From: Christiangramia sp. OXR-203
Lineage (GTDB): Bacteria; Bacteroidota; Bacteroidia; Flavobacteriales; Flavobacteriaceae
NCBI RefSeq assembly: GCF_034372165.1
Contig: NZ_CP139698.1
Location: 1,116,001 to 1,180,000 of the forward strand
Reading direction: 5' to 3'
Length of the DNA stretch: 64,000 bases
Shown: positions 1-64,000 of the stretch, piece after piece
How the letters are laid out: every line of letters begins with the position of its first letter
How positions within the stretch are numbered: position 1 is the stretch's first letter
Notes under the pieces: model-generated
What the model saw: only the letters and a program-made list of their open reading frames with translations
What the model was told of the DNA's origin: nothing
The model's database searches: none
Program-made: the position numbers and the translations under genes

Positions 1-1448
1 GTAATTGACCAGATCGAATATCCATTTGCAGGAGCCTCGATAGTCACCGCTCCATTTTCATCGGAGGTAGGGGAATATGCTGAATTCGAACTATAATCCT
101 GTAAGGTAACATTACTCCAGTTCGAACTTACTGTTCTTCTTTTTGTACTATTATTGATGCTAATATAAAGAATTAATCCAGGATTAGTACCTGATCCATT
201 TCTTTTCATAACATATTCATCCTGATCTGCATAAAGTAACTCGGTGTCACCAGTTGCAAGGCTATTATGAATCGAAATTAACGTCTTTAATTCATCTTTA
301 AATTCTTCATTCTCATAATCTGAATAGAAGATCGTAGGATAACCAGGATGAGTTAAGATATAGGCATAAGCCTTCATTTTATTGGAACTCATGATATAAT
401 TATCCTCGTTAGAGTCTTTTTCGGTATCATGATTTGCAGTAAAGGTTACCGCATCTTCAGGATTTGTTTTCCAAAGCATATCACTCTCGAGAATACTAAG
501 ATTTTCAAATCTGTCCAGACTTTCTTCCAGTTTGTAAAACGTAGAAAAATCAAAAGCAGGTGATCCTGAAGCTTCGATCCAGTCACGAAGCACATCTGGA
601 TTTCCATCGAAATTTTCTCCTACAGAGAATCCTCCAACGGCCTCATTCCACTCTTTTACTACCCATGGTTCGAAACCTTTAACGTAATCAAAACGCCAAC
701 CATCAAATCCCATTACGTTCCTGTAATATTTCGCTACTGAATTCTCATCCTTCCAAAGCCAGTCCTGAACTCTTTCTCTATGGTGATCAAGATTGGTCTC
801 TTCATAAAAAAGACTTCCCGGATCATACTGGCTTACACTATTTGGGTAAAAATCCTCGTAAGTTCTGTTGAACATCCCTGAAGCATTTCCATTCGCTTCA
901 TCAAATAAAGTATAAGTATCGTAATCCCGGTAAGGATTGTATTGCAAACCTCCACCAGAATTGTGATTCAGGACAATATCTGCGATTACTTCAATATCAT
1001 TGCTATGGGCTGTGGCGATCAAATTCTCAAGTTCTGTTCTTGAACCGAATCTTGTTTCTACAGTTCCATGCTGGTCATAATTACCAAAATCGAAATAATC
1101 TGAAACATCATATCCCATGGAATAGCCACCAGATTGTCCTTTAGCGGGAGATGGTATCCAGATTCTGTCTACACCAGCTTCAGACCATTCCGGCACTTTT
1201 TCAGAAAGGTTGTCCCACCAGGCAAATCTTGGTTCTACATCCCAATAAAATGCCTGCATCATTACCCGGCTGCCATTGTCCAGAGATGCCAGGTCCAAAG
1301 CCTGAGGCTCTGATGGAGCAGGGATTTCTGGGGTACCGGTTATATCATCTGTCTCGTCCACGATGTCATCTGAATCATCACCGGAGCACGAACCTATAAA
1401 GAGTGCCCCACCAAGCAGGAGACTGCATAAAAATTTATTAGTATTCAT
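1..1448 (-). CDS. GH13 alpha-amylase lipoprotein (C-terminus cut by window edge)
   Basis: This is the last visible gene of the susC-susD-susE arm and its 3' end lies outside the window; 482 codons are present. The N-terminus MNTNKFLCSLLLGGALFIGSC is a lipoprotein signal with a lipobox ending at Cys21, followed by an Asp-rich linker. The protein is therefore probably membrane- or surface-anchored. The GH13 barrel starts near residue 60 (RVMMQAFYWD). Catalytic residues can be read directly: nucleophile Asp254 in GWRFDYVKG, acid/base Glu278 in SVGENFDG, and Asp341 in TANHDTEKD. The GWRFDYVKG form resembles the alpha-amylase subfamilies GH13_5/6/7 rather than neopullulanases. The end of the visible part looks like the beta-sandwich domain C. 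Inferred role: first endo-cleavage of starch-like polymers before SusCD uptake. The start is the ATG directly after the signal-peptide frame opens. Confidence 0.9.
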   Translation of the reverse strand, partial: MNTNKFLCSLLLGGALFIGSCSGDDSDDIVDETDDITGTPEIPAPSEPQALDLASLDNGSRVMMQAFYWDVEPRFAWWDNLSEKVPEWSEAGVDRIWIPSPAKGQSGGYSMGYDVSDYFDFGNYDQHGTVETRFGSRTELENLIATAHSNDIEVIADIVLNHNSGGGLQYNPYRDYDTYTLFDEANGNASGMFNRTYEDFYPNSVSQYDPGSLFYEETNLDHHRERVQDWLWKDENSVAKYYRNVMGFDGWRFDYVKGFEPWVVKEWNEAVGGFSVGENFDGNPDVLRDWIEASGSPAFDFSTFYKLEESLDRFENLSILESDMLWKTNPEDAVTFTANHDTEKDSNEDNYIMSSNKMKAYAYILTHPGYPTIFYSDYENEEFKDELKTLISIHNSLATGDTELLYADQDEYVMKRNGSGTNPGLILYISINNSTKRRTVSSNWSNVTLQDYSSNSAYSPTSDENGAVTIEAPANGYSIWSI

Positions 1449-1512
1449 AATTAGTTCAGTTTAAAGAAAAAAAAGGGGCTAATTAAATTAGCCCCAGTAT
1501 AAAATAGGTTGA

Positions 1513-2670
1513 TTATTCTCCTGCAGGAATAAGAATATATCTTGCAGTTAGGTCATTGAACCAGATATCATAAACTCCTGCGGTTACAGGGATATTTGGA
1601 TCATTTGCATTGGCACCCTGACCGCTGATTGGTGTACTTGCACCCCAGCTAACATCCCATGCGTTGTTTGCTCTGAACTTAAGTTCACCGTCAAACAATT
1701 CCACGTCATTCATGTACCAGATGTGAGAATCAAAATCTGACTGGGTCATATCCATATCATCATTCCAACCTTCGTCTGTACCTGTAGTAGCAGTACCAAT
1801 AATACCTACCATATCGTACATTGTTGCTGCAGAAACATCCATAGCTTCGAAAGTATAGGTCATGTCTTCAGTGTTTAATGATAGCGTGTAGTATGCGTCA
1901 TCTTCTACTGAAAATGCAGCCGGATCATCACTATCACCTGTATTTACACCCAAAGTTCCGTCGGTACCACCCCATTGCGGTTGCCATGCTCCAGGAGTTT
2001 CAAGTAATTTGAAACCTTCTACACCATCACCACCAGCAAATCTTCCAGTAAAGTTGAAAATGTTGTCATTTTCAGGATCTCTGAACATTGGCGTATTGTT
2101 ATTGTTGTTGTTCCATCCAGCGGCAGTTGCATCTCCTACAAAGAAAAGATTCATTTTTACTGAATTTTCTTCTTCTTCGATTACCGCTTCAGGAAGTACA
2201 ACTCTTAGAGACATTACTTCAGAAGTTGCGTTAAGGCCGTTGCTTCCATCAGTTCCGGCATAAGCGCGAACTCTGAAGTAGATATCTCCTGCATTTGGCA
2301 TTTCGGTTTCAGGATCGTTATCCAAACCTGCTTCCGTAGCCAAAGACATTAATTGGCTAACAGTAACTCCAAGATTATTTTCTCCCGTCGTTCCAATGAT
2401 ATTGAATGAAGAAAAGTCTGCATCAGAGGAACCCTGAAGTTCATAAGTAACAGTGGTTGGAGCATCAAAATCAACTTCACTCCATACAAATCGCTCAGCG
2501 ATATTGTTGGCAGTTTCAGAAGTGAGGGTGTAAGATTCTGCGGTAGAGCTCATAAACACGATCCCTTCTGGATCAGGTTGAGCTGTAAAAACCACATCAT
2601 CATCATGTTCACAGGATGTAAATCCTACGAATGCGATCATTATTAATAAGAAAATTGAAAACTTTTTCAT
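1513..2670 (-). CDS. susE: SusE/SusF-like outer-membrane starch-binding lipoprotein
   Basis: The 385-residue product has a lipoprotein signal (MKKFSIFLLIMIAFVGFTSC, Cys20). An N-terminal SusE-type Ig-like region covers roughly residues 30-160. Two repeated starch-binding modules follow at about 170-275 and 285-385, both rich in Trp and ending in beta-strand motifs such as YTFEAMDVS and YILIPAGE. It lies 18 nt after susD and before the amylase gene, the standard order of an alpha-glucan locus. The expected role is to hold starch or maltodextrin chains at the cell surface for SusCD. A run of six Asn near residues 187-192 lies in the first module and is encoded by a short AAT/AAC repeat. Sequence conservation in this family is low, so the assignment rests on architecture and context. 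Confidence 0.82.
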   Translation of the reverse strand: MKKFSIFLLIMIAFVGFTSCEHDDDVVFTAQPDPEGIVFMSSTAESYTLTSETANNIAERFVWSEVDFDAPTTVTYELQGSSDADFSSFNIIGTTGENNLGVTVSQLMSLATEAGLDNDPETEMPNAGDIYFRVRAYAGTDGSNGLNATSEVMSLRVVLPEAVIEEEENSVKMNLFFVGDATAAGWNNNNNNTPMFRDPENDNIFNFTGRFAGGDGVEGFKLLETPGAWQPQWGGTDGTLGVNTGDSDDPAAFSVEDDAYYTLSLNTEDMTYTFEAMDVSAATMYDMVGIIGTATTGTDEGWNDDMDMTQSDFDSHIWYMNDVELFDGELKFRANNAWDVSWGASTPISGQGANANDPNIPVTAGVYDIWFNDLTARYILIPAGE

Positions 2671-2688
2671 TGTTGTAATAGTATTTTG

Positions 2689-4326
2689 TTAGTATCCTGG
2701 ATTTTGTGTCAAATTCGTGTTCACTCCCAGATCTGAAGCCGGGATCGGCATTAGATCTCTAAAAGACTCTGTAGTAGTTCCCTGTGGGACACCACCTTTG
2801 AATGGCCATACACCACCATCAGAGAATTGTCCAAATCTTATAAGATCGGTTCTTCTGTGTGCTTCCCAGTAAAGCTCTCTCGCTCTTTCTTCCAATAGGA
2901 AGTTAAGGGTAAGATCTGATGTTGAGATATTGTTACTGTCATTGTTAAAAGCTCTTTCTCTCAACTCATTGATATAATCTACAGCTGTAGATTCGCTTCC
3001 TCCACCACCTCTAACTACGGCTTCAGCATACATTAGGTAAGCATCTGCAAGGCGGAACATAGGGAAATCTGTATCTGGAAAATCTCCTGTAGGGTCTGAT
3101 CCTGCGTTTCCATTCACATCTACGTTCTTATATTTAGCAACGGCATAACCATCAGTGAAATTGGAAATATTACTGATCTCTTTAGACTGTCCATCTGTAT
3201 AGAAAATAGCTCTTTCATCAGCTACTGTTTCAATATCATCATCTTCATTCTCAAGGAAATCATTGATAAGGGCAGAAGTGGTTCTTAGACCGGCCCATCC
3301 ACCGTTAATTCCAAAGTTATCGGGATCCATAGATCCTCCAACTGCTGCATGGATGATAAAGGTCATTCCTCCATAAGCCTGAGTGTTGATCCCGTCAAAA
3401 GTGATCGGGAAAATGATCTCGCTCTGTGCTCCGTTCATATTGTTATCTGCAAGGAATAACTTCTGGTAGTCATCAACTAAAGTAAATCCTGAGTTGATTA
3501 CCTTTTCAGTGTAAGTGATCACATCTGAAGATCTATCAGATCCAGTGTACTTTTCTGAATTCTGGTAAAGTTTTGCAAGTAACATCCAGGCTGCTGCCTG
3601 ATCTGCACGGCCATATTCATTAGTGCCGGCAGCGGCTAGTTCACTCTCGATCGCTAAAAGTTCATTTTCAATATAAGTGAAAAGCTCTGCTGAGTTTGTT
3701 TGCTCCGGAAGGAACGCACCAACAGGATCCTGCTCTGTAACGAAAGGAGGATTTCCATAAAGGTCCAGTGCATGCCAGTAGCTTAATGCTCTCAGGAATC
3801 TTGCTTCTGCACGATATACCTGTATATCTGCCTGTGTTGCAGCATCCACACCACGACCTTCAACTACTGAAGTTTCAGTTTGTCTAAGGAATTCGTTAGA
3901 CTGTGCGATCTGGTACATAATTCTGGAATACATTGTACGAATAAATTCGTTTCCTGATGTCCAGTTCTGATTATGTAGATCTTTGATCGTTCCATCATTC
4001 CATCCAATAACTGCTTCATCTGTTGTAAGTTCCTGTACCATCCAGTACAACCGCATGTATTGTGAGAATCCTTCATCTAATCCAGAAAGATCGGCATCAC
4101 CGGCAGGACCATCCTGACCACTAATTGCAAAACCTGCATATAGCTTAGCCAAAAACTGTTTGTAAGCTGCGGGGTCTTCAAAAGCTGAAGCCGCAGTTTC
4201 CCTGTTATCCTCGGGAGTTAGTTCCAGATCGCTTTCGCATGACCATAGAACCGCCATTCCGAAGAGAATAAGGAAAGTAGATTTAAATTTATTAAACATA
4301 GTTCTAGTAATTTTTCTATTATTCAT
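2689..4326 (-). CDS. susD: SusD/RagB-family glycan-binding lipoprotein
   Basis: The 545-residue product is the surface lid that binds oligosaccharide and pairs with the SusC channel. A lipobox (AVLWSC) places the lipidated Cys at residue 30. The helical TPR-like SusD core follows, with family features including YWHALDLYGNPP and the C-terminal EERARELYWEAHRRTDLIRFG block. Its ATG overlaps the susC stop by one base (TAATG), which suggests translational coupling. A second ATG at 4299 (MFNKFKSTF) would give a more typical signal peptide; both starts are possible. The partner genes point to an alpha-glucan ligand. Confidence 0.93.
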   Translation of the reverse strand: MNNRKITRTMFNKFKSTFLILFGMAVLWSCESDLELTPEDNRETAASAFEDPAAYKQFLAKLYAGFAISGQDGPAGDADLSGLDEGFSQYMRLYWMVQELTTDEAVIGWNDGTIKDLHNQNWTSGNEFIRTMYSRIMYQIAQSNEFLRQTETSVVEGRGVDAATQADIQVYRAEARFLRALSYWHALDLYGNPPFVTEQDPVGAFLPEQTNSAELFTYIENELLAIESELAAAGTNEYGRADQAAAWMLLAKLYQNSEKYTGSDRSSDVITYTEKVINSGFTLVDDYQKLFLADNNMNGAQSEIIFPITFDGINTQAYGGMTFIIHAAVGGSMDPDNFGINGGWAGLRTTSALINDFLENEDDDIETVADERAIFYTDGQSKEISNISNFTDGYAVAKYKNVDVNGNAGSDPTGDFPDTDFPMFRLADAYLMYAEAVVRGGGGSESTAVDYINELRERAFNNDSNNISTSDLTLNFLLEERARELYWEAHRRTDLIRFGQFSDGGVWPFKGGVPQGTTTESFRDLMPIPASDLGVNTNLTQNPGY

Positions 4327-7253
4327 TAAAAAGCAAAGTTCAATCCAAGTACGAATCTTCTTGATCTTGGGTAGAAGTTGTTATCAATTCCACCGAAAAC
4401 TTCAGGATCAAGCCCATCGTAATCTGTGATCGTAAGCACGTTTGTTGCAGTTAAAGAAGCTCTGAAATCAACTTTTTCTCCTGGGATCGTATATCCAATA
4501 CTTACGTTATCAAGTTTCACGAAATCTGCAGCCTGCAAGTAGTAATCTGAGAAGAACTGACTGTTTACAAAACCTGATTCCAATACATTCGAGTTAAAGT
4601 TCGAGTAGTAATTTTCAGGAGTGTTTGTTCCAGCTTCTATAAAACCATTTGCAGATTGCGTGTTGTTATAAATATAATTTCCAAAACTTCCTCTAAAAGT
4701 AAAGCTGAAGTCAAAGTCCTTATAGTTCATGGTGTTGGTAAGACCCATATAGTAATCTGGTGTCGCTTTCTTGTATGGCTGCTTATCTGCTTCTGTGATC
4801 TGGTTATCACCATTTACATCTACATAGGCACCTTCAATTGGCTGCCCGGCATCATTATAAACCTGTCTGAACACAAAGAAAGTAGTAGGATCAAATCCTT
4901 CTTTCCAAAGCTGAATGTTGTTTCCAACACCACCACTAATTCCACCCTGTGGGATAAAGAAGTTTGCATCATCACCCAAAGAAAGTTCTGTGATCTCTAA
5001 TTCCTGGAAGGAAATGTTATAACCTAAGGTCCAGTTGAAATCTTCAGACCTGGCGATATCACCACTTAATCCAATCTCGATACCTTTACTTACAGTCGTA
5101 CCAACATTCGTTAGTAATTGATCTGAAAGGTTAGCTCCTGCTGGTACTGGTACGGTTGCGATAAGATCTTTAGTTTCTCTGTAATATCCATCCACAGAAC
5201 CACTCAATCTATTATCGAATAGACCAAAGTCTATACCTGCGTTATAGTTGATAAGACTCTCCCATTTGAGGTCTTCATCATACTCTTCAGGTCTAATAGT
5301 ACCAATGAACTCATTTCCAAATTGGTATCTCGCACCACCCTGACTAGGTGTGTAAAGACCTAAATACCCATAGTTTCTTCCAATTTCGTAGTTTCCGGTT
5401 TCACCGTATCCACCACGAAGCTTCAATTCATTAAGGATTCTTGAATCTTCAAGAAATTCTTCATTATGAATTTTCCAACCTATAGAGGCTGCAGGGAAAT
5501 ATCCCCAACGATTGTCTGGAGAAACTCTAGAAGAACCATCGGCACGAATACTACCAGAGATCAGGTACCTGTTATTAATATCGAAACTAGCTCTCGCGAA
5601 GTAAGACTCTAAAGAGTTCCTGTTAATATCTCTTGGAAGTGCTCTAATTTGATCCTGCTCAGTTCCAAAAACATTGCTAGTAGAGTAAAATTCCTGGTAA
5701 GAATGACCTGCTGTTACATCAACATCTGTTTCAAAGAAACCAAGTTCTGTTTTATAGTTTAAATAAGTATCAAGAAGAAGGTTACGGTTTATATTACTAT
5801 AATCTTCGAATTGATCGATATTAGAAGTGTTGGATGCTGCAAATACCGGAGTAAATTTATCCCCATCAGCTTCAGCATAATCAAAACCAGCACTTACTAC
5901 TGCTTTAAGACCCGTTAAGAAAGGAACTTTATATTCAGCATTCAGGTTCGTAATAGAACGCCTGGTCTGGTTCTGGTCTGTGGTTTGCTCTAAAAGAGCG
6001 ATCGGGTTTCTGGTTGCAAGATTTTGTTGCGTGATCTCACCTCCTGAAAGTCTGTTGAATTCAAAGAATCCACCAAATGGAAGGGTATCATCATAAATAG
6101 GTTGAGTAGGATCGAATGCTACTGCAGATCCAATGGCACCACCATTCGAAAACTTGTTCTTATCTAAAGAGTTCTTCGAAGTAAGAGTCAGTTTTAACGA
6201 ATTGTCGAAAAGATCCTGGTTCAAAGAGATATTAAAAGCATTACGCTCGTAATAATCTTTTCTGATAACTCCAGTTTCAGCAGTATGGTTAAAGTTCAAA
6301 CGATAGTAGAAATTCCCGATACCCTGTGTAGCTGTAAAGTTATGAATAGCTCCTACTGAAGTTTCATAGATTTCATCCTGCCAGTCTGTATTTGCATTTC
6401 CTAATAAAGAAGGATCTGTACCTTCAGTATTGTTGATCAGGTTTCTAAACTCATCTGCATTTAAAACGTCTACTTTATCCAGAACATTCCCAACAGAAGT
6501 TTTTAGATCATATGTAAACTGAAATGGAGAATCCTTTTTACCTTTTTTGGTTGTAATAAGAATTACCCCGTTCGATGCTCTGGAACCATAAATAGAAGTG
6601 GCTGCAGCATCTTTTAATATAGTGAAATCTTCGATTTCATTTGGGTTTATAGAATTTAGCGCGTTTCTTGAACCGGCAACTCCACGTTGATCCAAAGGTA
6701 CACCATCAACTACGATCAAAGGATCGTTAGAAGCCGATAGTGAAGAACCACCACGTATTCTAATAGTTCCTCCCTGTCCTGGAGCTCCACCACCCGGGGT
6801 GATCTGTACTCCGGCAGATTTACCAGCGATCAGCTGTTCCGGGGCAACAACTGCGCCCTGGTTAAAAGTTTCTGAAGAGATCTTCTCTACGGCTCCGGTC
6901 GCATCCTGCTCAGAGGTTGCTCCATACCCAATTAGAACGACTTCGTCCAGCGTAGCAGCATCCTCATCAAGAGTAATGTCTATAGTAGACTGACCTTCGT
7001 AAGGAATCTGTTGCGTTACAAATCCTATAAAGGAAAAAACAAGTACGTCTTCATTAGATACATTAGATATGGTATAATTACCATCAAAATCGGTCGTTGT
7101 ACCATTGCTGGTACCCTGAACAATTACGTTCACACCTGGAACCGGAAGGCCTGTGGCAGTCTCTGTCACATTTCCGCTAACGGTGTTTTGTGCAAAAAAG
7201 CTCATTGGTAGCATGAACAGCAAAAACAATGTGCTTTTAATTAAATTCCTCAT
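4326..7253 (-). CDS. susC: SusC/RagA TonB-dependent outer-membrane transporter
   Basis: The 975-residue product imports oligosaccharides across the outer membrane using TonB energy. A Sec signal peptide ends near FFAQ (residues 1-22). A carboxypeptidase-like regulatory domain follows (about 23-100, VSGNVTETATGLPVPGVNV). The TonB box and SusC-signature region is at about 105-120 (LDEVVLIGYG), followed by the plug (IRGGSSLSASNDPLIVVDGVP) and a long beta-barrel ending in aromatic Phe, as outer-membrane proteins do. It is the first gene of the minus arm and is divergent from the LacI gene. The shared intergenic region holds a perfect 16-bp operator (7362-7377). Maltose phosphorylase and GH13 genes nearby support maltodextrin as substrate. 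Confidence 0.95.
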   Translation of the reverse strand: MRNLIKSTLFLLFMLPMSFFAQNTVSGNVTETATGLPVPGVNVIVQGTSNGTTTDFDGNYTISNVSNEDVLVFSFIGFVTQQIPYEGQSTIDITLDEDAATLDEVVLIGYGATSEQDATGAVEKISSETFNQGAVVAPEQLIAGKSAGVQITPGGGAPGQGGTIRIRGGSSLSASNDPLIVVDGVPLDQRGVAGSRNALNSINPNEIEDFTILKDAAATSIYGSRASNGVILITTKKGKKDSPFQFTYDLKTSVGNVLDKVDVLNADEFRNLINNTEGTDPSLLGNANTDWQDEIYETSVGAIHNFTATQGIGNFYYRLNFNHTAETGVIRKDYYERNAFNISLNQDLFDNSLKLTLTSKNSLDKNKFSNGGAIGSAVAFDPTQPIYDDTLPFGGFFEFNRLSGGEITQQNLATRNPIALLEQTTDQNQTRRSITNLNAEYKVPFLTGLKAVVSAGFDYAEADGDKFTPVFAASNTSNIDQFEDYSNINRNLLLDTYLNYKTELGFFETDVDVTAGHSYQEFYSTSNVFGTEQDQIRALPRDINRNSLESYFARASFDINNRYLISGSIRADGSSRVSPDNRWGYFPAASIGWKIHNEEFLEDSRILNELKLRGGYGETGNYEIGRNYGYLGLYTPSQGGARYQFGNEFIGTIRPEEYDEDLKWESLINYNAGIDFGLFDNRLSGSVDGYYRETKDLIATVPVPAGANLSDQLLTNVGTTVSKGIEIGLSGDIARSEDFNWTLGYNISFQELEITELSLGDDANFFIPQGGISGGVGNNIQLWKEGFDPTTFFVFRQVYNDAGQPIEGAYVDVNGDNQITEADKQPYKKATPDYYMGLTNTMNYKDFDFSFTFRGSFGNYIYNNTQSANGFIEAGTNTPENYYSNFNSNVLESGFVNSQFFSDYYLQAADFVKLDNVSIGYTIPGEKVDFRASLTATNVLTITDYDGLDPEVFGGIDNNFYPRSRRFVLGLNFAF

Positions 7254-7361
7254 AAAATTATTATTGGTTTTTGATAAAAATTAACCTTATACTTTTACTT
7301 CCTGAGGTTAAATGTATGTAAATTCAAATCCAATATTTGGCGAAACCCAACTATTACTGGG

Positions 7362-7377
7362 ACGAAAACGTTTTCGT
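7362..7377. promoter_or_regulatory. LacI-family operator, susC/lacI intergenic region
   Basis: ACGAAAACGTTTTCGT is a perfect 16-bp palindrome with the central CG typical of LacI-family operators. It lies between divergent susC and the LacI-type gene. Its centre is about 41 nt upstream of a TTTG element on the minus strand (7328-7325) that may belong to the susC promoter. A 13-of-14 match to its core occurs before pfkA at 16469-16482. That the neighbouring LacI protein binds it is inferred. Confidence 0.8.
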
Positions 7378-7475
7378 GTTGAAAACTTTTTCTTCTTAAG
7401 AGATTCATAATCAAATAATGCTAATTTTGCGAGATCGAAAATATATCCCGTCTAAATCACGAATATCCGAATAGA

Positions 7476-8504
7476 ATGAAGCCCAAACTAACCCTGAAGA
7501 AAATTGCCAAAGAGCTTGATGTGTCTATCTCCACCGTTTCAAAAGCACTTCGAGACAGCTCGGAAATTGGCGAAGAAACACGTGCCAAGATCAAGGCTTT
7601 TGCAAAACACTATAACTATAAGCCTAATAACATAGCATTAAGTCTTAAGAATCGGAAAACCAAGACAATAGGGATAATTATTCCTGAAATTGTACACCAT
7701 TTCTTTACTACAGTAATTAGTGGAGTGGAAAAAGTGGCCAATGAAATGGGATATAACGTTTTGGTGTGCCTTTCAGATAATTCATTTGACAAAGAGGTTC
7801 TGAATATGGAAATGCTGGCGAATGGAAGTACCGATGGGTTTATTTTGTCGCTTGCCAAAGAAACCATGCAAAAAGGGGATTATCATCACCTTGCGGAAGT
7901 GATCAACCAGGGAATGCCTTGTGTGCTTTTCGACCGTGTAGCTGAAGATATTTCTTGCGATAAGGTGATCATTGATGATGTTACCGGAGGAAAAAAAGCT
8001 GTTCAGCACCTGATTGATATAGGCTGCAGGAAGATCGCTCTTATTTCTACCGTTGATTATGTAAGTGTGGGTAAACTGCGTACGCATGGTTATAAACAGG
8101 CTTTAGCTGAAAATGGTATAAGTATTAATGAAGATCTTATTCTCAAGATCGAGGAAATGGAAGACAGCGAAAAGGAAATAGAAGCCTTTCTGAAGGAACG
8201 AGACGTGGATGGAGTCTTCGCTGTGAATGAGCATTTCGCCATATCTGCAGTAAAGTCTATTCAGGATCAGGGAAAAAAGGTACCTGATGATGTTTCTGTA
8301 ATTGGCTTTACAGATGGTGAATTGTCCAAACGATTTATTCCTAGTTTGACAACGGTAAGTCAGCATGGAATGAGAATGGGAGAGGAGTCTGCCCGACTGT
8401 TAATCGAGAAACTTGAACGCACACCTACTGAGGATGATTACTACAAAACTATTATTGTTGAGACAGGTTTGGTGTTAAGAGATTCAACAAAATCTGGGAA
8501 ATAG
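7476..8504 (+). CDS. LacI-family transcriptional regulator of alpha-glucan genes
   Basis: The 342-residue protein has an N-terminal LacI helix-turn-helix (residues 4-25, LTLKKIAKELDVSISTVSKAL) and the hinge-helix region ending in YKPNNIALSLKNRKTKTIGIIIP. A periplasmic-binding-protein-like effector domain follows (about 60-335). It is divergent from susC, followed by the maltose transport and phosphorolysis genes, and has a LacI-type palindrome 99 nt upstream. It is inferred to control both arms in response to maltose or maltodextrin. Similar regulators in Bacteroidota may act as activators or repressors; the sequence does not settle the sign. The ATG start places the helix-turn-helix at the expected distance from the N-terminus. 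Confidence 0.9.
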   Translation: MKPKLTLKKIAKELDVSISTVSKALRDSSEIGEETRAKIKAFAKHYNYKPNNIALSLKNRKTKTIGIIIPEIVHHFFTTVISGVEKVANEMGYNVLVCLSDNSFDKEVLNMEMLANGSTDGFILSLAKETMQKGDYHHLAEVINQGMPCVLFDRVAEDISCDKVIIDDVTGGKKAVQHLIDIGCRKIALISTVDYVSVGKLRTHGYKQALAENGISINEDLILKIEEMEDSEKEIEAFLKERDVDGVFAVNEHFAISAVKSIQDQGKKVPDDVSVIGFTDGELSKRFIPSLTTVSQHGMRMGEESARLLIEKLERTPTEDDYYKTIIVETGLVLRDSTKSGK

Positions 8505-8526
8505 CCTTTTCGTTTTAAAAAAACTA

Positions 8527-8534
8527 TATCTTTG
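8527..8534 (+). promoter_or_regulatory. Candidate -7 promoter element (TAnnTTTG) for the transporter operon
   Basis: TATCTTTG matches the Bacteroidota -7 consensus TAnnTTTG exactly and lies about 100 nt upstream of the MFS transporter ATG, just after the LacI gene. No convincing -33 TTG was found at the usual spacing, so this is a candidate only. Confidence 0.4.
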
Positions 8535-8632
8535 CCGTAGTTGAAATTTATCAGAACTTATATTTTTACTTCCTACCTTTTATAAGTTGTGATAAGTCAT
8601 AGTGCTTATCGTAGAACAATTAAAATCACGAT

Positions 8633-10066
8633 ATGCAAAAACCCCGTTTAAAGTTTTGGGATATCTGGAACATGAGTTTCGGATTTCTGGGTATACAATT
8701 TGGTTTCGCGCTGCAAGGCTCGACCATGTCCCGTATATTCGAAACATTAGGTGCTGAGAAGGATAACATTCCATTATTATGGATCGCTGCTCCACTGGCA
8801 GGCCTTATCGTGCAACCAATTATTGGTTATTTAAGCGATAATACCTGGCATAAAAGTTTAGGTAGAAGAAGACCATTCTTTCTTCTTGGAGCCATACTTA
8901 GCTCCATTGCTCTTTTGCTAATGCCATACTCATCTGCAGTATGGATGGCAGCAGGATTGTTACTTGTTCTGGATGCCTCCATTAATATTTCTATGGAACC
9001 ATTCCGCGCTCTTGTGGCAGATAAATTACCAGATTCTCAAAGAAGCTATGGATTCGTTATTCAGACATTAATTATAGGGATTGGAACCTGGGTAGCAAGT
9101 AACCTCCCTAAATTCATGAACAATGTGCTTGATATAAGTAATGAAGCCGCTCCGGGAGTAGTTCCAGAGTCAGTTCGAGTCGCATTTATTGTTGGAGCCG
9201 TTGTCTTTATAGGTTCTATTCTGGTGACCATCTTCACCACCAAAGAGTACACCCCAGAACAAATGCAAAAATTCGAGGATGGCGATGAACCTGAGAAAGA
9301 TAAGGGTATGGTCAAAACTATTCTGGGAACCTACGCTCTAATGCCTAAGATCATGAAAAAACTGGGTGTAGTTCAGTTTTTCTCGTGGTTCGCGTTTTTT
9401 GCTATGTGGACTTTAGCAAACCCAGCACTTACCAGTCATATTTATAATGCACCGAAACCTCAGATAGAAGAATTCGCCCAGCTGGATAGTGAAGGAGAAC
9501 TTCAGTATGACGCAGACAGGGTGATTTTATTTCAGGATGACCAGGCGAGATTGGAATATTCAGAACAGGATAAGAGCTACAATGAAGCCAGTGATGATGT
9601 AGGATCCAAAATGGGAATCTACGGACTATCTTCCATGGCCTTTGCTTTGCTGCTAACCTTCTATACTTCAAGATTTGCGATCAATCGTAAACTCGTACAT
9701 ATGGGAAGTTTGATTCTAGGAGGAGCTGGGTTTTTATTAATGTATTTTATTCCGGGTGAGCCAGAAATGCTGTATGTATGCTTTGTACTCATTGGTTTTG
9801 CCTGGGGAAGTATACTTTCCATGCCTTATGCGATGCTGTCAAGTTCAGTAGCATCATCAAAAATGGGCTTAATGATGGGTGTTTTCAATATGTTCATCGT
9901 GATTCCACAAATTATTGCAGCACTTGGAGGTGTTGTATTTCTACAAAAACTTATTGGAGAAGAATCGATCCATGCGATGACCGTGGCAGGTGTATTCCTG
10001 TTATTCGCGGCATTTTCAAACTTATTAATTACAGATAGAAAAGCTATTAAATATGACCCAGCATAA
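8633..10066 (+). CDS. MFS sugar transporter, SLC45/GPH-like (probable maltose permease)
   Basis: The 477-residue inner-membrane protein has about 12 transmembrane segments. After TM2 it carries the sugar-symporter loop SDNTWHKSLGRRRPFF, close to the SLC45/sucrose-maltose and GPH families. The central cytoplasmic loop (about 205-230) is charged. A second hydrophilic insertion of about 55 residues (roughly 270-325, acidic, with DDQARLEYSEQDKSY) separates two helices and is longer than usual. Its 3' end overlaps pgmB by 14 bp, so it is co-transcribed with pgmB and the GH65 phosphorylase. Inferred role: bring maltose or short maltodextrins into the cytoplasm for phosphorolysis. Confidence 0.88.
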   Translation: MQKPRLKFWDIWNMSFGFLGIQFGFALQGSTMSRIFETLGAEKDNIPLLWIAAPLAGLIVQPIIGYLSDNTWHKSLGRRRPFFLLGAILSSIALLLMPYSSAVWMAAGLLLVLDASINISMEPFRALVADKLPDSQRSYGFVIQTLIIGIGTWVASNLPKFMNNVLDISNEAAPGVVPESVRVAFIVGAVVFIGSILVTIFTTKEYTPEQMQKFEDGDEPEKDKGMVKTILGTYALMPKIMKKLGVVQFFSWFAFFAMWTLANPALTSHIYNAPKPQIEEFAQLDSEGELQYDADRVILFQDDQARLEYSEQDKSYNEASDDVGSKMGIYGLSSMAFALLLTFYTSRFAINRKLVHMGSLILGGAGFLLMYFIPGEPEMLYVCFVLIGFAWGSILSMPYAMLSSSVASSKMGLMMGVFNMFIVIPQIIAALGGVVFLQKLIGEESIHAMTVAGVFLLFAAFSNLLITDRKAIKYDPA

Positions 10067-10733
10067 AACGAATACAAAAGCTGCCGTAATCTTCGATCTC
10101 GACGGAGTGATCGTTGATACGGCAAAATTTCATTTTCAAGCCTGGAAAAAACTGGCTAATGATCTTGGTTTTGACTTTACTCAAGAGCAAAACGAGCAAT
10201 TAAAGGGAGTGAGCAGAGTGGAGTCTTTAAAAAAGATCCTGCGCTGGGGAAATATGGAACTTTCTGAAGAAGAATTTACTAGACAGATGGCCTTGAAAAA
10301 TGAGAATTATCTGGGCTATGTGGAAAAAATGGATGAATCTGAAATTCTTCCGGGAGTTAGAAAAATCCTTGACTATTTAAAGCAGAACAATATTCCTTTT
10401 GCTTTAGGTTCTGCCAGCAAGAATGCGCGCCGAATTTTAAAGCAGATCAATTTGTATGAAGATTTTGATGCGATCGTAGATGGAACCGATGTTTCAAAAG
10501 CGAAGCCAGATCCGGAAGTTTTCCTGATTGCCGCGGTTAAACTTGGTGTACAAGCGCATAACTGTGTGGTATTTGAAGATGCTCTTGCAGGAGTTCAAGC
10601 GGCCAATGCAGGAAATATGACGAGTATCGGTATTGGCTCAGCCAGTGTTTTAGGCGAAGCAGATCATGTCTTTAATGACTTTACCGAGATCGAACTAGAA
10701 TTTATTGAAAAATTATTGAGAAACGAGAAGTAA
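10053..10733 (+). CDS. pgmB: Beta-phosphoglucomutase
   Basis: This 226-residue HAD-superfamily protein converts beta-D-glucose 1-phosphate to glucose 6-phosphate. The nucleophile/acid-base motif DLDGVIVDT is at residues 15-23, the cap domain follows, then the GSASKN motif and the distal metal-binding EDALAGVQAA. The length matches beta-PGM. It lies between the transporter (14-bp overlap) and the GH65 maltose phosphorylase (1-bp TAATG overlap), which supplies its substrate. The alternative, a general HAD phosphatase, is much less likely in this context. Confidence 0.95.
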   Translation: MTQHKTNTKAAVIFDLDGVIVDTAKFHFQAWKKLANDLGFDFTQEQNEQLKGVSRVESLKKILRWGNMELSEEEFTRQMALKNENYLGYVEKMDESEILPGVRKILDYLKQNNIPFALGSASKNARRILKQINLYEDFDAIVDGTDVSKAKPDPEVFLIAAVKLGVQAHNCVVFEDALAGVQAANAGNMTSIGIGSASVLGEADHVFNDFTEIELEFIEKLLRNEK

Positions 10734-13039
10734 TGAATCAGGATTATATAAAACCGGACGAGTGGTCCATCATTGAAGAAGAATTTGACGCAGGCAGGGT
10801 AAAATCCTCTGAAAGCCTTTTCAGTATTGGAAATGGAGCTATGGGACAGCGTGCAAATTTTGAAGAACAGTATTCCGGACCAAGTTTCCAGGGAAGTTAC
10901 ATTGGAGGGGTTTATTATCCCGATAAAACCAAAGTAGGCTGGTGGAAAAATGGTTATCCCGAGTATTTTGCGAAAGTATTAAATGCTCCTAACTGGATTG
11001 GAATCAATGTTTTCGTAAACGAAGAACCACTGGATCTGTTCACTTGTAAATCGGTTAAGAACTTTCGTCGTGAATTGAATATGAAAGAGGGAACACTTTC
11101 CAGAAGTTTTGAAGCCGAGCTTCCAAACGGAATTGAAGTGGAAGTAAAAGCTTTGCGTTTCGTCTCTATTGTTGAAGACGAGCTGGGATCGATAAAATTT
11201 GAAGTAACTCCGCTAAATCAGGATGCTGAGATCAGGTTCGATCCTTATCTTGATGGTAGTATTACTAATACAGATGCAAACTGGGAAGAACGATTCTGGG
11301 AAACTCTTGAAGTAAAGGAAGACTCTGAGCGTGGTTATATCGTTAGTAAAACTCTGAAAACCGGTTTCCACGTTGGAACCTTTATGCAGTCTGAAATTTT
11401 ACTGAATAATGAGAAAGTTGCCACTGAAGCAACTTCTTCAGTTGGAGAAGATCGCATTTCATTTGCTTATAAAGTAAAGACTGCGAAACAGGAAACAGCT
11501 GCTATTATAAAGTATGCTGGTTATGTTTCAGATATGAACCATAAGAAAGAGCAGTTAACAGAGGCGGCAGGCAACGTACTTGACTCGGCTACTTCTAAAG
11601 GATTTGAATCTTTAAAGAAAGATCAGAAAGAAGCCTGGGCTTCGATCTGGGAAATGGCAGACATCACAATTTCCGGCGATGTTAAAGCTCAGCAGGGAAT
11701 CCGTTTTAATATTTTTCAGCTTAATCAAACTTATTTAGGAAAAGACGATCGACTAAACATCGGTCCAAAAGGATTCACTGGTGAAAAGTATGGAGGTAGT
11801 ACCTATTGGGATACAGAAGCCTATTGTATTCCTTTTTATATGGCGACCAAAGATCAGAAAGTAGCCCGAAAACTACTTACGTATCGATATAATCATCTTC
11901 AGAAAGCAAAGGAGAATGCAGAAAAACTAGGCTTTTCGAATGGTGCCGCGCTTTACCCGATGGTAACTATGAACGGCGAGGAATCCCATAATGAGTGGGA
12001 GATCACTTTCGAGGAGATTCATAGAAATGGTTCCATGGTCTTTGCGATCTATAATTATGTGCGTTACACCGGCGACTTCAGTTATATTCCTGAAAAAGGA
12101 TTGGAAGTAATGATCGCCGTAGCCAGATTCTGGCACCAAAGATCAAATTTCAGCAAGGATAAGAATAAGTACGTGATCCTTGGGGTGACCGGTCCTAATG
12201 AATACGAGAACAATGTTAACAATAACTGGTATACTAACTACCTTGCTAAATGGTGTATCGAATATTGTCTTGAAACAATCAATAAGGTAAAAGATGGTCA
12301 CCAGGAAGATTACGCGAGAGTGATGGGTCTAACAGATCTCAAGGAAGGTGAATTAGCCAAATGGAGAGAAGTTGCTGAAGAAATGTACTTCCCGTATTCT
12401 GAAGAACTCGGCGTATATCTGCAGCAGGATGGTTTCTTGGATAAAGAGATCATCCCGGTAAAAGACCTGGAGAAAAAACATAGACCAATTAACCAGAAAT
12501 GGAGTTGGGATAGGATTCTTCGTTCCTGTTACATTAAACAGGCAGATGTGCTGCAGGGATTCTATTTCTTTGAAGATCATTTCAGCAAGGAGCAACTCGA
12601 GAAGCATTTCGATTATTATGAGCCGCTAACGGTTCACGAATCTTCGTTATCTCCGTGTGTACACAGCATTCAGGCTGCGGTTCTGGGAAGAATGGAACAG
12701 GCTTATGAATTTTATGTGAGAACTTCAAGATTGGATCTTGATGATTACAACAAAGAAGTAGAGGAAGGATGTCATATTACCAGTATGGCTGGAACCTGGA
12801 TGAGTATTGTAGAAGGTTTTGGAGGTATGCGTGTGGAAAATGACCAGTTGTCATTTAAACCACAAATCCCTGAAAACTGGAATGCCTATTCTTTCAAGGT
12901 AAACTTTAGAGACCGTATTGTCAAGGTTTCAGTTTCGTCCAAGGGGACCGAGTTCTCTCTGGAAGGATCAGAATCGCTGGATATCCTGGTAAATAATAAG
13001 GTGCTTACTTTAGTTCCTAACGAACAAATTACGGCTTAG
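10733..13039 (+). CDS. GH65 glycoside phosphorylase, probable maltose phosphorylase
   Basis: The 768-residue cytoplasmic enzyme would split maltose with phosphate into glucose and beta-glucose 1-phosphate. The order is that of GH65: N-terminal beta-sandwich (about 1-270), linker, (alpha/alpha)6 barrel (about 310-690) and a short C-terminal sheet domain. Substrate-site motifs include GSTYWDTEAY and HNEWEITFEEIHRNGS. The general acid is Glu490 in GVTGPNEYENNVNNNWYTN, close to the catalytic Glu of the Lactobacillus enzyme. Other GH65 members act on trehalose, kojibiose or nigerose; the maltose assignment follows from the starch-locus neighbours and pgmB. A strong terminator follows directly. Confidence 0.9.
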   Translation: MNQDYIKPDEWSIIEEEFDAGRVKSSESLFSIGNGAMGQRANFEEQYSGPSFQGSYIGGVYYPDKTKVGWWKNGYPEYFAKVLNAPNWIGINVFVNEEPLDLFTCKSVKNFRRELNMKEGTLSRSFEAELPNGIEVEVKALRFVSIVEDELGSIKFEVTPLNQDAEIRFDPYLDGSITNTDANWEERFWETLEVKEDSERGYIVSKTLKTGFHVGTFMQSEILLNNEKVATEATSSVGEDRISFAYKVKTAKQETAAIIKYAGYVSDMNHKKEQLTEAAGNVLDSATSKGFESLKKDQKEAWASIWEMADITISGDVKAQQGIRFNIFQLNQTYLGKDDRLNIGPKGFTGEKYGGSTYWDTEAYCIPFYMATKDQKVARKLLTYRYNHLQKAKENAEKLGFSNGAALYPMVTMNGEESHNEWEITFEEIHRNGSMVFAIYNYVRYTGDFSYIPEKGLEVMIAVARFWHQRSNFSKDKNKYVILGVTGPNEYENNVNNNWYTNYLAKWCIEYCLETINKVKDGHQEDYARVMGLTDLKEGELAKWREVAEEMYFPYSEELGVYLQQDGFLDKEIIPVKDLEKKHRPINQKWSWDRILRSCYIKQADVLQGFYFFEDHFSKEQLEKHFDYYEPLTVHESSLSPCVHSIQAAVLGRMEQAYEFYVRTSRLDLDDYNKEVEEGCHITSMAGTWMSIVEGFGGMRVENDQLSFKPQIPENWNAYSFKVNFRDRIVKVSVSSKGTEFSLEGSESLDILVNNKVLTLVPNEQITA

Positions 13040-13046
13040 TAATACT

Positions 13047-13076
13047 GGCTCTCTTTTTAGAAAGGGAGCCTTTTTT
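13047..13076 (+). terminator. Intrinsic terminator after the maltose phosphorylase
   Basis: A 10-bp stem (GGCTCTCTTT with AAAGGGAGCC, one G-U pair) with a TTAG loop is followed by six T. It lies 8 nt after the GH65 stop and would separate or attenuate expression of the two downstream GH13 genes. Confidence 0.85.
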
Positions 13077-13087
13077 ATTGAAATCAT

Positions 13088-14956
13088 ATGAGAAATATTT
13101 TAATGTTATGTGGTCTGATTATCGGGCTACAGGGATTTGCTCAAATCGAGCGCGTGGAACCACCAAACTGGTGGACAGGTTTTGAACAGGATAGTTTGCA
13201 GTTAATGCTCTACGGTAGTAACATAAGCGCTGCGGAAGTATCTTCAAATTACCAGGGAGTTGAAGTGCTGGGAACTGAAAAAGCAGATAGCCCGAATTAT
13301 TTATTCGTAAATCTTGTAATTACTGAAGCTGCCAAACCTGGAAGCATGAAACTGAATTTCAAATTTGAAGACGGTTCTTCTGAAGCTATTGATTACGAAT
13401 TAAAAAAACGCGAACAGGCTGCTGAAGATTTCGTAGGATTTGACAATTCTGATGCAATCTACCTGATCACTCCAGACCGTTTTGCTAATGGTGATTATAG
13501 TAATGATGTAAACGAAAGTCTTAACGAGAAAACTATTGATCTCGAGGATGATTATGCCCGCCATGGCGGTGACATTCGTGGAATTATAGATCATCTTGAT
13601 TATATCGATGATATGGGATTTACTGCTATCTGGTCTTCTCCGTTATTGATCAATGACATGAAGTCCGGCTCTTATCACGGTTATGCAATGACCGACTTCT
13701 ATAAAGTAGATCCACGTTTTGGAACTCTGGAAGAATATAAAGAACTGGCACAAAAGGCAGACGAAAGAGGTATCAAATTGATCATGGATATGGTGGCAAA
13801 CCATAGTGGAGTTGAGCATTGGTGGATGGATGATCTTCCATTTAATGACTGGATCAACTACCAGGAAAAGTTTGAAAATGATGAGCAGTTGATTTATTCT
13901 AATCACCGTAGAACTGCGAACCAGGATCTATATGCTTCCGAAGCAGATAAAAAGGTGATGAGCAATGGTTGGTTCGTGGAAACAATGCCCGATTTGAACC
14001 AAAAGAACCCGTATCTGGCGAAATATATCATTCAAAACAACATTTGGTGGGTGGAAACTTTGAAGCTGGGAGGTATCAGGCAGGACACATATCCTTATCC
14101 AGATATGGAATTCATGAGTGAATGGGCCGGAGCGATCATGAAGGAATACCCGAACTTCAACATTGTTGGGGAAGAGTGGTCTAATAATCCACTGCTTATT
14201 CGTTACTGGCAGGATGGTATTGAAAATGGATATGATTCTAACCTGAAGTCTACGATGGATTTTGCCATGCAAACTAATATCGTAAGAGGACTGAATGAGG
14301 AATCTGGCTGGGACACAGGATTGCAACGTTTATATGACGGGCTGGCGAACGATTTCGCTTATGCTTCACCTGAAAATATTATGATCTTTCCAGACAATCA
14401 TGATATGAGCAGGATCTATACTCAGCTTAATGAAGATGTGGAAAATACGAAGATGGCGCTTAGTTATATTCTCAGCCTTCCGCGTATCGCGCAGATTTAC
14501 TACGGAACTGAAATCCTTATGAACGATACTGCAAAACCAGGTGATCATGGTCTTATCAGGACCGATTTTCCTGGTGGCTGGAAAGATAGCAATAAGAACG
14601 CATTTACCGGTGAAGGACTTTCCGAGGAAGAAAAAGATATGCAGAATTTCCTTAAAACGATACTGAATTATAGAAAGTCCAGTAATGCCATTCAGGAAGG
14701 AAATCTGGTACATTTTACACCACAAAATAAAATCTACCTCCTCTCAAGAACTTCTGGAGATGAGACGATCGTGCTTATCCTCAATAAAAATGAAGAATCT
14801 GTAGATCTGGATCTTTCCAGGTTTGCTGAACTTGAACTTGAAGGAATGCAGTTTCAAAACCTTTTGACCAACGAAAAAATAACCTGGGATAAAAGCCTGA
14901 AACTTCCATCACGTGGAGCATATTTTTTCACAACAAAAATGAATAATTCAAACTAA
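13088..14956 (+). CDS. GH13 neopullulanase/cyclomaltodextrinase (SusA-like), exported
   Basis: The 622-residue product has a Sec signal (MRNILMLCGLIIGLQGFAQ) and is expected in the periplasm. An N-terminal Ig-like domain (about 22-120) precedes the GH13 barrel, as in neopullulanases and SusA. Catalytic residues: Asp333 in GGIRQDTYPYPD, Glu362 in NIVGEEWSN, and Asp439 in FPDNHDMSR. The GIRQDTYPY block is close to the SusA form. The C-terminal beta-domain covers about 530-618. Likely role: cleave imported maltodextrins, cyclodextrin or pullulan to maltose. It lies 5 nt before the next GH13 gene and is co-transcribed with it. Confidence 0.92.
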   Translation: MRNILMLCGLIIGLQGFAQIERVEPPNWWTGFEQDSLQLMLYGSNISAAEVSSNYQGVEVLGTEKADSPNYLFVNLVITEAAKPGSMKLNFKFEDGSSEAIDYELKKREQAAEDFVGFDNSDAIYLITPDRFANGDYSNDVNESLNEKTIDLEDDYARHGGDIRGIIDHLDYIDDMGFTAIWSSPLLINDMKSGSYHGYAMTDFYKVDPRFGTLEEYKELAQKADERGIKLIMDMVANHSGVEHWWMDDLPFNDWINYQEKFENDEQLIYSNHRRTANQDLYASEADKKVMSNGWFVETMPDLNQKNPYLAKYIIQNNIWWVETLKLGGIRQDTYPYPDMEFMSEWAGAIMKEYPNFNIVGEEWSNNPLLIRYWQDGIENGYDSNLKSTMDFAMQTNIVRGLNEESGWDTGLQRLYDGLANDFAYASPENIMIFPDNHDMSRIYTQLNEDVENTKMALSYILSLPRIAQIYYGTEILMNDTAKPGDHGLIRTDFPGGWKDSNKNAFTGEGLSEEEKDMQNFLKTILNYRKSSNAIQEGNLVHFTPQNKIYLLSRTSGDETIVLILNKNEESVDLDLSRFAELELEGMQFQNLLTNEKITWDKSLKLPSRGAYFFTTKMNNSN

Positions 14957-14961
14957 TACAC

Positions 14962-16407
14962 ATGAAGAAAATAACCTTTATACTGGCTCTTATGATTCTA
15001 TTTGTTTCCTGTAGGAATGAAACAGATCAGCCAGAGAATGCAGAGAATAAAACTGCTAAAGACTCACTGGCGCCAGTGAATGACGAGATGCTCGAGTCGG
15101 CTATAATTTATGAAGCGAATATCAGGCAGTACTCGCCAGAAGGTACTTTTGATGCTTTTACCCAGGATATTCCACAGCTTAAAGAACTTGGAGTAAAAGT
15201 GATCTGGTTAATGCCAATGTATCCTATTTCCATGAAGAAAAGGAAAGCGACCGGAGATAAATCCATTGAGGATATTGAAGATCCGGAAGAGCGTAAAAAG
15301 TATCTGGGAAGCTATTATGCAATTTCAGATTATAAGGCGGTAAATCCAGATTTTGGCACCATGGAGGATTTTGATGAACTGGTTCAAACTGCCCATGAAA
15401 ATGACATGTATGTTATTCTTGACTGGGTGGCAAATCATACCGGCTGGGATCATGCATGGATAGAAGAGCATCCAGAATATTATACTAAAAATGATAAAGG
15501 TGAGATTACAGATCCTATTAACGATGCAACCGGAGAACCATGGGGCTGGACAGATGTTGCTGATCTAAATTTCGATAACGAAGGTTTAAGAGAAGCGATG
15601 AAAAAAGACATGCTTTTCTGGATCAAGGAACACGATATTGATGGTTACCGTGCAGATGCTGCGCACTCGGTTCCTACAGATTTCTGGGAAGATATCGCTG
15701 CTGATCTGCGTGAAGTAAAGCCGGTTTTCATGCTGGCTGAAGCAGAAAGTTCTAAAGAATTATTTCACAATGCTTTCGAAATGGGATATAACTGGGAAGG
15801 TCACCATATTATGAATAGTATCGCGCAGGGAGATAAAACTGCCAAGGACTGGGATGATTATATGCAGAAGGTTGATTCTACGTTTCAGGAAGATGATTAC
15901 CTGATGAATTTTGTAACCAATCATGATGAGAATTCATGGGCTGGAACCGTAGAGGAAAGAATGGGAGATGCTTCGGAAGCGATGCTAGCCATGACCTATA
16001 CATTACCGGGAATGCCTTTGATCTATAGCGGACAGGAATATGATATGAATAAAAGACTGGAGTTTTTTGTAAAAGATACCATTCCGAAGAAAAAAGGGAA
16101 AGTATATCCATTACTCGAAAAACTTGGTAAATTAAAAACTTCCAATGTGGCACTGCATGGAGGGAAATCGGCTGCCTCTTATAATGATGTTGAAACATCT
16201 GCAGATGAGAAGGTGCTGGCGTTCAAAAGAGAGAAGAATGGAGAAACTCTTTATTATATAGCAAATATGACTGCGGAACCTATAGAATTCTCAGCAGAAA
16301 TTGAAGGTGATTTTACAGATTATATGAGCGATTCTGAAATGAAACTTACTAAAGATCAACAGATGAGTTTTAAGGGCTGGGAATACCGAATTTTGATAAA
16401 TAAGTAA
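14962..16407 (+). CDS. GH13 alpha-amylase-family lipoprotein
   Basis: The 481-residue product begins with a lipoprotein signal (MKKITFILALMILFVSC, Cys17) and a short charged linker. The GH13 barrel starts near residue 45 (SAIIYEANIRQYSPEG). Catalytic residues: Asp232 in DGYRADAAHS, Glu260 in MLAEAESS, and Asp322 in FVTNHDENSW. A short C-terminal beta-domain ends the protein. It follows the SusA-like gene by 5 nt. Probable periplasmic-face or outer-membrane enzyme that shortens maltodextrins; exact linkage preference cannot be read from the sequence. Confidence 0.9.
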   Translation: MKKITFILALMILFVSCRNETDQPENAENKTAKDSLAPVNDEMLESAIIYEANIRQYSPEGTFDAFTQDIPQLKELGVKVIWLMPMYPISMKKRKATGDKSIEDIEDPEERKKYLGSYYAISDYKAVNPDFGTMEDFDELVQTAHENDMYVILDWVANHTGWDHAWIEEHPEYYTKNDKGEITDPINDATGEPWGWTDVADLNFDNEGLREAMKKDMLFWIKEHDIDGYRADAAHSVPTDFWEDIAADLREVKPVFMLAEAESSKELFHNAFEMGYNWEGHHIMNSIAQGDKTAKDWDDYMQKVDSTFQEDDYLMNFVTNHDENSWAGTVEERMGDASEAMLAMTYTLPGMPLIYSGQEYDMNKRLEFFVKDTIPKKKGKVYPLLEKLGKLKTSNVALHGGKSAASYNDVETSADEKVLAFKREKNGETLYYIANMTAEPIEFSAEIEGDFTDYMSDSEMKLTKDQQMSFKGWEYRILINK

Positions 16408-16431
16408 TTAAACTGCCAATAAATTGAAAAA

Positions 16432-16455
16432 AGCCACATTATTGTGGCTTTTTTT
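16432..16455 (+). terminator. Intrinsic terminator ending the alpha-glucan operon
   Basis: A perfect 7-bp stem (AGCCACA and TGTGGCT) with a TTAT loop is followed by seven T. An A-run precedes the stem, so it may work in both directions. It lies 24 nt after the last GH13 stop. Confidence 0.88.
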
Positions 16456-16468
16456 ATTAGTTATTAAC

Positions 16469-16482
16469 CGAAAACGTTTTAG
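16469..16482. promoter_or_regulatory. Second LacI-type operator, before pfkA
   Basis: CGAAAACGTTTTAG matches 13 of 14 bases of the core of the operator in front of susC (CGAAAACGTTTTCG). Its centre lies about 31 nt upstream of a TTTG element at 16507-16510, one helical turn closer than the corresponding distance at susC. It is probably bound by the same regulator, which would link glycolysis to the alpha-glucan locus. Confidence 0.65.
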
Positions 16483-16532
16483 TTTTTTCCGAAATTAGGT
16501 AATTGGTTTGAAAGAAGTTAGCTTTGAGGGTA

Positions 16533-17519
16533 ATGGTTGAAAAAATTAGAAACATCGCTGTTCTAACTTCCGGAGGAGATGCTCCGGGAATGAATGCTGC
16601 TATAAGAGCAGTTGTTCGTGCCTGTTCATTTCATGATCTTGAGTGTACAGGAATATTTCGTGGTTATCAGGGGCTTATCGAAGCAGATTTTGAGCCACTT
16701 GATGCACGTTCAGTTAGAAATATAATCAATAGAGGAGGGACTTTTCTAAAGTCTACCCGTTCCAAAGAATTTCAGACTAAAGAAGGTCGTCAAAAAGCAT
16801 ACGATAATCTCAAAGCAAACAATGTAGATGCGCTTATCGTAATTGGTGGAGACGGTACTTTCACCGGTGGACAACTATTCAGTAAAGAATTTGGTTTTCC
16901 GGTAGTGGGAATTCCTGCAACCATTGATAATGATATCAATGGAACCGACTTTACTCTGGGTTACGATACTGCTTTGAATACAGTCGTTGAGGCGATCGAT
17001 AAGATTCGTGATACGGCAAGTTCTCATAACAGGTTGTTCCTGGTAGAAGTGATGGGACGTGACGCTGGTGATATCGCTTTAAATAGTGGTATTGGTGCTG
17101 GCGCTGAAGAAATTTTGATACCTGAGGAAAATCTGGGTGTGGAAAGATTACTGGATTCTCTTAGAAAGAGCAAAAAGACTGGTAAAACCTCCAGTATCAT
17201 CGTGGTTGCAGAAGGAGATAAGAGCGGGAAGAATATTTTCGAACTCGCCTCATTTATAGAAGAGAACCTCGATGAATACGAAGTAAGAGTTTCTGTTTTA
17301 GGTCATATACAGCGTGGAGGTTCTCCAAGTTGTTTTGATCGTGTTCTGGCTAGTAAGCTAGGAGTTGGAGCAGTAGAAGCTTTGATGAACGGAAAAACTG
17401 AGATCATGGTAGGAATTCACCACCAGAAAGTCGTAAACGTAGATTTACTAACGGCGATTAAAGGTGAAGCAAAAATAGATAAAGAATTACGGAGGGTGGC
17501 AGACATCACTTCGGTATAA
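16533..17519 (+). CDS. pfkA: ATP-dependent 6-phosphofructokinase
   Basis: The 328-residue cytoplasmic enzyme phosphorylates fructose 6-phosphate to fructose 1,6-bisphosphate. Motifs: LTSGGDAPGMNAAIRA (ATP site, N-terminal), GGDGTFTGG, PATIDNDINGTD with the catalytic Asp at residues 132/134, and GHIQRGGSPSCFDR in the second half. The length suits the bacterial homotetramer. The ATG at 16533 is preferred over a TTG at 16524, which would add only three residues. It is followed 16 nt later by gapA, with which it probably forms a unit, and has a LacI-type operator at 16469-16482. Confidence 0.96.
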   Translation: MVEKIRNIAVLTSGGDAPGMNAAIRAVVRACSFHDLECTGIFRGYQGLIEADFEPLDARSVRNIINRGGTFLKSTRSKEFQTKEGRQKAYDNLKANNVDALIVIGGDGTFTGGQLFSKEFGFPVVGIPATIDNDINGTDFTLGYDTALNTVVEAIDKIRDTASSHNRLFLVEVMGRDAGDIALNSGIGAGAEEILIPEENLGVERLLDSLRKSKKTGKTSSIIVVAEGDKSGKNIFELASFIEENLDEYEVRVSVLGHIQRGGSPSCFDRVLASKLGVGAVEALMNGKTEIMVGIHHQKVVNVDLLTAIKGEAKIDKELRRVADITSV

Positions 17520-17523
17520 TTAA

Positions 17524-18534
<1,011 letters not shown>

Positions 18535-18556
18535 TTCATTCTGAATAAAAATAAAT

Positions 18557-18591
18557 AGCAGTTCGGTGTTACAGCTGAACTGCTTTCTTTT
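18557..18591 (+). terminator. Probable intrinsic terminator after gapA
   Basis: An 8-bp stem (AGCAGTTC and GAACTGCT) with a 12-nt loop is followed by TTTCTTTT. It lies 22 nt after the gapA stop and before the sugar-kinase gene. Confidence 0.7.
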
Positions 18592-18612
18592 CAATTTAAT
18601 CCATCTCAGAAC

Positions 18613-19470
18613 ATGATATTGATTGCCGATGGCGGGTCCACAAAATGTGACTGGATCTTACTGAACAATGAGGGTGAGCAGATTTTTAAAACCAGAAGTA
18701 AAGGTTTAAATCCTGCTGTTTTTAAGGAAGCTGTTCTTGAAGAACGTCTTGCCGAGAATCCTGAACTTGCTGAAGTAAGAGATACGATCGAAAAAGTACA
18801 TTTTTATGGTGCCGGTTGCGGTACACCTACACCTACTGAACTTCTTAGAAGCATCATCGCGAACTATTTCACGAATGCAGACGAGGTAGAGGTGATGGAA
18901 GACACCGTAGCAGCTGTCTATGCTGCGACTACCGAACCTGGGATCGTATGTATTCTTGGTACTGGATCTAATAGCTGTTATTTTGATGGTGAAAACATTA
19001 CTCAGGCAGTTGCTTCTCTCGGCTATATTCTAATGGATGAGGCCAGTGGTAATTACTTCGGAAAAAGACTGATTCGTGATTATTACTATAAACGAATGCC
19101 TCCTGAAATTGCTGAAAAATTTGAGCAAAAGTTCGACCTCAATTCAGATACCATTAAGATGAACCTTTATCGCAAGGATAATCCTAATACGTATCTCGCA
19201 CATTTCGCAGAATTTATTTTCACGAATGAGCGTAATGGATACTTCTATAAGTTATTACATGAAGGTCTTTCAGATTTTGTTCACTCGAGAGTGATGAGCT
19301 ATCCACAGGTGACATCTGTTCCTGTACATTTTATAGGTTCTATTGCATATTTTAGTCAGGATATTATAAAGGCAGTTTTACAACCTTACGGGATTGAAGT
19401 TGGTAATATCGTGAGAAGACCAATTGATGCATTAATTGAATACTACCGTCAAAATGTGATCGGTAAATAG
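18613..19470 (+). CDS. BadF/BadG-family sugar kinase (N-acetylglucosamine or glucose kinase-like)
   Basis: The 285-residue protein has the ASKHA phosphate-1 motif at the N-terminus (ILIADGGSTKCDW), a phosphate-2 region (VEDTVAAVYAA) and the adenosine region CILGTGSNSCYFDG. This is the layout of the BadF/BadG/BcrA ATPase family that includes eukaryotic-type N-acetylglucosamine kinase. It follows pfkA-gapA. Maltose phosphorolysis releases free glucose and no other hexokinase gene is visible here, so a role in phosphorylating glucose or an amino sugar is a reasonable inference. The substrate itself cannot be read. Confidence 0.8.
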   Translation: MILIADGGSTKCDWILLNNEGEQIFKTRSKGLNPAVFKEAVLEERLAENPELAEVRDTIEKVHFYGAGCGTPTPTELLRSIIANYFTNADEVEVMEDTVAAVYAATTEPGIVCILGTGSNSCYFDGENITQAVASLGYILMDEASGNYFGKRLIRDYYYKRMPPEIAEKFEQKFDLNSDTIKMNLYRKDNPNTYLAHFAEFIFTNERNGYFYKLLHEGLSDFVHSRVMSYPQVTSVPVHFIGSIAYFSQDIIKAVLQPYGIEVGNIVRRPIDALIEYYRQNVIGK

Positions 19471-19493
19471 TACAACTCATTTTCATAAATTAG

Positions 19494-19524
19494 AAAAGAC
19501 TCGCAGATTGCGGGTCTTTTTTTT
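19494..19524 (+). terminator. Intrinsic terminator after the sugar kinase
   Basis: A 12-bp stem (AAAAGACTCGCA and TGCGGGTCTTTT, one G-U pair) with loop GAT continues into a run of T to 19524. It is one of the strongest terminators in the window. Confidence 0.9.
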
Positions 19525-19623
19525 ATGAAAAATTTGGCTATACAACTCACTGAAGGTGTATCACTTGTAAGTTTAAAATGTACATTTAGCGGCGTTTAAC
19601 GACCCTACATATTATGCGATTTT

Positions 19624-21162
19624 ATGCTTGTAAAAGTTTATGGAAGTGCTGTTTTTGGTGTGGATGCCACCACGATCACTATAGAAGTTAATGTAGCTTC
19701 AGGTATTGGATACCATCTTGTAGGCTTACCAGATAATGCAGTCAAGGAATCCAGTTACCGGATAACCGCCGCCCTGCAGAATAACGGTTATAAATTACCA
19801 GGGAAAAAGATCATCGTAAACATGGCACCGGCCGATCTAAGGAAAGAAGGCTCAGCTTATGATCTTAGTTTCGCCATGGGCATTCTGGCCGCATCTGAAC
19901 AAATAAAAGCGATCAATATTTCAGAATATATAATAATGGGCGAATTGTCCCTTGATGGCAGCCTCCAACCTATTAAGGGAGCACTTCCAATCGCAATTCA
20001 GGCTAAGAAAGAAGGTTTTAAAGGTTTTATTCTGCCTGAACAAAACGCCAGAGAAGCAGCGATCGTGTCAGGTCTGGATGTGTTTGGAGTAAGTAACATC
20101 AAGGAAGTGATCGATTTTTTTCACTTAGGTAAGCAGCTGGAACCTACCATCATTAATACTAGAGAAACATTTTTCCAGGATCTCGACAATCTTGAACATG
20201 ACTTCGCCGATGTGAAAGGCCAGGAATCTATAAAGAGGTGTATGGAGATCGCCGCTGCGGGAGGCCATAATATCATTCTTATTGGACCGCCAGGTGCTGG
20301 AAAAACAATGCTCGCTAAAAGATTACCCAGCATTCTACCACCAATGACTCTGCAGGAAGCACTGGAAACTACTAAAATCCATAGTGTGGCGGGACGAATC
20401 AAAGATAATGTTGGTCTGCTGGCTCAACGTCCATTTAGGAGTCCGCATCACACTATCTCTGATGTCGCTCTTGTTGGCGGTGGTGGATACCCACAACCCG
20501 GAGAGATCTCGCTATCTCATAACGGCGTGCTATTTCTGGATGAGCTTCCCGAATTTAAAAGAAGTGTATTGGAGGTTATGCGGCAACCTCTGGAAGACCG
20601 CGAGGTTACCATCTCCAGAGCTCGATTTACCGTTACCTATCCTTCCAGTTTTATGCTTGTCGCCAGTATGAACCCAAGCCCAGGTGGATATTTTAATGAT
20701 CCCGATGCGCCTGTATCTTCATCTGCCTATGAAATGCAACGATACCTGGGGAAGATCAGCGGACCGCTACTCGATAGAATCGATATTCATATTGAAGTAA
20801 CTCCAGTTCCATTTGATAAACTTAGCGAAGAACGCAAAGGCGAATCCAGTAAATCTATTCGTGAGAGAGTAAGTAAGGCCAGAAGCATTCAATCTGAAAG
20901 ATTCCTGGATCTGGAAAATGTGCATTATAACGCACAGATTGGTCCAAGGCAAATAAGAGAGCATTGCCAGTTGGATGATGCTTCGAAGACGTTGCTGAAA
21001 ACGGCAATGGAAAAATTAAACCTTTCTGCACGGGCTTACGATCGTATTTTAAAAGTTTCCAGAACAATTGCAGATCTTGCTGGTAGTTCTCAAATACAGG
21101 GAGAACATATAAGTGAAGCAATACAATATAGAAGTCTGGATCGTGAAGGATGGCTGGGTTAA
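19624..21162 (+). CDS. comM: YifB/ComM-family AAA+ magnesium-chelatase-like ATPase
   Basis: The 512-residue protein has an N-terminal ChlI-like domain (about 1-170, starting VKVYGSAVFGVDA). A central Mg-chelatase AAA+ domain follows, with Walker A GPPGAGKT at residues 221-228 and Walker B VLFLDELPEF, and the C-terminal Mg_chelatase_C domain covers about 400-505. ComM proteins are hexameric DNA helicases acting in branch migration during natural transformation. Many non-transforming bacteria also carry one, so competence cannot be inferred. It stands alone between two terminator or promoter regions. Confidence 0.93.
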   Translation: MLVKVYGSAVFGVDATTITIEVNVASGIGYHLVGLPDNAVKESSYRITAALQNNGYKLPGKKIIVNMAPADLRKEGSAYDLSFAMGILAASEQIKAINISEYIIMGELSLDGSLQPIKGALPIAIQAKKEGFKGFILPEQNAREAAIVSGLDVFGVSNIKEVIDFFHLGKQLEPTIINTRETFFQDLDNLEHDFADVKGQESIKRCMEIAAAGGHNIILIGPPGAGKTMLAKRLPSILPPMTLQEALETTKIHSVAGRIKDNVGLLAQRPFRSPHHTISDVALVGGGGYPQPGEISLSHNGVLFLDELPEFKRSVLEVMRQPLEDREVTISRARFTVTYPSSFMLVASMNPSPGGYFNDPDAPVSSSAYEMQRYLGKISGPLLDRIDIHIEVTPVPFDKLSEERKGESSKSIRERVSKARSIQSERFLDLENVHYNAQIGPRQIREHCQLDDASKTLLKTAMEKLNLSARAYDRILKVSRTIADLAGSSQIQGEHISEAIQYRSLDREGWLG

Positions 21163-21203
21163 TATCTTGAGTTTTAATTAACGAAACCTTTGTCTGTTTT
21201 TTA

Positions 21204-21211
21204 TATTTTTG
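21204..21211 (+). promoter_or_regulatory. Candidate -7 element before the DUF2891/pxp operon
   Basis: TATTTTTG fits the TAnnTTTG consensus and lies 65 nt upstream of the DUF2891 start. No clear -33 element was found at the expected spacing. Confidence 0.35.
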
Positions 21212-21275
21212 GATAAAACCTACAAAATCAATCTGTAAATTTCGAAATTCACCGAAAGAGACGCAATAAAAACCA

Positions 21276-22436
21276 ATGAAACAACTCCTTTTAGCCTCCG
21301 TATGTTTGCTTATTTTATCCTGTAAAGGAAATTCAGAAGATCCCGGGAAAGATCCGGGAGATACTGACACTTTGATAACGGAGAATATCCTGCCAGATGC
21401 ACTCAAAACTACCGATAAAGTAACATTGAATATTACTGAAGCTAACAACCTAGCAGAATTACCATTGGCTTGTTTAAATACGGAATACCCTAATAAATTG
21501 GGACAAACTCTGGAAAATAAGAATGCGATGGATGAACCTCATGTCTTGCACCCGGCTTTTTACGGATGTTTTGACTGGCATTCGTCTGTTCACGCCCATT
21601 GGTCACTGGTAAGTTTGCTGAAGCAGTTTCCGGAGCTTAAGAAGAATGAGGAGATTCGTGAGAAGTTGAAAACCTCTCTCTCTTCAGAAAATATTAAAGG
21701 AGAGGTTGCTTACTTCAACCGTAAAGAAAGCACTACATACGAACGTACTTATGGCTGGGCATGGTTGCTGAAATTATCACAGGAGCTAAAGTCCTGGGAA
21801 GATCCTCTTGGGCAGGAACTTGCTGCAAACCTTCAACCACTTACAGATCTAATAACTACGCGATTCATTGAATTTCTTCCGAAGTTAAATTACCCGGTAA
21901 GAGTAGGAGAGCATACCAATACTGCATTCGGACTTACATTTGCTTATGATTATGCAGAAGCAACCGAAAACAAGGAATTAATGGAAGTAGTTAAGAAAAG
22001 TGCACAGAGTTTCTTCCTGAATGACGACAACTGCCCGGTAAGCTGGGAGCCAGGAGGGTATGACTTTATATCGCCCTGCCTGGCAGAAGTAGATATTATG
22101 AGAAGAGTTCTTCCTAAAAGTGCTTTTAACCTTTGGATAGAAGATTTCATGCCGCAATTGAAAAACGAAGATTTTGAAATGGAAGTTGGTGAAGTTTCAG
22201 ATAGATCTGATGGTAAACTGGTTCATCTGGATGGACTGAACTTTAGCAGAGCCTGGATCTTCTCTGGTCTTGCCAATCAATACCCCGAAAAATTCGGTCA
22301 TTTAAGAGCTTTAGCGAATGAGCATGTGGCCTATTCGTTTCCAAACGTTTCCGGTGACGGTTATGAAGGTGGACACTGGCTCGGAACTTTTGCAATTTAT
22401 GCTTTGCAGGAATCTGGAAAGCAACCCGTAAAATGA
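21276..22436 (+). CDS. DUF2891 lipoprotein, function unknown
   Basis: The 386-residue product has a lipoprotein signal (MKQLLLASVCLLILSC, Cys16) and a short acidic linker. The body is the DUF2891 family: HPAFYGCFDWHSSVHAHW near residues 90-107, FFLNDDNCPVSWEPGGYDF, and a conserved GYEGGHWLGTFA C-terminus. It looks like an (alpha/alpha) toroid, reminiscent of glycoside hydrolases or lyases, but no catalytic pair can be assigned. Its stop overlaps the next gene by ATGA, so it is the first gene of the Nramp-pxpABC operon. A cell-envelope role tied to supplying 5-oxoproline or a peptide precursor is speculation. Confidence 0.8.
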   Translation: MKQLLLASVCLLILSCKGNSEDPGKDPGDTDTLITENILPDALKTTDKVTLNITEANNLAELPLACLNTEYPNKLGQTLENKNAMDEPHVLHPAFYGCFDWHSSVHAHWSLVSLLKQFPELKKNEEIREKLKTSLSSENIKGEVAYFNRKESTTYERTYGWAWLLKLSQELKSWEDPLGQELAANLQPLTDLITTRFIEFLPKLNYPVRVGEHTNTAFGLTFAYDYAEATENKELMEVVKKSAQSFFLNDDNCPVSWEPGGYDFISPCLAEVDIMRRVLPKSAFNLWIEDFMPQLKNEDFEMEVGEVSDRSDGKLVHLDGLNFSRAWIFSGLANQYPEKFGHLRALANEHVAYSFPNVSGDGYEGGHWLGTFAIYALQESGKQPVK

Positions 22437-23653
22437 AAAACTTCTTCAGAAATCTAGGTCCTGGAATCCTTGTTTCTGCTGCATTTATTGGTCCAGGAAC
22501 CGTTACCGTATGCAGTCTTGCAGGTGTGGCCTATGGTTATAGTCTGCTATGGGCTTTACTTGTTTCCTTAATTGCCTGTATCGTGTTGCAGGAGATGTCT
22601 GCCAGGCTTGGCCTGGTAACGGGCAAAGGTCTAAGTGATTCCATACGTCAATCCATAACATCTCCAGTATTCCGAATAGTAGCGCTAATTCTAATTTTTT
22701 CTGCAATTGTAATTGGGAATGCCGCTTACGAAGCTGGTAATATATCTGGAGCGGTCATGGGTGTGCAAAGTATCCTGCCTATTGAGGAAATATCAATTTC
22801 TGGAAATGTTATCAATCTTTGGAGCTTTATAATTGGAGGTTCCGCATTTCTACTGCTTTACCTGGGAAGTTATAAGAAGCTGGAAAAAGTATTTATAGGA
22901 TTGGTAGTTTTAATGAGTCTTGCTTTTATTATCACAGCTTTTCTCACCCAGCCCTCCTGGGCTGGAATTCTTCAAGGCTTTGTGCCGACATCCATAAGTG
23001 ATGAAATTCTCACGATCATCGCATTGGTGGGAACTACCGTGGTACCTTATAATTTGTTTTTACATGCATCTTTGGTTGGTGAGAAATGGACAGGTGTCAA
23101 ACATCTTAAAACTGTACAGAGAGAACTGGTGTTTTCGATCATTCTTGGTGGACTCGTTTCTATGGCTATCTTAATATGCGCAGCTTCTTCCGGATTGAGC
23201 TCAATTGATGATGTAGCTGGTCTGGCAGTAGGACTGGAGCCATTGTTTGGAAGTATGGCAACTACATTTCTAGCGATCGGATTACTGGCAGCTGGGATCA
23301 CCTCGTCCATAACAGCCCCTTTGGCAGCAGCTTATGTTGTGAAAGGTTGTCTTGGATGGAAGGCTGGAATGGCCGACTGGAGGTTTAAAGCTGTGTGGAT
23401 GAGCATAATTATTCTAGGTGTGTTTTTTAGCTCCCTGGGAATTAAACCGGTCGAGATCATTCAGTTTGCGCAGGTAGCTAATGGAATTGTGCTTCCAGTT
23501 ATTGCAATATTCCTCTTATGGATCGTCAATCAGGAATCAATTCTGGGTAAATTCAGAAATTCAGCCTTTCAAAACATAATTGGTATCTTGGTAATTGCCC
23601 TGGCTATATTCCTGGGCGCGAAATCAATTTATACAGTAATACAGAATTTATGA
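22433..23653 (+). CDS. Nramp-superfamily transporter lacking canonical metal-site residues
   Basis: The 406-residue inner-membrane protein has about 11 transmembrane helices and clear Nramp-fold similarity (N-terminal LGPGILVSAAFIGPG). The two unwound helices that normally bind the metal are altered. The TM1 motif DPGN reads GPGT (residues 20-23) and the TM6 motif MPHN reads VPYN (204-207). It is joined by ATGA overlaps to DUF2891 upstream and pxpA downstream. The known family function is divalent-metal/proton symport, but the lost ligands and the pxp context suggest another substrate, possibly 5-oxoproline. That substrate is an inference. Confidence 0.85.
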   Translation: MKNFFRNLGPGILVSAAFIGPGTVTVCSLAGVAYGYSLLWALLVSLIACIVLQEMSARLGLVTGKGLSDSIRQSITSPVFRIVALILIFSAIVIGNAAYEAGNISGAVMGVQSILPIEEISISGNVINLWSFIIGGSAFLLLYLGSYKKLEKVFIGLVVLMSLAFIITAFLTQPSWAGILQGFVPTSISDEILTIIALVGTTVVPYNLFLHASLVGEKWTGVKHLKTVQRELVFSIILGGLVSMAILICAASSGLSSIDDVAGLAVGLEPLFGSMATTFLAIGLLAAGITSSITAPLAAAYVVKGCLGWKAGMADWRFKAVWMSIIILGVFFSSLGIKPVEIIQFAQVANGIVLPVIAIFLLWIVNQESILGKFRNSAFQNIIGILVIALAIFLGAKSIYTVIQNL

Positions 23654-24390
23654 TGAAACAAACCATCCATATAAATTGTGATCTTGGAGAAGGAGGAGAG
23701 TTTGACGAGAAGTTAATGCCACTTATTTCTGCCTGCAATATTGCCTGTGGAGGACATGCCGGAAACCTTGAAACCATGCATAGAACTGTAAGGCTGGCTC
23801 TTGAAAATAACGTAGAAATTGGAGCTCATCCATCCTATCCAGACCGGGCAAACTTCGGAAGAAATCATATGGAAATGACTGCTGAAGAATTGAAACTTTC
23901 CATCGAAGGACAGGTACTAAGTCTGAAGCAAATTGTGGAATCTGAAGGGGGGAAATTAAGTCATGTTAAATTGCACGGTGCTCTCTATAATGATGCTGCT
24001 AAAGATAGGAATATTTCCAAAGTAGTAATGAGGAGTCTTGAAGATCTTGGAGATGATTTTAGGCTGTTCGTGCCTGTAAATTCCCAGCTGGGAGAACTTG
24101 CTTTAGGCAGATTTGAACTCTATTATGAAGCATTTGCAGATCGAAATTATGAGAAAAATTATGGTTTGGTTCCTCGATCAAAATCGCATGCGATCATCGA
24201 GGATAGGAAGATGGTTTTTCAACACGTGAGAAGTATATATAATGAGAACAAAATCCTATTGCAAAACGGTGAATTTTTGGAGGCCCAGGCAAACACATTT
24301 TGCGTGCATTCTGATACTCCTTCAGCGGTGGAGATTCTGCAGTATTTACAACGTAAATTAGCAGCGGAAAATATCTATATTAAATCCTGA
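23650..24390 (+). CDS. pxpA: 5-oxoprolinase subunit A (LamB/YcsF family)
   Basis: The 246-residue protein begins with the family signature INCDLGEGGEFDEKLMP and carries ACNIACGGHAGN, HPSYPDRANFGR and KLHGALYN. With PxpB and PxpC it forms the ATP-dependent 5-oxoprolinase that opens 5-oxoproline (pyroglutamate) to glutamate. The ATG overlaps the transporter stop (ATGATG); the second ATG at 23653 is equally possible. pxpB starts 2 nt downstream. Confidence 0.94.
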   Translation: MMKQTIHINCDLGEGGEFDEKLMPLISACNIACGGHAGNLETMHRTVRLALENNVEIGAHPSYPDRANFGRNHMEMTAEELKLSIEGQVLSLKQIVESEGGKLSHVKLHGALYNDAAKDRNISKVVMRSLEDLGDDFRLFVPVNSQLGELALGRFELYYEAFADRNYEKNYGLVPRSKSHAIIEDRKMVFQHVRSIYNENKILLQNGEFLEAQANTFCVHSDTPSAVEILQYLQRKLAAENIYIKS

Positions 24391-24392
24391 AA

Positions 24393-25124
24393 ATGATCAA
24401 TTGGAAGAGTGTATCGAAATTGGGAGATCGCGGAATTTTGATAGAATTCCCTCAGGAAATTTCAGAAAAAACGCTTCAATCGATACTGGACACAAAAGCT
24501 AAGCTATCAAAAATAAAACTTGAACAAAAGGTTGAAATAACTAACACATACAACTCGATACTAATAAGTTATCCTTTAACTATAAGAGATGTCTATAGTG
24601 AGTTGAATAAGGTTTCCGAAGCTCTTGGAACTACGAATATATCAAAAAATATTAACAAGCGAATTTTCAAGATCCCAGTTTGTTATGAGGCAGAATATGC
24701 TCCGGATCTGGACGGTGTAGCCGCGCTAAAAAGGATGAAAAAAGACGAAGTGATTTCCCTTCATTCCACTCCGGAATACCTCGTGTATTTTATCGGCTTT
24801 TTACCTGGCTTTTTATACCTGGGTGGAATGGATAAAAAAATTGCAACTCCGCGAAAAAACATTCCTCGCAAAATCGTTGAAAAAGGTAGCGTTGGAATTG
24901 CGGAAGATCAAACTGGAATTTATCCACAGGAGAGTCCGGGTGGATGGCAAATAATTGGTAGAACACCACTGGATTTTTTTAATGTGAAAAATGAAATTCC
25001 CAGTCCATTTATAGCTGGAGATTTTGTGCAATTTTATCCTGTAAGTAATTCGGAATATCTCCAAATTAAAGAAAAGGTGAAGAATGGAATTTATGAATTC
25101 GAAATCGTCAAATCCAATGGGTGA
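24393..25124 (+). CDS. pxpB: 5-oxoprolinase subunit B (KipI-like)
   Basis: The 243-residue protein matches the KipI/PxpB family. It has an N-terminal LGDRGILIEF strand region and a C-terminal cyclophilin-like domain with FIGFLPGFLYLGGMD and the VEKGSVGIAEDQTGIYPQESPGGWQIIGRT block. Bacillus KipI was first described as a kinase inhibitor, but the pxpA and pxpC neighbours identify this as the oxoprolinase subunit. It overlaps pxpC. Confidence 0.92.
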   Translation: MINWKSVSKLGDRGILIEFPQEISEKTLQSILDTKAKLSKIKLEQKVEITNTYNSILISYPLTIRDVYSELNKVSEALGTTNISKNINKRIFKIPVCYEAEYAPDLDGVAALKRMKKDEVISLHSTPEYLVYFIGFLPGFLYLGGMDKKIATPRKNIPRKIVEKGSVGIAEDQTGIYPQESPGGWQIIGRTPLDFFNVKNEIPSPFIAGDFVQFYPVSNSEYLQIKEKVKNGIYEFEIVKSNG

Positions 25125-25971
25125 AATAGTTGTCAAACAGCCAGGATTATTCTCCACGATTCAGGATTTCGGAAGATATGGATCTAGAAAATATGGTGTT
25201 CCTGAGGGTGGAATCATGGATAGATATGCCTTCAAGATCTGCAACCTTATTCTCGGGAATTCTGAAAATGATGCAGTATTGGAAATAACTTTTTTAGGGC
25301 CTGTTCTTGAATTTAGGACTGCTACGAATATTTGCGTTGGAGGAGCAAATCTTACTCCGAAGATTAACAATTTAGAGATCGAATTAAACACTGCTTATCA
25401 AGTAAAGGCTGGAGATATTCTTTCCTTCGGAAAAAGGAAATCTGGATTCCGGTCCTACCTCGCGATTAAAAATGGTTTTCAATCTCCGCAAATTCTGGGA
25501 AGTCGAAGTTGGTTCGAAGCTGTTACAGGAAATCATAGACTTCAGAAGAACCAGCTTTTACATTATCAAACTTCAGAACCTATCAGCAAAAATCCTCATT
25601 CAGCTATACACGTAAATACAGATTACCTCAATTCAGAAATAATCGAAACTTATGAAGGACCAGAATTTGGAAAACTACCAGAATCTGTACAAAAGCATAT
25701 TTTTCAGCAGAAATTTAAGGTGAGTGGTGATAGCAACCGGATGGCTGTACAATTTGAAGAATCGATAAATAATGACCTCAAAGGCATTCACACTTCCCCG
25801 GTCATGCCTGGAAGCGTTCAACTTACCCCATCAGGAAATCTGATCGTGCTTATGAGGGACTGTCAAACTACGGGAGGTTATCCAAGGGTTTTACAGCTAT
25901 CAGAGTATGGAATCCAGGTGCTTTCTCAAAAAATGCCCGGCGAAGTTGTGCAATTTTGTGCGAAGTCTTAA
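25117..25971 (+). CDS. pxpC: 5-oxoprolinase subunit C (KipA-like biotin-dependent carboxylase-type domain)
   Basis: The 284-residue protein shows the KipA/PxpC signature: VKQPGLFSTIQDFGRYGSRKYGVPEGGIMD at its start and MPGSVQLTPSGNLIVLMRDCQTTGGYPR near the C-terminus. The ATG at 25117 is chosen because family members begin just before the LxTxQDxGR motif, and it gives an 8-bp overlap with pxpB. An upstream ATG at 25084 would add 11 residues and enlarge the overlap to 41 bp. It is the last gene of the DUF2891-Nramp-pxpABC operon. Confidence 0.92.
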   Translation: MGEIVVKQPGLFSTIQDFGRYGSRKYGVPEGGIMDRYAFKICNLILGNSENDAVLEITFLGPVLEFRTATNICVGGANLTPKINNLEIELNTAYQVKAGDILSFGKRKSGFRSYLAIKNGFQSPQILGSRSWFEAVTGNHRLQKNQLLHYQTSEPISKNPHSAIHVNTDYLNSEIIETYEGPEFGKLPESVQKHIFQQKFKVSGDSNRMAVQFEESINNDLKGIHTSPVMPGSVQLTPSGNLIVLMRDCQTTGGYPRVLQLSEYGIQVLSQKMPGEVVQFCAKS

Positions 25972-26099
25972 TACCTGTAAATAGCAAAAAGTGCCAACTA
26001 AGTTTATTAATGCTATAGAAAAGACCCTACTCAGAACTACAACTAAACTATGATTGACACTTTTTTTGTCCCCAAAACATCTTAGATAAACTAAAATGA

Positions 26100-26150
26100 C
26101 TCTACAAATATAGGTACAGTAGTAGCTGTAGAGTAGGGGAATTTTCCCCT
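26100..26150 (+). other. Hairpin-rich intergenic segment (possible terminator or 5' leader)
   Basis: The 250-nt gap between pxpC and the next gene contains two inverted repeats. CTCTACA (26100-26106) pairs with TGTAGAG (26127-26133). AGGGGAA (26135-26141) pairs with TTCCCCT (26144-26150), followed by TTC. No long T-run follows, so a strong terminator is not certain. The rest of the gap is AT-rich with no supported ORF. Confidence 0.4.
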
Positions 26151-26221
26151 TTCTTGCAGATAAGCTCAATTTTATTATTAGAAATTATATTTTAGAGGCA
26201 GATAATCAAACCCTTATAATC

Positions 26222-26614
26222 GTGAATCCACCAAAAAAGTGCATTACTGTTCAAAGAGCTAAAGAACTTCAAAAGGAATGGCGTGAAACCAGGTCTGTAG
26301 TTACTACAAATGGGAAAGAACATAAAGATACCTGTGAGTTCCATTTTGATCTGGAAGAACTTCAGGAATATATCAACTACGTTCGTGAAAAATCTCAACA
26401 AAATAAAGCGGAAAGGCCAGGAATCAATGTCTGGCTAGGTGCATATCAGGCTGAGGGTGATAAACCTAGTCTAAATACCGTGTTTTTCTCTGCAACGCGT
26501 AAAATGAAAGCAGAAGAGGAAGATGGTTCTGGAAGAGATTACCTCGAAAATGATGATATTGAACCAATGAATACTGTAGGAGGTATGTGGCCTCCCTTAC
26601 CATATAAAGGCTAG
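26222..26614 (+). CDS. Small hypothetical protein (130 aa)
   Basis: I do not recognise this family. The product is soluble, highly charged and has no signal peptide. An N-terminal helical part (KKCITVQRAKELQKEWRETR) is followed by a mixed region with EFHFDLEELQEYINYVREKS and a C-terminal segment ending NTVGGMWPPLPYKG. The start is GTG. It precedes the seven-helix protein gene by 8 nt and is probably co-transcribed with it and the two-component genes. Coding status is supported by the open frame, spacing and composition. Confidence 0.7.
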   Translation: MNPPKKCITVQRAKELQKEWRETRSVVTTNGKEHKDTCEFHFDLEELQEYINYVREKSQQNKAERPGINVWLGAYQAEGDKPSLNTVFFSATRKMKAEEEDGSGRDYLENDDIEPMNTVGGMWPPLPYKG

Positions 26615-26622
26615 GATTTTCT

Positions 26623-27360
26623 GTGATAAAATTCATTATTGAAAACAAGCTGTACATAGGATATCTTATGGAGTTCCTTGCAGCTTGTGCTGGAACAATA
26701 CACCTCATAAAAGCACAGAATTTAAGAACTGGCGTAAAACTTTTTGTTGGATTCCTTTGGTTCAATTTTTTCTACGACCTGCTTGGCATGTACCCAATCT
26801 GGGCATATTATGATAATTACCAGTTGGCACCTTTTTTAAAAGACACTGCTTTTGCACGTAATTTCTGGTATTATAACAACTTTTATGTTATAAAGTATAT
26901 CGTGCTGGGGCAGTTATTTATTTTGCAGTTAACCCATCCTGAAAGTCAGAGTCTAAGGAAAATCCTTGATAAGCTAAAATGGGCCTTTGTTGTCTACAGT
27001 GTTATATGCTTTGCAACTTTTGGCAACTATTTGTATCAATATGACTATACAGTCATCATATTTGGAACTTTCTTTCTCGTAGGATGCATTATGGCATACC
27101 TCATTCAAATGCTTCGTACAGATGAAATTCTTCAATTTAAGTCTGATGTAATTTTTTATATCTCAGTAGGGCTTATCCTTTACGAATTATGCATTGCACC
27201 AATTAATATTTATGGAGGATATTTCAATGAAGGTAATATGGAATTCGTCCAGTTCTATGCACGTATTCTCAGGTACGGGAATATTTATTTATACGGAATT
27301 TTTATTATAGGTTTTCTAGTAACTTTGAGGAATGGAAGAAAAACTGATACCTTAGCTTAG
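26623..27360 (+). CDS. Seven-transmembrane hypothetical protein
   Basis: The 245-residue protein has seven hydrophobic segments at about residues 7-30, 36-62, 77-97, 107-127, 133-156, 166-190 and 212-236, joined by short loops with several aromatic residues. The family is not recognised. The GTG start (MIKFIIENKLYIGYL) is kept because the next Met would remove part of the first helix. It sits 8 nt after the small hypothetical gene and 59 nt before a histidine kinase with only one membrane helix of its own, so a role as sensor or partner for that kinase is a plausible inference. Confidence 0.75.
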   Translation: MIKFIIENKLYIGYLMEFLAACAGTIHLIKAQNLRTGVKLFVGFLWFNFFYDLLGMYPIWAYYDNYQLAPFLKDTAFARNFWYYNNFYVIKYIVLGQLFILQLTHPESQSLRKILDKLKWAFVVYSVICFATFGNYLYQYDYTVIIFGTFFLVGCIMAYLIQMLRTDEILQFKSDVIFYISVGLILYELCIAPINIYGGYFNEGNMEFVQFYARILRYGNIYLYGIFIIGFLVTLRNGRKTDTLA

Positions 27361-27419
27361 AATTAATGTTTGATTCTAATAGCTAAATTAGGTTTACCAG
27401 TATTTAAAATCCAATAGAA

Positions 27420-28208
27420 ATGCTTCGGAAGGAAGAGATCATTCTAATTCTCTATTTTATACTGGTGATCGTTCTACTCACCGTATTCACCGTTTTTTTT
27501 GTGATCACTTATCAGAAGCGGAAGAATAAGATCTTACAGGAGAAATTTGAGGCAGAACAACAATTTTTAATAGAACTCAATAATACGAAGATAGAGATAC
27601 AGGAAGCTACATTGAAGAATGTAAGCTGGGAACTCCATGATAATATCGGTCAGTTACTATCTGTGGCCAGTATCCAGTTGAACATACTTTTAAAAAGATC
27701 CAGTGAGAATGCCGCTCCAGCAGTTACAGAGATCAAAGAACTGGTGGCAAATTCATTAAATGAAGTTCGTTCACTCTCCAGAACTCTAAATAATGAAGTA
27801 ATTCATACAACCGGGTTACACAAATCTGTTCGAGACGAGCTGGATCGTTATAATCGTATGGATATCCTGCAGGCAGAATTGGAAATTACAGGTGAATCCC
27901 GGGAAATTAAACCTGAAAGTGAGATCATTATATTCCGGATCATGCAGGAGTTTTTTAATAATGTCATCAAATATGCCGAGGCTTCTTCACTTCAGGTTCA
28001 GTTAAACTATCTGGAAGATTCACTGCAGATCCATGCAAAGGATAACGGAAAAGGTTTCGATGATTCTGAAGTAGAAAAAGGTTCTGGAATAATCAACATG
28101 TATAGCAGGGCCAAGCTAATCAATGCTAAAATTGATATCCAAAGTAAAGTTGGAGAAGGAACTTCTCTGAAATTAAACTATCCTATTCAAATAACCAGCA
28201 ATGTCTAA
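27420..28208 (+). CDS. NarL-type sensor histidine kinase (HisKA_3)
   Basis: The 262-residue protein has one N-terminal transmembrane helix (about 7-29), a short coiled-coil linker, and the HisKA_3 dimerisation helix with phospho-acceptor His73 in WELHDNIGQLL. The ATPase domain carries the N box FFNNVIKYAEAS, the G1 box DNGKGFDD and the G2 region GSGIINMYSRA. No extracellular sensor domain is present, so the signal may come through the membrane or a partner. It overlaps the LuxR-type regulator by 8 bp, its likely cognate partner. Confidence 0.92.
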   Translation: MLRKEEIILILYFILVIVLLTVFTVFFVITYQKRKNKILQEKFEAEQQFLIELNNTKIEIQEATLKNVSWELHDNIGQLLSVASIQLNILLKRSSENAAPAVTEIKELVANSLNEVRSLSRTLNNEVIHTTGLHKSVRDELDRYNRMDILQAELEITGESREIKPESEIIIFRIMQEFFNNVIKYAEASSLQVQLNYLEDSLQIHAKDNGKGFDDSEVEKGSGIINMYSRAKLINAKIDIQSKVGEGTSLKLNYPIQITSNV

Positions 28209-28833
28209 AAATATAAGCATAGTCGATGATCATAAGTTGTTCGCAAGTTCATTGCGGGTTCTGGTGAATTCCTTCGAAGGTTTCAAGGTGCTTAATTATT
28301 TTAAAAATGGTCAGGAGCTTGTAGAGCATGTGCAAAGTGGCCTGGAACTTCCTGATGTTTTATTATTGGATATGAGAATGCCAGTAATGGACGGTCTACA
28401 GACAATGACCTGGTTAAAAGAACATCACCCAGATCTTAAAGTTCTGGCCCTCACTGTAGATCAGGAAGATGAAACGATCATCAGGATGTTGAAACTCGGT
28501 GCTCGCGGATATCTTCTGAAGGATATAGATCCTGATGAATTCGAACTAGCTTTAAACAGGATCGTTGAAACAGGTTATTATACGAATCAGTTGATTTCTG
28601 AAGCTTATAGAAATGAAGGAAAAGCTGAGAAGTATGAAGTTCTTACCGGCAGGGAGCAGGAGTTTTTAAGTTACGCCTGTAGTGAGCTTACTTATAAAGC
28701 GATCGCTTCAGAAATGAATCTTAGTCCTAAAACTGTTGAGAATTATAGGGAGAGTCTTTTCAGCAAGTTACGGGTTAAGAGTAGAGTAGGCCTGGTTATG
28801 GTTGCCATTAAAGAAGGGTATTTCAAGATCTGA
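28201..28833 (+). CDS. LuxR/NarL-family response regulator
   Basis: The 210-residue protein has an N-terminal receiver domain (about 3-120) with acidic pocket VDDH near the start and phospho-acceptor Asp57 in LLLDMRMPVMDG, and the conserved Lys in YLLKDIDPDEF. The C-terminal LuxR helix-turn-helix (about 147-207) reads LTGREQEFLSYACSELTYKAIASEMNLSPKTVENYRESLFSKL in separate conserved blocks. The 8-bp overlap with the kinase gene indicates translational coupling. The target genes are unknown. Confidence 0.94.
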   Translation: MSKNISIVDDHKLFASSLRVLVNSFEGFKVLNYFKNGQELVEHVQSGLELPDVLLLDMRMPVMDGLQTMTWLKEHHPDLKVLALTVDQEDETIIRMLKLGARGYLLKDIDPDEFELALNRIVETGYYTNQLISEAYRNEGKAEKYEVLTGREQEFLSYACSELTYKAIASEMNLSPKTVENYRESLFSKLRVKSRVGLVMVAIKEGYFKI

Positions 28834-28923
28834 AAATTTAAGAATACTTTATATCAAAAGCAGCTTTGCGCCATTACATAATTCGCGAACTGCAGTATCT
28901 TCGTACTTTCAAATTAAATATTC

Positions 28924-30447
28924 GTGATAGATTCAGCAAAAATAGAACTTCGAAATTTACAGGTCAAGGATTACGAGGAATTGAAGATTTCCATGGTCAA
29001 GAGTTACCAGGCTATGCCAGATGAATACTGGAGCAAGGCTGAGATCAAAACCTTGATAAGTAAGTTTCCTGAAGGCCAGTTGTGTATCATTATAGATAAT
29101 CGCATAGCGGGATGTGCGCTTTCAATTACCGTGGATTATGACAAGTTTGATGATAATCACACCTATGAGGAGATCATTGGGGGAGAAAACTTTTCCACGC
29201 ATACTAAAAATGGGAATGTTCTCTACGGAATCGATGTATTTATTCACCCTGAATTTCGCGGAATGCGATTGGGTCGAAGACTCTATGAAGCTCGAAAAGA
29301 ATTATGTGAGCATTTAAATCTGAAAGCGATCGTTTTTGGAGGTAGAATTCCAAATTATGCAAAATATGCAGATGAGTTAACACCGAAGCGATATATAGAG
29401 AAAGTAAAATTGCAGGAAATTCATGATCCTGTTCTATCATTTCAGTTAAGTAATGACTTTCACGTAAAGAAAGTGATCAAGGGATATCTCTCCGGAGATC
29501 ACGAATCCAAGGAGTTTGCTACGTTAATGGAATGGAATAACATCTATTATTCTAAACCTCAAAAGCTGGTAAATACTACCAAAACGGTGGTTCGACTTGG
29601 GCTTGTACAATGGCAGATGCGTTTGTTTAAAGATTATGAAGCGCTGGTTTCCCAGATCGAATTCTTTGTGGATGCTGTAAGTAATTATCAGAGCGATTTT
29701 ATACTTTTTCCAGAGCTTTTCAATGCACCTTTAATGGCTCAGTTCAATCATCTTTCTGAACCGGAAGCCATTCGCGCGTTATCAGACTATACCGAGAAAT
29801 TGCTGGAAACCTTCCGTGAGTTCGCTATCAATTATAACATTAATATCATTACCGGAAGTATGCCAATGCCGGAAGGTGAGCACATGTACAACGTAGGATA
29901 TCTTTGCAGACGGGACGGAAGCTACGAACGCTACGAAAAATTGCATATCACTCCGGCAGAAGAAACTGCCTGGGGGATGAAGGGTGGTAATAAACTGGAA
30001 ACCTTTGATACCGATTGCGGAAAAATTGGAGTACTCATTTGCTATGATGTGGAATTTCCTGAAGTTTCACGATTACTGGCCGAGGAAGGTATGAACATAT
30101 TATTTGTACCGTTCATGACCGATACTCAAAATGGATATTCTCGGGTGAAGATCTGCGCTCAGGCCCGTGCAGTGGAAAATGAATGTTATGTCGCAATCGC
30201 AGGCTCCGTTGGAAATCTGCCGAAGGTAGATAACATGGATATTCAGTACGCTCAAAGTGCTGTATTAACACCTTCAGATTTTGCATTTCCAGTAAACGGA
30301 ATCAAAGCGGAAGCCACTCCTAATACTGAAAGTACGTTACTGGTAGATGTCGATCTGGATCTTCTAAAGGAGTTACACAACTTCGGAAGTGTTCGAAACA
30401 TGAAAGACAGGAGAAAAGACCTATATTCTTTACGAAGAAAAAAATAG
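28924..30447 (+). CDS. GNAT acetyltransferase fused to nitrilase-superfamily hydrolase
   Basis: The 507-residue fusion has a GNAT domain in the first ~210 residues (HPEFRGMRLGRRLYEARKELC is the acetyl-CoA region, motif A). A carbon-nitrogen hydrolase domain follows from about 220 to 500. The nitrilase triad is complete: Glu264 in LFPELFN, Lys339 in YEKLHITP and Cys373 in VLICYDVEFPE. The start is GTG. It is a known bifunctional arrangement in bacteria. A role in amide hydrolysis, possibly with acyl transfer, is expected, but the substrate is unknown. It lies alone between the two-component genes and the ilv leader. Confidence 0.9.
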   Translation: MIDSAKIELRNLQVKDYEELKISMVKSYQAMPDEYWSKAEIKTLISKFPEGQLCIIIDNRIAGCALSITVDYDKFDDNHTYEEIIGGENFSTHTKNGNVLYGIDVFIHPEFRGMRLGRRLYEARKELCEHLNLKAIVFGGRIPNYAKYADELTPKRYIEKVKLQEIHDPVLSFQLSNDFHVKKVIKGYLSGDHESKEFATLMEWNNIYYSKPQKLVNTTKTVVRLGLVQWQMRLFKDYEALVSQIEFFVDAVSNYQSDFILFPELFNAPLMAQFNHLSEPEAIRALSDYTEKLLETFREFAINYNINIITGSMPMPEGEHMYNVGYLCRRDGSYERYEKLHITPAEETAWGMKGGNKLETFDTDCGKIGVLICYDVEFPEVSRLLAEEGMNILFVPFMTDTQNGYSRVKICAQARAVENECYVAIAGSVGNLPKVDNMDIQYAQSAVLTPSDFAFPVNGIKAEATPNTESTLLVDVDLDLLKELHNFGSVRNMKDRRKDLYSLRRKK

Positions 30448-30487
30448 AATATTCAACTGAAAATGAGGAGGTTTTAGAACTTTTTAT

Positions 30488-30495
30488 TAGTTTTA
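30488..30495 (+). promoter_or_regulatory. ilvL: Candidate -7 element of the ilv operon promoter
   Basis: TAGTTTTA matches 7 of 8 positions of TAnnTTTG. It ends 4 nt before the leader-peptide ATG at 30500, the same spacing seen at the arg leader. The -33 element is weak. A start site at or near the ATG would make the leader peptide leaderless. Confidence 0.45.
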
Positions 30496-30499
30496 AACC

Positions 30500-30553
30500 A
30501 TGATTAGTATTGTTGAAAAATTCGTTGTGGCGGTGTTGGAAATTTTGTTCTAA
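30500..30553 (+). CDS. ilvL: ilv leader peptide (17 aa, attenuator)
   Basis: The mini-ORF encodes MISIVEKFVVAVLEILF and stops with TAA. Nine of its 17 residues are Ile, Val or Leu (3 Ile, 4 Val, 2 Leu), the end products of the operon it precedes. A strong intrinsic terminator follows 36 nt after the stop and ilvD begins 250 nt downstream. This is the classic layout for ribosome-mediated attenuation. The leader segment GTGGC (30527-30531) is complementary to GCCAC in the terminator stem (30591-30595), so alternative folding is possible; the exact antiterminator is not resolved. Confidence 0.8.
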   Translation: MISIVEKFVVAVLEILF

Positions 30554-30589
30554 AAAGTTTCTACATTCCATTTTATCATAAGCTCATGA

Positions 30590-30615
30590 AGCCACCATTT
30601 CTGGTGGCTTTTTTT
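30590..30615 (+). terminator. Attenuator terminator of the ilv operon
   Basis: A perfect 8-bp stem (AGCCACCA and TGGTGGCT) with a TTTC loop is followed by seven T. It lies between the ilv leader peptide and ilvD, in the transcript of the operon itself rather than at the end of a gene, which marks it as an attenuator. The 189 nt from 30616 to 30804 are AT-rich; I see no further ORF or clear motif there. Confidence 0.88.
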
Positions 30616-30804
30616 ATGCCGGTAATTTTAATTTCGGCTCAGATATAGTTCCAGAGATCGTAAATAAAAGCCAATTAAACTGCTGATATTCAATTAAATA
30701 CGTAATAAGTCCTTCAATTAGCGTTCATTCAGTCATTTAATATCACGACTTAAGGTGTTCGAATCCCAGTATTTTTAATTCTTACAGAACAGAATTGAAA
30801 TTTA

Positions 30805-32478
30805 ATGAATACCAAATATAGCAGCACCATAACGCAAAGTGATTCTCAACCAGCTTCCCAGGCCATGCTTCACGCCATTGGATTGAGCAGGGAAGATCTC
30901 AAAAAACCTTTCGTAGGGATAGGAAGTACCGGGTATGAAGGTAATCCCTGTAACATGCATCTCAATGATCTTGCAAAAGAGGTTAAAAAAGGGACTCAGC
31001 AAGCCGGTATAAACGGACTTATTTTTAATACGATTGGCGTAAGTGATGGAATTTCCATGGGAACTCCAGGAATGCGTTTTTCTCTTCCCTCTAGGGATCT
31101 AATTGCAGATTCCATGGAAACAGTCGTTAGCGGAATGTCTTATGACGGACTCGTAACTGTAGTTGGCTGTGACAAGAATATGCCAGGTGCACTCATGGCA
31201 ATGCTAAGATTAAACCGTCCTTCGGTATTAGTGTATGGAGGAACGATCTCTTCTGGTTGTCATAATGGTAAAAAACTAGATGTGGTTTCGGCTTTTGAAG
31301 CCTGGGGTTCTAAGGTTTCCGGGGAAATGCAGGAAGAGGAATATCAACAGGTCATCGAAAAAGCCTGTCCTGGTGCCGGAGCATGTGGTGGTATGTATAC
31401 TGCAAATACTATGGCTTCAGCAATTGAAGCTCTGGGAATGAGTCTGCCATTTAACAGCTCTAATCCTGCAACCGGTCCTGAAAAGGTGAAGGAAAGTGTA
31501 AAAGCTGGAGAAGCTATGCAACTGCTACTTGAAAAAGATCTCAAACCTAAAGATATCGTATCTGCCAAATCTCTTGAAAATGCCATTAGATTATTGACCG
31601 TACTTGGTGGTTCTACCAATGCTGTGCTGCATTTTCTGGCGATCGCTAAAGCTGCGGATATCAATTTTGGATTAAAGGATTTTGAAAGAATTTGTGAAGA
31701 AACTCCATTTCTAGCAGATCTTAAGCCTAGTGGTAAATACCTTATGGAAGATATTCACAGGATTGGTGGAATCCCGGCCGTCATGAAGTACATGCTGGAG
31801 AAAGGACTGCTCCACGGGGATTGCATGACGGTTACCGGAAAAACCATAGCAGAAAATCTTGAGGAGGTAGAATCTATGCCTTTTGATCAGGATATAATAT
31901 ACCCGGTAGAGAAACCTATTAAAGCGACAGGACATATTAGAATACTATACGGGAATCTCGCTTCTGAAGGTTCCGTAGCAAAAATAACAGGAAAGGAAGG
32001 TTTGAAATTCCACGGTAAAGCGAAAGTTTTCAATGGTGAATATGATGCCAATGAAGGGATTTCATCTGGAAAGGTACAAAAAGGTGATGTAGTCGTCATT
32101 AGATATGAAGGTCCTAAAGGTGGTCCTGGAATGCCGGAAATGCTAAAACCTACTTCAGCAATTATGGGAGCTGGTCTGGGTAAGAATGTGGCTTTGATCA
32201 CCGATGGTAGATTTTCTGGAGGAACTCATGGATTTGTCGTGGGGCATATTACTCCGGAAGCGCAACAGGGCGGACTAATTGGATTGCTGAAAGATGGCGA
32301 TGAAATAAGTATTAATGCCGAAACAAATAAAATCGAAGCTCATTTGAGTGATGAAGAAATAAGTAAGAGAAGAGCAGTATGGAAAGCGCCCGCATTCAAA
32401 GCAAAAGGAGGCGTGCTTTATAAATACGCGAAAACAGTAGCATCAGCATCAGAAGGTTGCGTGACAGATGAATTTTAA
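30805..32478 (+). CDS. ilvD: Dihydroxy-acid dehydratase
   Basis: The 557-residue Fe-S enzyme catalyses the third common step of isoleucine and valine synthesis. Family motifs: an N-terminal [15 protein letters not shown], the cluster ligand region [30 protein letters not shown], and C-terminal [20 protein letters not shown]. The length is typical. It is the first structural gene after the ilv leader, with ilvB 12 nt downstream. Confidence 0.97.
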
Positions 32479-32490
32479 TTAGGTGGAAAT

Positions 32491-34224
32491 ATGGAGGTTA
32501 AAACAGCAAGTTTCGAAAAGCAAAGCACGAAAAAAAGCCTGACCGTATCAGGAGCAGAGGCGGTGATAAAATGTTTGCTCGAAGAAGGTGTGGATACTAT
32601 TTACGGCTATCCGGGAGGGGCGATCATGCCTGTATATGATGAACTGTATAAATATCAGAAAGAAATTCACCATGTGCTCACCAGGCACGAACAGGGAGCA
32701 ACGCATGCTGCCCAGGGTTACGCCAGAGTTTCAGGAAAAGTAGGTGTTGCTGTAGCAACTTCTGGTCCGGGAGCTACCAATCTTGTAACAGGTATTGCAG
32801 ATGCGCAAATAGATTCTACTCCAATGGTTTGTATCACTGGTCAGGTTGGGTCCCATCTTCTGGGTTCAGATGCTTTCCAGGAAACCGATATTGTAGGTAT
32901 TTCCACGCCGGTAACTAAATGGAACTACCAGATCACCAATGCTGCAGAGATTCCGGAAGTAATGGCGAAAGCTTTTTATATCGCCAGGTCGGGAAGACCA
33001 GGACCGGTACTAATCGATATTACCAAGGATGCCCAGTTTGCCTCGTTGGAATTCAGTTATAAAAAATGTTCTGGAATAAGAAGTTATCAGGCGATCCCGG
33101 AATTAAATCTTCTGGAAGTACAACGCGCTGCAGAAGTGATCAATAATGCTAAAAAACCAATGATCGTTTGGGGACAGGGAGTGATTCTGGGAGGAGCTGA
33201 AGATCTATTCAAACAGGTTGTAGAAAAATCTGGAATTCCTGCAGCGTGGACGATTCTGGGACTTTCGGCATTACCAACAGATCATCCATTGAACGTGGGA
33301 ATGGTGGGCATGCATGGAAACTACGCACCAAATATGCTGACCAATGAATGCGATGTTTTAATTGCTATTGGGATGAGGTTTGATGACCGGGTTACCGGAA
33401 ATCTTGAAAAATATGCAAAACAGGCGAAGATCATTCACTTTGAGATCGACCCGGCTGAAATTAATAAAAATGTACACGCAGATTACCCGGTTCTGGGGGA
33501 TGTAAAAGAAAGTCTTAAGGCATTGCTTGAATTACTGGAGCCATATTCTCATAAGGAATGGCACCAGAAGTTTAAGGATATGTACAAAACTGAATATGAG
33601 AAAGTCATTCAGGGAAATTTAGATGTAAACAAGAAAGATCTGGGAATGGCTGAGGTGATTCAGGAAGTAAATATTCAATCTAAAGGAGATGCGATCATTG
33701 TTTCAGATGTTGGTCAGCACCAAATGGCAGCCTGCCGTTATGCGAAATTCAATCAGTCAAGAAGTAATGTTACTTCCGGGGGATTGGGAACTATGGGATT
33801 CGCTTTACCAGCAGCCATTGGTGCAAAAATGGCAAAACCAGAAAGAGATGTTGTCGCTGTGATAGGTGATGGCGGTTACCAGATGACCATTCAGGAATTA
33901 GGAACGATTTTCCAGACCAAAGTTCCGGTCAAGATCGTGCTTTTAAATAATGGATTCCTGGGAATGGTAAGACAGTGGCAGCAAATGTTCTTTGATAGGC
34001 GTTATGCTTCCACAACAATGGTGAATCCGGATTTTATTACGATCGCCAAAGGTTATCACATTAAAGCAAACCAGGTGACCGAAAGGAGTCAGCTTGAGTC
34101 GGCAGTAAAAGAAATGATGCAAAGTGATGAAGCCTATTTCCTTGAAGTGAAAGTTGAACAGGAAGAAAATGTGTTCCCAATGATCCCAACCGGAGCATCA
34201 GTTTCAGAAATATTATTAGAGTAA
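32491..34224 (+). CDS. ilvB: Acetolactate synthase, large catalytic subunit
   Basis: The 577-residue thiamine-diphosphate enzyme condenses pyruvate with pyruvate or 2-oxobutyrate. The catalytic Glu67 sits in LTRHEQGATHAAQGYAR. The central FAD-like domain covers about 210-340. The C-terminal TPP-binding motif is GDGGYQMTIQELGT with NNGFLGMVRQWQ. Its stop overlaps the small-subunit ATG (TAATG). Confidence 0.97.
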   Translation: MEVKTASFEKQSTKKSLTVSGAEAVIKCLLEEGVDTIYGYPGGAIMPVYDELYKYQKEIHHVLTRHEQGATHAAQGYARVSGKVGVAVATSGPGATNLVTGIADAQIDSTPMVCITGQVGSHLLGSDAFQETDIVGISTPVTKWNYQITNAAEIPEVMAKAFYIARSGRPGPVLIDITKDAQFASLEFSYKKCSGIRSYQAIPELNLLEVQRAAEVINNAKKPMIVWGQGVILGGAEDLFKQVVEKSGIPAAWTILGLSALPTDHPLNVGMVGMHGNYAPNMLTNECDVLIAIGMRFDDRVTGNLEKYAKQAKIIHFEIDPAEINKNVHADYPVLGDVKESLKALLELLEPYSHKEWHQKFKDMYKTEYEKVIQGNLDVNKKDLGMAEVIQEVNIQSKGDAIIVSDVGQHQMAACRYAKFNQSRSNVTSGGLGTMGFALPAAIGAKMAKPERDVVAVIGDGGYQMTIQELGTIFQTKVPVKIVLLNNGFLGMVRQWQQMFFDRRYASTTMVNPDFITIAKGYHIKANQVTERSQLESAVKEMMQSDEAYFLEVKVEQEENVFPMIPTGASVSEILLE

Positions 34225-34763
34225 TGGAAAAACAGAACTATACAGTTTCGATTTATACCGAAAATAATCTTGGTCTACTTTCCAGGATCGCGGCTATCTT
34301 TTTGAAAAGACATATCAATATTGAAAGTATTACGGCTTCCCCCAGTGAGGTGACTGAAGTGATGCGCTTTATTATTATTGTAAAGGTTTCCGAAGAACAG
34401 ATCAAGAAGATCGTAGGACAGATCGAAAAGCAGATCGAGGTGATCAAGGCTTTTTATCATACCGATACTGAAACGATTTACCAGGAAACAGCTTTGTATA
34501 AAATCAAATCTGAAGATTTTCTGGATGACCATAATATTCAGGATTTTATTAAAGAGACCAATGCGCGAATTGTAACCGTGACCAGGCAGTTTTTTGTGAT
34601 AGAAAAGACCGGAAAACGCAATGAGGTCGATCAGCTTTATGAAAAACTAAAACCCTACGGACTCATGCAATTTGTAAGATCTGGAACCATCGCTGTTACT
34701 AAGAACGAAATGCCGATATCAGGAATACTAGAAAAATTTAATACCACAAACTCATTATCATGA
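34224..34763 (+). CDS. ilvN: Acetolactate synthase, small regulatory subunit
   Basis: The 179-residue subunit has an N-terminal ACT domain (about 5-80, [31 protein letters not shown] split by the valine-binding loop) and a C-terminal small-subunit domain. It confers valine feedback on IlvB. It is joined to ilvB by TAATG and to ilvC by an ATGA overlap, consistent with stoichiometric expression. Confidence 0.95.
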
Positions 34764-36235
34764 CCAACTATTTTAACAGCCTTTCCAAAGCTGAAAAACT
34801 CGATCAATTAGGTACCTGTAGATTTATGGAACTGGATGAATTCAGTAATGAAGCAGATGCTTTAAAAGATAAGAAAATAGTCATTGTGGGCTGCGGTGCG
34901 CAGGGTCTCAATCAGGGACTTAATATGCGTGACAGCGGTCTGGATATTTCATATGCACTTAGAGAAAGCGCGATCAGGGAAAAACGTCAATCCTGGAAAA
35001 ATGCTTCAGAAAATGATTTTACGGTTGGAACTTATGAAGAATTGATCCCGGATGCAGACCTTGTAATCAACCTTACTCCAGACAAGCAGCATACCTCGGT
35101 GGTAAAGGCCATCCAGCCGCACTTAAAGCAAGGAGCTGTTTTATCCTATTCTCACGGCTTCAATATCGTGGAAGAAGGAATGAAGATTCGGGAGGATGTT
35201 ACCGTGATCATGGTCGCTCCAAAATGTCCCGGGTCTGAAGTTAGAGAGGAATACAAACGTGGTTTTGGAGTACCTACATTGATCGCAGTTCATCCTGAAA
35301 ATGATCCTAAAGGTATAGGGCTGGATTGGGCGAAAGCCTATGCTTATGCCACAGGTGGTCATCGCGCCGGAGTACTGGAATCTTCTTTTGTTGCTGAAGT
35401 AAAATCTGATCTTATGGGTGAGCAAACTATCCTTTGTGGTGTTTTACAAACCGGATCCATTCTAACTTTTGACAAGATGGTTTCTGAAGGTTTGGATAAG
35501 AATTATGCAGCAAAACTAATTCAGTATGGTTGGGAAACGATTACCGAAGCATTGAAGCACGGCGGAATCACCCAGATGATGGACAGACTATCTGATCCTG
35601 CAAAGATGAGAGCCTATGAAATTTCAGAAGAACTAAAGGAAAAAATGCGTCCGTTATTTCAGAAGCATATGGATGATATTATTTCCGGAGAGTTTAGTAG
35701 CAGGATGATGCGGGACTGGGCGAAAGATGATACCGAGTTGCATACCTGGAGAGCTGAAACTGAGAATACAGCTTTTGAGAAAACTGAAGCAACTTCAGAA
35801 GAGATCACAGAACAGGAGTATTTTGATAAGGGAGTTCTACTGGTTGCCTTTGTGAAATCTGGGGTGGAACTAGCCTTTGAAACGATGGTAGATGCAGGGA
35901 TTATCGAGGAGTCAGCTTATTATGAATCCTTGCATGAAACTCCCCTTATCGCGAATACCATCGCCAGAAAAAAACTATACGAAATGAACCGCGTAATTTC
36001 AGATACTGCGGAATATGGATGTTATTTATTCGATCATGCAGCCAAACCATTGATCAAGGATTATGTGAATTCTCTGGAACCTGAAGTTGCCGGAAGAAAA
36101 TTTGCTTCAGAAGATATAGGAGTGGATAATGAGGAATTGTCAAAAGTGAATCAGGAGATCAAAGAGCATCCCGTAGAGAAGGTAGGCGCAACTTTACGAT
36201 CTGCGATGACTGCAATGAAGAAAATATACGCTTAA
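34760..36235 (+). CDS. ilvC: Ketol-acid reductoisomerase, class II (long form)
   Basis: The 491-residue enzyme isomerises and reduces acetolactate or acetohydroxybutyrate with NADPH. The Rossmann motif is [21 protein letters not shown]. The metal-binding helical part is duplicated, with [16 protein letters not shown] and [28 protein letters not shown], marking the class II, E. coli-like form rather than the ~330-residue class I. It overlaps ilvN by ATGA and ilvA by TAATG. Confidence 0.97.
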
Positions 36236-37509
36236 TGGAAACTCTGCTGGAAAAGGATACGATTTACAAACCTAGTCTTAAAGCGGTTAAAGAGGCTTCG
36301 GAAAGGATCTCAAAGGTGGTGCTGAAAACTCCTTTAGCTGAATCTTTTACCTATAGCAAGCGCTTGGATGCAAAGGTAATGCTGAAGCGTGAGGATTTAC
36401 AACAGGTTAGATCCTATAAAATTCGTGGAGCCTATAATAAGATCTCCAGTTTACCACAGGAACAGCTTGAAAAAGGTGTGATCTGTGCCAGTGCCGGCAA
36501 TCACGCTCAGGGTGTTGCCTTTGCCTGCAATAAGCTCAAAGTTAAGGGTGTGATCTATATGCCTGGCACCACGCCACAACAAAAGGTGGAGCAAACTGAG
36601 ATGTTTGGTGGTGAATGGGTGGAAGTAGTGCTGAAGGGTGATACCTATGATGATTCCTATAAGAGTGCTATGGCTCATATGGCTGAAAAAGGACTTATTT
36701 TCATTCATCCTTTCGATGATGAAAAAGTTATTGAAGGTCAGGCGACCATTGCCCTGGAGATTCTTGAGCAAGCAAATGAACCTATAGATTATGTTTTTGC
36801 TCCACTAGGCGGTGGTGGACTCCTGGCAGGAATTTCTTCCATGTTCAAGGAACTATCGCCCAATACTAAGATCATTGGCATCGAACCGCAGGGTGCACCA
36901 TCAATGAAAACCTCTCTAAAAGAAGGTAAAGTGGTCGAGCTGGATCATATTGAACGATTTGTAGATGGCGCCTCTGTCCAGAAAGTTGGAACGCGAAATT
37001 TTGCTATTTGTAAGGAAAACCTGGATGAAATGATCACAGTGCCGGAAGGAAAGATCTGCCAGACCATCCTTGATCTCTATAACCAGGATGCCATGGTAGT
37101 GGAACCGGCCGGAGCCATGGCGATTTCAGCTTTGGATCTCTATGCTGAAAAGATCAAGGGGAAGAACGTTGTTTGTATCGTTAGTGGCAGTAACAACGAT
37201 ATCATCCGGATGGCCGAGATCAAGGAACGTGCATTATTATATTCTGGATTAAAACATTATTTCGTAATCGTTTTCCCTCAAAGAGCAGGGGCCTTAAAGG
37301 AATTTGTAGCAAAAGTCATGGGACCAAATGATGATATTACTCATTTTGAATATTCTAAAAAGCATAACAGGTCGAACGGGCCAGCGGTTGTGGGTATTGA
37401 GCTGAAGGATCCAGCTGACTTTGAACCCCTGGTAGAGAGAATGAAACAGAAGAATTTTTATGGGGAATATTTGAATAATAATCCAAATTTATTTCAATTT
37501 TTGATCTAG
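36235..37509 (+). CDS. ilvA: Threonine ammonia-lyase (biosynthetic, ACT-containing)
   Basis: The 424-residue PLP enzyme deaminates threonine to 2-oxobutyrate, the first step to isoleucine. The PLP Schiff-base Lys62 lies in QQVRSYKIRGAYNK, and the phosphate-binding loop is PLGGGGLLAG. A single ACT-like domain fills the last ~85 residues (from HYFVIVFPQRAGALKEF), shorter than the two-domain E. coli enzyme. It is the last gene of the ilv operon. No terminator is obvious before the arginine leader, so some read-through is possible. Confidence 0.95.
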   Translation: METLLEKDTIYKPSLKAVKEASERISKVVLKTPLAESFTYSKRLDAKVMLKREDLQQVRSYKIRGAYNKISSLPQEQLEKGVICASAGNHAQGVAFACNKLKVKGVIYMPGTTPQQKVEQTEMFGGEWVEVVLKGDTYDDSYKSAMAHMAEKGLIFIHPFDDEKVIEGQATIALEILEQANEPIDYVFAPLGGGGLLAGISSMFKELSPNTKIIGIEPQGAPSMKTSLKEGKVVELDHIERFVDGASVQKVGTRNFAICKENLDEMITVPEGKICQTILDLYNQDAMVVEPAGAMAISALDLYAEKIKGKNVVCIVSGSNNDIIRMAEIKERALLYSGLKHYFVIVFPQRAGALKEFVAKVMGPNDDITHFEYSKKHNRSNGPAVVGIELKDPADFEPLVERMKQKNFYGEYLNNNPNLFQFLI

Positions 37510-37535
37510 AACTGCCTGTACCTTAAAAATTTATA

Positions 37536-37543
37536 TACATTTG
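37536..37543 (+). promoter_or_regulatory. -7 promoter element of the arginine operon
   Basis: TACATTTG matches TAnnTTTG exactly and ends 4 nt before the ATG of the first arginine leader peptide at 37548. A weak CTG in place of the -33 TTG lies 17 nt upstream. The geometry suggests that transcription starts at or very near the leader ATG. Confidence 0.6.
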
Positions 37544-37547
37544 TAAT

Positions 37548-37610
37548 ATGATTTCGATCAATAAGATAATATTAGTCCGTTTCAATTTCAGGCCCCGCCG
37601 CCGCTTCTAG
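37548..37610 (+). CDS. arg leader peptide 1 (20 aa, Arg-rich)
   Basis: The mini-ORF encodes MISINKIILVRFNFRPRRRF and ends with TAG. Five of its last ten residues are Arg (CGT, AGG and three successive CGC codons). It directly precedes the arginine operon and its coding region overlaps the 5' arm of an attenuator-like hairpin (37574-37633). Its first four residues, MISI, are shared with the ilv leader peptide. Ribosome stalling at the CGC run when arginyl-tRNA is scarce would alter folding of this hairpin. Function is inferred from composition and position. Confidence 0.72.
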   Translation: MISINKIILVRFNFRPRRRF

Positions 37611-37633
37611 GCAGCACCCCGAAACGACTTTTT
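37574..37633 (+). terminator. Attenuator-like hairpin in the arg leader
   Basis: AGT-C-CGTTTC (37574-37583, one bulged C) pairs with GAAACGACT (37621-37629), followed by a T-rich stretch TTTTTATTATTATTATT. The loop is long (37 nt) and carries the CGC codon run plus a smaller GCCGCC/GGCAGC inverted repeat. A translating ribosome on leader peptide 1 would cover the 5' arm, as expected for an attenuator. It is weaker than the ilv terminator. Confidence 0.55.
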
Positions 37634-37670
37634 ATTATTATTATCTTACATCCCAATTTTGAACTACATA

Positions 37671-37756
37671 AACGGCATAGAATACAAACTTAATATCAGA
37701 TCATTTTCTGATATTTCCCCTATGCGCCGCCGTTTTCCCCGTCGCACGTAAGTGCG
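37671..37756 (+). promoter_or_regulatory. Structured RNA around arg mini-ORF 2
   Basis: AATATCAG (37692-37699) pairs perfectly with CTGATATT (37708-37715). Outside it, GCATAG (37675-37680) pairs with CTATGC (37720-37725), which contains the AUG of mini-ORF 2, and AACGGC (37671-37676) can alternatively pair with GCCGTT (37729-37734). Downstream, CGCAC-GTAA-GTGCG (37743-37756) forms a stem with a GNRA loop that holds the mini-ORF stop codon. The 88 nt from 37757 to the first gene hold only a weak GGAAC/GTTCC repeat. Confidence 0.55.
37722..37751 (+). CDS. arg leader peptide 2 (9 aa, Arg-rich)
   Basis: The mini-ORF encodes MRRRFPRRT and ends with TAA; five of nine residues are Arg (CGC, CGC, CGT, CGT, CGC). 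It shares the RRRF string with leader peptide 1. It lies 93 nt before the first structural gene of the arginine operon, inside a structured region whose stem includes its start codon. A second, downstream arginine-sensing element is the simplest reading. Chance occurrence of such a peptide at this place is unlikely but not excluded. Confidence 0.65.
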   Translation: MRRRFPRRT

Positions 37757-37844
37757 TCTATTTATCTATGGAACTTAGGTGAGTCCGGTTCCGCTCTCGA
37801 AAACCCAGATCAAAATTTAATTTCCAACATAAATCTTTTAGCAG

Positions 37845-38477
37845 ATGAAAATTCTCATTGCTAATAAATCTCACGCTTCCTATGCTGAGATCATTTGTAA
37901 TACTATCGAAGAATCGGCAAAGGTTCGTGGTACCGGTATTGCGCGCAGAACTCCTGAATATATCATCAAAAAGATGGAGAAGGGAAACGCTGTGATCGCT
38001 CTCAAGGAGGAAAAGTTTGCCGGTTTCTGTTATATAGAAACCTGGAGCCACGACAAGTATGTGGCTAATTCCGGACTCATTGTCCATCCCGATTTTAGAA
38101 ATCAGGGACTGGCGAAAGATATCAAAAATGTCATTTTTGATCATTCCCGTAAGAAATATCCGGAAGCTAAAATATTCGGGATCACCACAGGTTTAGCAGT
38201 CATGAAGATCAATTATGATCTGGGCTATCAACCGGTCACCTTTTCTGAACTTACCGATGATGAGACATTCTGGAAAGGATGCCAGACCTGTAAGAATTAC
38301 GATGTACTTACCCGAACAGATCATAAGATGTGTTTGTGTACAGGAATGATGTATGATCCCGAGAAGAAGAAAAATCCTAAGATGGTCGAGAAGCCTAAAA
38401 GTAAATTCAACGAAAAGGCATTTCAGCGATTAAAGCATATCAAGCAAACTCTTTTCTATAAGAAGGAAAAGGGTTGA
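37845..38477 (+). CDS. GNAT-family acetyltransferase heading the arginine operon (candidate N-acylglutamate synthase)
   Basis: The 210-residue protein has a GNAT domain in residues 1-135 with acetyl-CoA motif A at 81-90 (HPDFRNQGLA). The C-terminal part carries a four-cysteine cluster (Cys146, Cys149, Cys163, Cys165) that looks like a metal site, then a Lys-rich tail. It is the first gene behind the arginine leader. No canonical argA or argJ is present in the operon although argB, argC, argD and argE are. A role in making N-acetyl- or N-succinylglutamate is therefore inferred, not shown. Confidence 0.75.
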   Translation: MKILIANKSHASYAEIICNTIEESAKVRGTGIARRTPEYIIKKMEKGNAVIALKEEKFAGFCYIETWSHDKYVANSGLIVHPDFRNQGLAKDIKNVIFDHSRKKYPEAKIFGITTGLAVMKINYDLGYQPVTFSELTDDETFWKGCQTCKNYDVLTRTDHKMCLCTGMMYDPEKKKNPKMVEKPKSKFNEKAFQRLKHIKQTLFYKKEKG

Positions 38478-38585
38478 ATGCAGATACGAAAACCCGAACT
38501 GGATTTGTAAAAGATCCTTCAGTGTAGAATGAAAGTTAAATCGACCTGAATTATTGCTGGTTGAATCATAGAATAATAGTTAGTT

Positions 38586-39773
38586 ATGAAAAAAGTAGTT
38601 ATAGCATATAGTGGAGGACTGGATACCTCATATTGTGCAAAATATTTATCTGAAGAAGAAGGTTTTGAAGTTCATGCCGTAAGTGTGAATACCGGAGGAT
38701 TTTCAGAAGAAGAAATAAAAAATATTGGTGATAACGCCAAAAAGATAGGAGCGAGTAGCTACAAAAATATCGATGCGGTCAACTCCTTTTACGAAAAAGT
38801 GGTAAAATATCTCATTTTTGGAAATGTGCTTAAGAATGATACCTATCCTTTATCTGTAAGTGCCGAGAGGATCGTACAGGCCATGGAAATTGTGAATTAC
38901 GCAAAAAAAACAGGTGCTGGATATATCGCCCATGGTAGCACCGGTGCAGGTAACGACCAGGTTCGATTTGATATGATCTTTCAGATCATTGCTCCAGAAA
39001 TACAGATTATAACTCCAATAAGAGACAAACAACTAAGCAGACAGGAAGAGATCGAATACCTTAAAAGTAAAGGGGTTGAGATGAACTGGGATAAAGCAAA
39101 TTATTCAGTTAATAAAGGCCTTTGGGGAACCAGTGTTGGAGGAGCAGAAACTCTGACTTCAGAAAAACCATTGCCGCAAGAGGCTTTCCCTTCTCAATTG
39201 GAGGAAAAGCAACCAAAGCAAATTAAGTTATCATTTACAAATGGTGAGCTCACTGCTATTGATGGAACTGAAAATGAACCTTTGCAGAATATAGAAATCC
39301 TCGAAGGTATCGCTTCAAAGTATGCAATTGGGAGAGACATTCATGTAGGTGATACGATCATAGGAATTAAAGGTAGAGTAGGTTTTGAAGCAGCTGCAGC
39401 ACTTATCACTATTAAAGCGCATCATCTTCTAGAGAAGCATACGCTAAGCAAATGGCAATTACAACATAAAGATTATACCTCGAACTGGTATGGGATGCAT
39501 CTGCATGAAGGATTATACCTGGATCCTGTAATGAGAGATTTCGAAGCCCAGTTACAGAGTTCTCAATCCAAGGTCACGGGTGACGTTTTTGTAAGCCTGA
39601 AACCTTACCATTTTACGCTGGATGGGATTAGCTCACCGAATGATCTTATGAACAGCAGCTTTGGGAATTATGGTGAAGAGAACAAAGCCTGGACAGCCGA
39701 AGATGCCAAAGGATTTATTAAGATCCTTTCTAATTCTGGAATGATATACCAACACGTAAATCAGGATTCATGA
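38586..39773 (+). CDS. argG: Argininosuccinate synthase
   Basis: The 395-residue enzyme joins citrulline and aspartate with ATP. The N-terminal P-loop AYSGGLDTSYCAKYL is at residues 8-22; AHGSTGAGNDQVRFD and the EYLKSKG region follow, and the C-terminal tetramerisation part covers about 270-395. The spacing after the GNAT gene is 108 nt. It overlaps argC by ATGA. Confidence 0.96.
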   Translation: MKKVVIAYSGGLDTSYCAKYLSEEEGFEVHAVSVNTGGFSEEEIKNIGDNAKKIGASSYKNIDAVNSFYEKVVKYLIFGNVLKNDTYPLSVSAERIVQAMEIVNYAKKTGAGYIAHGSTGAGNDQVRFDMIFQIIAPEIQIITPIRDKQLSRQEEIEYLKSKGVEMNWDKANYSVNKGLWGTSVGGAETLTSEKPLPQEAFPSQLEEKQPKQIKLSFTNGELTAIDGTENEPLQNIEILEGIASKYAIGRDIHVGDTIIGIKGRVGFEAAAALITIKAHHLLEKHTLSKWQLQHKDYTSNWYGMHLHEGLYLDPVMRDFEAQLQSSQSKVTGDVFVSLKPYHFTLDGISSPNDLMNSSFGNYGEENKAWTAEDAKGFIKILSNSGMIYQHVNQDS

Positions 39774-40735
39774 TAGAGGCAGGAATTATTGGAGGAGCAG
39801 GTTATACTGCGGGAGAATTGATCAGGATCTTATTATACCATCCTGAAGTAAACCTGAATTTTGTCTACAGTACTTCTCAACCCGGCAAGCCTGTTCACAG
39901 TATTCACCAGGATCTTATTGCAGAGACTGAACTTAAGTTCACTAACCTGATCAATAAGAAGGCAGACGTGGTTTTTCTTTGTCTCGGACATGGGAATTCT
40001 AAAAAGTTTCTTTCAGAAAATGAGTTTTCAGAAAGAACGAAGATCGTAGATCTAAGCACAGATTTCAGAATGAAATCGAACGATCATACTTTTGTTTATG
40101 GACTTCCGGAAATAAATAAGGATAAGATCCAGTCTGCGAGTTTTATTGCGAACCCGGGATGTTTTGCTACAGCGATTAGCCTGGCGATTCTTCCATTGGC
40201 ACAGGCAGGTTTATTGCTGGAAGACGTACATGTGAATGCCGTAACTGGTGCAACCGGTGCTGGTACTTCGCTTTCTAAAACAACACATTTTACCTGGAGA
40301 GACAATAATTTTTCAGCTTATAAAAGCTTTGAGCATCAGCATTTGCAGGAAATCGGGCAGAGTCTAAAGCAGCTACAGGAATATCATAGTGCCGCGATCA
40401 ATTTTATTCCGAATAGAGGGAATTTTTCAAGAGGTATTCATGTAACAGCATACACAAAATTTGAAGGTGACCTGGAAAAGGCAAAATTGATGTATTCCGA
40501 ATTCTATAAAAATGCTGCATTCACTTTTGTTACTGATGAGGAATTGCACTTAAAACAAGTCGTGAATTCTAATAAGTGCCTGTTGAGGTTGCAAAAATTT
40601 GATGACAAATTATTGATTACAAGTGTGATCGATAATTTACTGAAAGGTGCTTCAGGACAGGCTGTTCAAAACATGAATCTAATGTTTGGCTTTGAAGAGA
40701 AAACAGGTTTGAATCTAAAAGCAAGTTATTTCTAA
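39770..40735 (+). CDS. argC: N-acetyl-gamma-glutamyl-phosphate reductase
   Basis: The 321-residue NADPH enzyme reduces the N-acylglutamyl phosphate to the semialdehyde. The Rossmann start is AGIIGGAGYTAGELIRIL, and the catalytic Cys131 lies in ANPGCFATAISLAILPL. HVTAYTKF marks the C-terminal part. It overlaps argG by four bases. Substrate acyl group (acetyl or succinyl) is open, see the transcarbamylase. Confidence 0.95.
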   Translation: MIEAGIIGGAGYTAGELIRILLYHPEVNLNFVYSTSQPGKPVHSIHQDLIAETELKFTNLINKKADVVFLCLGHGNSKKFLSENEFSERTKIVDLSTDFRMKSNDHTFVYGLPEINKDKIQSASFIANPGCFATAISLAILPLAQAGLLLEDVHVNAVTGATGAGTSLSKTTHFTWRDNNFSAYKSFEHQHLQEIGQSLKQLQEYHSAAINFIPNRGNFSRGIHVTAYTKFEGDLEKAKLMYSEFYKNAAFTFVTDEELHLKQVVNSNKCLLRLQKFDDKLLITSVIDNLLKGASGQAVQNMNLMFGFEEKTGLNLKASYF

Positions 40736-40793
40736 AGTTCAGAATTAGATGGATTTTATCTATTACACAAGAATGATTGATAATTAAAGCGAT

Positions 40794-41588
40794 ATGAAAA
40801 TAGCAATTATAGGTGCTGGGAATCTGGGTGTTTCCATTGCGAAGGGCCTCATCTTCAGTAATGCGTTTACGACGCTTTACCTAAGTAAAAGAAAGATTGA
40901 AGATATCCAGGAATTTGAAGAATATGCAAAGGTTCATGTAAGTTCAGATAATCTGGAAGCAGTTAGAAATTCTGATATTCTGATCTTTGCCGTTCAGCCC
41001 ACGCAGTTTGAACGCATTCTTGAGGAGATCAAAGACGAACTTACAGATAAGCATGTTTTGATCTCAACAGTTACCGGTTTTAGGATTCCCAGAATCGAAG
41101 CTATCATTGGTAAGGAGCATTATATCATCAGGTCAATGCCCAATACGGCAATCGCTGTTGGGAAATCCATGACCTGTTTGTGTAGTAATGAAGTAGGTGA
41201 AAAAAGGATAAAGATCGCTGAAGCTATTTTTAACAGACTGGGAACAAGTATTATCATTCCTGAGAACAAAATGCAGGCAGCAACGGTTATTTGTGCCAGT
41301 GGTGTTGCTTTCTGGCTGCGTTTAATACGTGCGACCACTCAGGGAGCTGTACAACTTGGGTTTGATGCGAAAGAAGCTCAGGAGCTCTCTATGCAAACCT
41401 GCCTGGGAGCCGCTAGTCTTTTGATAGAATCCGGTAAACATCCGGAGGAAGAGATCGACAAGGTTACCACTCCAAGAGGCTGCACTATAGAAGGTCTTAA
41501 CGAGATGGAACATAACGGCCTGAGTTCCTCACTAATTAAAGGAATACAAGCCTCTTTTAAAAAGATTAATACAATATCAGACCAGTAA
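40794..41588 (+). CDS. proC: Pyrroline-5-carboxylate reductase
   Basis: The 264-residue enzyme reduces pyrroline-5-carboxylate to proline. It has the N-terminal dinucleotide motif IAIIGAGNLGVSIAKGL, the IRSMPNTAIAVGKSM block, and the C-terminal signature VTTPRGCTIEGLNEMEHNG. It is embedded in the arginine operon, 2 nt before argD. This suggests coupling of proline formation to arginine/ornithine metabolism or a promiscuous reductase role. Confidence 0.93.
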   Translation: MKIAIIGAGNLGVSIAKGLIFSNAFTTLYLSKRKIEDIQEFEEYAKVHVSSDNLEAVRNSDILIFAVQPTQFERILEEIKDELTDKHVLISTVTGFRIPRIEAIIGKEHYIIRSMPNTAIAVGKSMTCLCSNEVGEKRIKIAEAIFNRLGTSIIIPENKMQAATVICASGVAFWLRLIRATTQGAVQLGFDAKEAQELSMQTCLGAASLLIESGKHPEEEIDKVTTPRGCTIEGLNEMEHNGLSSSLIKGIQASFKKINTISDQ

Positions 41589-41590
41589 TT

Positions 41591-42745
41591 ATGGAGTTAT
41601 TTGATGTTTACCCGTTATACGATATCACCCCGGTAAAAGGCGATGGATGCTATGTTTATGATGAAAGCGGCAGGAAATACCTGGATTTTTATGGAGGTCA
41701 TGCGGTCATCTCTATTGGTCATGCGCATCCAGACTATGTACAGGCCATACAAACTCAGGTGGCGAAACTTGGGTTTTATTCCAATTCCATCAAAAATCCC
41801 CTGCAAAATGAACTTGCTGGTAAACTGGAAGAAATTTCTGGAATTCAGGATTATACGCTGTTCTTATGTAGCTCTGGAGCTGAAGCGAATGAAAATGCAC
41901 TAAAAGTTGCTTCTTTCCATACGGGCAAGGACAGGATCATTTACTTCGAGAATGCTTTTCACGGTAGAACTTCTGGCGTAGTGGCGATTACCGATAATGA
42001 AACTATCAAAGCACCATTTAATAAAGGTCATAAGGCTACCCGATTGGCATTTAATAATATAGCTGCATTAGAAACTGAATTTAGAAAAGGGGATGTTGCG
42101 GCGGTTATTTTTGAAGTGATCCAGGGTGTTGGCGGACTGGATGAAGCAGACTCCGGTTTCTACAAGGCTGCGGCCGATATTTGTAAGGAGTACGATGTCA
42201 TGCTAATCGCAGATGAGGTACAGTCTGGTTTTGGTAGAACCGGTGATTTCTTTGCTTTTCAGAAGCATGGCATCAGGCCAGACATTATTAGTATGGCTAA
42301 AGGGATGGGAAATGGCTTCCCTGTCGGCGGAATTTTGATCGACCGTAATATTCCTCCTCGCTACGGAATGCTGGGTACGACTTTCGGCGGAAATCATCTT
42401 GCATGTGCTGCGGCGATTTCAGTTTTAGATACTATCAAAGAAGAAAACCTGATGCAGAATGCTGCTGAAGTTTCAGAATATATCCGGGAGGAAGCAGCTA
42501 AGATTTCAGAAATAAAAAAGATAAAAGGTCGTGGTTTGATGATAGGACTGGAGTTTGACTTTGAGATCGCTGCACTTCGGAAGGAATTACTATTTGATTT
42601 CCAGATTTTTACAGGGGCTTCATCTAACAAAAAACTACTGCGAATCCTTCCACCATTAAATATTCAGAAAGAACATTTTCAGGTCTTTTTTGAAGCTTTA
42701 CAACAAGCATTGAAAAATCAAAAAATAAGCTCCGAAACTTCCTGA
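41591..42745 (+). CDS. argD: N-acylornithine aminotransferase
   Basis: The 384-residue class III PLP aminotransferase makes N-acylornithine from the semialdehyde. Motifs: YLDFYGGHAVISIGHAHP, CSSGAEANENALKVA, EVIQGVGG, LIADEVQSGFGRTG, and the PLP Lys237 in SMAKGMGNGFPVGG. Ornithine aminotransferase (rocD) is a close relative, but the operon favours ArgD. Confidence 0.93.
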   Translation: MELFDVYPLYDITPVKGDGCYVYDESGRKYLDFYGGHAVISIGHAHPDYVQAIQTQVAKLGFYSNSIKNPLQNELAGKLEEISGIQDYTLFLCSSGAEANENALKVASFHTGKDRIIYFENAFHGRTSGVVAITDNETIKAPFNKGHKATRLAFNNIAALETEFRKGDVAAVIFEVIQGVGGLDEADSGFYKAAADICKEYDVMLIADEVQSGFGRTGDFFAFQKHGIRPDIISMAKGMGNGFPVGGILIDRNIPPRYGMLGTTFGGNHLACAAAISVLDTIKEENLMQNAAEVSEYIREEAAKISEIKKIKGRGLMIGLEFDFEIAALRKELLFDFQIFTGASSNKKLLRILPPLNIQKEHFQVFFEALQQALKNQKISSETS

Positions 42746-42809
42746 GGAATATTTCAGAAAAAATAATTTGCAGAGTTAGTAAACTTCGGTTTTCAGAAAA
42801 AATATAAGA

Positions 42810-43757
42810 ATGAAAAACTATATAAACCTATCAGATATTGAGGATCTTAAAACATTGATCCATGACGCAAGAGGTATGAAATCGAATCCTTCAGAAGAAA
42901 AACCTGGAAAAGGTAAGACTCTGGGGATGTTATTCTTCAATCCAAGTCTTCGTACCCGTCTAAGCACTGAAAGAGCTGCCAGATTATTGGGTATGGAGGT
43001 GATGGTCATGAATGCTGACAAAGATGGTTGGGCTTTGGAATTTGAAGATGGTGCGATTATGAATTCAGACAAGGCAGAACATATAAAAGAAGCAGCTGCT
43101 GTACTTTCACAATATTGCGATATCATCGCGGTACGGGCATTTCCAGGCCTTAAAGACAGGGAGAAGGATGAAACTGAAGTGGTGATGAATAGTTTTAAAA
43201 AGTACGCTTCAGTTCCCATAGTGAATCTGGAAAGCGCTACTGGCCACCCGTTGCAGGCTTTAACAGATGCGATTACCATTCAGGAATTAAGTGGGAAATC
43301 TCGACCAAAGGTAGTATTGACATGGGCTCCGCACCCAAAAGCCTTACCACCATCTGTAGCGAATTCTTTTACTGAAGTGATGCAGAAAATGGAAGTTGAT
43401 CTTGTGATCGCTAATCCTGAAGGTTATGATCTGGATCCAAAAATTCGAAAGAATGTTCGTGTGGAGCATGACCAGAAAAAAGCCTTTAAGGACGCCGACT
43501 TTGTGTATGTAAAAAACTGGAGTAGTTATGAAAAATACGGTCAGGTACTCGAGGTCGAAGAAAATTGGACCGTAGATCAGGCTAAATTAAAGAAAACCAA
43601 TAACGCAAAAGTGATGCATTGTCTTCCTGTTAGAAGAAACGTCGTGATCGCTGATGATATCCTGGATAGTGATAATTCTATTGTGATCCAGCAGGCGAAT
43701 AACAGAACCTATGCAGCACAAGCGGTGTTAAAAAAATTATTGGAATGCTCGAAATAG
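42810..43757 (+). CDS. argF': N-acylornithine transcarbamylase (acetyl- or succinyl-ornithine type)
   Basis: The 315-residue protein carbamoylates an N-acylated ornithine instead of ornithine itself. The carbamoyl-phosphate motif is FFNPSLRTRLSTE (residues 42-54). The Trp74 region GWALEFEDGAIMNSDKAEHIKEAA and AVRAFPGLKDREKDE replace the usual ornithine-site features, and the C-terminal VMHCLPVRRNV is present. It lies with argB, argE and argH. In the relatives studied, a residue 15 after the Trp decides acetyl (Glu) versus succinyl (Pro) preference; here it is Ala89. The acyl group is thus uncertain. Overlaps argB by 13 bp. Confidence 0.9.
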   Translation: MKNYINLSDIEDLKTLIHDARGMKSNPSEEKPGKGKTLGMLFFNPSLRTRLSTERAARLLGMEVMVMNADKDGWALEFEDGAIMNSDKAEHIKEAAAVLSQYCDIIAVRAFPGLKDREKDETEVVMNSFKKYASVPIVNLESATGHPLQALTDAITIQELSGKSRPKVVLTWAPHPKALPPSVANSFTEVMQKMEVDLVIANPEGYDLDPKIRKNVRVEHDQKKAFKDADFVYVKNWSSYEKYGQVLEVEENWTVDQAKLKKTNNAKVMHCLPVRRNVVIADDILDSDNSIVIQQANNRTYAAQAVLKKLLECSK

Positions 43758-44545
43758 TTCATAATCCGGCGACAGATGTTCTTAATGTCATTAAAATAGG
43801 AGGTAAGCTCATCGAAAACCAAGAGCTGCTCGATTCTTTCCTGAAAGATTTTGTTCAGCTGAAAGGTCCTAAAATTCTTGTACACGGAGGTGGAAATAAA
43901 GCTACTGAAGTCGCAGGAAAATTAGGCTTTAAAACTCAGATGGTTAATGGCAGAAGAATTACGGATAAGAATTCTATGGAAGTGATCACGATGGTTTATG
44001 GCGGACTTTTAAACAAAAGTATCGTTGCAAAATTGCAGGGAAATAAACAAAACGCGATCGGACTTTGCGGAGCAGATGCTAACGTACTAATTTCTAGAAA
44101 ACGTGAAGTTAAAGAAATTGATTATGGCCTGGTAGGGGATGTGGTCAAGGTAAATACAGAATTTATCAAATCACTCTTGAAACAGGAGATCGTGCCCGTA
44201 TTTTCAGCGATTTCTTCTACGGAAGAAGGTGTTTTGCTGAATACTAACGGAGATTCGGTAGCTTCAGAAATAGCGATTGCCATGAGCAATATCTATACAA
44301 CCCAGCTGTTTTACTGTTCAGAAAAGAAAGGAGTTCTAAAGAATGTGGATGATGATACTTCAGTAATTGCGGAGCTGAATTCAGATGATTATCAACAATT
44401 GAAAGCATCTAAAGTGATCACAGATGGGATGTTGCCAAAACTTCATAATTGCTTTGAAGCCATCAATAGAGGAGTTTCCACCGTTTATCTAGGAGATGCT
44501 GAGCTTTTGAAAAAGGGTGCAGCACATACAAAAATTGTAAACTAA
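43745..44545 (+). CDS. argB: N-acetylglutamate kinase
   Basis: The 266-residue amino-acid kinase phosphorylates N-acylglutamate. It has the N-terminal VIKIGGKLIENQELL, the glycine loop LVHGGGNKATEVAGKLG and a C-terminal ATP-site region VITDGMLPKLHNCFEAINRG. It overlaps the transcarbamylase by 13 bp and argE by one base (TAATG). Confidence 0.94.
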   Translation: MLEIVHNPATDVLNVIKIGGKLIENQELLDSFLKDFVQLKGPKILVHGGGNKATEVAGKLGFKTQMVNGRRITDKNSMEVITMVYGGLLNKSIVAKLQGNKQNAIGLCGADANVLISRKREVKEIDYGLVGDVVKVNTEFIKSLLKQEIVPVFSAISSTEEGVLLNTNGDSVASEIAIAMSNIYTTQLFYCSEKKGVLKNVDDDTSVIAELNSDDYQQLKASKVITDGMLPKLHNCFEAINRGVSTVYLGDAELLKKGAAHTKIVN

Positions 44546-45615
44546 TGCAGATCAAAGAACTTCAGAAGGAAGCATTGCAACTATTGCAGAACCTCATCAG
44601 GACCCAATCTTTTTCAGGAGAAGAAGATAAAACAGCAGACTGTCTTGAACGATGGTTTACAGACCACAACATTCCGCATCAGCGAAGCCTCAATAATGTC
44701 TGGGCGACCAGTAAGCATTTCGACGATACAAAACCAAATCTGTTGCTGAATTCACATCATGACACGGTAAAACCAAATTCAGCTTATACCAGAGATCCTT
44801 TCGAGGCAAAAATAGAAAATGGTAAATTGTATGGTCTTGGTAGCAATGATGCGGGGGGCTGCCTTGTTTCTCTGTTGGCTACATTCACTTATTTATATTC
44901 CGAACAGAATTTAAATTATAATATCATTTTCGCCGGAACCGCTGAAGAGGAGATTAACGGAACGAATGGTATTGCAGAACTATTACCAAAATTACCGAAG
45001 ATAGATGTTGCTATTGTTGGGGAACCAACCCTGATGAATCTTGCAGTAGCTGAAAAAGGCCTTATTGTTTTCGATGCAGGAGTAAAAGGAACTCCTTCGC
45101 ATGCAGCTCATCCAAATACTGATAACTCGATCTATAAAACTGCGCGAGTTCTAAACTGGTTCGAAAATTTTAAATTAGAGAAGGTCTCAGAAAGTCTGGG
45201 AGAAGTGAAAGTGACAGTCACGCAGATCAAGGCTGGAAGTCAGCATAATGTAGTGCCCGCTAAGACGCATTTGGTGATCGATGTTCGGGTAAACGATAAA
45301 TATTGCAATGCAGAGATCGAGCAAATATTAAAAGAAAAAGCGCCAGTAGATGAGATCACTGCGAGAAGTTTAAGATTGAATTCGTCTTCGATTCCACAAG
45401 ATCATGACCTTGTAAAAGCAGGAATAGAAATAGGGATGGAAACTTATGGCTCGCCAACACTTTCAGACCAGGCGATGTTGAGCTGTCCTTCACTAAAATT
45501 AGGACCGGGAGATTCTACCAGATCACATTCGGCTGATGAATTTATTTATGTAAAGGAGATCGAAGAAGGTATTGAAAAGTATATAAAATTGCTTGAAAAA
45601 ACACTTAGGAAATAA
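44545..45615 (+). CDS. argE: M20-family deacylase, N-acetylornithine/N-acetylcitrulline deacetylase
   Basis: The 356-residue zinc peptidase-like enzyme has metal-binding motifs NSHHDTVKP, GSNDAGG and GTAEEEINGTNG, with the His of SRSHSADEFIYV-type C-terminal block (TRSHSADEF). In organisms that carbamoylate N-acylornithine, this step releases citrulline from N-acylcitrulline, which argG then uses. Its place between argB and argH supports that. It starts with TAATG overlap to argB. Confidence 0.92.
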   Translation: MQIKELQKEALQLLQNLIRTQSFSGEEDKTADCLERWFTDHNIPHQRSLNNVWATSKHFDDTKPNLLLNSHHDTVKPNSAYTRDPFEAKIENGKLYGLGSNDAGGCLVSLLATFTYLYSEQNLNYNIIFAGTAEEEINGTNGIAELLPKLPKIDVAIVGEPTLMNLAVAEKGLIVFDAGVKGTPSHAAHPNTDNSIYKTARVLNWFENFKLEKVSESLGEVKVTVTQIKAGSQHNVVPAKTHLVIDVRVNDKYCNAEIEQILKEKAPVDEITARSLRLNSSSIPQDHDLVKAGIEIGMETYGSPTLSDQAMLSCPSLKLGPGDSTRSHSADEFIYVKEIEEGIEKYIKLLEKTLRK

Positions 45616-45630
45616 TATCACTGAAATTGT

Positions 45631-45667
45631 TGCACTGAGCCTGTCGAAGTGCGACAAGCTCAGTGCA
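45631..45667. repeat. REP-like palindromic repeat between argE and argH
   Basis: TGCACTGAGCCTGTCG and CGACAAGCTCAGTGCA form a 16-bp inverted repeat with a single G-T mismatch position and an AAGTG loop. Related CTGAGC..GTCGAAG palindromes are common between genes in Bacteroidota. Only this copy is seen here; a partial echo, CAGCGAAGTC, occurs at 45731-45740. It may fold as an mRNA stem in the 164-nt argE-argH gap. Confidence 0.75.
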
Positions 45668-45779
45668 GCGATGGTAATAATGTTAGGCTGAAATTGTTCA
45701 ACTTCTCATAAGATCTTAAATTCAGAAATTCAGCGAAGTCAAACCAGTTCAGGATAACGGATATTAAAAAATAAAAACT

Positions 45780-47057
45780 ATGAAACTTTGGGATAAAGGC
45801 ATTTCAATAGATAAGCAGATCGAGAAATTTACCGTGGGAAATGATCGTGAACTCGATATGCATCTAGCTAAATATGATATACAGGCATCTACAGCGCACG
45901 CGAAGATGCTGGGGAAAGTTGGAATTCTGGATGCACAGGAAGTAGATTTATTAGTTTCAGAATTGGAGCTATTGAATCAGCAACTCGAAAAAGGTGAATT
46001 TAAGATCGAAGAAGATTTTGAAGATGTGCATTCCAAAATCGAATACGAACTCACTTCCAAACTGGGAGATACTGGAAAAAAGATCCATACTGCCCGATCA
46101 AGAAATGATCAGGTGCTTGTAGCTCAACAATTATATTTTAAAGAAAACCTGCTGGAGATTTCTGGAAAGACTAGGAATTTAATCGATGTACTTTTAAACC
46201 TTGCCGAGGAACATAAGGAAAAATTGCTTCCCGGGTACACACATCTACAGGTGGCGATGCCTTCATCTTTTGGTTTATGGTTTTCAGCTTACGCAGAATT
46301 ATTAATTGATGATCTATACTTACTCGATGCAGGGTTGAAGATCGTGGATCAAAATCCGCTGGGTTCTGCTGCAGGATATGGCTCTTCTTTTCCTATAGAC
46401 AGGGAATTTACCACCAGGGAACTCGGCTTTGCAACCCAGAAATACAATGTTGTAGCTGCCCAGATGAGTAGGGGGAAATGTGAGCGAACGGTTACTGCCA
46501 ATATCTCCTCTCTTGCAAACACACTTTCCAGGTTCGCTATGGATATTTGCTTGTATATGAGTCAGAACTTTGATTTTATCACTTTTCCAGATGAATTAAC
46601 AACCGGTTCCAGTATCATGCCGCACAAAAAAAATCCCGATGTTTTCGAACTCGTTAGAGGAAAGTGTAATAAGCTGCAGGCTATCGCAAATGAGATGATC
46701 CTAATCACTAATAATCTTCCAAGTGGATATCACAGGGATTTCCAGCTTATCAAAGAGAATAGTATTTATGCGGTGGAAAACATCAAAGAAATTCTGGACG
46801 TTTTCACCTATTCCATCAGCAAGATCATTTTGAAAAATATCGATATCAGGGACGAGAAATATAAGTATTTGTTTACCGTAGATAGTATCAACGAACTCGT
46901 GATAGGAGGTAAGTCATTTCGGGATGCATACCAGATCATTGGAGAACAGGTCCAAAATGACACTTATGAAGCTACCGAAGGCATGCAGCATACTCATTCC
47001 GGTAGTAAGGATAATCTTTCACTAAATATGATCAGGACAAAATTGCAGCAGTTATAA
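45780..47057 (+). CDS. argH: Argininosuccinate lyase
   Basis: The 425-residue enzyme splits argininosuccinate into arginine and fumarate. Family blocks are present: DVHSKIEYELTSKLG, HTARSRNDQVL, YTHLQVAMPSSFG, and the fumarase/lyase signature GSSIMPHKKNPDVFEL beginning at residue 276. It is the last gene of the arginine operon and converges with leuB. Confidence 0.95.
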   Translation: MKLWDKGISIDKQIEKFTVGNDRELDMHLAKYDIQASTAHAKMLGKVGILDAQEVDLLVSELELLNQQLEKGEFKIEEDFEDVHSKIEYELTSKLGDTGKKIHTARSRNDQVLVAQQLYFKENLLEISGKTRNLIDVLLNLAEEHKEKLLPGYTHLQVAMPSSFGLWFSAYAELLIDDLYLLDAGLKIVDQNPLGSAAGYGSSFPIDREFTTRELGFATQKYNVVAAQMSRGKCERTVTANISSLANTLSRFAMDICLYMSQNFDFITFPDELTTGSSIMPHKKNPDVFELVRGKCNKLQAIANEMILITNNLPSGYHRDFQLIKENSIYAVENIKEILDVFTYSISKIILKNIDIRDEKYKYLFTVDSINELVIGGKSFRDAYQIIGEQVQNDTYEATEGMQHTHSGSKDNLSLNMIRTKLQQL

Positions 47058-47065
47058 AACGACAC

Positions 47066-47095
47066 GCCTCCTGAAAACCTAAATTTACAGGAGGC
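47066..47095. terminator. Hairpin between convergent argH and leuB
   Basis: GCCTCCTG pairs with CAGGAGGC over 8 bp with a 14-nt loop. It lies 8 nt after argH and 26 nt before the leuB stop. There is no long T-run on either side, so it may be a bidirectional but inefficient terminator. Confidence 0.5.
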
Positions 47096-47121
47096 TACTG
47101 TCTACAAACATGAACTAAAAT

Positions 47122-48237
47122 TTAAATAATGGTCGTTTGCCCTAAACTCAGGTTTTCCTTATTTACAATATGATTTTCAGTGTCACTAATGACGCTTTCC
47201 AGAAAATCTCCAACCCTTTCGGTTGAGTAATGATTATCCTTGTTAATGTCTATAGTACAAACATTCAGTTTTAGGCTGAGATCTACCGCCATCCTAACCG
47301 TTTCAGCTTCAGTTTTAAGTCCTAAATGATCCAGTAGCATCGCAGCAGAAAGTACAGAAGCCAAAGGATTTGCAATTCCCTGCCCGGCGGCCTGTGGATA
47401 AGATCCATGTATGGGTTCAAAAACTGCATTTTCATTTCCTATGGAAGCAGATTCCAATAGACCAATGCTACCACCAATAACACTCGCTTCGTCTGAAATA
47501 ATATCACCAAACATATTTTCGGTCAGAATCACATCGAACTGTCTGGGATTCAGGATCATTTGCATGGCTGCGTTATCCACGAATAAGTAGTCCACTGCTA
47601 CTTCAGGGTACTCCTTAGCGATTTTAGTAACCGTTTTTCGCCATAAACGCGATGTTTCCAGTACATTAGCTTTATCTACAAGCGTTAATTTGTTCCTCCT
47701 TGTTTCCGCAGCTTTAAAAGCGAGATGAGCTACGCGTTCAATTTCTTCTACGGAATAGGTGCAAAGATCTGAAGCGCTTTGACCATCTTCTGAAGTGCTT
47801 TTCTCGCCAAAATATATTCCGCCGGTAAGTTCTCTGAAAATGATCATATCTGCTCCCTCAATATTTTCTCTTTTAAGCGGAGACTGGTGTATAAGACTTT
47901 CGTGAGCTTTTACGGGCCTAATGTTAGCGAAAAGACCTAGTTCTTTTCTAAGGCGTAACAAGCCCTGTTCCGGCCTTACTTTCGCCGAAGGATCATTGTC
48001 ATATTTAGGATCACCAATCGCCCCAAAAAGCACAGCGTCAGATTTTTTACAGAGTTCCAGTGTTGTCTCAGGCAATGGATCCCCCAACTTATCAATTGCT
48101 ACCGCGCCAACTTCAGCTTCTTCAAAATTGAACTCATGATCAAATCTATCTGCAACAGCCTTCAGCACTTTCATTGACTGCTGTGTTATTTCAGGACCAA
48201 TCCCGTCTCCGGGAAGTACAGCTATATTATATTTCAT
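47122..48237 (-). CDS. leuB: 3-isopropylmalate dehydrogenase
   Basis: The 371-residue NAD enzyme performs the oxidative decarboxylation step of leucine synthesis. It has VLPGDGIGPEI at the start, RPEQGLLRLRKELGLFANIRP, the RELTGGIYFG signature, the NMFGDIISDEAS metal/substrate loop and EPIHGSYPQAAG. It is the last gene of the minus-strand leu operon, 9 nt after leuD. Confidence 0.96.
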   Translation of the reverse strand: MKYNIAVLPGDGIGPEITQQSMKVLKAVADRFDHEFNFEEAEVGAVAIDKLGDPLPETTLELCKKSDAVLFGAIGDPKYDNDPSAKVRPEQGLLRLRKELGLFANIRPVKAHESLIHQSPLKRENIEGADMIIFRELTGGIYFGEKSTSEDGQSASDLCTYSVEEIERVAHLAFKAAETRRNKLTLVDKANVLETSRLWRKTVTKIAKEYPEVAVDYLFVDNAAMQMILNPRQFDVILTENMFGDIISDEASVIGGSIGLLESASIGNENAVFEPIHGSYPQAAGQGIANPLASVLSAAMLLDHLGLKTEAETVRMAVDLSLKLNVCTIDINKDNHYSTERVGDFLESVISDTENHIVNKENLSLGQTTII

Positions 48238-48246
48238 ACATTATTT

Positions 48247-48864
48247 TTATAAGGTTTCCTGTGGTACAGGTTCTATGTCTTTACGTTTCTGCTCAAATTT
48301 CTCGATAGCTTCCAACTTACTCGTTAAAAAATCTATATCATCATATCCATTAATAAGGCAGGTTTTTTTGTAGGGATCTATGTCAAAAAGTTCTTTTTCA
48401 GCAGAACCTTCAATTTTTATAAATTGATTCTCAAGATCTATGATGAATTTTTCTTCCGGATCTTTCTCTACTGAAATAAACAGCTTACGAAGAAAATCGG
48501 GACTTACCTGAACTGGCAGAAGTCCGTTATTTAATGCATTACCCTTAAAAATATCTGCAAAGTAACTGGACACAACAGCTTTAAAACCATAAGCTTTTAT
48601 AGCCCAGGCGGCATGTTCACGGCTTGATCCACATCCAAAATTATTTCCGGCGATCAATATGGAACCTGAAAACTTATCCTGGTTCAATACAAAATCCTCA
48701 CTTGGATCTCCATTTTTATCATAACGCCAGTCCTTAAAAAGATTTTCACCAAAACCAGCTTTGTCTGTCGCTTTTAGAAAACGAGCAGGAATGATCTGGT
48801 CAGTGTCCACATTTTCATCATCCAAAGGAACGGCGGTATCTGTAAGTGTTATAAATTTCTCCAT
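48247..48864 (-). CDS. leuD: 3-isopropylmalate dehydratase, small subunit
   Basis: The 205-residue swivelling-domain subunit carries [12 protein letters not shown] and the conserved [19 protein letters not shown] block with [11 protein letters not shown]. It pairs with LeuC to isomerise isopropylmalate. Its ATG overlaps the leuC stop by one base. Confidence 0.96.
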
Positions 48865-50246
48865 TAGTTCAATGTTAGCGTATAATCTGAGATCTTTCCT
48901 GAAATAGCAGTCGCTGCGGCGGTCAATGGACTTGCCAGAATTGTTCTGGAACCGGGTCCCTGCCTTCCTTCAAAATTTCTATTACTGGTGGATACACAAT
49001 ATTCACCTTCCGGGATCTTGTCATCGTTCATTGCCAGACATGCCGAACATCCAGGTTGTCTTAAGGTAAAACCGGCTTCTTCAAATACCTTGTCCAATCC
49101 TTCTTCTTTGATCTGTATGGCCACCTGCTGACTTCCGGGAACGATCAAAGCATTTACATTTTCTGCTTTCTTTTTTCCTTTGATATAAGATGCAGCAACT
49201 CTAAAATCTTCAATTCTGGAATTTGTGCAACTACCAATAAAAATATAATTGATAGGTTTATCCAGTAAAATTTCTCCCGGCTTGAAATTCATATAGGCTA
49301 AAGCCTTAGCATCGCTTTTATTTCCTTCCACAGGAATACTTCCGGTGAGTTTAATTCCCATTCCCGGGTTTGTTCCGTAGGTGATCATGGGTTCTATGTC
49401 TTCAGCATCAAACGAATATTCCTGGTCAAATTCTGCTTCCGGATCAGTTTTCAATGTTTCCCAGTAAGCGGTCATTTTATCGAAATCAGCGCCTTTAGGA
49501 GCAAATTCTCTGCCTTCCACGTAATCTATCGTGGTTTGATCTGGAGCAATAAGGCCACCACGCGCTCCCATTTCTATACTCATATTACAAACCGTCATCC
49601 GGCCTTCCATAGACATTTCTTCAAACACTTCTCCCGCGTACTCACAAAAGTAACCGGTACCTGAATTTGTTCCCAGTTTACTGATTATGTATAGGATTAC
49701 ATCCTTAGGTAAAACTCCCTTCTTCAGTTTACCATTCACATTCACCCGAAGCTTTTTTGGTTTTTCTACCAGTAGACACTGGCTTGCAAAAACCTGAGTT
49801 ACCTGGCTGGTTCCTATTCCGAAGGCAATCGTTCCAAAAGCACCATGAGTAGAAGTATGGCTGTCACCGCAAACTATGGTCATGCCGGGCTGAGTGATTC
49901 CCAGCTCCGGGGCCATAACATGAACGATCCCATTATAGGGATGTCCCAAGCCATAAAGCGTAATATCGTTCTCTTCACAGTTCTGACTCAACTCTTTTAG
50001 TTGCTTTCTGGATAAAAGATCTCTGACCGGTAAATGCTGATCCTGGGTTGGCGTATTATGATCTGCCGTAGCCACGATCTGTTCCGGCCGAAATACGGGA
50101 ATGTTTCTTTCCTTCAACTCATTAAAAGCCTGAGGACTGGTCACTTCGTGTATCAAATGTTTATCGATATACAAAATGTCCGGCCCGTTAGGTATGCTTT
50201 CCACAACATGGGAGTCCCAAATTTTATCAAATAAAGTTTTCTTCAT
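48864..50246 (-). CDS. leuC: 3-isopropylmalate dehydratase, large subunit
   Basis: The 460-residue aconitase-family subunit has [23 protein letters not shown], the first cluster Cys region [12 protein letters not shown], and the paired Cys motif [13 protein letters not shown] that binds the 4Fe-4S cluster. It lies 6 nt after leuA and overlaps leuD. Confidence 0.97.
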
Positions 50247-50252
50247 AACAAA

Positions 50253-51425
50253 TCAGGCAATTGCTCGTGAACTCTTTTTGAAGATATCCATGATCGTATG
50301 AATATCGGTATCTGCTACCTGTTTCTTAGCATCTGCAAAGCTCAGGAACTCTAAGTAAACATGATCCAGTTCTATTTTTGTTAGATCATAACCCATTTTC
50401 TTGGCTTTGTAGGCAAGTGCCGCTCTACCACTACGGGCAGTTAAAACAATAGCCGACTCGGTAACCCCGACATCGGCTGGATTAATGATTTCATATGTTT
50501 CTCTATTCTTGATGACGCCATCCTGGTGAATACCAGAACTATGTGCAAATGCATTGGCACCAACGATGGCTTTGTTTGGTTGTACGAACATACCCATCTC
50601 TCTCGAGACCATATTACTGGTGTCGTATAGCAACTGCGGATTAATATCTGTATTCAAATCAAGATATGGATGTTGTCTTAAGATCATAACGACCTCTTCC
50701 AAAGCCGTATTCCCAGCACGTTCTCCTATCCCATTGATGGTGCATTCTATCTGCCTCGCTCCATTGGTAATACCGGCAATTGCATTGGCAGTAGCCAGTC
50801 CAAGGTCATTATGGCAATGGCAGGAAATGATCACATTTTCGATTCCAATCACATTTTCTTTTAAGTATTTTATCTTTCTGCCATATTCTTCTGGTAAGCA
50901 ATATCCTGTCGTATCTGGAATATTTATTACGGTAGCACCGTTTTTAACGGCTTCGGTGCAAACCTTTGCCAGGAATTCGTTTTCAGTTCTTCCAGCATCT
51001 TCCGCATAGAATTCAACATCGTCCACGAAGCTTTTAGCGTAAGCTACGGCTTCACCAGCTCTTTCGATGATCTCTGGACGGCTGGACTTGAACTTATATT
51101 TAATATGAGAGTCTGAAGTTCCTATTCCTGTGTGAATTCTGGGCTTTCGGGCATATTTGAGCGCATCTGCAGCAACCTTGATGTCGTTTTTAACGGCGCG
51201 GGTAAGTCCGCAAACTGTCGCATTTTTTACAAGTTTTGAGATTTCGGTAACAGATTGAAAGTCGCCAGGACTTGAAACCGGAAAGCCTGCTTCAATAACA
51301 TCAACACCAAGTTCATCGAGTCGTGCAGCGATCTTCTTCTTCTGTTCAGTATTCAATTTGCAGCCGGGGACTTGTTCTCCGTCCCTCAATGTAGTGTCAA
51401 AAATTTCTACCTTTTCAGTACGCAT
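50253..51425 (-). CDS. leuA: 2-isopropylmalate synthase, short form without regulatory domain
   Basis: The 390-residue enzyme condenses 2-oxoisovalerate with acetyl-CoA. The HMGL barrel (about 1-270) carries [12 protein letters not shown] near residues 10-21 and the metal-binding HCHNDLGLA. The subdomain with SGIHQDGV follows, but the protein ends where the ~130-residue C-terminal allosteric (LeuA_dimer) domain of typical LeuA begins. It is first in the minus-strand leu operon, whose gene order leuACDB identifies it over homocitrate or citramalate synthase. Feedback by leucine through the usual domain is therefore not expected. Confidence 0.9.
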
Positions 51426-51573
51426 GTGAGATTTATTTTGCTTTATCTTTAACTAATGTATCAGTCTCACTACAAGTTTTCTGGTCACAGTTTCAAGATG
51501 TTACAGTAATTAAAACGAAGGAAAAAGTACATAACTAACTGAATTACAAAGAACTAGTAAACCTGCTTTTACA

Positions 51574-53118
51574 ATGACCAATGATCTAACCGAAAATCTG
51601 TTTTCTTTAATCAAATCTTTATCTGCTTCAGAAAAAAGACAGTTTTCGCTTTATGTTGGAAGAATTGGGGTGAATTCAGACTCAAAATTCCTGAATTTAT
51701 ATAAAGTAATTTCAAAACAGAAAAAATACAATGAAGCTGAAATTCTTGAAAATACCAGTATTACGAAGCTTCAGCTTTCCAACGTCAAAACGCATCTATA
51801 CAAGCAGCTTTTAATTTCTCTAAGGCTCAATCCAGCACACCAGAGTATTCCGGTTCAAATTCGGGAACAACTTGATTTCGCCTATATCTTATATCACAAA
51901 GGTTTGTATAAGCAGAGCTTAAAGTTGCTGGACAAAGTGAAGTTGCTGGCACTAAATTTTGAAGAGAAGAACCTTGCTTACGAAGTTCTGGAGCTTGAGA
52001 AGATCATAGAGTCGCAGTATATCACCCGGAGTATGAATAACAGGGCAGATATACTTATTCGTCAAACCCGAGAGATCAGTGCGCTAAATTCATTGTGGGG
52101 AGATCTATCGAATCTTTCTTTGGAATTATATGCAATATTTTTAAAACAGGGCTATTGCCGTACTGAAGAAGAAGCAATTTCCATCAAGGAATATTTTAAA
52201 AAGCAACTTCCCGATTATACATTTTCAGAGCTTGGTTTTCGAGAGAAATTATGGGTTTATAAATCCCATATGTGGTATAGTTTTTTAATTCAGGATTTTC
52301 TGGGCTGTTACCGCTATTCGATGAAGTGGAAAGAACTTTTCGTAGAATATGATCATATGATCCCCGTGCATCCTGTTTCTTATTTAAAAGGTAATCATTA
52401 CCTGCTGGAATCACTGTTTTATTTAAATCATACAGAGCTTTTTGAAAAGACTTTGATCCAATTAGAAAGTTCCTTACGAGATGCACAGATCCCACATAAT
52501 GATAATATTGCGGCACTTTCTTTTCTCTACGTCTATTCCAATAAACTGAATTTAAAGTTTATGAAAGGGGAGTTTGGAGATAACCAGGAGCTCGTCAAAA
52601 AGATCACAGATAAGATCACAAAATTCAAGGGCAGGTTGGATGAGCATCATATCATGGTATTTTATTACAAAATCGCCTGTTTGTATTTTGGGGATGGAGA
52701 TAATAAAAAATGTATCGCTTTTCTTAAAAAGATCATCTCTAACAAATCATTGGGAATGAGGGAAGATCTTATGTGTTTCTCCCGAATTCTCAATCTTGTA
52801 GCACATTATGAGGCTGGACTCGATTATCATCTTGATCATCTTGTGAAGTCCACTTACAAGTTTCTTATTAGAATGAACGATCTGCATGAGGTTCAGAAAG
52901 AGATGATCAAATTCCTAAGAAAGCTACCGGATGTTTCTCCTCTTGATATTAGAGATGAATTCAAAAAACTACATGCTGTTCTCAAAGTTTTCGAGCAACA
53001 TCCTTATGAAAGAAGGGCTTTTCTATACCTGGATATCATTAGCTGGCTGGAAAGTAATATTGAAAATGTTCCGGTAAAAACTATCATTCAGCAGAAAACT
53101 GCCGCATCTTCGCGTTAA
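51574..53118 (+). CDS. Hypothetical alpha-helical protein (514 aa)
   Basis: I do not recognise the family. The product is soluble, without signal peptide or membrane segments, and almost entirely alpha-helical, with repeated helix pairs resembling degenerate TPR units. An example is the LDFAYILYHKGLYKQSLKLLDKVK region near residues 95-120. It starts with a conserved-looking helical head (LFSLIKSLSASEKRQFSLYVG). It is divergent from leuA, with 148 nt between the starts, and 8 nt before an EamA transporter gene. A protein-protein interaction role is the most that can be said. Confidence 0.78.
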   Translation: MTNDLTENLFSLIKSLSASEKRQFSLYVGRIGVNSDSKFLNLYKVISKQKKYNEAEILENTSITKLQLSNVKTHLYKQLLISLRLNPAHQSIPVQIREQLDFAYILYHKGLYKQSLKLLDKVKLLALNFEEKNLAYEVLELEKIIESQYITRSMNNRADILIRQTREISALNSLWGDLSNLSLELYAIFLKQGYCRTEEEAISIKEYFKKQLPDYTFSELGFREKLWVYKSHMWYSFLIQDFLGCYRYSMKWKELFVEYDHMIPVHPVSYLKGNHYLLESLFYLNHTELFEKTLIQLESSLRDAQIPHNDNIAALSFLYVYSNKLNLKFMKGEFGDNQELVKKITDKITKFKGRLDEHHIMVFYYKIACLYFGDGDNKKCIAFLKKIISNKSLGMREDLMCFSRILNLVAHYEAGLDYHLDHLVKSTYKFLIRMNDLHEVQKEMIKFLRKLPDVSPLDIRDEFKKLHAVLKVFEQHPYERRAFLYLDIISWLESNIENVPVKTIIQQKTAASSR

Positions 53119-53126
53119 ATTAAGAT

Positions 53127-54002
53127 ATGACCGCACCAAAGTCTACCAATATTTCGAATATTCTAATGCTCAATCTGGCGGTGTTGCTTATAAGCACATC
53201 TGGAGCCTTAGGTCGTTATATCACTTTAGATCCCATAATCACCATTTTCTATCGATGTGTATTGGCAGCTGTTATATTTTATGCGTACTGCAAATGGCAG
53301 GGAATAAGCCTGAAAATCGCTTCGACAAAAGATGTGCTAAAAGTGATTACTGGAGGACTGCTTATGGGAGCGCACTGGGTGACTTATTTCTATTCCCTTA
53401 AATATTCCAGCGTTGCCATAGCTTTGTTATCCTTATTTACATATCCGGTTGTCACAGCATTTCTGGAGCCACTATTATTTAAAACCCGATTCAATAAGAT
53501 CCATGTTGCACTGGGATTTTTAGTGCTGTTCGGGGTGTATTTTCTGAGTCCCGATTTCGATCTTGAAAACAACTCGTTTATAGCCGTACTCTTCGGAATT
53601 GCATCTGCAGTATTTTATTCTCTTCGGAATTTACTAATGAAAAAAGAGATCGAACGCTATAATGGTTCCACATTAATGTTCTACCAGATACTGGTGGTCG
53701 CTTTAGTTCTGTCTCCTGCTTTCTTTTATTCTGAAGTTGACAAAGTTCTGGAACAATGGAAACCACTACTTACGCTTGCTTTGCTTACGACCTGTATTGG
53801 GCATACCTTATTCTTGAAGAGTTTTAAGAATTTTAGTATAACTGCGGCGAGTATCATGAGCAGTATACAACCGGTTTATGGTATCGCGCTTGGAGCTATG
53901 TTTTTGAACGAGATCCCTTCAGCAAAAACCATGATTGGTGGTTCACTGATCATAAGCGCCGTTATAATAGAAAGTCTTAGTTCGCTAAGAAGCAGAAAAT
54001 AA
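53127..54002 (+). CDS. EamA/DMT-family permease
   Basis: The 291-residue inner-membrane protein has ten hydrophobic helices in two homologous EamA halves (about 12-135 and 150-285), typical of drug/metabolite exporters. The end of the second half shows the usual SIMSSIQPVYGIALGAMFLNEIP motif. It follows the 514-residue unknown gene by 8 nt and is probably co-transcribed. The substrate is unknown. Confidence 0.9.
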   Translation: MTAPKSTNISNILMLNLAVLLISTSGALGRYITLDPIITIFYRCVLAAVIFYAYCKWQGISLKIASTKDVLKVITGGLLMGAHWVTYFYSLKYSSVAIALLSLFTYPVVTAFLEPLLFKTRFNKIHVALGFLVLFGVYFLSPDFDLENNSFIAVLFGIASAVFYSLRNLLMKKEIERYNGSTLMFYQILVVALVLSPAFFYSEVDKVLEQWKPLLTLALLTTCIGHTLFLKSFKNFSITAASIMSSIQPVYGIALGAMFLNEIPSAKTMIGGSLIISAVIIESLSSLRSRK

Positions 54003-54021
54003 TTTTCCGGGTATAAAAAAA

Positions 54022-54037
54022 CCACTTGGATAAGTGG
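54022..54037. terminator. Weak hairpin between convergent genes
   Basis: CCACTT pairs with AAGTGG around a GGAT loop, preceded by an A-run and followed by CTTT. It lies between the EamA gene and the convergent zinc-peptidase gene and could end both transcripts. Confidence 0.55.
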
Positions 54038-54060
54038 CTTTCAATATTATTCAATTGCAG

Positions 54061-54906
54061 TTAGTTTAAGACTTCTTTGAAAGTATCTCCCTGTCTTATA
54101 TCTCCGGTTCGGTATCCACGCATAAACCAGGATTTACGTTGTTCTGAAGTTCCATGAGTAAACGAATCTGGATTTACTCTTCCACTGGTTCGTTTCTGTA
54201 TTGCGTCATCACCAACAGCATTCGCGGCACTCAACGCTTCTTCGATATCTCCTTCACTCAAATACTGCTGATTCTCCTTCGTCCATACTCCTGCATAGAA
54301 GTCGGCTTGGAGCTCAAGCGCTACAGATAGTTCATTAGCTTCAGTCTGACTCGATTGCCGCTGAAGATTACGAACTTTTCCAGCCGTTCCCATCAAATGT
54401 TGGACATGGTGACCTACTTCATGAGCCATAACATAGGCAACCGCGTAGTCACCACCTTTGGCACCAAATCTTTGTCTCAACTGATCGAAAAAAGTAAGGT
54501 CCATATAGATTTTCTGGTCTGCAGGGCAGTAGAAAGGTCCGCTTGCAGAAGACGCACCACCACAGGCTGTTTGAACAGCATCGCTAAAAAGAACAAGACC
54601 AGGTTCCTGATAATTCATATTATTTTCAGCAAATATATCATTCCACACATCTTCAGTATCAGCAAGAACAGTAGCGACAAATTCTCCCATTTCCTTTTCT
54701 TCCGCAGTAAGTTCTCGGGATTCAGTCTGGGAACTGCCAGATCCTTCCAGTTGTTGTAAAACTGAAACATCACCATCGCTAAGAATAAACTGCGCAATAA
54801 CGAAAATTACACCTATAATTCCTCCACCGGCAATTAATTTACCTTTACCAGAGGAACCTCTGCGATCTTCTACATTCCCGCTTTGTCTACGACCTTGCCA
54901 TTTCAT
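54061..54906 (-). CDS. YpfJ-family neutral zinc metallopeptidase
   Basis: The 281-residue protein has a basic N-terminal head, one membrane anchor (about 24-43, IAGGGIIGVIFVIAQFIL), and a peptidase domain with the zinc motif HEVGH at residues 162-166 in AHEVGHHVQHLMG. YCPADQKIYMDLTFFDQL and the GTSEQRKSWFMRGYRTGD C-terminus are family features. The active domain is probably outside the cytoplasm. Substrates are unknown. Confidence 0.92.
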   Translation of the reverse strand: MKWQGRRQSGNVEDRRGSSGKGKLIAGGGIIGVIFVIAQFILSDGDVSVLQQLEGSGSSQTESRELTAEEKEMGEFVATVLADTEDVWNDIFAENNMNYQEPGLVLFSDAVQTACGGASSASGPFYCPADQKIYMDLTFFDQLRQRFGAKGGDYAVAYVMAHEVGHHVQHLMGTAGKVRNLQRQSSQTEANELSVALELQADFYAGVWTKENQQYLSEGDIEEALSAANAVGDDAIQKRTSGRVNPDSFTHGTSEQRKSWFMRGYRTGDIRQGDTFKEVLN

Positions 54907-54956
54907 ATTTAAATATTTTGGTTAAAAATAGTAAAAAGGCAGAATGTAAATTCTAA

Positions 54957-55661
54957 TTAAATCATAATTGCATCCCAGATAGGATCTTTTGGAGGAGGAG
55001 CCGTGATATGGATCTCTTCTTTTTTCACGGGATGTATAAACCTGAGTTCTCTAGAATGAAGATGAATACTGGCATCGCGATTACTACGATCAAATCCATA
55101 TTTAAGATCTCCTTTTATTGGACATCCAATAGCAGATAACTGACTCCTTATCTGGTGATGTCTACCTGTGTGAAGGTCTATTTCCAACACATAATAACGA
55201 TCGAGTTCTTTGATCAATTGATAGTCTAGGATCGCTTTTTTAGAATCAGGAACTTCATTCTTATGAGCATAGGATTTATTCTGTTTGGAATTCCTTTTGA
55301 TAAAATGAATAAGCTCATCACTTTCTCTTGGCGGTTTTTCCTTAACCACGGCCCAGTAAGTTTTTTTCGCGTCCTTATCCTGAAATAATTTATTGAGTCT
55401 TGGAAGTGCTTTTGAAGTTTTTGAAAACAGGACGATCCCGCTGGTAGGCCTATCCAGCCTGTGAACCACGCCTAGGTAGACATTTCCTGGCTTGTTATAT
55501 TTTTCTTTGATATAACTTTTAACCACTTCAGAAAGTGGTTTGTCACCTGTCTTATCTCCCTGGACAATATCACCCGGTCTTTTGTTGACGATGATAATAT
55601 GATTATCCTCGTGCAGCACCTGCAGATTATCTTTTGTGGAAATTATTTTATCTGAACTCAA
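54957..55661 (-). CDS. RluA-family pseudouridine synthase
   Basis: The 234-residue enzyme has the catalytic Asp70 in VVHRLDRPTSGIVLFSKT and the C-terminal LHTGRHHQIRSQLSAIGCPIKGD. It lacks an N-terminal S4 RNA-binding domain, as short RluA/RluC-like members do. The start is TTG at 55661; an in-frame stop lies two codons upstream and no ATG is available nearby. The target RNA position cannot be inferred. It precedes the zinc-peptidase gene and follows panB on the same strand. Confidence 0.9.
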   Translation of the reverse strand: MSSDKIISTKDNLQVLHEDNHIIIVNKRPGDIVQGDKTGDKPLSEVVKSYIKEKYNKPGNVYLGVVHRLDRPTSGIVLFSKTSKALPRLNKLFQDKDAKKTYWAVVKEKPPRESDELIHFIKRNSKQNKSYAHKNEVPDSKKAILDYQLIKELDRYYVLEIDLHTGRHHQIRSQLSAIGCPIKGDLKYGFDRSNRDASIHLHSRELRFIHPVKKEEIHITAPPPKDPIWDAIMI

Positions 55662-55722
55662 TGGTTAAGTTTTGTAAAGAATTAGAACGATCCAATCAAT
55701 CGATCAACACTATATTTTAATT

Positions 55723-56541
55723 CTAATATTGTTCATCATCTGAAGGGAACGCGCTGCTTTTCACATCATCTCTGTAATTCTGAAAAGCTTTGGTCATTTC
55801 TCCGTGAAGATCTGCATATCGTCTAAGGAATCTTGGATTAAACTCATGAGTCATACCAAGCATATCGTGAACAACCAGTACCTGACCATCTACACCATTT
55901 CCTGCACCGATCCCAATCACCGGGATGGATAAACTTGCGGCAACTTCTTTGGCCAGCTTTGCAGGCACTTTCTCAAGAACAATAGCAAAACATCCAATTT
56001 TTTCAAGCATCAGGGCATCTGCCTTCAGTTTTTCTGCTTCCTGTTCTTCCTTTGCACGAACCGTATAAGTTCCAAATTTATAGATGGATTGTGGTGTTAG
56101 TCCAAGATGTCCCATGACCGGAATTCCCGCGTGCATAATCCTCTTGATACTTTCTTTAACTTCCTTTCCACCTTCAAGCTTTACGGCATGTCCACCACTT
56201 TCTTTCATGATCCTAATTGCGGAGCGCAAGGCCTCCTTGGGATCACTCTGGTAACTTCCAAAGGGAAGATCAACAACTACCAGGGCACGATTGATCGCTC
56301 TAACAACACTGGTTGCATGATAGATCATCTGGTCCAGGGTAATTGGAAGGGTGGTCTCATGACCTGCCATTACATTACTTGCAGAATCACCTACCAAAAT
56401 CACGTCTATACCTGCGCCATCCACGATTTGAGCCATAGTGAAATCGTATGCCGTAAGCATGCTGATCTTCTCACCGTTGGACTTCATATCTACCAGTGAT
56501 TTTGTTGTTATTCTCTTGTACTGTTTTTTGGCAACCGACAT
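55723..56541 (-). CDS. panB: 3-methyl-2-oxobutanoate hydroxymethyltransferase
   Basis: The 272-residue enzyme transfers a hydroxymethyl group to 2-oxoisovalerate, the first committed step of pantothenate synthesis. Motifs are [46 protein letters not shown], and [22 protein letters not shown]. The substrate is an intermediate of the valine branch encoded elsewhere in the window. Confidence 0.96.
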
Positions 56542-56606
56542 TCGCGTAAATTTTAATTTCAGTAAAAGTAGTAAATTCGTGGAGCACTGTCAATAATCCT
56601 CGACTT

Positions 56607-57053
56607 ATGAAAAACTTAATGTTTCTGGCGTTTATATTTATTTGCTTCAGTAGTCATGCACAATCGAACAATCCAAAGCAATTGGTCATCGATTTTTTCG
56701 AGGCTTTTCATGAGCAGGATACCGTAAAGCTTAAAACTTTTGCTACGGATTCACTTCAGCTGAAATCTGTCAGTAGGAATGCTGAAGGTAAAACAACTAT
56801 CAATACTTCAGCTTATTCAGAATTTGTAAAAAGTATAGCCTCTATTCCGAAGAATGTGAGATTTGAAGAAAAAATACATGAGTATAGAATAGAAGAAAAC
56901 GGACTGCTGGCGACAGTTACAACGCCTTATACCTTCTATTATAAAGGCGAGAAATCACACTGCGGAACCAATATTTTCAACTTGGTAAAGATGGATGGTA
57001 TCTGGAAGATCTTATTTTTAATGGATTCCCGGAGCAAGCAGAGCTGTGATTAA
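56607..57053 (+). CDS. SnoaL/NTF2-like small exported protein
   Basis: The 148-residue product has a Sec signal (MKNLMFLAFIFICFSSHAQS) and one NTF2-like fold domain: VIDFFEAFHEQDTVKLKTFATDS, then beta strands ending in KMDGIWKILFLMDSR. Such domains serve as small enzymes or binding folds, so no function is assigned. It converges with the FGE gene, the stop codons overlapping in TTAA. Confidence 0.8.
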   Translation: MKNLMFLAFIFICFSSHAQSNNPKQLVIDFFEAFHEQDTVKLKTFATDSLQLKSVSRNAEGKTTINTSAYSEFVKSIASIPKNVRFEEKIHEYRIEENGLLATVTTPYTFYYKGEKSHCGTNIFNLVKMDGIWKILFLMDSRSKQSCD

Positions 57054-58075
57054 ATATCCTTTACACACCGAAAACCAGTATGCTCTAAACCAGTATCCGG
57101 AACTGAACTCATTCTAGCCGAAACACGATAGCCGCTGCAATAACTTTCAGCACATAAAAAGGAACCACCGCGTATCACTTTTTCCTGCTCCATTTTATAG
57201 TAGTGCTTGAAATATCCATCTTTCATTTCAGAAGTTCTGGAGTACGCATCGGCATGATAGGTGTCCAGGCACCATTCCCATACGTTTCCTGTAGTTTCAT
57301 ACAAACCAAAATCATTTGCAGGAAAGCTTTTTACAGGTGCTATTTTTTCAAAATTATCCTCACCAGTATTCTTTTTTGGAAATTCGCCCTGGTAAAAATT
57401 CGCATGTTGCGCGGCAATGTCGAAATCATTTCCCCAATGGTAAGTAAGAGAATCACGACCTGCACTATTAAAATATTCAAATTCAGCTTCTGTTGGTAGT
57501 CTTTTACCAGCCCATTTAGCATAGGCCATTGCATCATACCAGGAAACCTGCACCACGGGATAGTTCTCCTTACCTTCAATAGAAGAGTCGGGACCCTGCG
57601 GATGTTGCCAGTTCGCACCTTTCACAAATTTCCACCACCACTCGGGATTATAGGGATCAAAAACCAAAGCTCCAGGTTCGTAGGTCTTCCCGTTAAGCTC
57701 AAAACTTCTTTCTGCAGTAGTAACATAACCAGTAGCTTCAACGAATTGAGCAAATTCGGCATTGGTAACTTCAGTTTTATCTACATAAATAGGTTTGATC
57801 TCCACTTTATGGACTGGTAATTCATTTTGTTTAGCCTCTTCAGATTTTCCACCCATCAAATATTCTCCACCACCAAGTTTGATCATGTTTTCGGTAGAGG
57901 AGGAGTCGGCTCTGGTTTTGATATAGGAAATCTCCTTAAGATATTGTTTATGATAATCTGAAACCTTACGGGTTTCAGTAGGTTCTACTGCCTGGATGGG
58001 GCCATTTGATTTTTCTTCTTTACACGATGTGAATAGAAGACTTGATATTAAGAAAATGAAGATGAAGTTTTTCAC
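57050..58075 (-). CDS. Formylglycine-generating enzyme-like lipoprotein (SUMF1 family)
   Basis: The 341-residue product has a lipoprotein signal (LISSLLFTSC, Cys18) and an FGE/sulfatase-modifying domain from about residue 65. Family features: GGEYLMGG, VDKTEVTNAEFAQFV, WAGKRLPTEAEFEY, TGNVWEWCLD, and RGGSFLCAESYCSGYRVSAR. The last block carries both copper/active-site cysteines (Cys308, Cys313) of true FGEs, so catalytic activity on sulfatase-type substrates is plausible. The start is GTG. No sulfatase gene is in the window. GldJ/GldK gliding lipoproteins share the fold but usually lack this Cys pair. Confidence 0.87.
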   Translation of the reverse strand: MKNFIFIFLISSLLFTSCKEEKSNGPIQAVEPTETRKVSDYHKQYLKEISYIKTRADSSSTENMIKLGGGEYLMGGKSEEAKQNELPVHKVEIKPIYVDKTEVTNAEFAQFVEATGYVTTAERSFELNGKTYEPGALVFDPYNPEWWWKFVKGANWQHPQGPDSSIEGKENYPVVQVSWYDAMAYAKWAGKRLPTEAEFEYFNSAGRDSLTYHWGNDFDIAAQHANFYQGEFPKKNTGEDNFEKIAPVKSFPANDFGLYETTGNVWEWCLDTYHADAYSRTSEMKDGYFKHYYKMEQEKVIRGGSFLCAESYCSGYRVSARMSSVPDTGLEHTGFRCVKDI

Positions 58076-58110
58076 GCTTGTCCTGATGAATGAGTTTCAA
58101 ATATAAACAT

Positions 58111-58146
58111 AAAAAAACCGGAAAATAAATGCTTTTACTTTCCGGT
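58111..58146 (-). terminator. Intrinsic terminator after the alcohol dehydrogenase gene
   Basis: ACCGGAAA (58117-58124) and TTTCCGGT (58139-58146) form an 8-bp stem. On the minus strand it is followed by a run of seven T (58117-58111). It lies 20 nt after the dehydrogenase stop. Confidence 0.85.
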
Positions 58147-58166
58147 GATTCTTCTTAATTTAAAAT

Positions 58167-59171
58167 TTACATCTTCAGTACTACTCTAAACCTGGCCTTA
58201 TTGTTCATCATCTGGTCAAAGGCTTCAGCAACATTATCAAGACTATATTCTTCGATCATAGGTTTTGTGCCGGTCATTGCACTAAATTTTAGGGTATCCT
58301 CAGAATCTATAGCTGTTCCACTAGGCCATCCAGCGGCAGATTTTCTTCCCATAAGCAATTGCATTGGAGAAACTTCTATAGGTTCGCCTGTTGCGGCCAC
58401 CATAAGTAATTTTCCGTCTATTCCTAAACCATCTACTATAGATGTGATTGCATCGCTATGAGGAGCTGTAGCAAGGATTAATTTTGCCCCTCCTAATTTC
58501 TGAAGTTCCTCTGCACCGTTTTTTTCGTTCGTATTTATAAATTCATGAGCACCCAACTTGGATGCAAGCTCTTTTTTGTTGTTACTATGAGAAACTGCTA
58601 CAGTGCGCATTCCCATTTTCGCGGCATATTGAATAGCAAGATGTCCCAGTCCACCAATTCCCTGAACGGCAACTACATCACCTGCTCGTATTCCTGAATT
58701 TCTCAAAGCGTTAAAAACAGTGATTCCAGCACATAATAATGGCGCAGCTTCAGCTGAAGAAAGGTCTTCTGGAATATTGGCCACAGCTTCCTGAGGCGCC
58801 GTCATGTATTCTGCGTAACCACCATCGTAGGAAATCCCGCTTACCTTGGCATTCTCACAACTTATAAAGTCACCGCGACGACACGGCTCACATTCAAAGC
58901 AATGACCACCATGCCAGCCAACTCCAACGCGTTGTCCTTTTTCCCATTTGGAAACATCCTTTCCAATTTCTTCTATAATTCCCACAACTTCGTGCCCGGG
59001 AATTCGAGGATATTCAAGACCTGGGAAACCGCCTTCTTTTACAAAATTATCGCTATGGCAAATCCCACAAGCTTCAACTTTGATTAAAATTTCGTTTGCT
59101 GAAGGACTTGGTTTATCTACATCTTTAATGATAAAATCTCCTCCTGCTTCTTCAATTACTGCTGCTTTCAT
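58167..59171 (-). CDS. Zinc-dependent alcohol dehydrogenase (AdhP-like)
   Basis: The 334-residue MDR enzyme has catalytic-zinc ligands Cys38 in CGICHSD and the GHEVVG motif, and a structural-zinc lobe CFECEPCRRGDFISC. The NAD(P) fold has GIGGLGHLAIQYA. Conservation fits the AdhP/AdhA group acting on primary or cinnamyl-type alcohols. It is transcribed alone and followed by a strong terminator. Confidence 0.92.
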   Translation of the reverse strand: MKAAVIEEAGGDFIIKDVDKPSPSANEILIKVEACGICHSDNFVKEGGFPGLEYPRIPGHEVVGIIEEIGKDVSKWEKGQRVGVGWHGGHCFECEPCRRGDFISCENAKVSGISYDGGYAEYMTAPQEAVANIPEDLSSAEAAPLLCAGITVFNALRNSGIRAGDVVAVQGIGGLGHLAIQYAAKMGMRTVAVSHSNNKKELASKLGAHEFINTNEKNGAEELQKLGGAKLILATAPHSDAITSIVDGLGIDGKLLMVAATGEPIEVSPMQLLMGRKSAAGWPSGTAIDSEDTLKFSAMTGTKPMIEEYSLDNVAEAFDQMMNNKARFRVVLKM

Positions 59172-59232
59172 AACTTTTATTTTTTGGTTTCAGAAGTTAC
59201 AAAAAGTGAAAGGGAATGCTTTTAAGGCTTTG

Positions 59233-59919
59233 TTAATTTGACAGGGTTAAGGGAAGTATAAAAAGCAGTACCATAGAATTATTCATGCTGTGCATTAACA
59301 TAGGCCAGATTAGTCCTCGATTCTCCAATTTAATTTTTCCGAAGAAAAAGCCTGCAATGATACGAGGGAAGATCATTATGAATAATATCAGGTCAATTTG
59401 AAAAGTATCTACATAATTGAAAATATGAACAAAGCCGAAAATGATAGCACCTAGGATCCAGTTGATCAAATAATACCGGTGTAGCCAGTAACAGGTTTTT
59501 CTAAATATATGTTCCGGGATCAATTCCCCTAAGGCATAAAAAGCAAGCAGCAAGGTCCCGCCAAGTACACCATATTTAAGAATCCAGTGAGCTTCTTCTG
59601 GGATTAGTGCGATACCTATCATAAATAGCACACAGCAAAAAAAGAATTTGAGACTGAATTCTGTAGGTTTAAGTAAACTTCGGAATATGCCTTCCTCCAT
59701 GACCGGAGCGAAAATGGCCGCCATAAAAGCAAATTTCCATGGTTGTGTTTTTAATAATTCGAAGATCTCGGTTTGCTGATATTTATCGTAATCAAAAGAT
59801 GGAAATGTAGATTGAAGAGCGGCCAGTAGTATGAAGAAAAGGAAATAGCAACCAAGCATCTTTCCGAAATTAGTGAGCAGGTTGAAAATCTTAAACCTCA
59901 GGCTGGCTTCTGGCGGCAT
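59233..59919 (-). CDS. CPBP-family intramembrane metalloprotease
   Basis: The 228-residue membrane protein has about six helices. The CPBP/Abi motifs are APVMEEGIFRSLL (EExxxR) near residue 75 and the C-terminal MLMHSMNNSMVLLF with a conserved His. These metal-binding glutamates and histidines mark the type II CAAX-prenyl protease-like family. It lacks a clear partner gene, so its substrate is unknown. Confidence 0.85.
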   Translation of the reverse strand: MPPEASLRFKIFNLLTNFGKMLGCYFLFFILLAALQSTFPSFDYDKYQQTEIFELLKTQPWKFAFMAAIFAPVMEEGIFRSLLKPTEFSLKFFFCCVLFMIGIALIPEEAHWILKYGVLGGTLLLAFYALGELIPEHIFRKTCYWLHRYYLINWILGAIIFGFVHIFNYVDTFQIDLILFIMIFPRIIAGFFFGKIKLENRGLIWPMLMHSMNNSMVLLFILPLTLSN

Positions 59920-60088
59920 TTATAGTAGCGTTTGAGTCTGCAATATAAGAAGAGCAATAGCAGAAATAAACCTTAAAAAATGTAAATGTGTTCTAAATTA
60001 ATCTTTAGTCTGAAAACTTTATGAATAGATTAAGGCTCATCAAAAAGCTGAGATTTTCGTGTTTTTTATCTTTAAGAAAAATAGGATT

Positions 60089-61711
60089 ATGAAGTTTTTT
60101 ATAAATGAAGCAGATCAGGTTGTAAATGAGGGAATAGAAGGATTGCTCACCAATCCTAAGCTTACCAGACTGGATAATTTCCCTGAGGTTCGAGTAGTTC
60201 TGCGGAAGGATTGGGATAAATCGAAAGTAGCAATTATTTCTGGCGGTGGATCTGGACATGAGCCGACTCATGCAGGATTTGTTGGAAAGGGAATGCTTAC
60301 GGCAGCAGTATGTGGTGATATTTTTGCTTCTCCCTCGGTAGATGCAGTGCTTTCAGCAATTATAGCGACGGCAGGAGATAAAGGCTGTCTTTTGGTAATC
60401 AAGAACTATACAGGAGACAGACTTAATTTTGGTCTTGCGGCAGAGCAGGCCAGAGAAATGGGTTATAAAGTTGAAACGATTATCGTAGGAGATGATATAG
60501 CTTTGGGAGAGGAAACAGAACAAAGAGGATTAGCCGGAACGCTTTTCGTGCATAAATCGGCGGGATATATATCTGAAGAAGGAAAGTCTCTTGAAGAGAT
60601 TTTAGAGCTGGTAAAGAGAGTTGCGCAAAATTCATATTCCATTGGTCTTTCTTTAGAAGAAGGACACAAATTTCAGGGAAAAGAGGATTCTCGTTTAGAT
60701 GAATCTGAAGCTGAACTGGGTCTTGGAATTCATGGTGAACCGGGTGTTGAAAAGATAGCCGTGGCGAAAGCTGATGAGCTTATGGAAACTGCAGTGGAAA
60801 AACTTCAGGAATATACAAGCGGAGCTGAGTACGCACTTATTTTGAATAATCTTGGAAGTGTTACTCCGGTTGAAATGAATGTTTTACTGAATTCTTTCAG
60901 TAAAACTTCTATGGCAAAGAATGTAAAACTGCTGGTAGGTCCCGGAAGTTTTATGACTTCACTGAACATGAAAGGTTTTTCTATCTCTGTGGTGAAACTG
61001 GATGAGGAAATTAGTGAAGCTTTAGTGGCAACATGTGATCCAGCATCCTGGTTCATTAGCGAATATGGAGAAGCCAGCTCGATCAAGAGTCCGGAACTTC
61101 CGGAAACGCTTCCTTTTGAATCTTCGGAAAATGCCAGCACTAAGAAGTTGCTTAAGGAAATTGCTGAAGAATTGATCGACATGAAAGATGAGATCAATGC
61201 TCTGGATGAAAAAGTAGGAGATGGTGATGCCGGTTCTACCTTTGCAAGTGCTGGTAAGAATGTACTGGAAGTTATTGACAGGTTGCCATACGCCAAAAAC
61301 TGGGAATTATTTATAAGTATAGGAAGAATATTTTCCAGAGAAATAGGAGGTTCCAGCGGTGTACTTTTTTCACTCTTATTTACGAGAGCGGGAAACGCAT
61401 TGAAAGAAAATGATGACCTGGGAAAAGCTCTATTAAGCGGATTGGATAAAATGAAGGATTATGGGGGCGCGAAACAAGGGGAGCGTACGATGATAGACGC
61501 TCTGCAACCAGCTTTTGAAGCGATCGCTAATGGTGAAAGTATGGAGAAGGTAAAGTCGGCTGCACGAAAAGGAGCTGATGCCACTAAAGAAATTACCGAT
61601 ACTAAATTTGGTAGATCTTCTTATCTCTCAGAAGATAGTTTGAAAAATGTTCCAGATCCGGGAGCAGAAGTTGTTGCCAGGGTTTTCGAAAAACTGGCAG
61701 CTATTAAATAA
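60089..61711 (+). CDS. dhaK: ATP-dependent dihydroxyacetone kinase (fused DhaK-DhaL)
   Basis: The 540-residue enzyme phosphorylates dihydroxyacetone. The DhaK domain (1-~330) has the substrate-site motif GGGSGHEPTHAGFVGKGMLTAAVCGDIFASP and the covalent-binding His215 in GIHGEPGVEK. The DhaL domain (about 355-540) has the Mg-ATP Asp cluster VGDGDAGSTF and GGSSGVLFSLLF. This is the single-chain Citrobacter-type form, not the PEP-dependent one. The ATG at 60089 is chosen over an upstream GTG because DhaK proteins start with the KxxxNxxxxVVxE motif. Confidence 0.93.
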   Translation: MKFFINEADQVVNEGIEGLLTNPKLTRLDNFPEVRVVLRKDWDKSKVAIISGGGSGHEPTHAGFVGKGMLTAAVCGDIFASPSVDAVLSAIIATAGDKGCLLVIKNYTGDRLNFGLAAEQAREMGYKVETIIVGDDIALGEETEQRGLAGTLFVHKSAGYISEEGKSLEEILELVKRVAQNSYSIGLSLEEGHKFQGKEDSRLDESEAELGLGIHGEPGVEKIAVAKADELMETAVEKLQEYTSGAEYALILNNLGSVTPVEMNVLLNSFSKTSMAKNVKLLVGPGSFMTSLNMKGFSISVVKLDEEISEALVATCDPASWFISEYGEASSIKSPELPETLPFESSENASTKKLLKEIAEELIDMKDEINALDEKVGDGDAGSTFASAGKNVLEVIDRLPYAKNWELFISIGRIFSREIGGSSGVLFSLLFTRAGNALKENDDLGKALLSGLDKMKDYGGAKQGERTMIDALQPAFEAIANGESMEKVKSAARKGADATKEITDTKFGRSSYLSEDSLKNVPDPGAEVVARVFEKLAAIK

Positions 61712-61727
61712 TTGAAGTTAAAATGAT

Positions 61728-61762
61728 AACCCACCTTGAAATATAATCAGGGTGGGTTTTTT
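61728..61762 (+). terminator. Intrinsic terminator after dhaK
   Basis: A 12-bp stem (AACCCACCTTGA and TCAGGGTGGGTT, one G-U pair) with a 7-nt loop ends in six T. It separates dhaK from the convergent sdaA gene 10 nt further on. Confidence 0.9.
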
Positions 61763-61771
61763 CTTTAAGTA

Positions 61772-63205
61772 TTAGCAATCACTAAGGCTTACTTTTACTG
61801 CAAGACCACCTTCAGATGTTTCTTTATACTTTTTATTCATATCCTTAGCGGTTTCCCACATCGTCTCGATCACTTTATCCAGTGGAACCTTCGCGCGACT
61901 TGCATCACTTTCCATGGCAATTTCAGCAGCATTGATCGCTTTGATCGCTCCCATGGCATTTCTTTCTATACATGGAACCTGTACTAATCCAGCAATAGGA
62001 TCACAGGTTAAACCTAAATGATGTTCCATTGCAATCTCACTGGCCATTAAAACCTGTTCCGGGGTTCCTCCCATCAATTCGGTCAAACCACCAGCGGCCA
62101 TCGCTGATGAAACTCCAATCTCTGCCTGGCAACCACCCATGGCTGCAGAAATGGTAGCTCCTTTTTTGAAAAGGCTTCCTACTTCGCCAGCAACCAGCAT
62201 AAATCTTTTGATATCCTCGTAAGTAGCATCGTGATTTTCGATACAGAGGTAATACATCAAGACAGCCGGCACAGTTCCCGCACTACCGTTAGTGGGTGCA
62301 GTAACAACTCTTCCCAGGGATGCATTAACTTCGTTTACACTTAATGCAAAGCAAGTAACCCATTTAAGGATCTGACGGAATTTCACTTCGGTTTGTCGAA
62401 TTGCAGGAATCCAGTCCTCTACATTGGTATAGGAAGTATCACCAATTAAACGCTGATGCATTTCAAAAGCGCGTCTTTTTACGTTGAGGCCACCGGGAAG
62501 TGTACCTTCAGTATGACATCCAATATACATGGACTCCAGCATTACATTCCAGATTTGTTTGAAGTTTGCATCGATCTCCTCGTCTGTACGCAGAGAACGT
62601 TCATTTTCAAGTACAATTTCTGAAATGGTTTTATTTTCCTGTTTACAAAATGCCAGTAATTCAGTTGCCTTTTCAATGGAGAAAGGGAAATTCTGAAAAT
62701 TCTTCATTTTCTTGCTGGCGTTCTTGCGTTCTTTTTTAACTACGAATCCGCCTCCAATGGAATAGAACGAAGAAGAAGTTTTCTTGCCATTAAATAAACA
62801 TGCTCGAAATGTCATTCCGTTAGGGTGAAATTCGAGAAATTTTCTATTGAATTTTATATTTTCAGCGATAGAGAATATTATCTCTCGTTCTCCATTTAAT
62901 AATAATCTGCCAGTTTCACGAACGTTGCTAATCTCGGAATCGAGGATCTCAATATCCATAGTTACAGGGTCATGTCCCAGCAATCCCAGAACCGTAGCAA
63001 TATCTGTGGCGTGTCCTTTCCCGGTAAGACTTAAAGATCCATAAAGATCTACATGAATCTTTTCCACCTGGTCGAACCTTTCTTTAGACTTCAATTCAGC
63101 GATCCAGCGTTGAGCTGCCCGCCATGGTCCAAGAGTATGAGAACTGGATGGACCAACGCCCACCTTCAGCATATCAAAAACGCTAATGCATTCGATTTTT
63201 CGCAT
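61772..63205 (-). CDS. sdaA: L-serine ammonia-lyase, iron-sulfur dependent, single chain
   Basis: The 477-residue enzyme deaminates serine to pyruvate. The N-terminal beta domain (MLKVGVGPSSSHTLGPWRAA and the HPNGMTFRACLF region) is fused to the alpha domain with GGCQAEIGVSSAMAAGGL and CDPIAGLVQVPCIERNAMGA. The polypeptide ends in SDC, so the last residue is Cys477. In the Legionella enzyme a C-terminal Cys caps the iron-sulfur site. It converges with dhaK and is divergent from dnaK. Confidence 0.94.
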   Translation of the reverse strand: MRKIECISVFDMLKVGVGPSSSHTLGPWRAAQRWIAELKSKERFDQVEKIHVDLYGSLSLTGKGHATDIATVLGLLGHDPVTMDIEILDSEISNVRETGRLLLNGEREIIFSIAENIKFNRKFLEFHPNGMTFRACLFNGKKTSSSFYSIGGGFVVKKERKNASKKMKNFQNFPFSIEKATELLAFCKQENKTISEIVLENERSLRTDEEIDANFKQIWNVMLESMYIGCHTEGTLPGGLNVKRRAFEMHQRLIGDTSYTNVEDWIPAIRQTEVKFRQILKWVTCFALSVNEVNASLGRVVTAPTNGSAGTVPAVLMYYLCIENHDATYEDIKRFMLVAGEVGSLFKKGATISAAMGGCQAEIGVSSAMAAGGLTELMGGTPEQVLMASEIAMEHHLGLTCDPIAGLVQVPCIERNAMGAIKAINAAEIAMESDASRAKVPLDKVIETMWETAKDMNKKYKETSEGGLAVKVSLSDC

Positions 63206-63308
63206 TCAGATAAAATTATTTGAGCACAAAAGTAAGGATTTGATAAAGCTACCCATATATAATTGCGAAAATAATATTCCGAAGAAATCAAAGGAGAATA
63301 ACTCAGAA

Positions 63309-63345
63309 ATGACAGAGTTGAATTTTAAAAATGACAGTCTGTCAT
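63309..63345. promoter_or_regulatory. Repeated ATGACAG element in the sdaA-dnaK intergenic region
   Basis: ATGACAG occurs at 63309-63315 and again at 63331-63337, 22 bp apart (two helical turns). The second copy is the left arm of the palindrome ATGACAG-T-CTGTCAT (63331-63345). It lies 78 nt upstream of dnaK and may be a binding site for a heat-shock or other regulator. Confidence 0.5.
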
Positions 63346-63401
63346 AAGAAAAGCGCTGGCATAATGATTGACTTCAAGTGAGTGTAAAATTGATAAACTA
63401 A

Positions 63402-64000
<599 letters not shown>

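What the first reader, a model, noticed from the sequence alone, without database searches (positions are those of the whole stretch)
37536..37756. Tandem arginine-rich leader peptides before the arginine operon
Two mini-ORFs, MISINKIILVRFNFRPRRRF (37548-37610) and MRRRFPRRT (37722-37751), lie in the 335-nt gap between ilvA and the arginine operon. Each has five Arg codons. The first overlaps an attenuator-like hairpin (37574-37633) with a T-rich tail; the second lies in a separate structured segment. Two successive arginine-sensing elements on one operon would be unusual: ribosome attenuation of arg genes is not the textbook mode, which is ArgR repression. I do not know of a description of this arrangement, but cannot search. 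Function is inference.
Basis: partly seen in the sequence, partly recalled or inferred. Interest (0 to 1): 0.85.

Follow-up and report, generated by a model that had tools for sequence, protein, structure and literature searches.

The report
Tandem arginine leader peptides control arginine operon
In front of its arginine-making genes this marine bacterium carries two arginine-rich mini-genes and folded RNA elements that recur widely in its bacterial family, and they probably let the ribosome itself measure arginine in place of the usual repressor protein.

Summary
Both mini-ORFs exist as described. Element 1 (37536-37640) is a predicted leaderless, Arg-rich leader peptide overlapping a terminator-like hairpin: a classic attenuator layout. 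Its Arg codons run into a small stem-loop holding the stop codon. After a 13-nt T-rich linker comes a covarying stem-loop with conserved apex AGGUGNGUCC.

Both leader frames are open in 25 of 25 genus loci. Among 110 loci (the window and 109 other Flavobacteriaceae genera), an Arg-rich element-2 frame occurs in 101 (shuffled mean 3.65) and element 1 in 51 (shuffled mean 0.3). ArgR was found in only 1 of 149 family genomes, marginally. Rfam has no relevant match. Nine literature searches, partly listed, showed no arginine-specific description.

Element 1 is very likely a ribosome-mediated arginine attenuator. Element 2 is probably a second Arg-translation checkpoint with a new RNA stem-loop; how it acts is not shown, and the terminator evidence for it is weak. 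New variant of a known kind. There are no expression data.

The parts
37536..37543 (+). -7 promoter box TACATTTG (Bacteroidetes consensus TAnnTTTG)
   Evidence: Sequence. PMC9723704 passage puts TAnnTTTG at -12 to -5, which predicts the start site at 37548, the A of ATG. A TAnnTT(T/A) box ends 5-6 nt before the start codon in 33 of 35 element-1 loci with at least four Arg. No clear -33 element seen.
37548..37610 (+). Leader peptide 1, MISINKIILVRFNFRPRRRF, predicted leaderless, 5 Arg codons
   Evidence: open in 25 of 25 genus loci with ATG (19) or GTG (6) start
37574..37640 (+). Terminator-like hairpin (arms 37574-37583 and 37621-37629) with T-rich tract; the 5' arm lies inside leader 1, upstream of the Arg cluster
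   Evidence: native arm pairing over 49 loci -8.32 vs -6.84 kcal/mol when 3' arms are swapped, 0 of 2000 permutations
37659..37751 (+).
   Evidence: TTG and open frame in 25 of 25 genus loci; Arg-rich frame ending before hairpin 2 in 101 of 110 loci
37692..37715 (+). Stem-loop 0, AATATCAGA/TCTGATATT, inside the leader 2 frame
   Evidence: fold; swap signal at this offset in the grid scan over 99 loci (z -10.4; relatedness not corrected)
37743..37756 (+). Stem-loop 1, CGCAC-GUAA-GUGCG, with the stop codon UAA in the loop
   Evidence: a G+C-rich hairpin found here in 95 of 99 loci, no shuffle control
37757..37769 (+). T-rich linker between stem-loops 1 and 2
   Evidence: 56% T over 95 loci vs 34% after hairpin 2; 12-13 nt in 60 of 95
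37770..37792 (+). Stem-loop 2, GGAACU-UA-GG-UGAGU-CC-GGUUCC, conserved apex AGGUGNGUCC
   Evidence: 100 of 111 other genera have the exact apex; stem 575 of 594 pairs vs shuffled 487 +/- 6.3; covariation 0.175 vs 0.063 +/- 0.009 in 43 loci. Against: the best fold of the whole window element pairs this stretch otherwise.
37845..38477 (+). First operon gene: GNAT-domain acetyltransferase, no NCBIfam cut-off reached
38586..47057 (+). Arginine operon: argG, argC, proC, argD-like, acetylornithine carbamoyltransferase, argB, argE/dapE-like, argH

Best explanation
The arg operon is controlled at its 5' end by two ribosome-read arginine checkpoints in series. Element 1: transcription starts at or next to the ATG of leader 1 (predicted), a ribosome loads at once, and if charged tRNA-Arg for CGY codons is scarce it stalls in the Arg cluster. 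It then covers the 5' arm of the hairpin, the terminator cannot form, and RNA polymerase reads on. With enough arginine the ribosome reaches the stop codon and the transcript ends in the T-rich tract. Element 2: a second leader ends in Arg codons (family consensus ..RRP-stop; ..RRT in the window), and stalling there keeps stem-loop 1 from forming, which changes the fate of the RNA that carries stem-loop 2. Its output could be a weak terminator (stem-loop 1 plus the T-rich linker), Rho-dependent termination or RNA stability; since the terminator evidence is weak I lean to the latter two, as in the Salmonella speF leader, with the stem-loop 2 apex as a contact site for an unknown factor. Shown: sequence, conservation, codon bias, pairing and covariation, ArgR not found. 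Inferred: start site, translation, stalling, direction of response, element 2's output.
For: Arg-rich frames at fixed positions: element 1 in 51 of 110 loci vs 0.3 in shuffles, element 2 in 101 of 110 vs 3.65. Leader Arg codons are CGC/CGT in 375 of 397 (element 2, last 12 codons, 98 loci) and 202 of 247 (element 1, 49 loci), against 165 of 647 in the window's own long ORFs, where AGA leads with 278. Element 2 ends R (-3, 84 of 98), R (-2, 93 of 98), P (-1, 87 of 98), and the third base of codon -3 varies between CGT (64) and CGC (19). Terminator arms pair better natively than swapped. Hairpin 2 covaries. The -7 box is placed for a leaderless leader 1. ArgR was not found in 148 of 149 family genomes, while a Bacteroides control was positive. 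The downstream genes are the arginine pathway. PMC9723704 reports strong clues for leader-peptide attenuation before amino-acid operons in F. psychrophilum (passage). PMC6386406 reports regulation by consecutive Arg codons in a bacterial leader (abstract).
Against: No expression, ribosome-profiling or mutation data. No mutually exclusive antiterminator was demonstrated for either element. Element 2: no consistent long-range helix to the region after it (mean z +0.12, though four of 99 loci had z below -3), and the T-rich linker meets a simple terminator rule in 49 of 95 loci, fewer than when linkers are shuffled (61.5). In the window the best fold of all of element 2 pairs 37760-37784 with itself instead of forming stem-loop 2; stem-loops 1 and 2 form together when 37740-37800 is folded alone. 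Element 1 fold z-scores are modest (mean -1.75) and its codon-position signal within the genus is weak (0.204, 0.173, 0.219). Swap tests do not correct for ancestry: at least 22 of 171 grid pairs reached z -2.8 or lower. About half the sampled loci lack element 1, and of nine distinct Flavobacterium loci none has the exact apex. In the window leader 2 ends in T, not the usual P.
Confidence: 0.7

Rival explanations
1. Element 2 works by nascent-peptide arrest: the ..RRP-stop peptide stalls its own termination when arginine or a related metabolite (ornithine, citrulline) binds the ribosome, as TnaC or SpeFL do (recalled), rather than by lack of charged tRNA.
For: The C-terminal RRP and the stop codon position, 27-29 nt before the GG of hairpin 2 in 80 of 98 loci, are tightly conserved, while upstream peptide sequence varies widely.
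Against: Codon choice is biased to CGY, which fits tRNA sensing; there is little conserved peptide beyond R, R, P; variants end in T or read on to ..RRPLGV.
Confidence: 0.15
2. Stem-loop 2 is a stand-alone RNA element (protein-binding site or small ligand-binding RNA) and the adjacent Arg frame of element 2 only tunes access to it; only element 1 is a leader-peptide sensor.
For: Near-invariant apex with covarying stem; one model hit per genome in the 14 of 345 phylum genomes that hit, all family f1, under strict filters; weak terminator evidence.
Against: The Arg frame accompanies it in nearly all loci, in the fixed register RRP-stop. Of 35 loci from other families none has hairpin 2 while about 13 have Arg-rich frames by eye, so the leader looks like the older part.
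Confidence: 0.2
3. Element 2 is a second ordinary attenuator: stem-loop 1 followed by the T-rich linker is a weak intrinsic terminator that a ribosome stalled on the Arg codons prevents.
For: The simple scan lists it in the window (37743-37756, 1 found, 0.5 expected); linker 56% T and rule met in 49 of 95 loci; the Arg codons form the 5' arm.
Against: The T bases are not next to the stem (T in 37 of 95 at the first position, 63-71 of 95 at positions 9-12), and shuffled linkers meet the rule more often (61.5 +/- 3.8); it leaves the conserved stem-loop 2 unexplained.
Confidence: 0.2
4. The Arg-rich frames are by-products of conserved DNA or RNA sites and are not read as peptides.
For: Within the genus the codon-position bias of element 1 is weak.
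Against: Fixed frame and stop in 25 of 25 genus loci, synonymous change at Arg codons, GTG/TTG/ATG exchange at the start.
Confidence: 0.04

Closest known systems
Ribosome-mediated attenuators of amino-acid operons (trp, his, ilv, thr type; recalled)
   Same: Short leader peptide rich in codons of the pathway's product, overlapping a hairpin and T tract before the first structural gene (element 1)
   Different: Arginine pathway, usually under ArgR; two leaders in series; predicted leaderless leader 1; element 2 carries a conserved stem-loop and at best a weak terminator
Salmonella speF leader (orf34), PMC6386406 (abstract and outline seen)
   Same: Consecutive Arg codons in a leader ORF; ribosome pausing at low arginine changes RNA folding
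   Different: Controls polyamine synthesis; output there is Rho termination, RBS exposure and RNase G decay; no sequence relation tested
Leader-peptide attenuation clues in Flavobacterium psychrophilum, PMC9723704 (passages seen)
   Same: Same family, amino-acid operons, same -7 box
TnaC / SpeFL arrest peptides (recalled)
   Same: Peptide ends close to a conserved stop codon; TnaC also has Pro before stop
   Different: No comparable conserved peptide body; tRNA-type codon bias

Membership tests
Ribosome-mediated transcription attenuator (element 1) | Leader peptide enriched in codons of the regulated amino acid | tested here: met
   51 of 110 loci vs 0.3 shuffled; open in 25 of 25 in the genus
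Ribosome-mediated transcription attenuator (element 1) | Intrinsic terminator between leader and structural genes, overlapping the codons | tested here: met
   Hairpin and T tract; arms co-vary over 49 loci, ancestry not corrected. The simple scan, which allows loops of 3-8 only, did not list it.
Ribosome-mediated transcription attenuator (element 1) | Mutually exclusive antiterminator or direct masking of the terminator by the stalled ribosome | tested here: inconclusive
   The geometry allows masking of the 5' arm; no antiterminator demonstrated
Ribosome-mediated transcription attenuator (element 1) | Read-through rises on starvation for the amino acid | not testable with these tools
   No expression data available
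Ribosome-mediated transcription attenuator (element 2) | Intrinsic terminator after the leader | tested here: inconclusive
   No consistent helix with the region after hairpin 2; stem-loop 1 with its T-rich linker meets a simple rule in the window and in 49 of 95 loci, not more than shuffled linkers
ArgR-controlled arginine operon | ArgR repressor encoded in the genome | tested here: not met
   PF01316 (N-terminal domain only): none in the window's genome, 1 of 149 family genomes (26.9 bits, 27.3 with neighbours, cut-off 27, in a 312-codon frame); 9 of 14 control genomes match
Known Rfam RNA families (T-box, riboswitches, Flavo-1 and others) | Match to a covariance model | tested here: not met
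   Window: three chance-level matches far below gathering scores; 13 loci: only a ribosomal RNA in L049; four further loci: none at E<=1
TnaC/SpeFL-type arrest peptide | Conserved peptide residues and ligand-dependent arrest | tested here: inconclusive
   R-R-P before stop conserved; arrest not testable

The most novel reading that the evidence does not exclude
Stem-loop 2 (covarying stem, bulged A, apex GG-UGNGU-CC) is a new RNA class dedicated to the arginine operon of Flavobacteriaceae: a binding site for an undiscovered trans-acting factor or for arginine or a precursor itself. It is wired to the preceding RRP-stop leader so that ribosome position and ligand binding are read together, with a second, terminator-type arginine leader stacked upstream in about half of the sampled genera. 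This would stand in for ArgR in a whole family.
Probability: 0.35. Interest if true: 0.87.

Novelty: new variant of a known kind. Interest (0 to 1): 0.74.

Why it matters
Arginine biosynthesis is the textbook case of repression by ArgR. Here a large and ecologically important bacterial family appears to lack ArgR and to read arginine through one or two translated leaders. That suggests how these bacteria could control the pathway, gives a directly testable case of two leader-peptide sensors in series, offers candidate leaderless leaders in a group that does not use Shine-Dalgarno initiation, and puts forward a new conserved RNA stem-loop of unknown partner.

Tried and rejected
T-box, known riboswitch or other Rfam family: no relevant match. 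Hairpin 2 as a generic element elsewhere in the genome: the apex pattern occurs five times in the window's genome, and by eye only the arg copy has the flanking stem. A long-range helix between leader 2 and the region after hairpin 2: not supported in general (four of 99 loci had z below -3). Pairing of the Arg-codon region with the hairpin 2 apex or 5' arm: seen in single loci such as L115 but not general. A helix between the start of leader 2 and its first Arg codons: weak (genus z -2.8, single-type genera z -3.0, tandem genera z -1.9). Further grid pairs with z -4 to -6 were left unexplained. MAFFT alignment A1 misregistered the hairpin 2 arm, so the stem was re-scored by register. A tree of element 1 gain and loss was not built. 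Literature: nine searches; three returned nothing, and of the other six I saw only the listed part (25 of 34, 15 of 27, 15 of 32, 12 of 37, 10 of 78, 10 of 26 papers). Passages of two papers and the abstract and outline of one were read. None described arginine leaders in this group; the library holds only open-licence papers and no supplements were opened.

Full report
Setting. The window lies in G000:C1:1116001-1180000. Its nearest named relatives are Christiangramia (formerly Gramella) species, so I take it as that genus. The gap in question runs from the ilvA stop (37509) to a GNAT-domain gene at 37845, followed by argG, argC, proC, an argD-like gene, an acetylornithine carbamoyltransferase gene (the only one of its 16 NCBIfam models above its cut-off), argB, an argE/dapE-like gene and argH.

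Observation. ORF1 (37548-37610) and ORF2 (37722-37751) are present as described with five Arg codons each. The hairpin overlapping ORF1 is in the minimum-energy fold of 37548-37640 with arms 37574-37583 and 37621-37629; the simple terminator scan, limited to loops of 3-8, missed it and listed only stem-loop 1 of element 2.

Conservation in the genus. In an alignment of 25 distinct genus loci, leader 1 is open in 25 of 25, starting with ATG in 19 and GTG in 6. Third positions vary most in leader 2 (0.208, 0.153, 0.279); in leader 1 the codon-position signal is weak (0.204, 0.173, 0.219).

Conservation in the family. The GNAT protein was found in 204 of 299 Flavobacteriaceae genomes. From the listed matches, which were cut and favour stronger GNAT matches, I fetched 111 upstream regions, one per genus label; Flavobacterium was not among them. 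The exact apex AGGTGNGTCC occurs in 100 of 111. Among the other 11, three (L094, L145, L161) show a paired change to AGATGNGTTC that keeps the inner pair. With the window added, and two loci without a recognisable hairpin (L125, L138) dropped, 110 loci were scored against 20 rounds of dinucleotide shuffles: an Arg-rich frame ending just before hairpin 2 in 101 (shuffled mean 3.65, maximum 7) and an upstream Arg-rich ATG/GTG frame in 51 (mean 0.3, maximum 3). By eye three of the 51 (L111, L139, L179) look like ends of an upstream gene. So there are two architectures: element 1 plus element 2 (as in the window), and element 2 alone. The same leader 1 peptide type, such as MKNLKNKIRCTTPGLPVRNRRRF, recurs across many genera.

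Codons. In leader 2 (98 loci), the last residues are R, R, P (84, 93 and 87 of 98). Among Arg codons of the last 12 positions 375 of 397 are CGC or CGT; in leader 1 (49 loci), 202 of 247. In the window's long ORFs these two make 165 of 647, with AGA at 278; codon usage of the other genera was not measured. The leaders therefore appear to ask for the CGY-reading tRNA-Arg, more than half the time through CGC, which is 39 of 647 in the window. Stem-loop 1 also constrains the last codons. The stop codon of leader 2 lies 27-29 nt before the GG of hairpin 2 in 80 of 98 loci.

Promoter. PMC9723704 (passage) places TAnnTTTG at -12 to -5. The window has TACATTTG at 37536-37543, predicting a start at the A of the leader 1 ATG. 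In 35 element-1 loci with at least four Arg, a TAnnTT(T/A) box ends 5-6 nt before the start codon in 33 (26 at 5, 7 at 6); 21% of control windows hold such a box anywhere in 16 nt. In 54 loci without element 1 the box ends 7-8 nt before the leader start in 30, and none was found in 9. Leaderless mRNAs are 5.5% of those examined in F. psychrophilum (passage), so this would be a special feature.

Element 1 structure. Over 49 loci (52 met the position rule; L139, L161 and L181 were dropped by eye) the 5' and 3' terminator arms pair at -8.32 kcal/mol natively and -6.84 when 3' arms are swapped between loci (0 of 2000 permutations as good); folds have mean z -1.75. Relatedness is not corrected in that test.

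Element 2 structure. Hairpin 2 was scored over the 99 loci that have the exact apex at the usual distance (window included): 575 of 594 positions paired, against 487 +/- 6.3 and at most 506 in 1000 shuffles of the 3' arms. On alignment A4 (43 of 53 eligible loci with a one-base bulge and CCCGTAAGGG) the covariation score is 0.175 against 0.063 +/- 0.009, with five pairs changed on both sides, all in hairpin 2; sliding the partners removes the signal. Hairpin 1 could hardly vary in A4, because loci were chosen for it. A G+C-rich hairpin 1 is found in 95 of 99 loci, most often CGCCC-GUAA-GGGUG, without a shuffle control; the genus form CGCAC-GUAA-GUGCG keeps the pairing with one pair changed on both sides. 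The linker between the two stem-loops is 56% T, against 34% after hairpin 2; it meets a simple terminator rule in 49 of 95 loci, but less often than shuffled linkers (61.5 +/- 3.8), because the T bases sit away from the stem. There is no consistent partner for the region after hairpin 2. Against stem-loop 2 in the window itself: the best fold of 37659-37800 pairs 37760-37784 with itself; stem-loops 1 and 2 form when 37740-37800 is folded alone.

Range. A covariance model of element 2 hit 14 of 345 genomes of the phylum sample, all labelled f1, one hit each, under strict filters. Of 35 loci from other families none has hairpin 2; about 13 (L216-L224, L229-L232) have convincing Arg-rich frames by eye, with no shuffle control. 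Bacteroidales and Saprospiraceae loci among the named contigs also have them. Flavobacterium is an exception: of nine distinct loci (L035, L037, L038, L039, L054, L249-L252; L248 appears to repeat L038) none has the exact apex, two (L035, L037) have a variant (CGGTCCGTCC), and Arg frames are poorer.

Regulator. ArgR (PF01316, the N-terminal domain) was found in 1 of 149 family genomes, at the cut-off and in a 312-codon frame, and not in the window's genome; the same search matches nine of 14 control genomes, eight over the cut-off, a Bacteroides among the nine.

Mechanism. Element 1 matches classic attenuation in anatomy. For element 2 the Arg codons, stop codon and hairpin 1 overlap, so a ribosome stalled on the Arg codons would keep hairpin 1 open; hairpin 2 lies beyond the ribosome and could bind a factor. 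The nearest worked example is the Salmonella speF leader, where consecutive Arg codons, Rho and RNase G are involved (PMC6386406, abstract). Which output applies here is not shown.

Novelty. Leader-peptide attenuation before amino-acid operons in this family has been noted in general (PMC9723704, passage), and leader-like small ORFs in B. thetaiotaomicron (PMC7366714, passage). Nine searches of an open-licence library, of which I saw the listed part only, showed no arginine leader, tandem arrangement or hairpin 2 in this group. Rfam has no family for it in the loci tried. I rate it a new variant of a known kind; hairpin 2 taken alone may be a new RNA element.

Noticed in passing
window 30488-30615: Upstream of the 557-codon ORF at 30805 (which I take for ilvD, not tested) lies a predicted leaderless leader peptide MISIVEKFVVAVLEILF (30500-30553) with a -7-like box before it and a strong terminator-like hairpin AGCCACC-ATTTCT-GGTGGCT with a T run (30590-30615): it looks like an ordinary branched-chain attenuator of the same design.
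   Followed up: partly
window 37845-38477: The first gene of the arg operon is a GNAT protein that reaches no NCBIfam cut-off (best PRK07757 at 23 bits, cut-off 154), with a cysteine cluster towards its C-terminus; found in 204 of 299 family genomes. A candidate for the missing N-acyl-glutamate synthase.
   Followed up: no
window 40794-41588: A proC (pyrroline-5-carboxylate reductase) gene sits inside the arginine operon, so proline synthesis may share the arginine leaders.
   Followed up: no
L046-L051 upstream of the GNAT gene: Bacteroidales loci have a different but mutually similar leader (for example MNRDFFIFSFDGETFRVRR) followed by another structured-looking region ending GGAGGGATGTCCCTCC, unlike hairpin 2.
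   Followed up: no
L035, L037, L039 upstream regions: Flavobacterium loci keep a leader with fewer Arg codons (for example ..SRMVRSI in L039) next to a terminator-like hairpin; L035 and L037 have a degenerate apex CGGTCCGTCC.
   Followed up: partly
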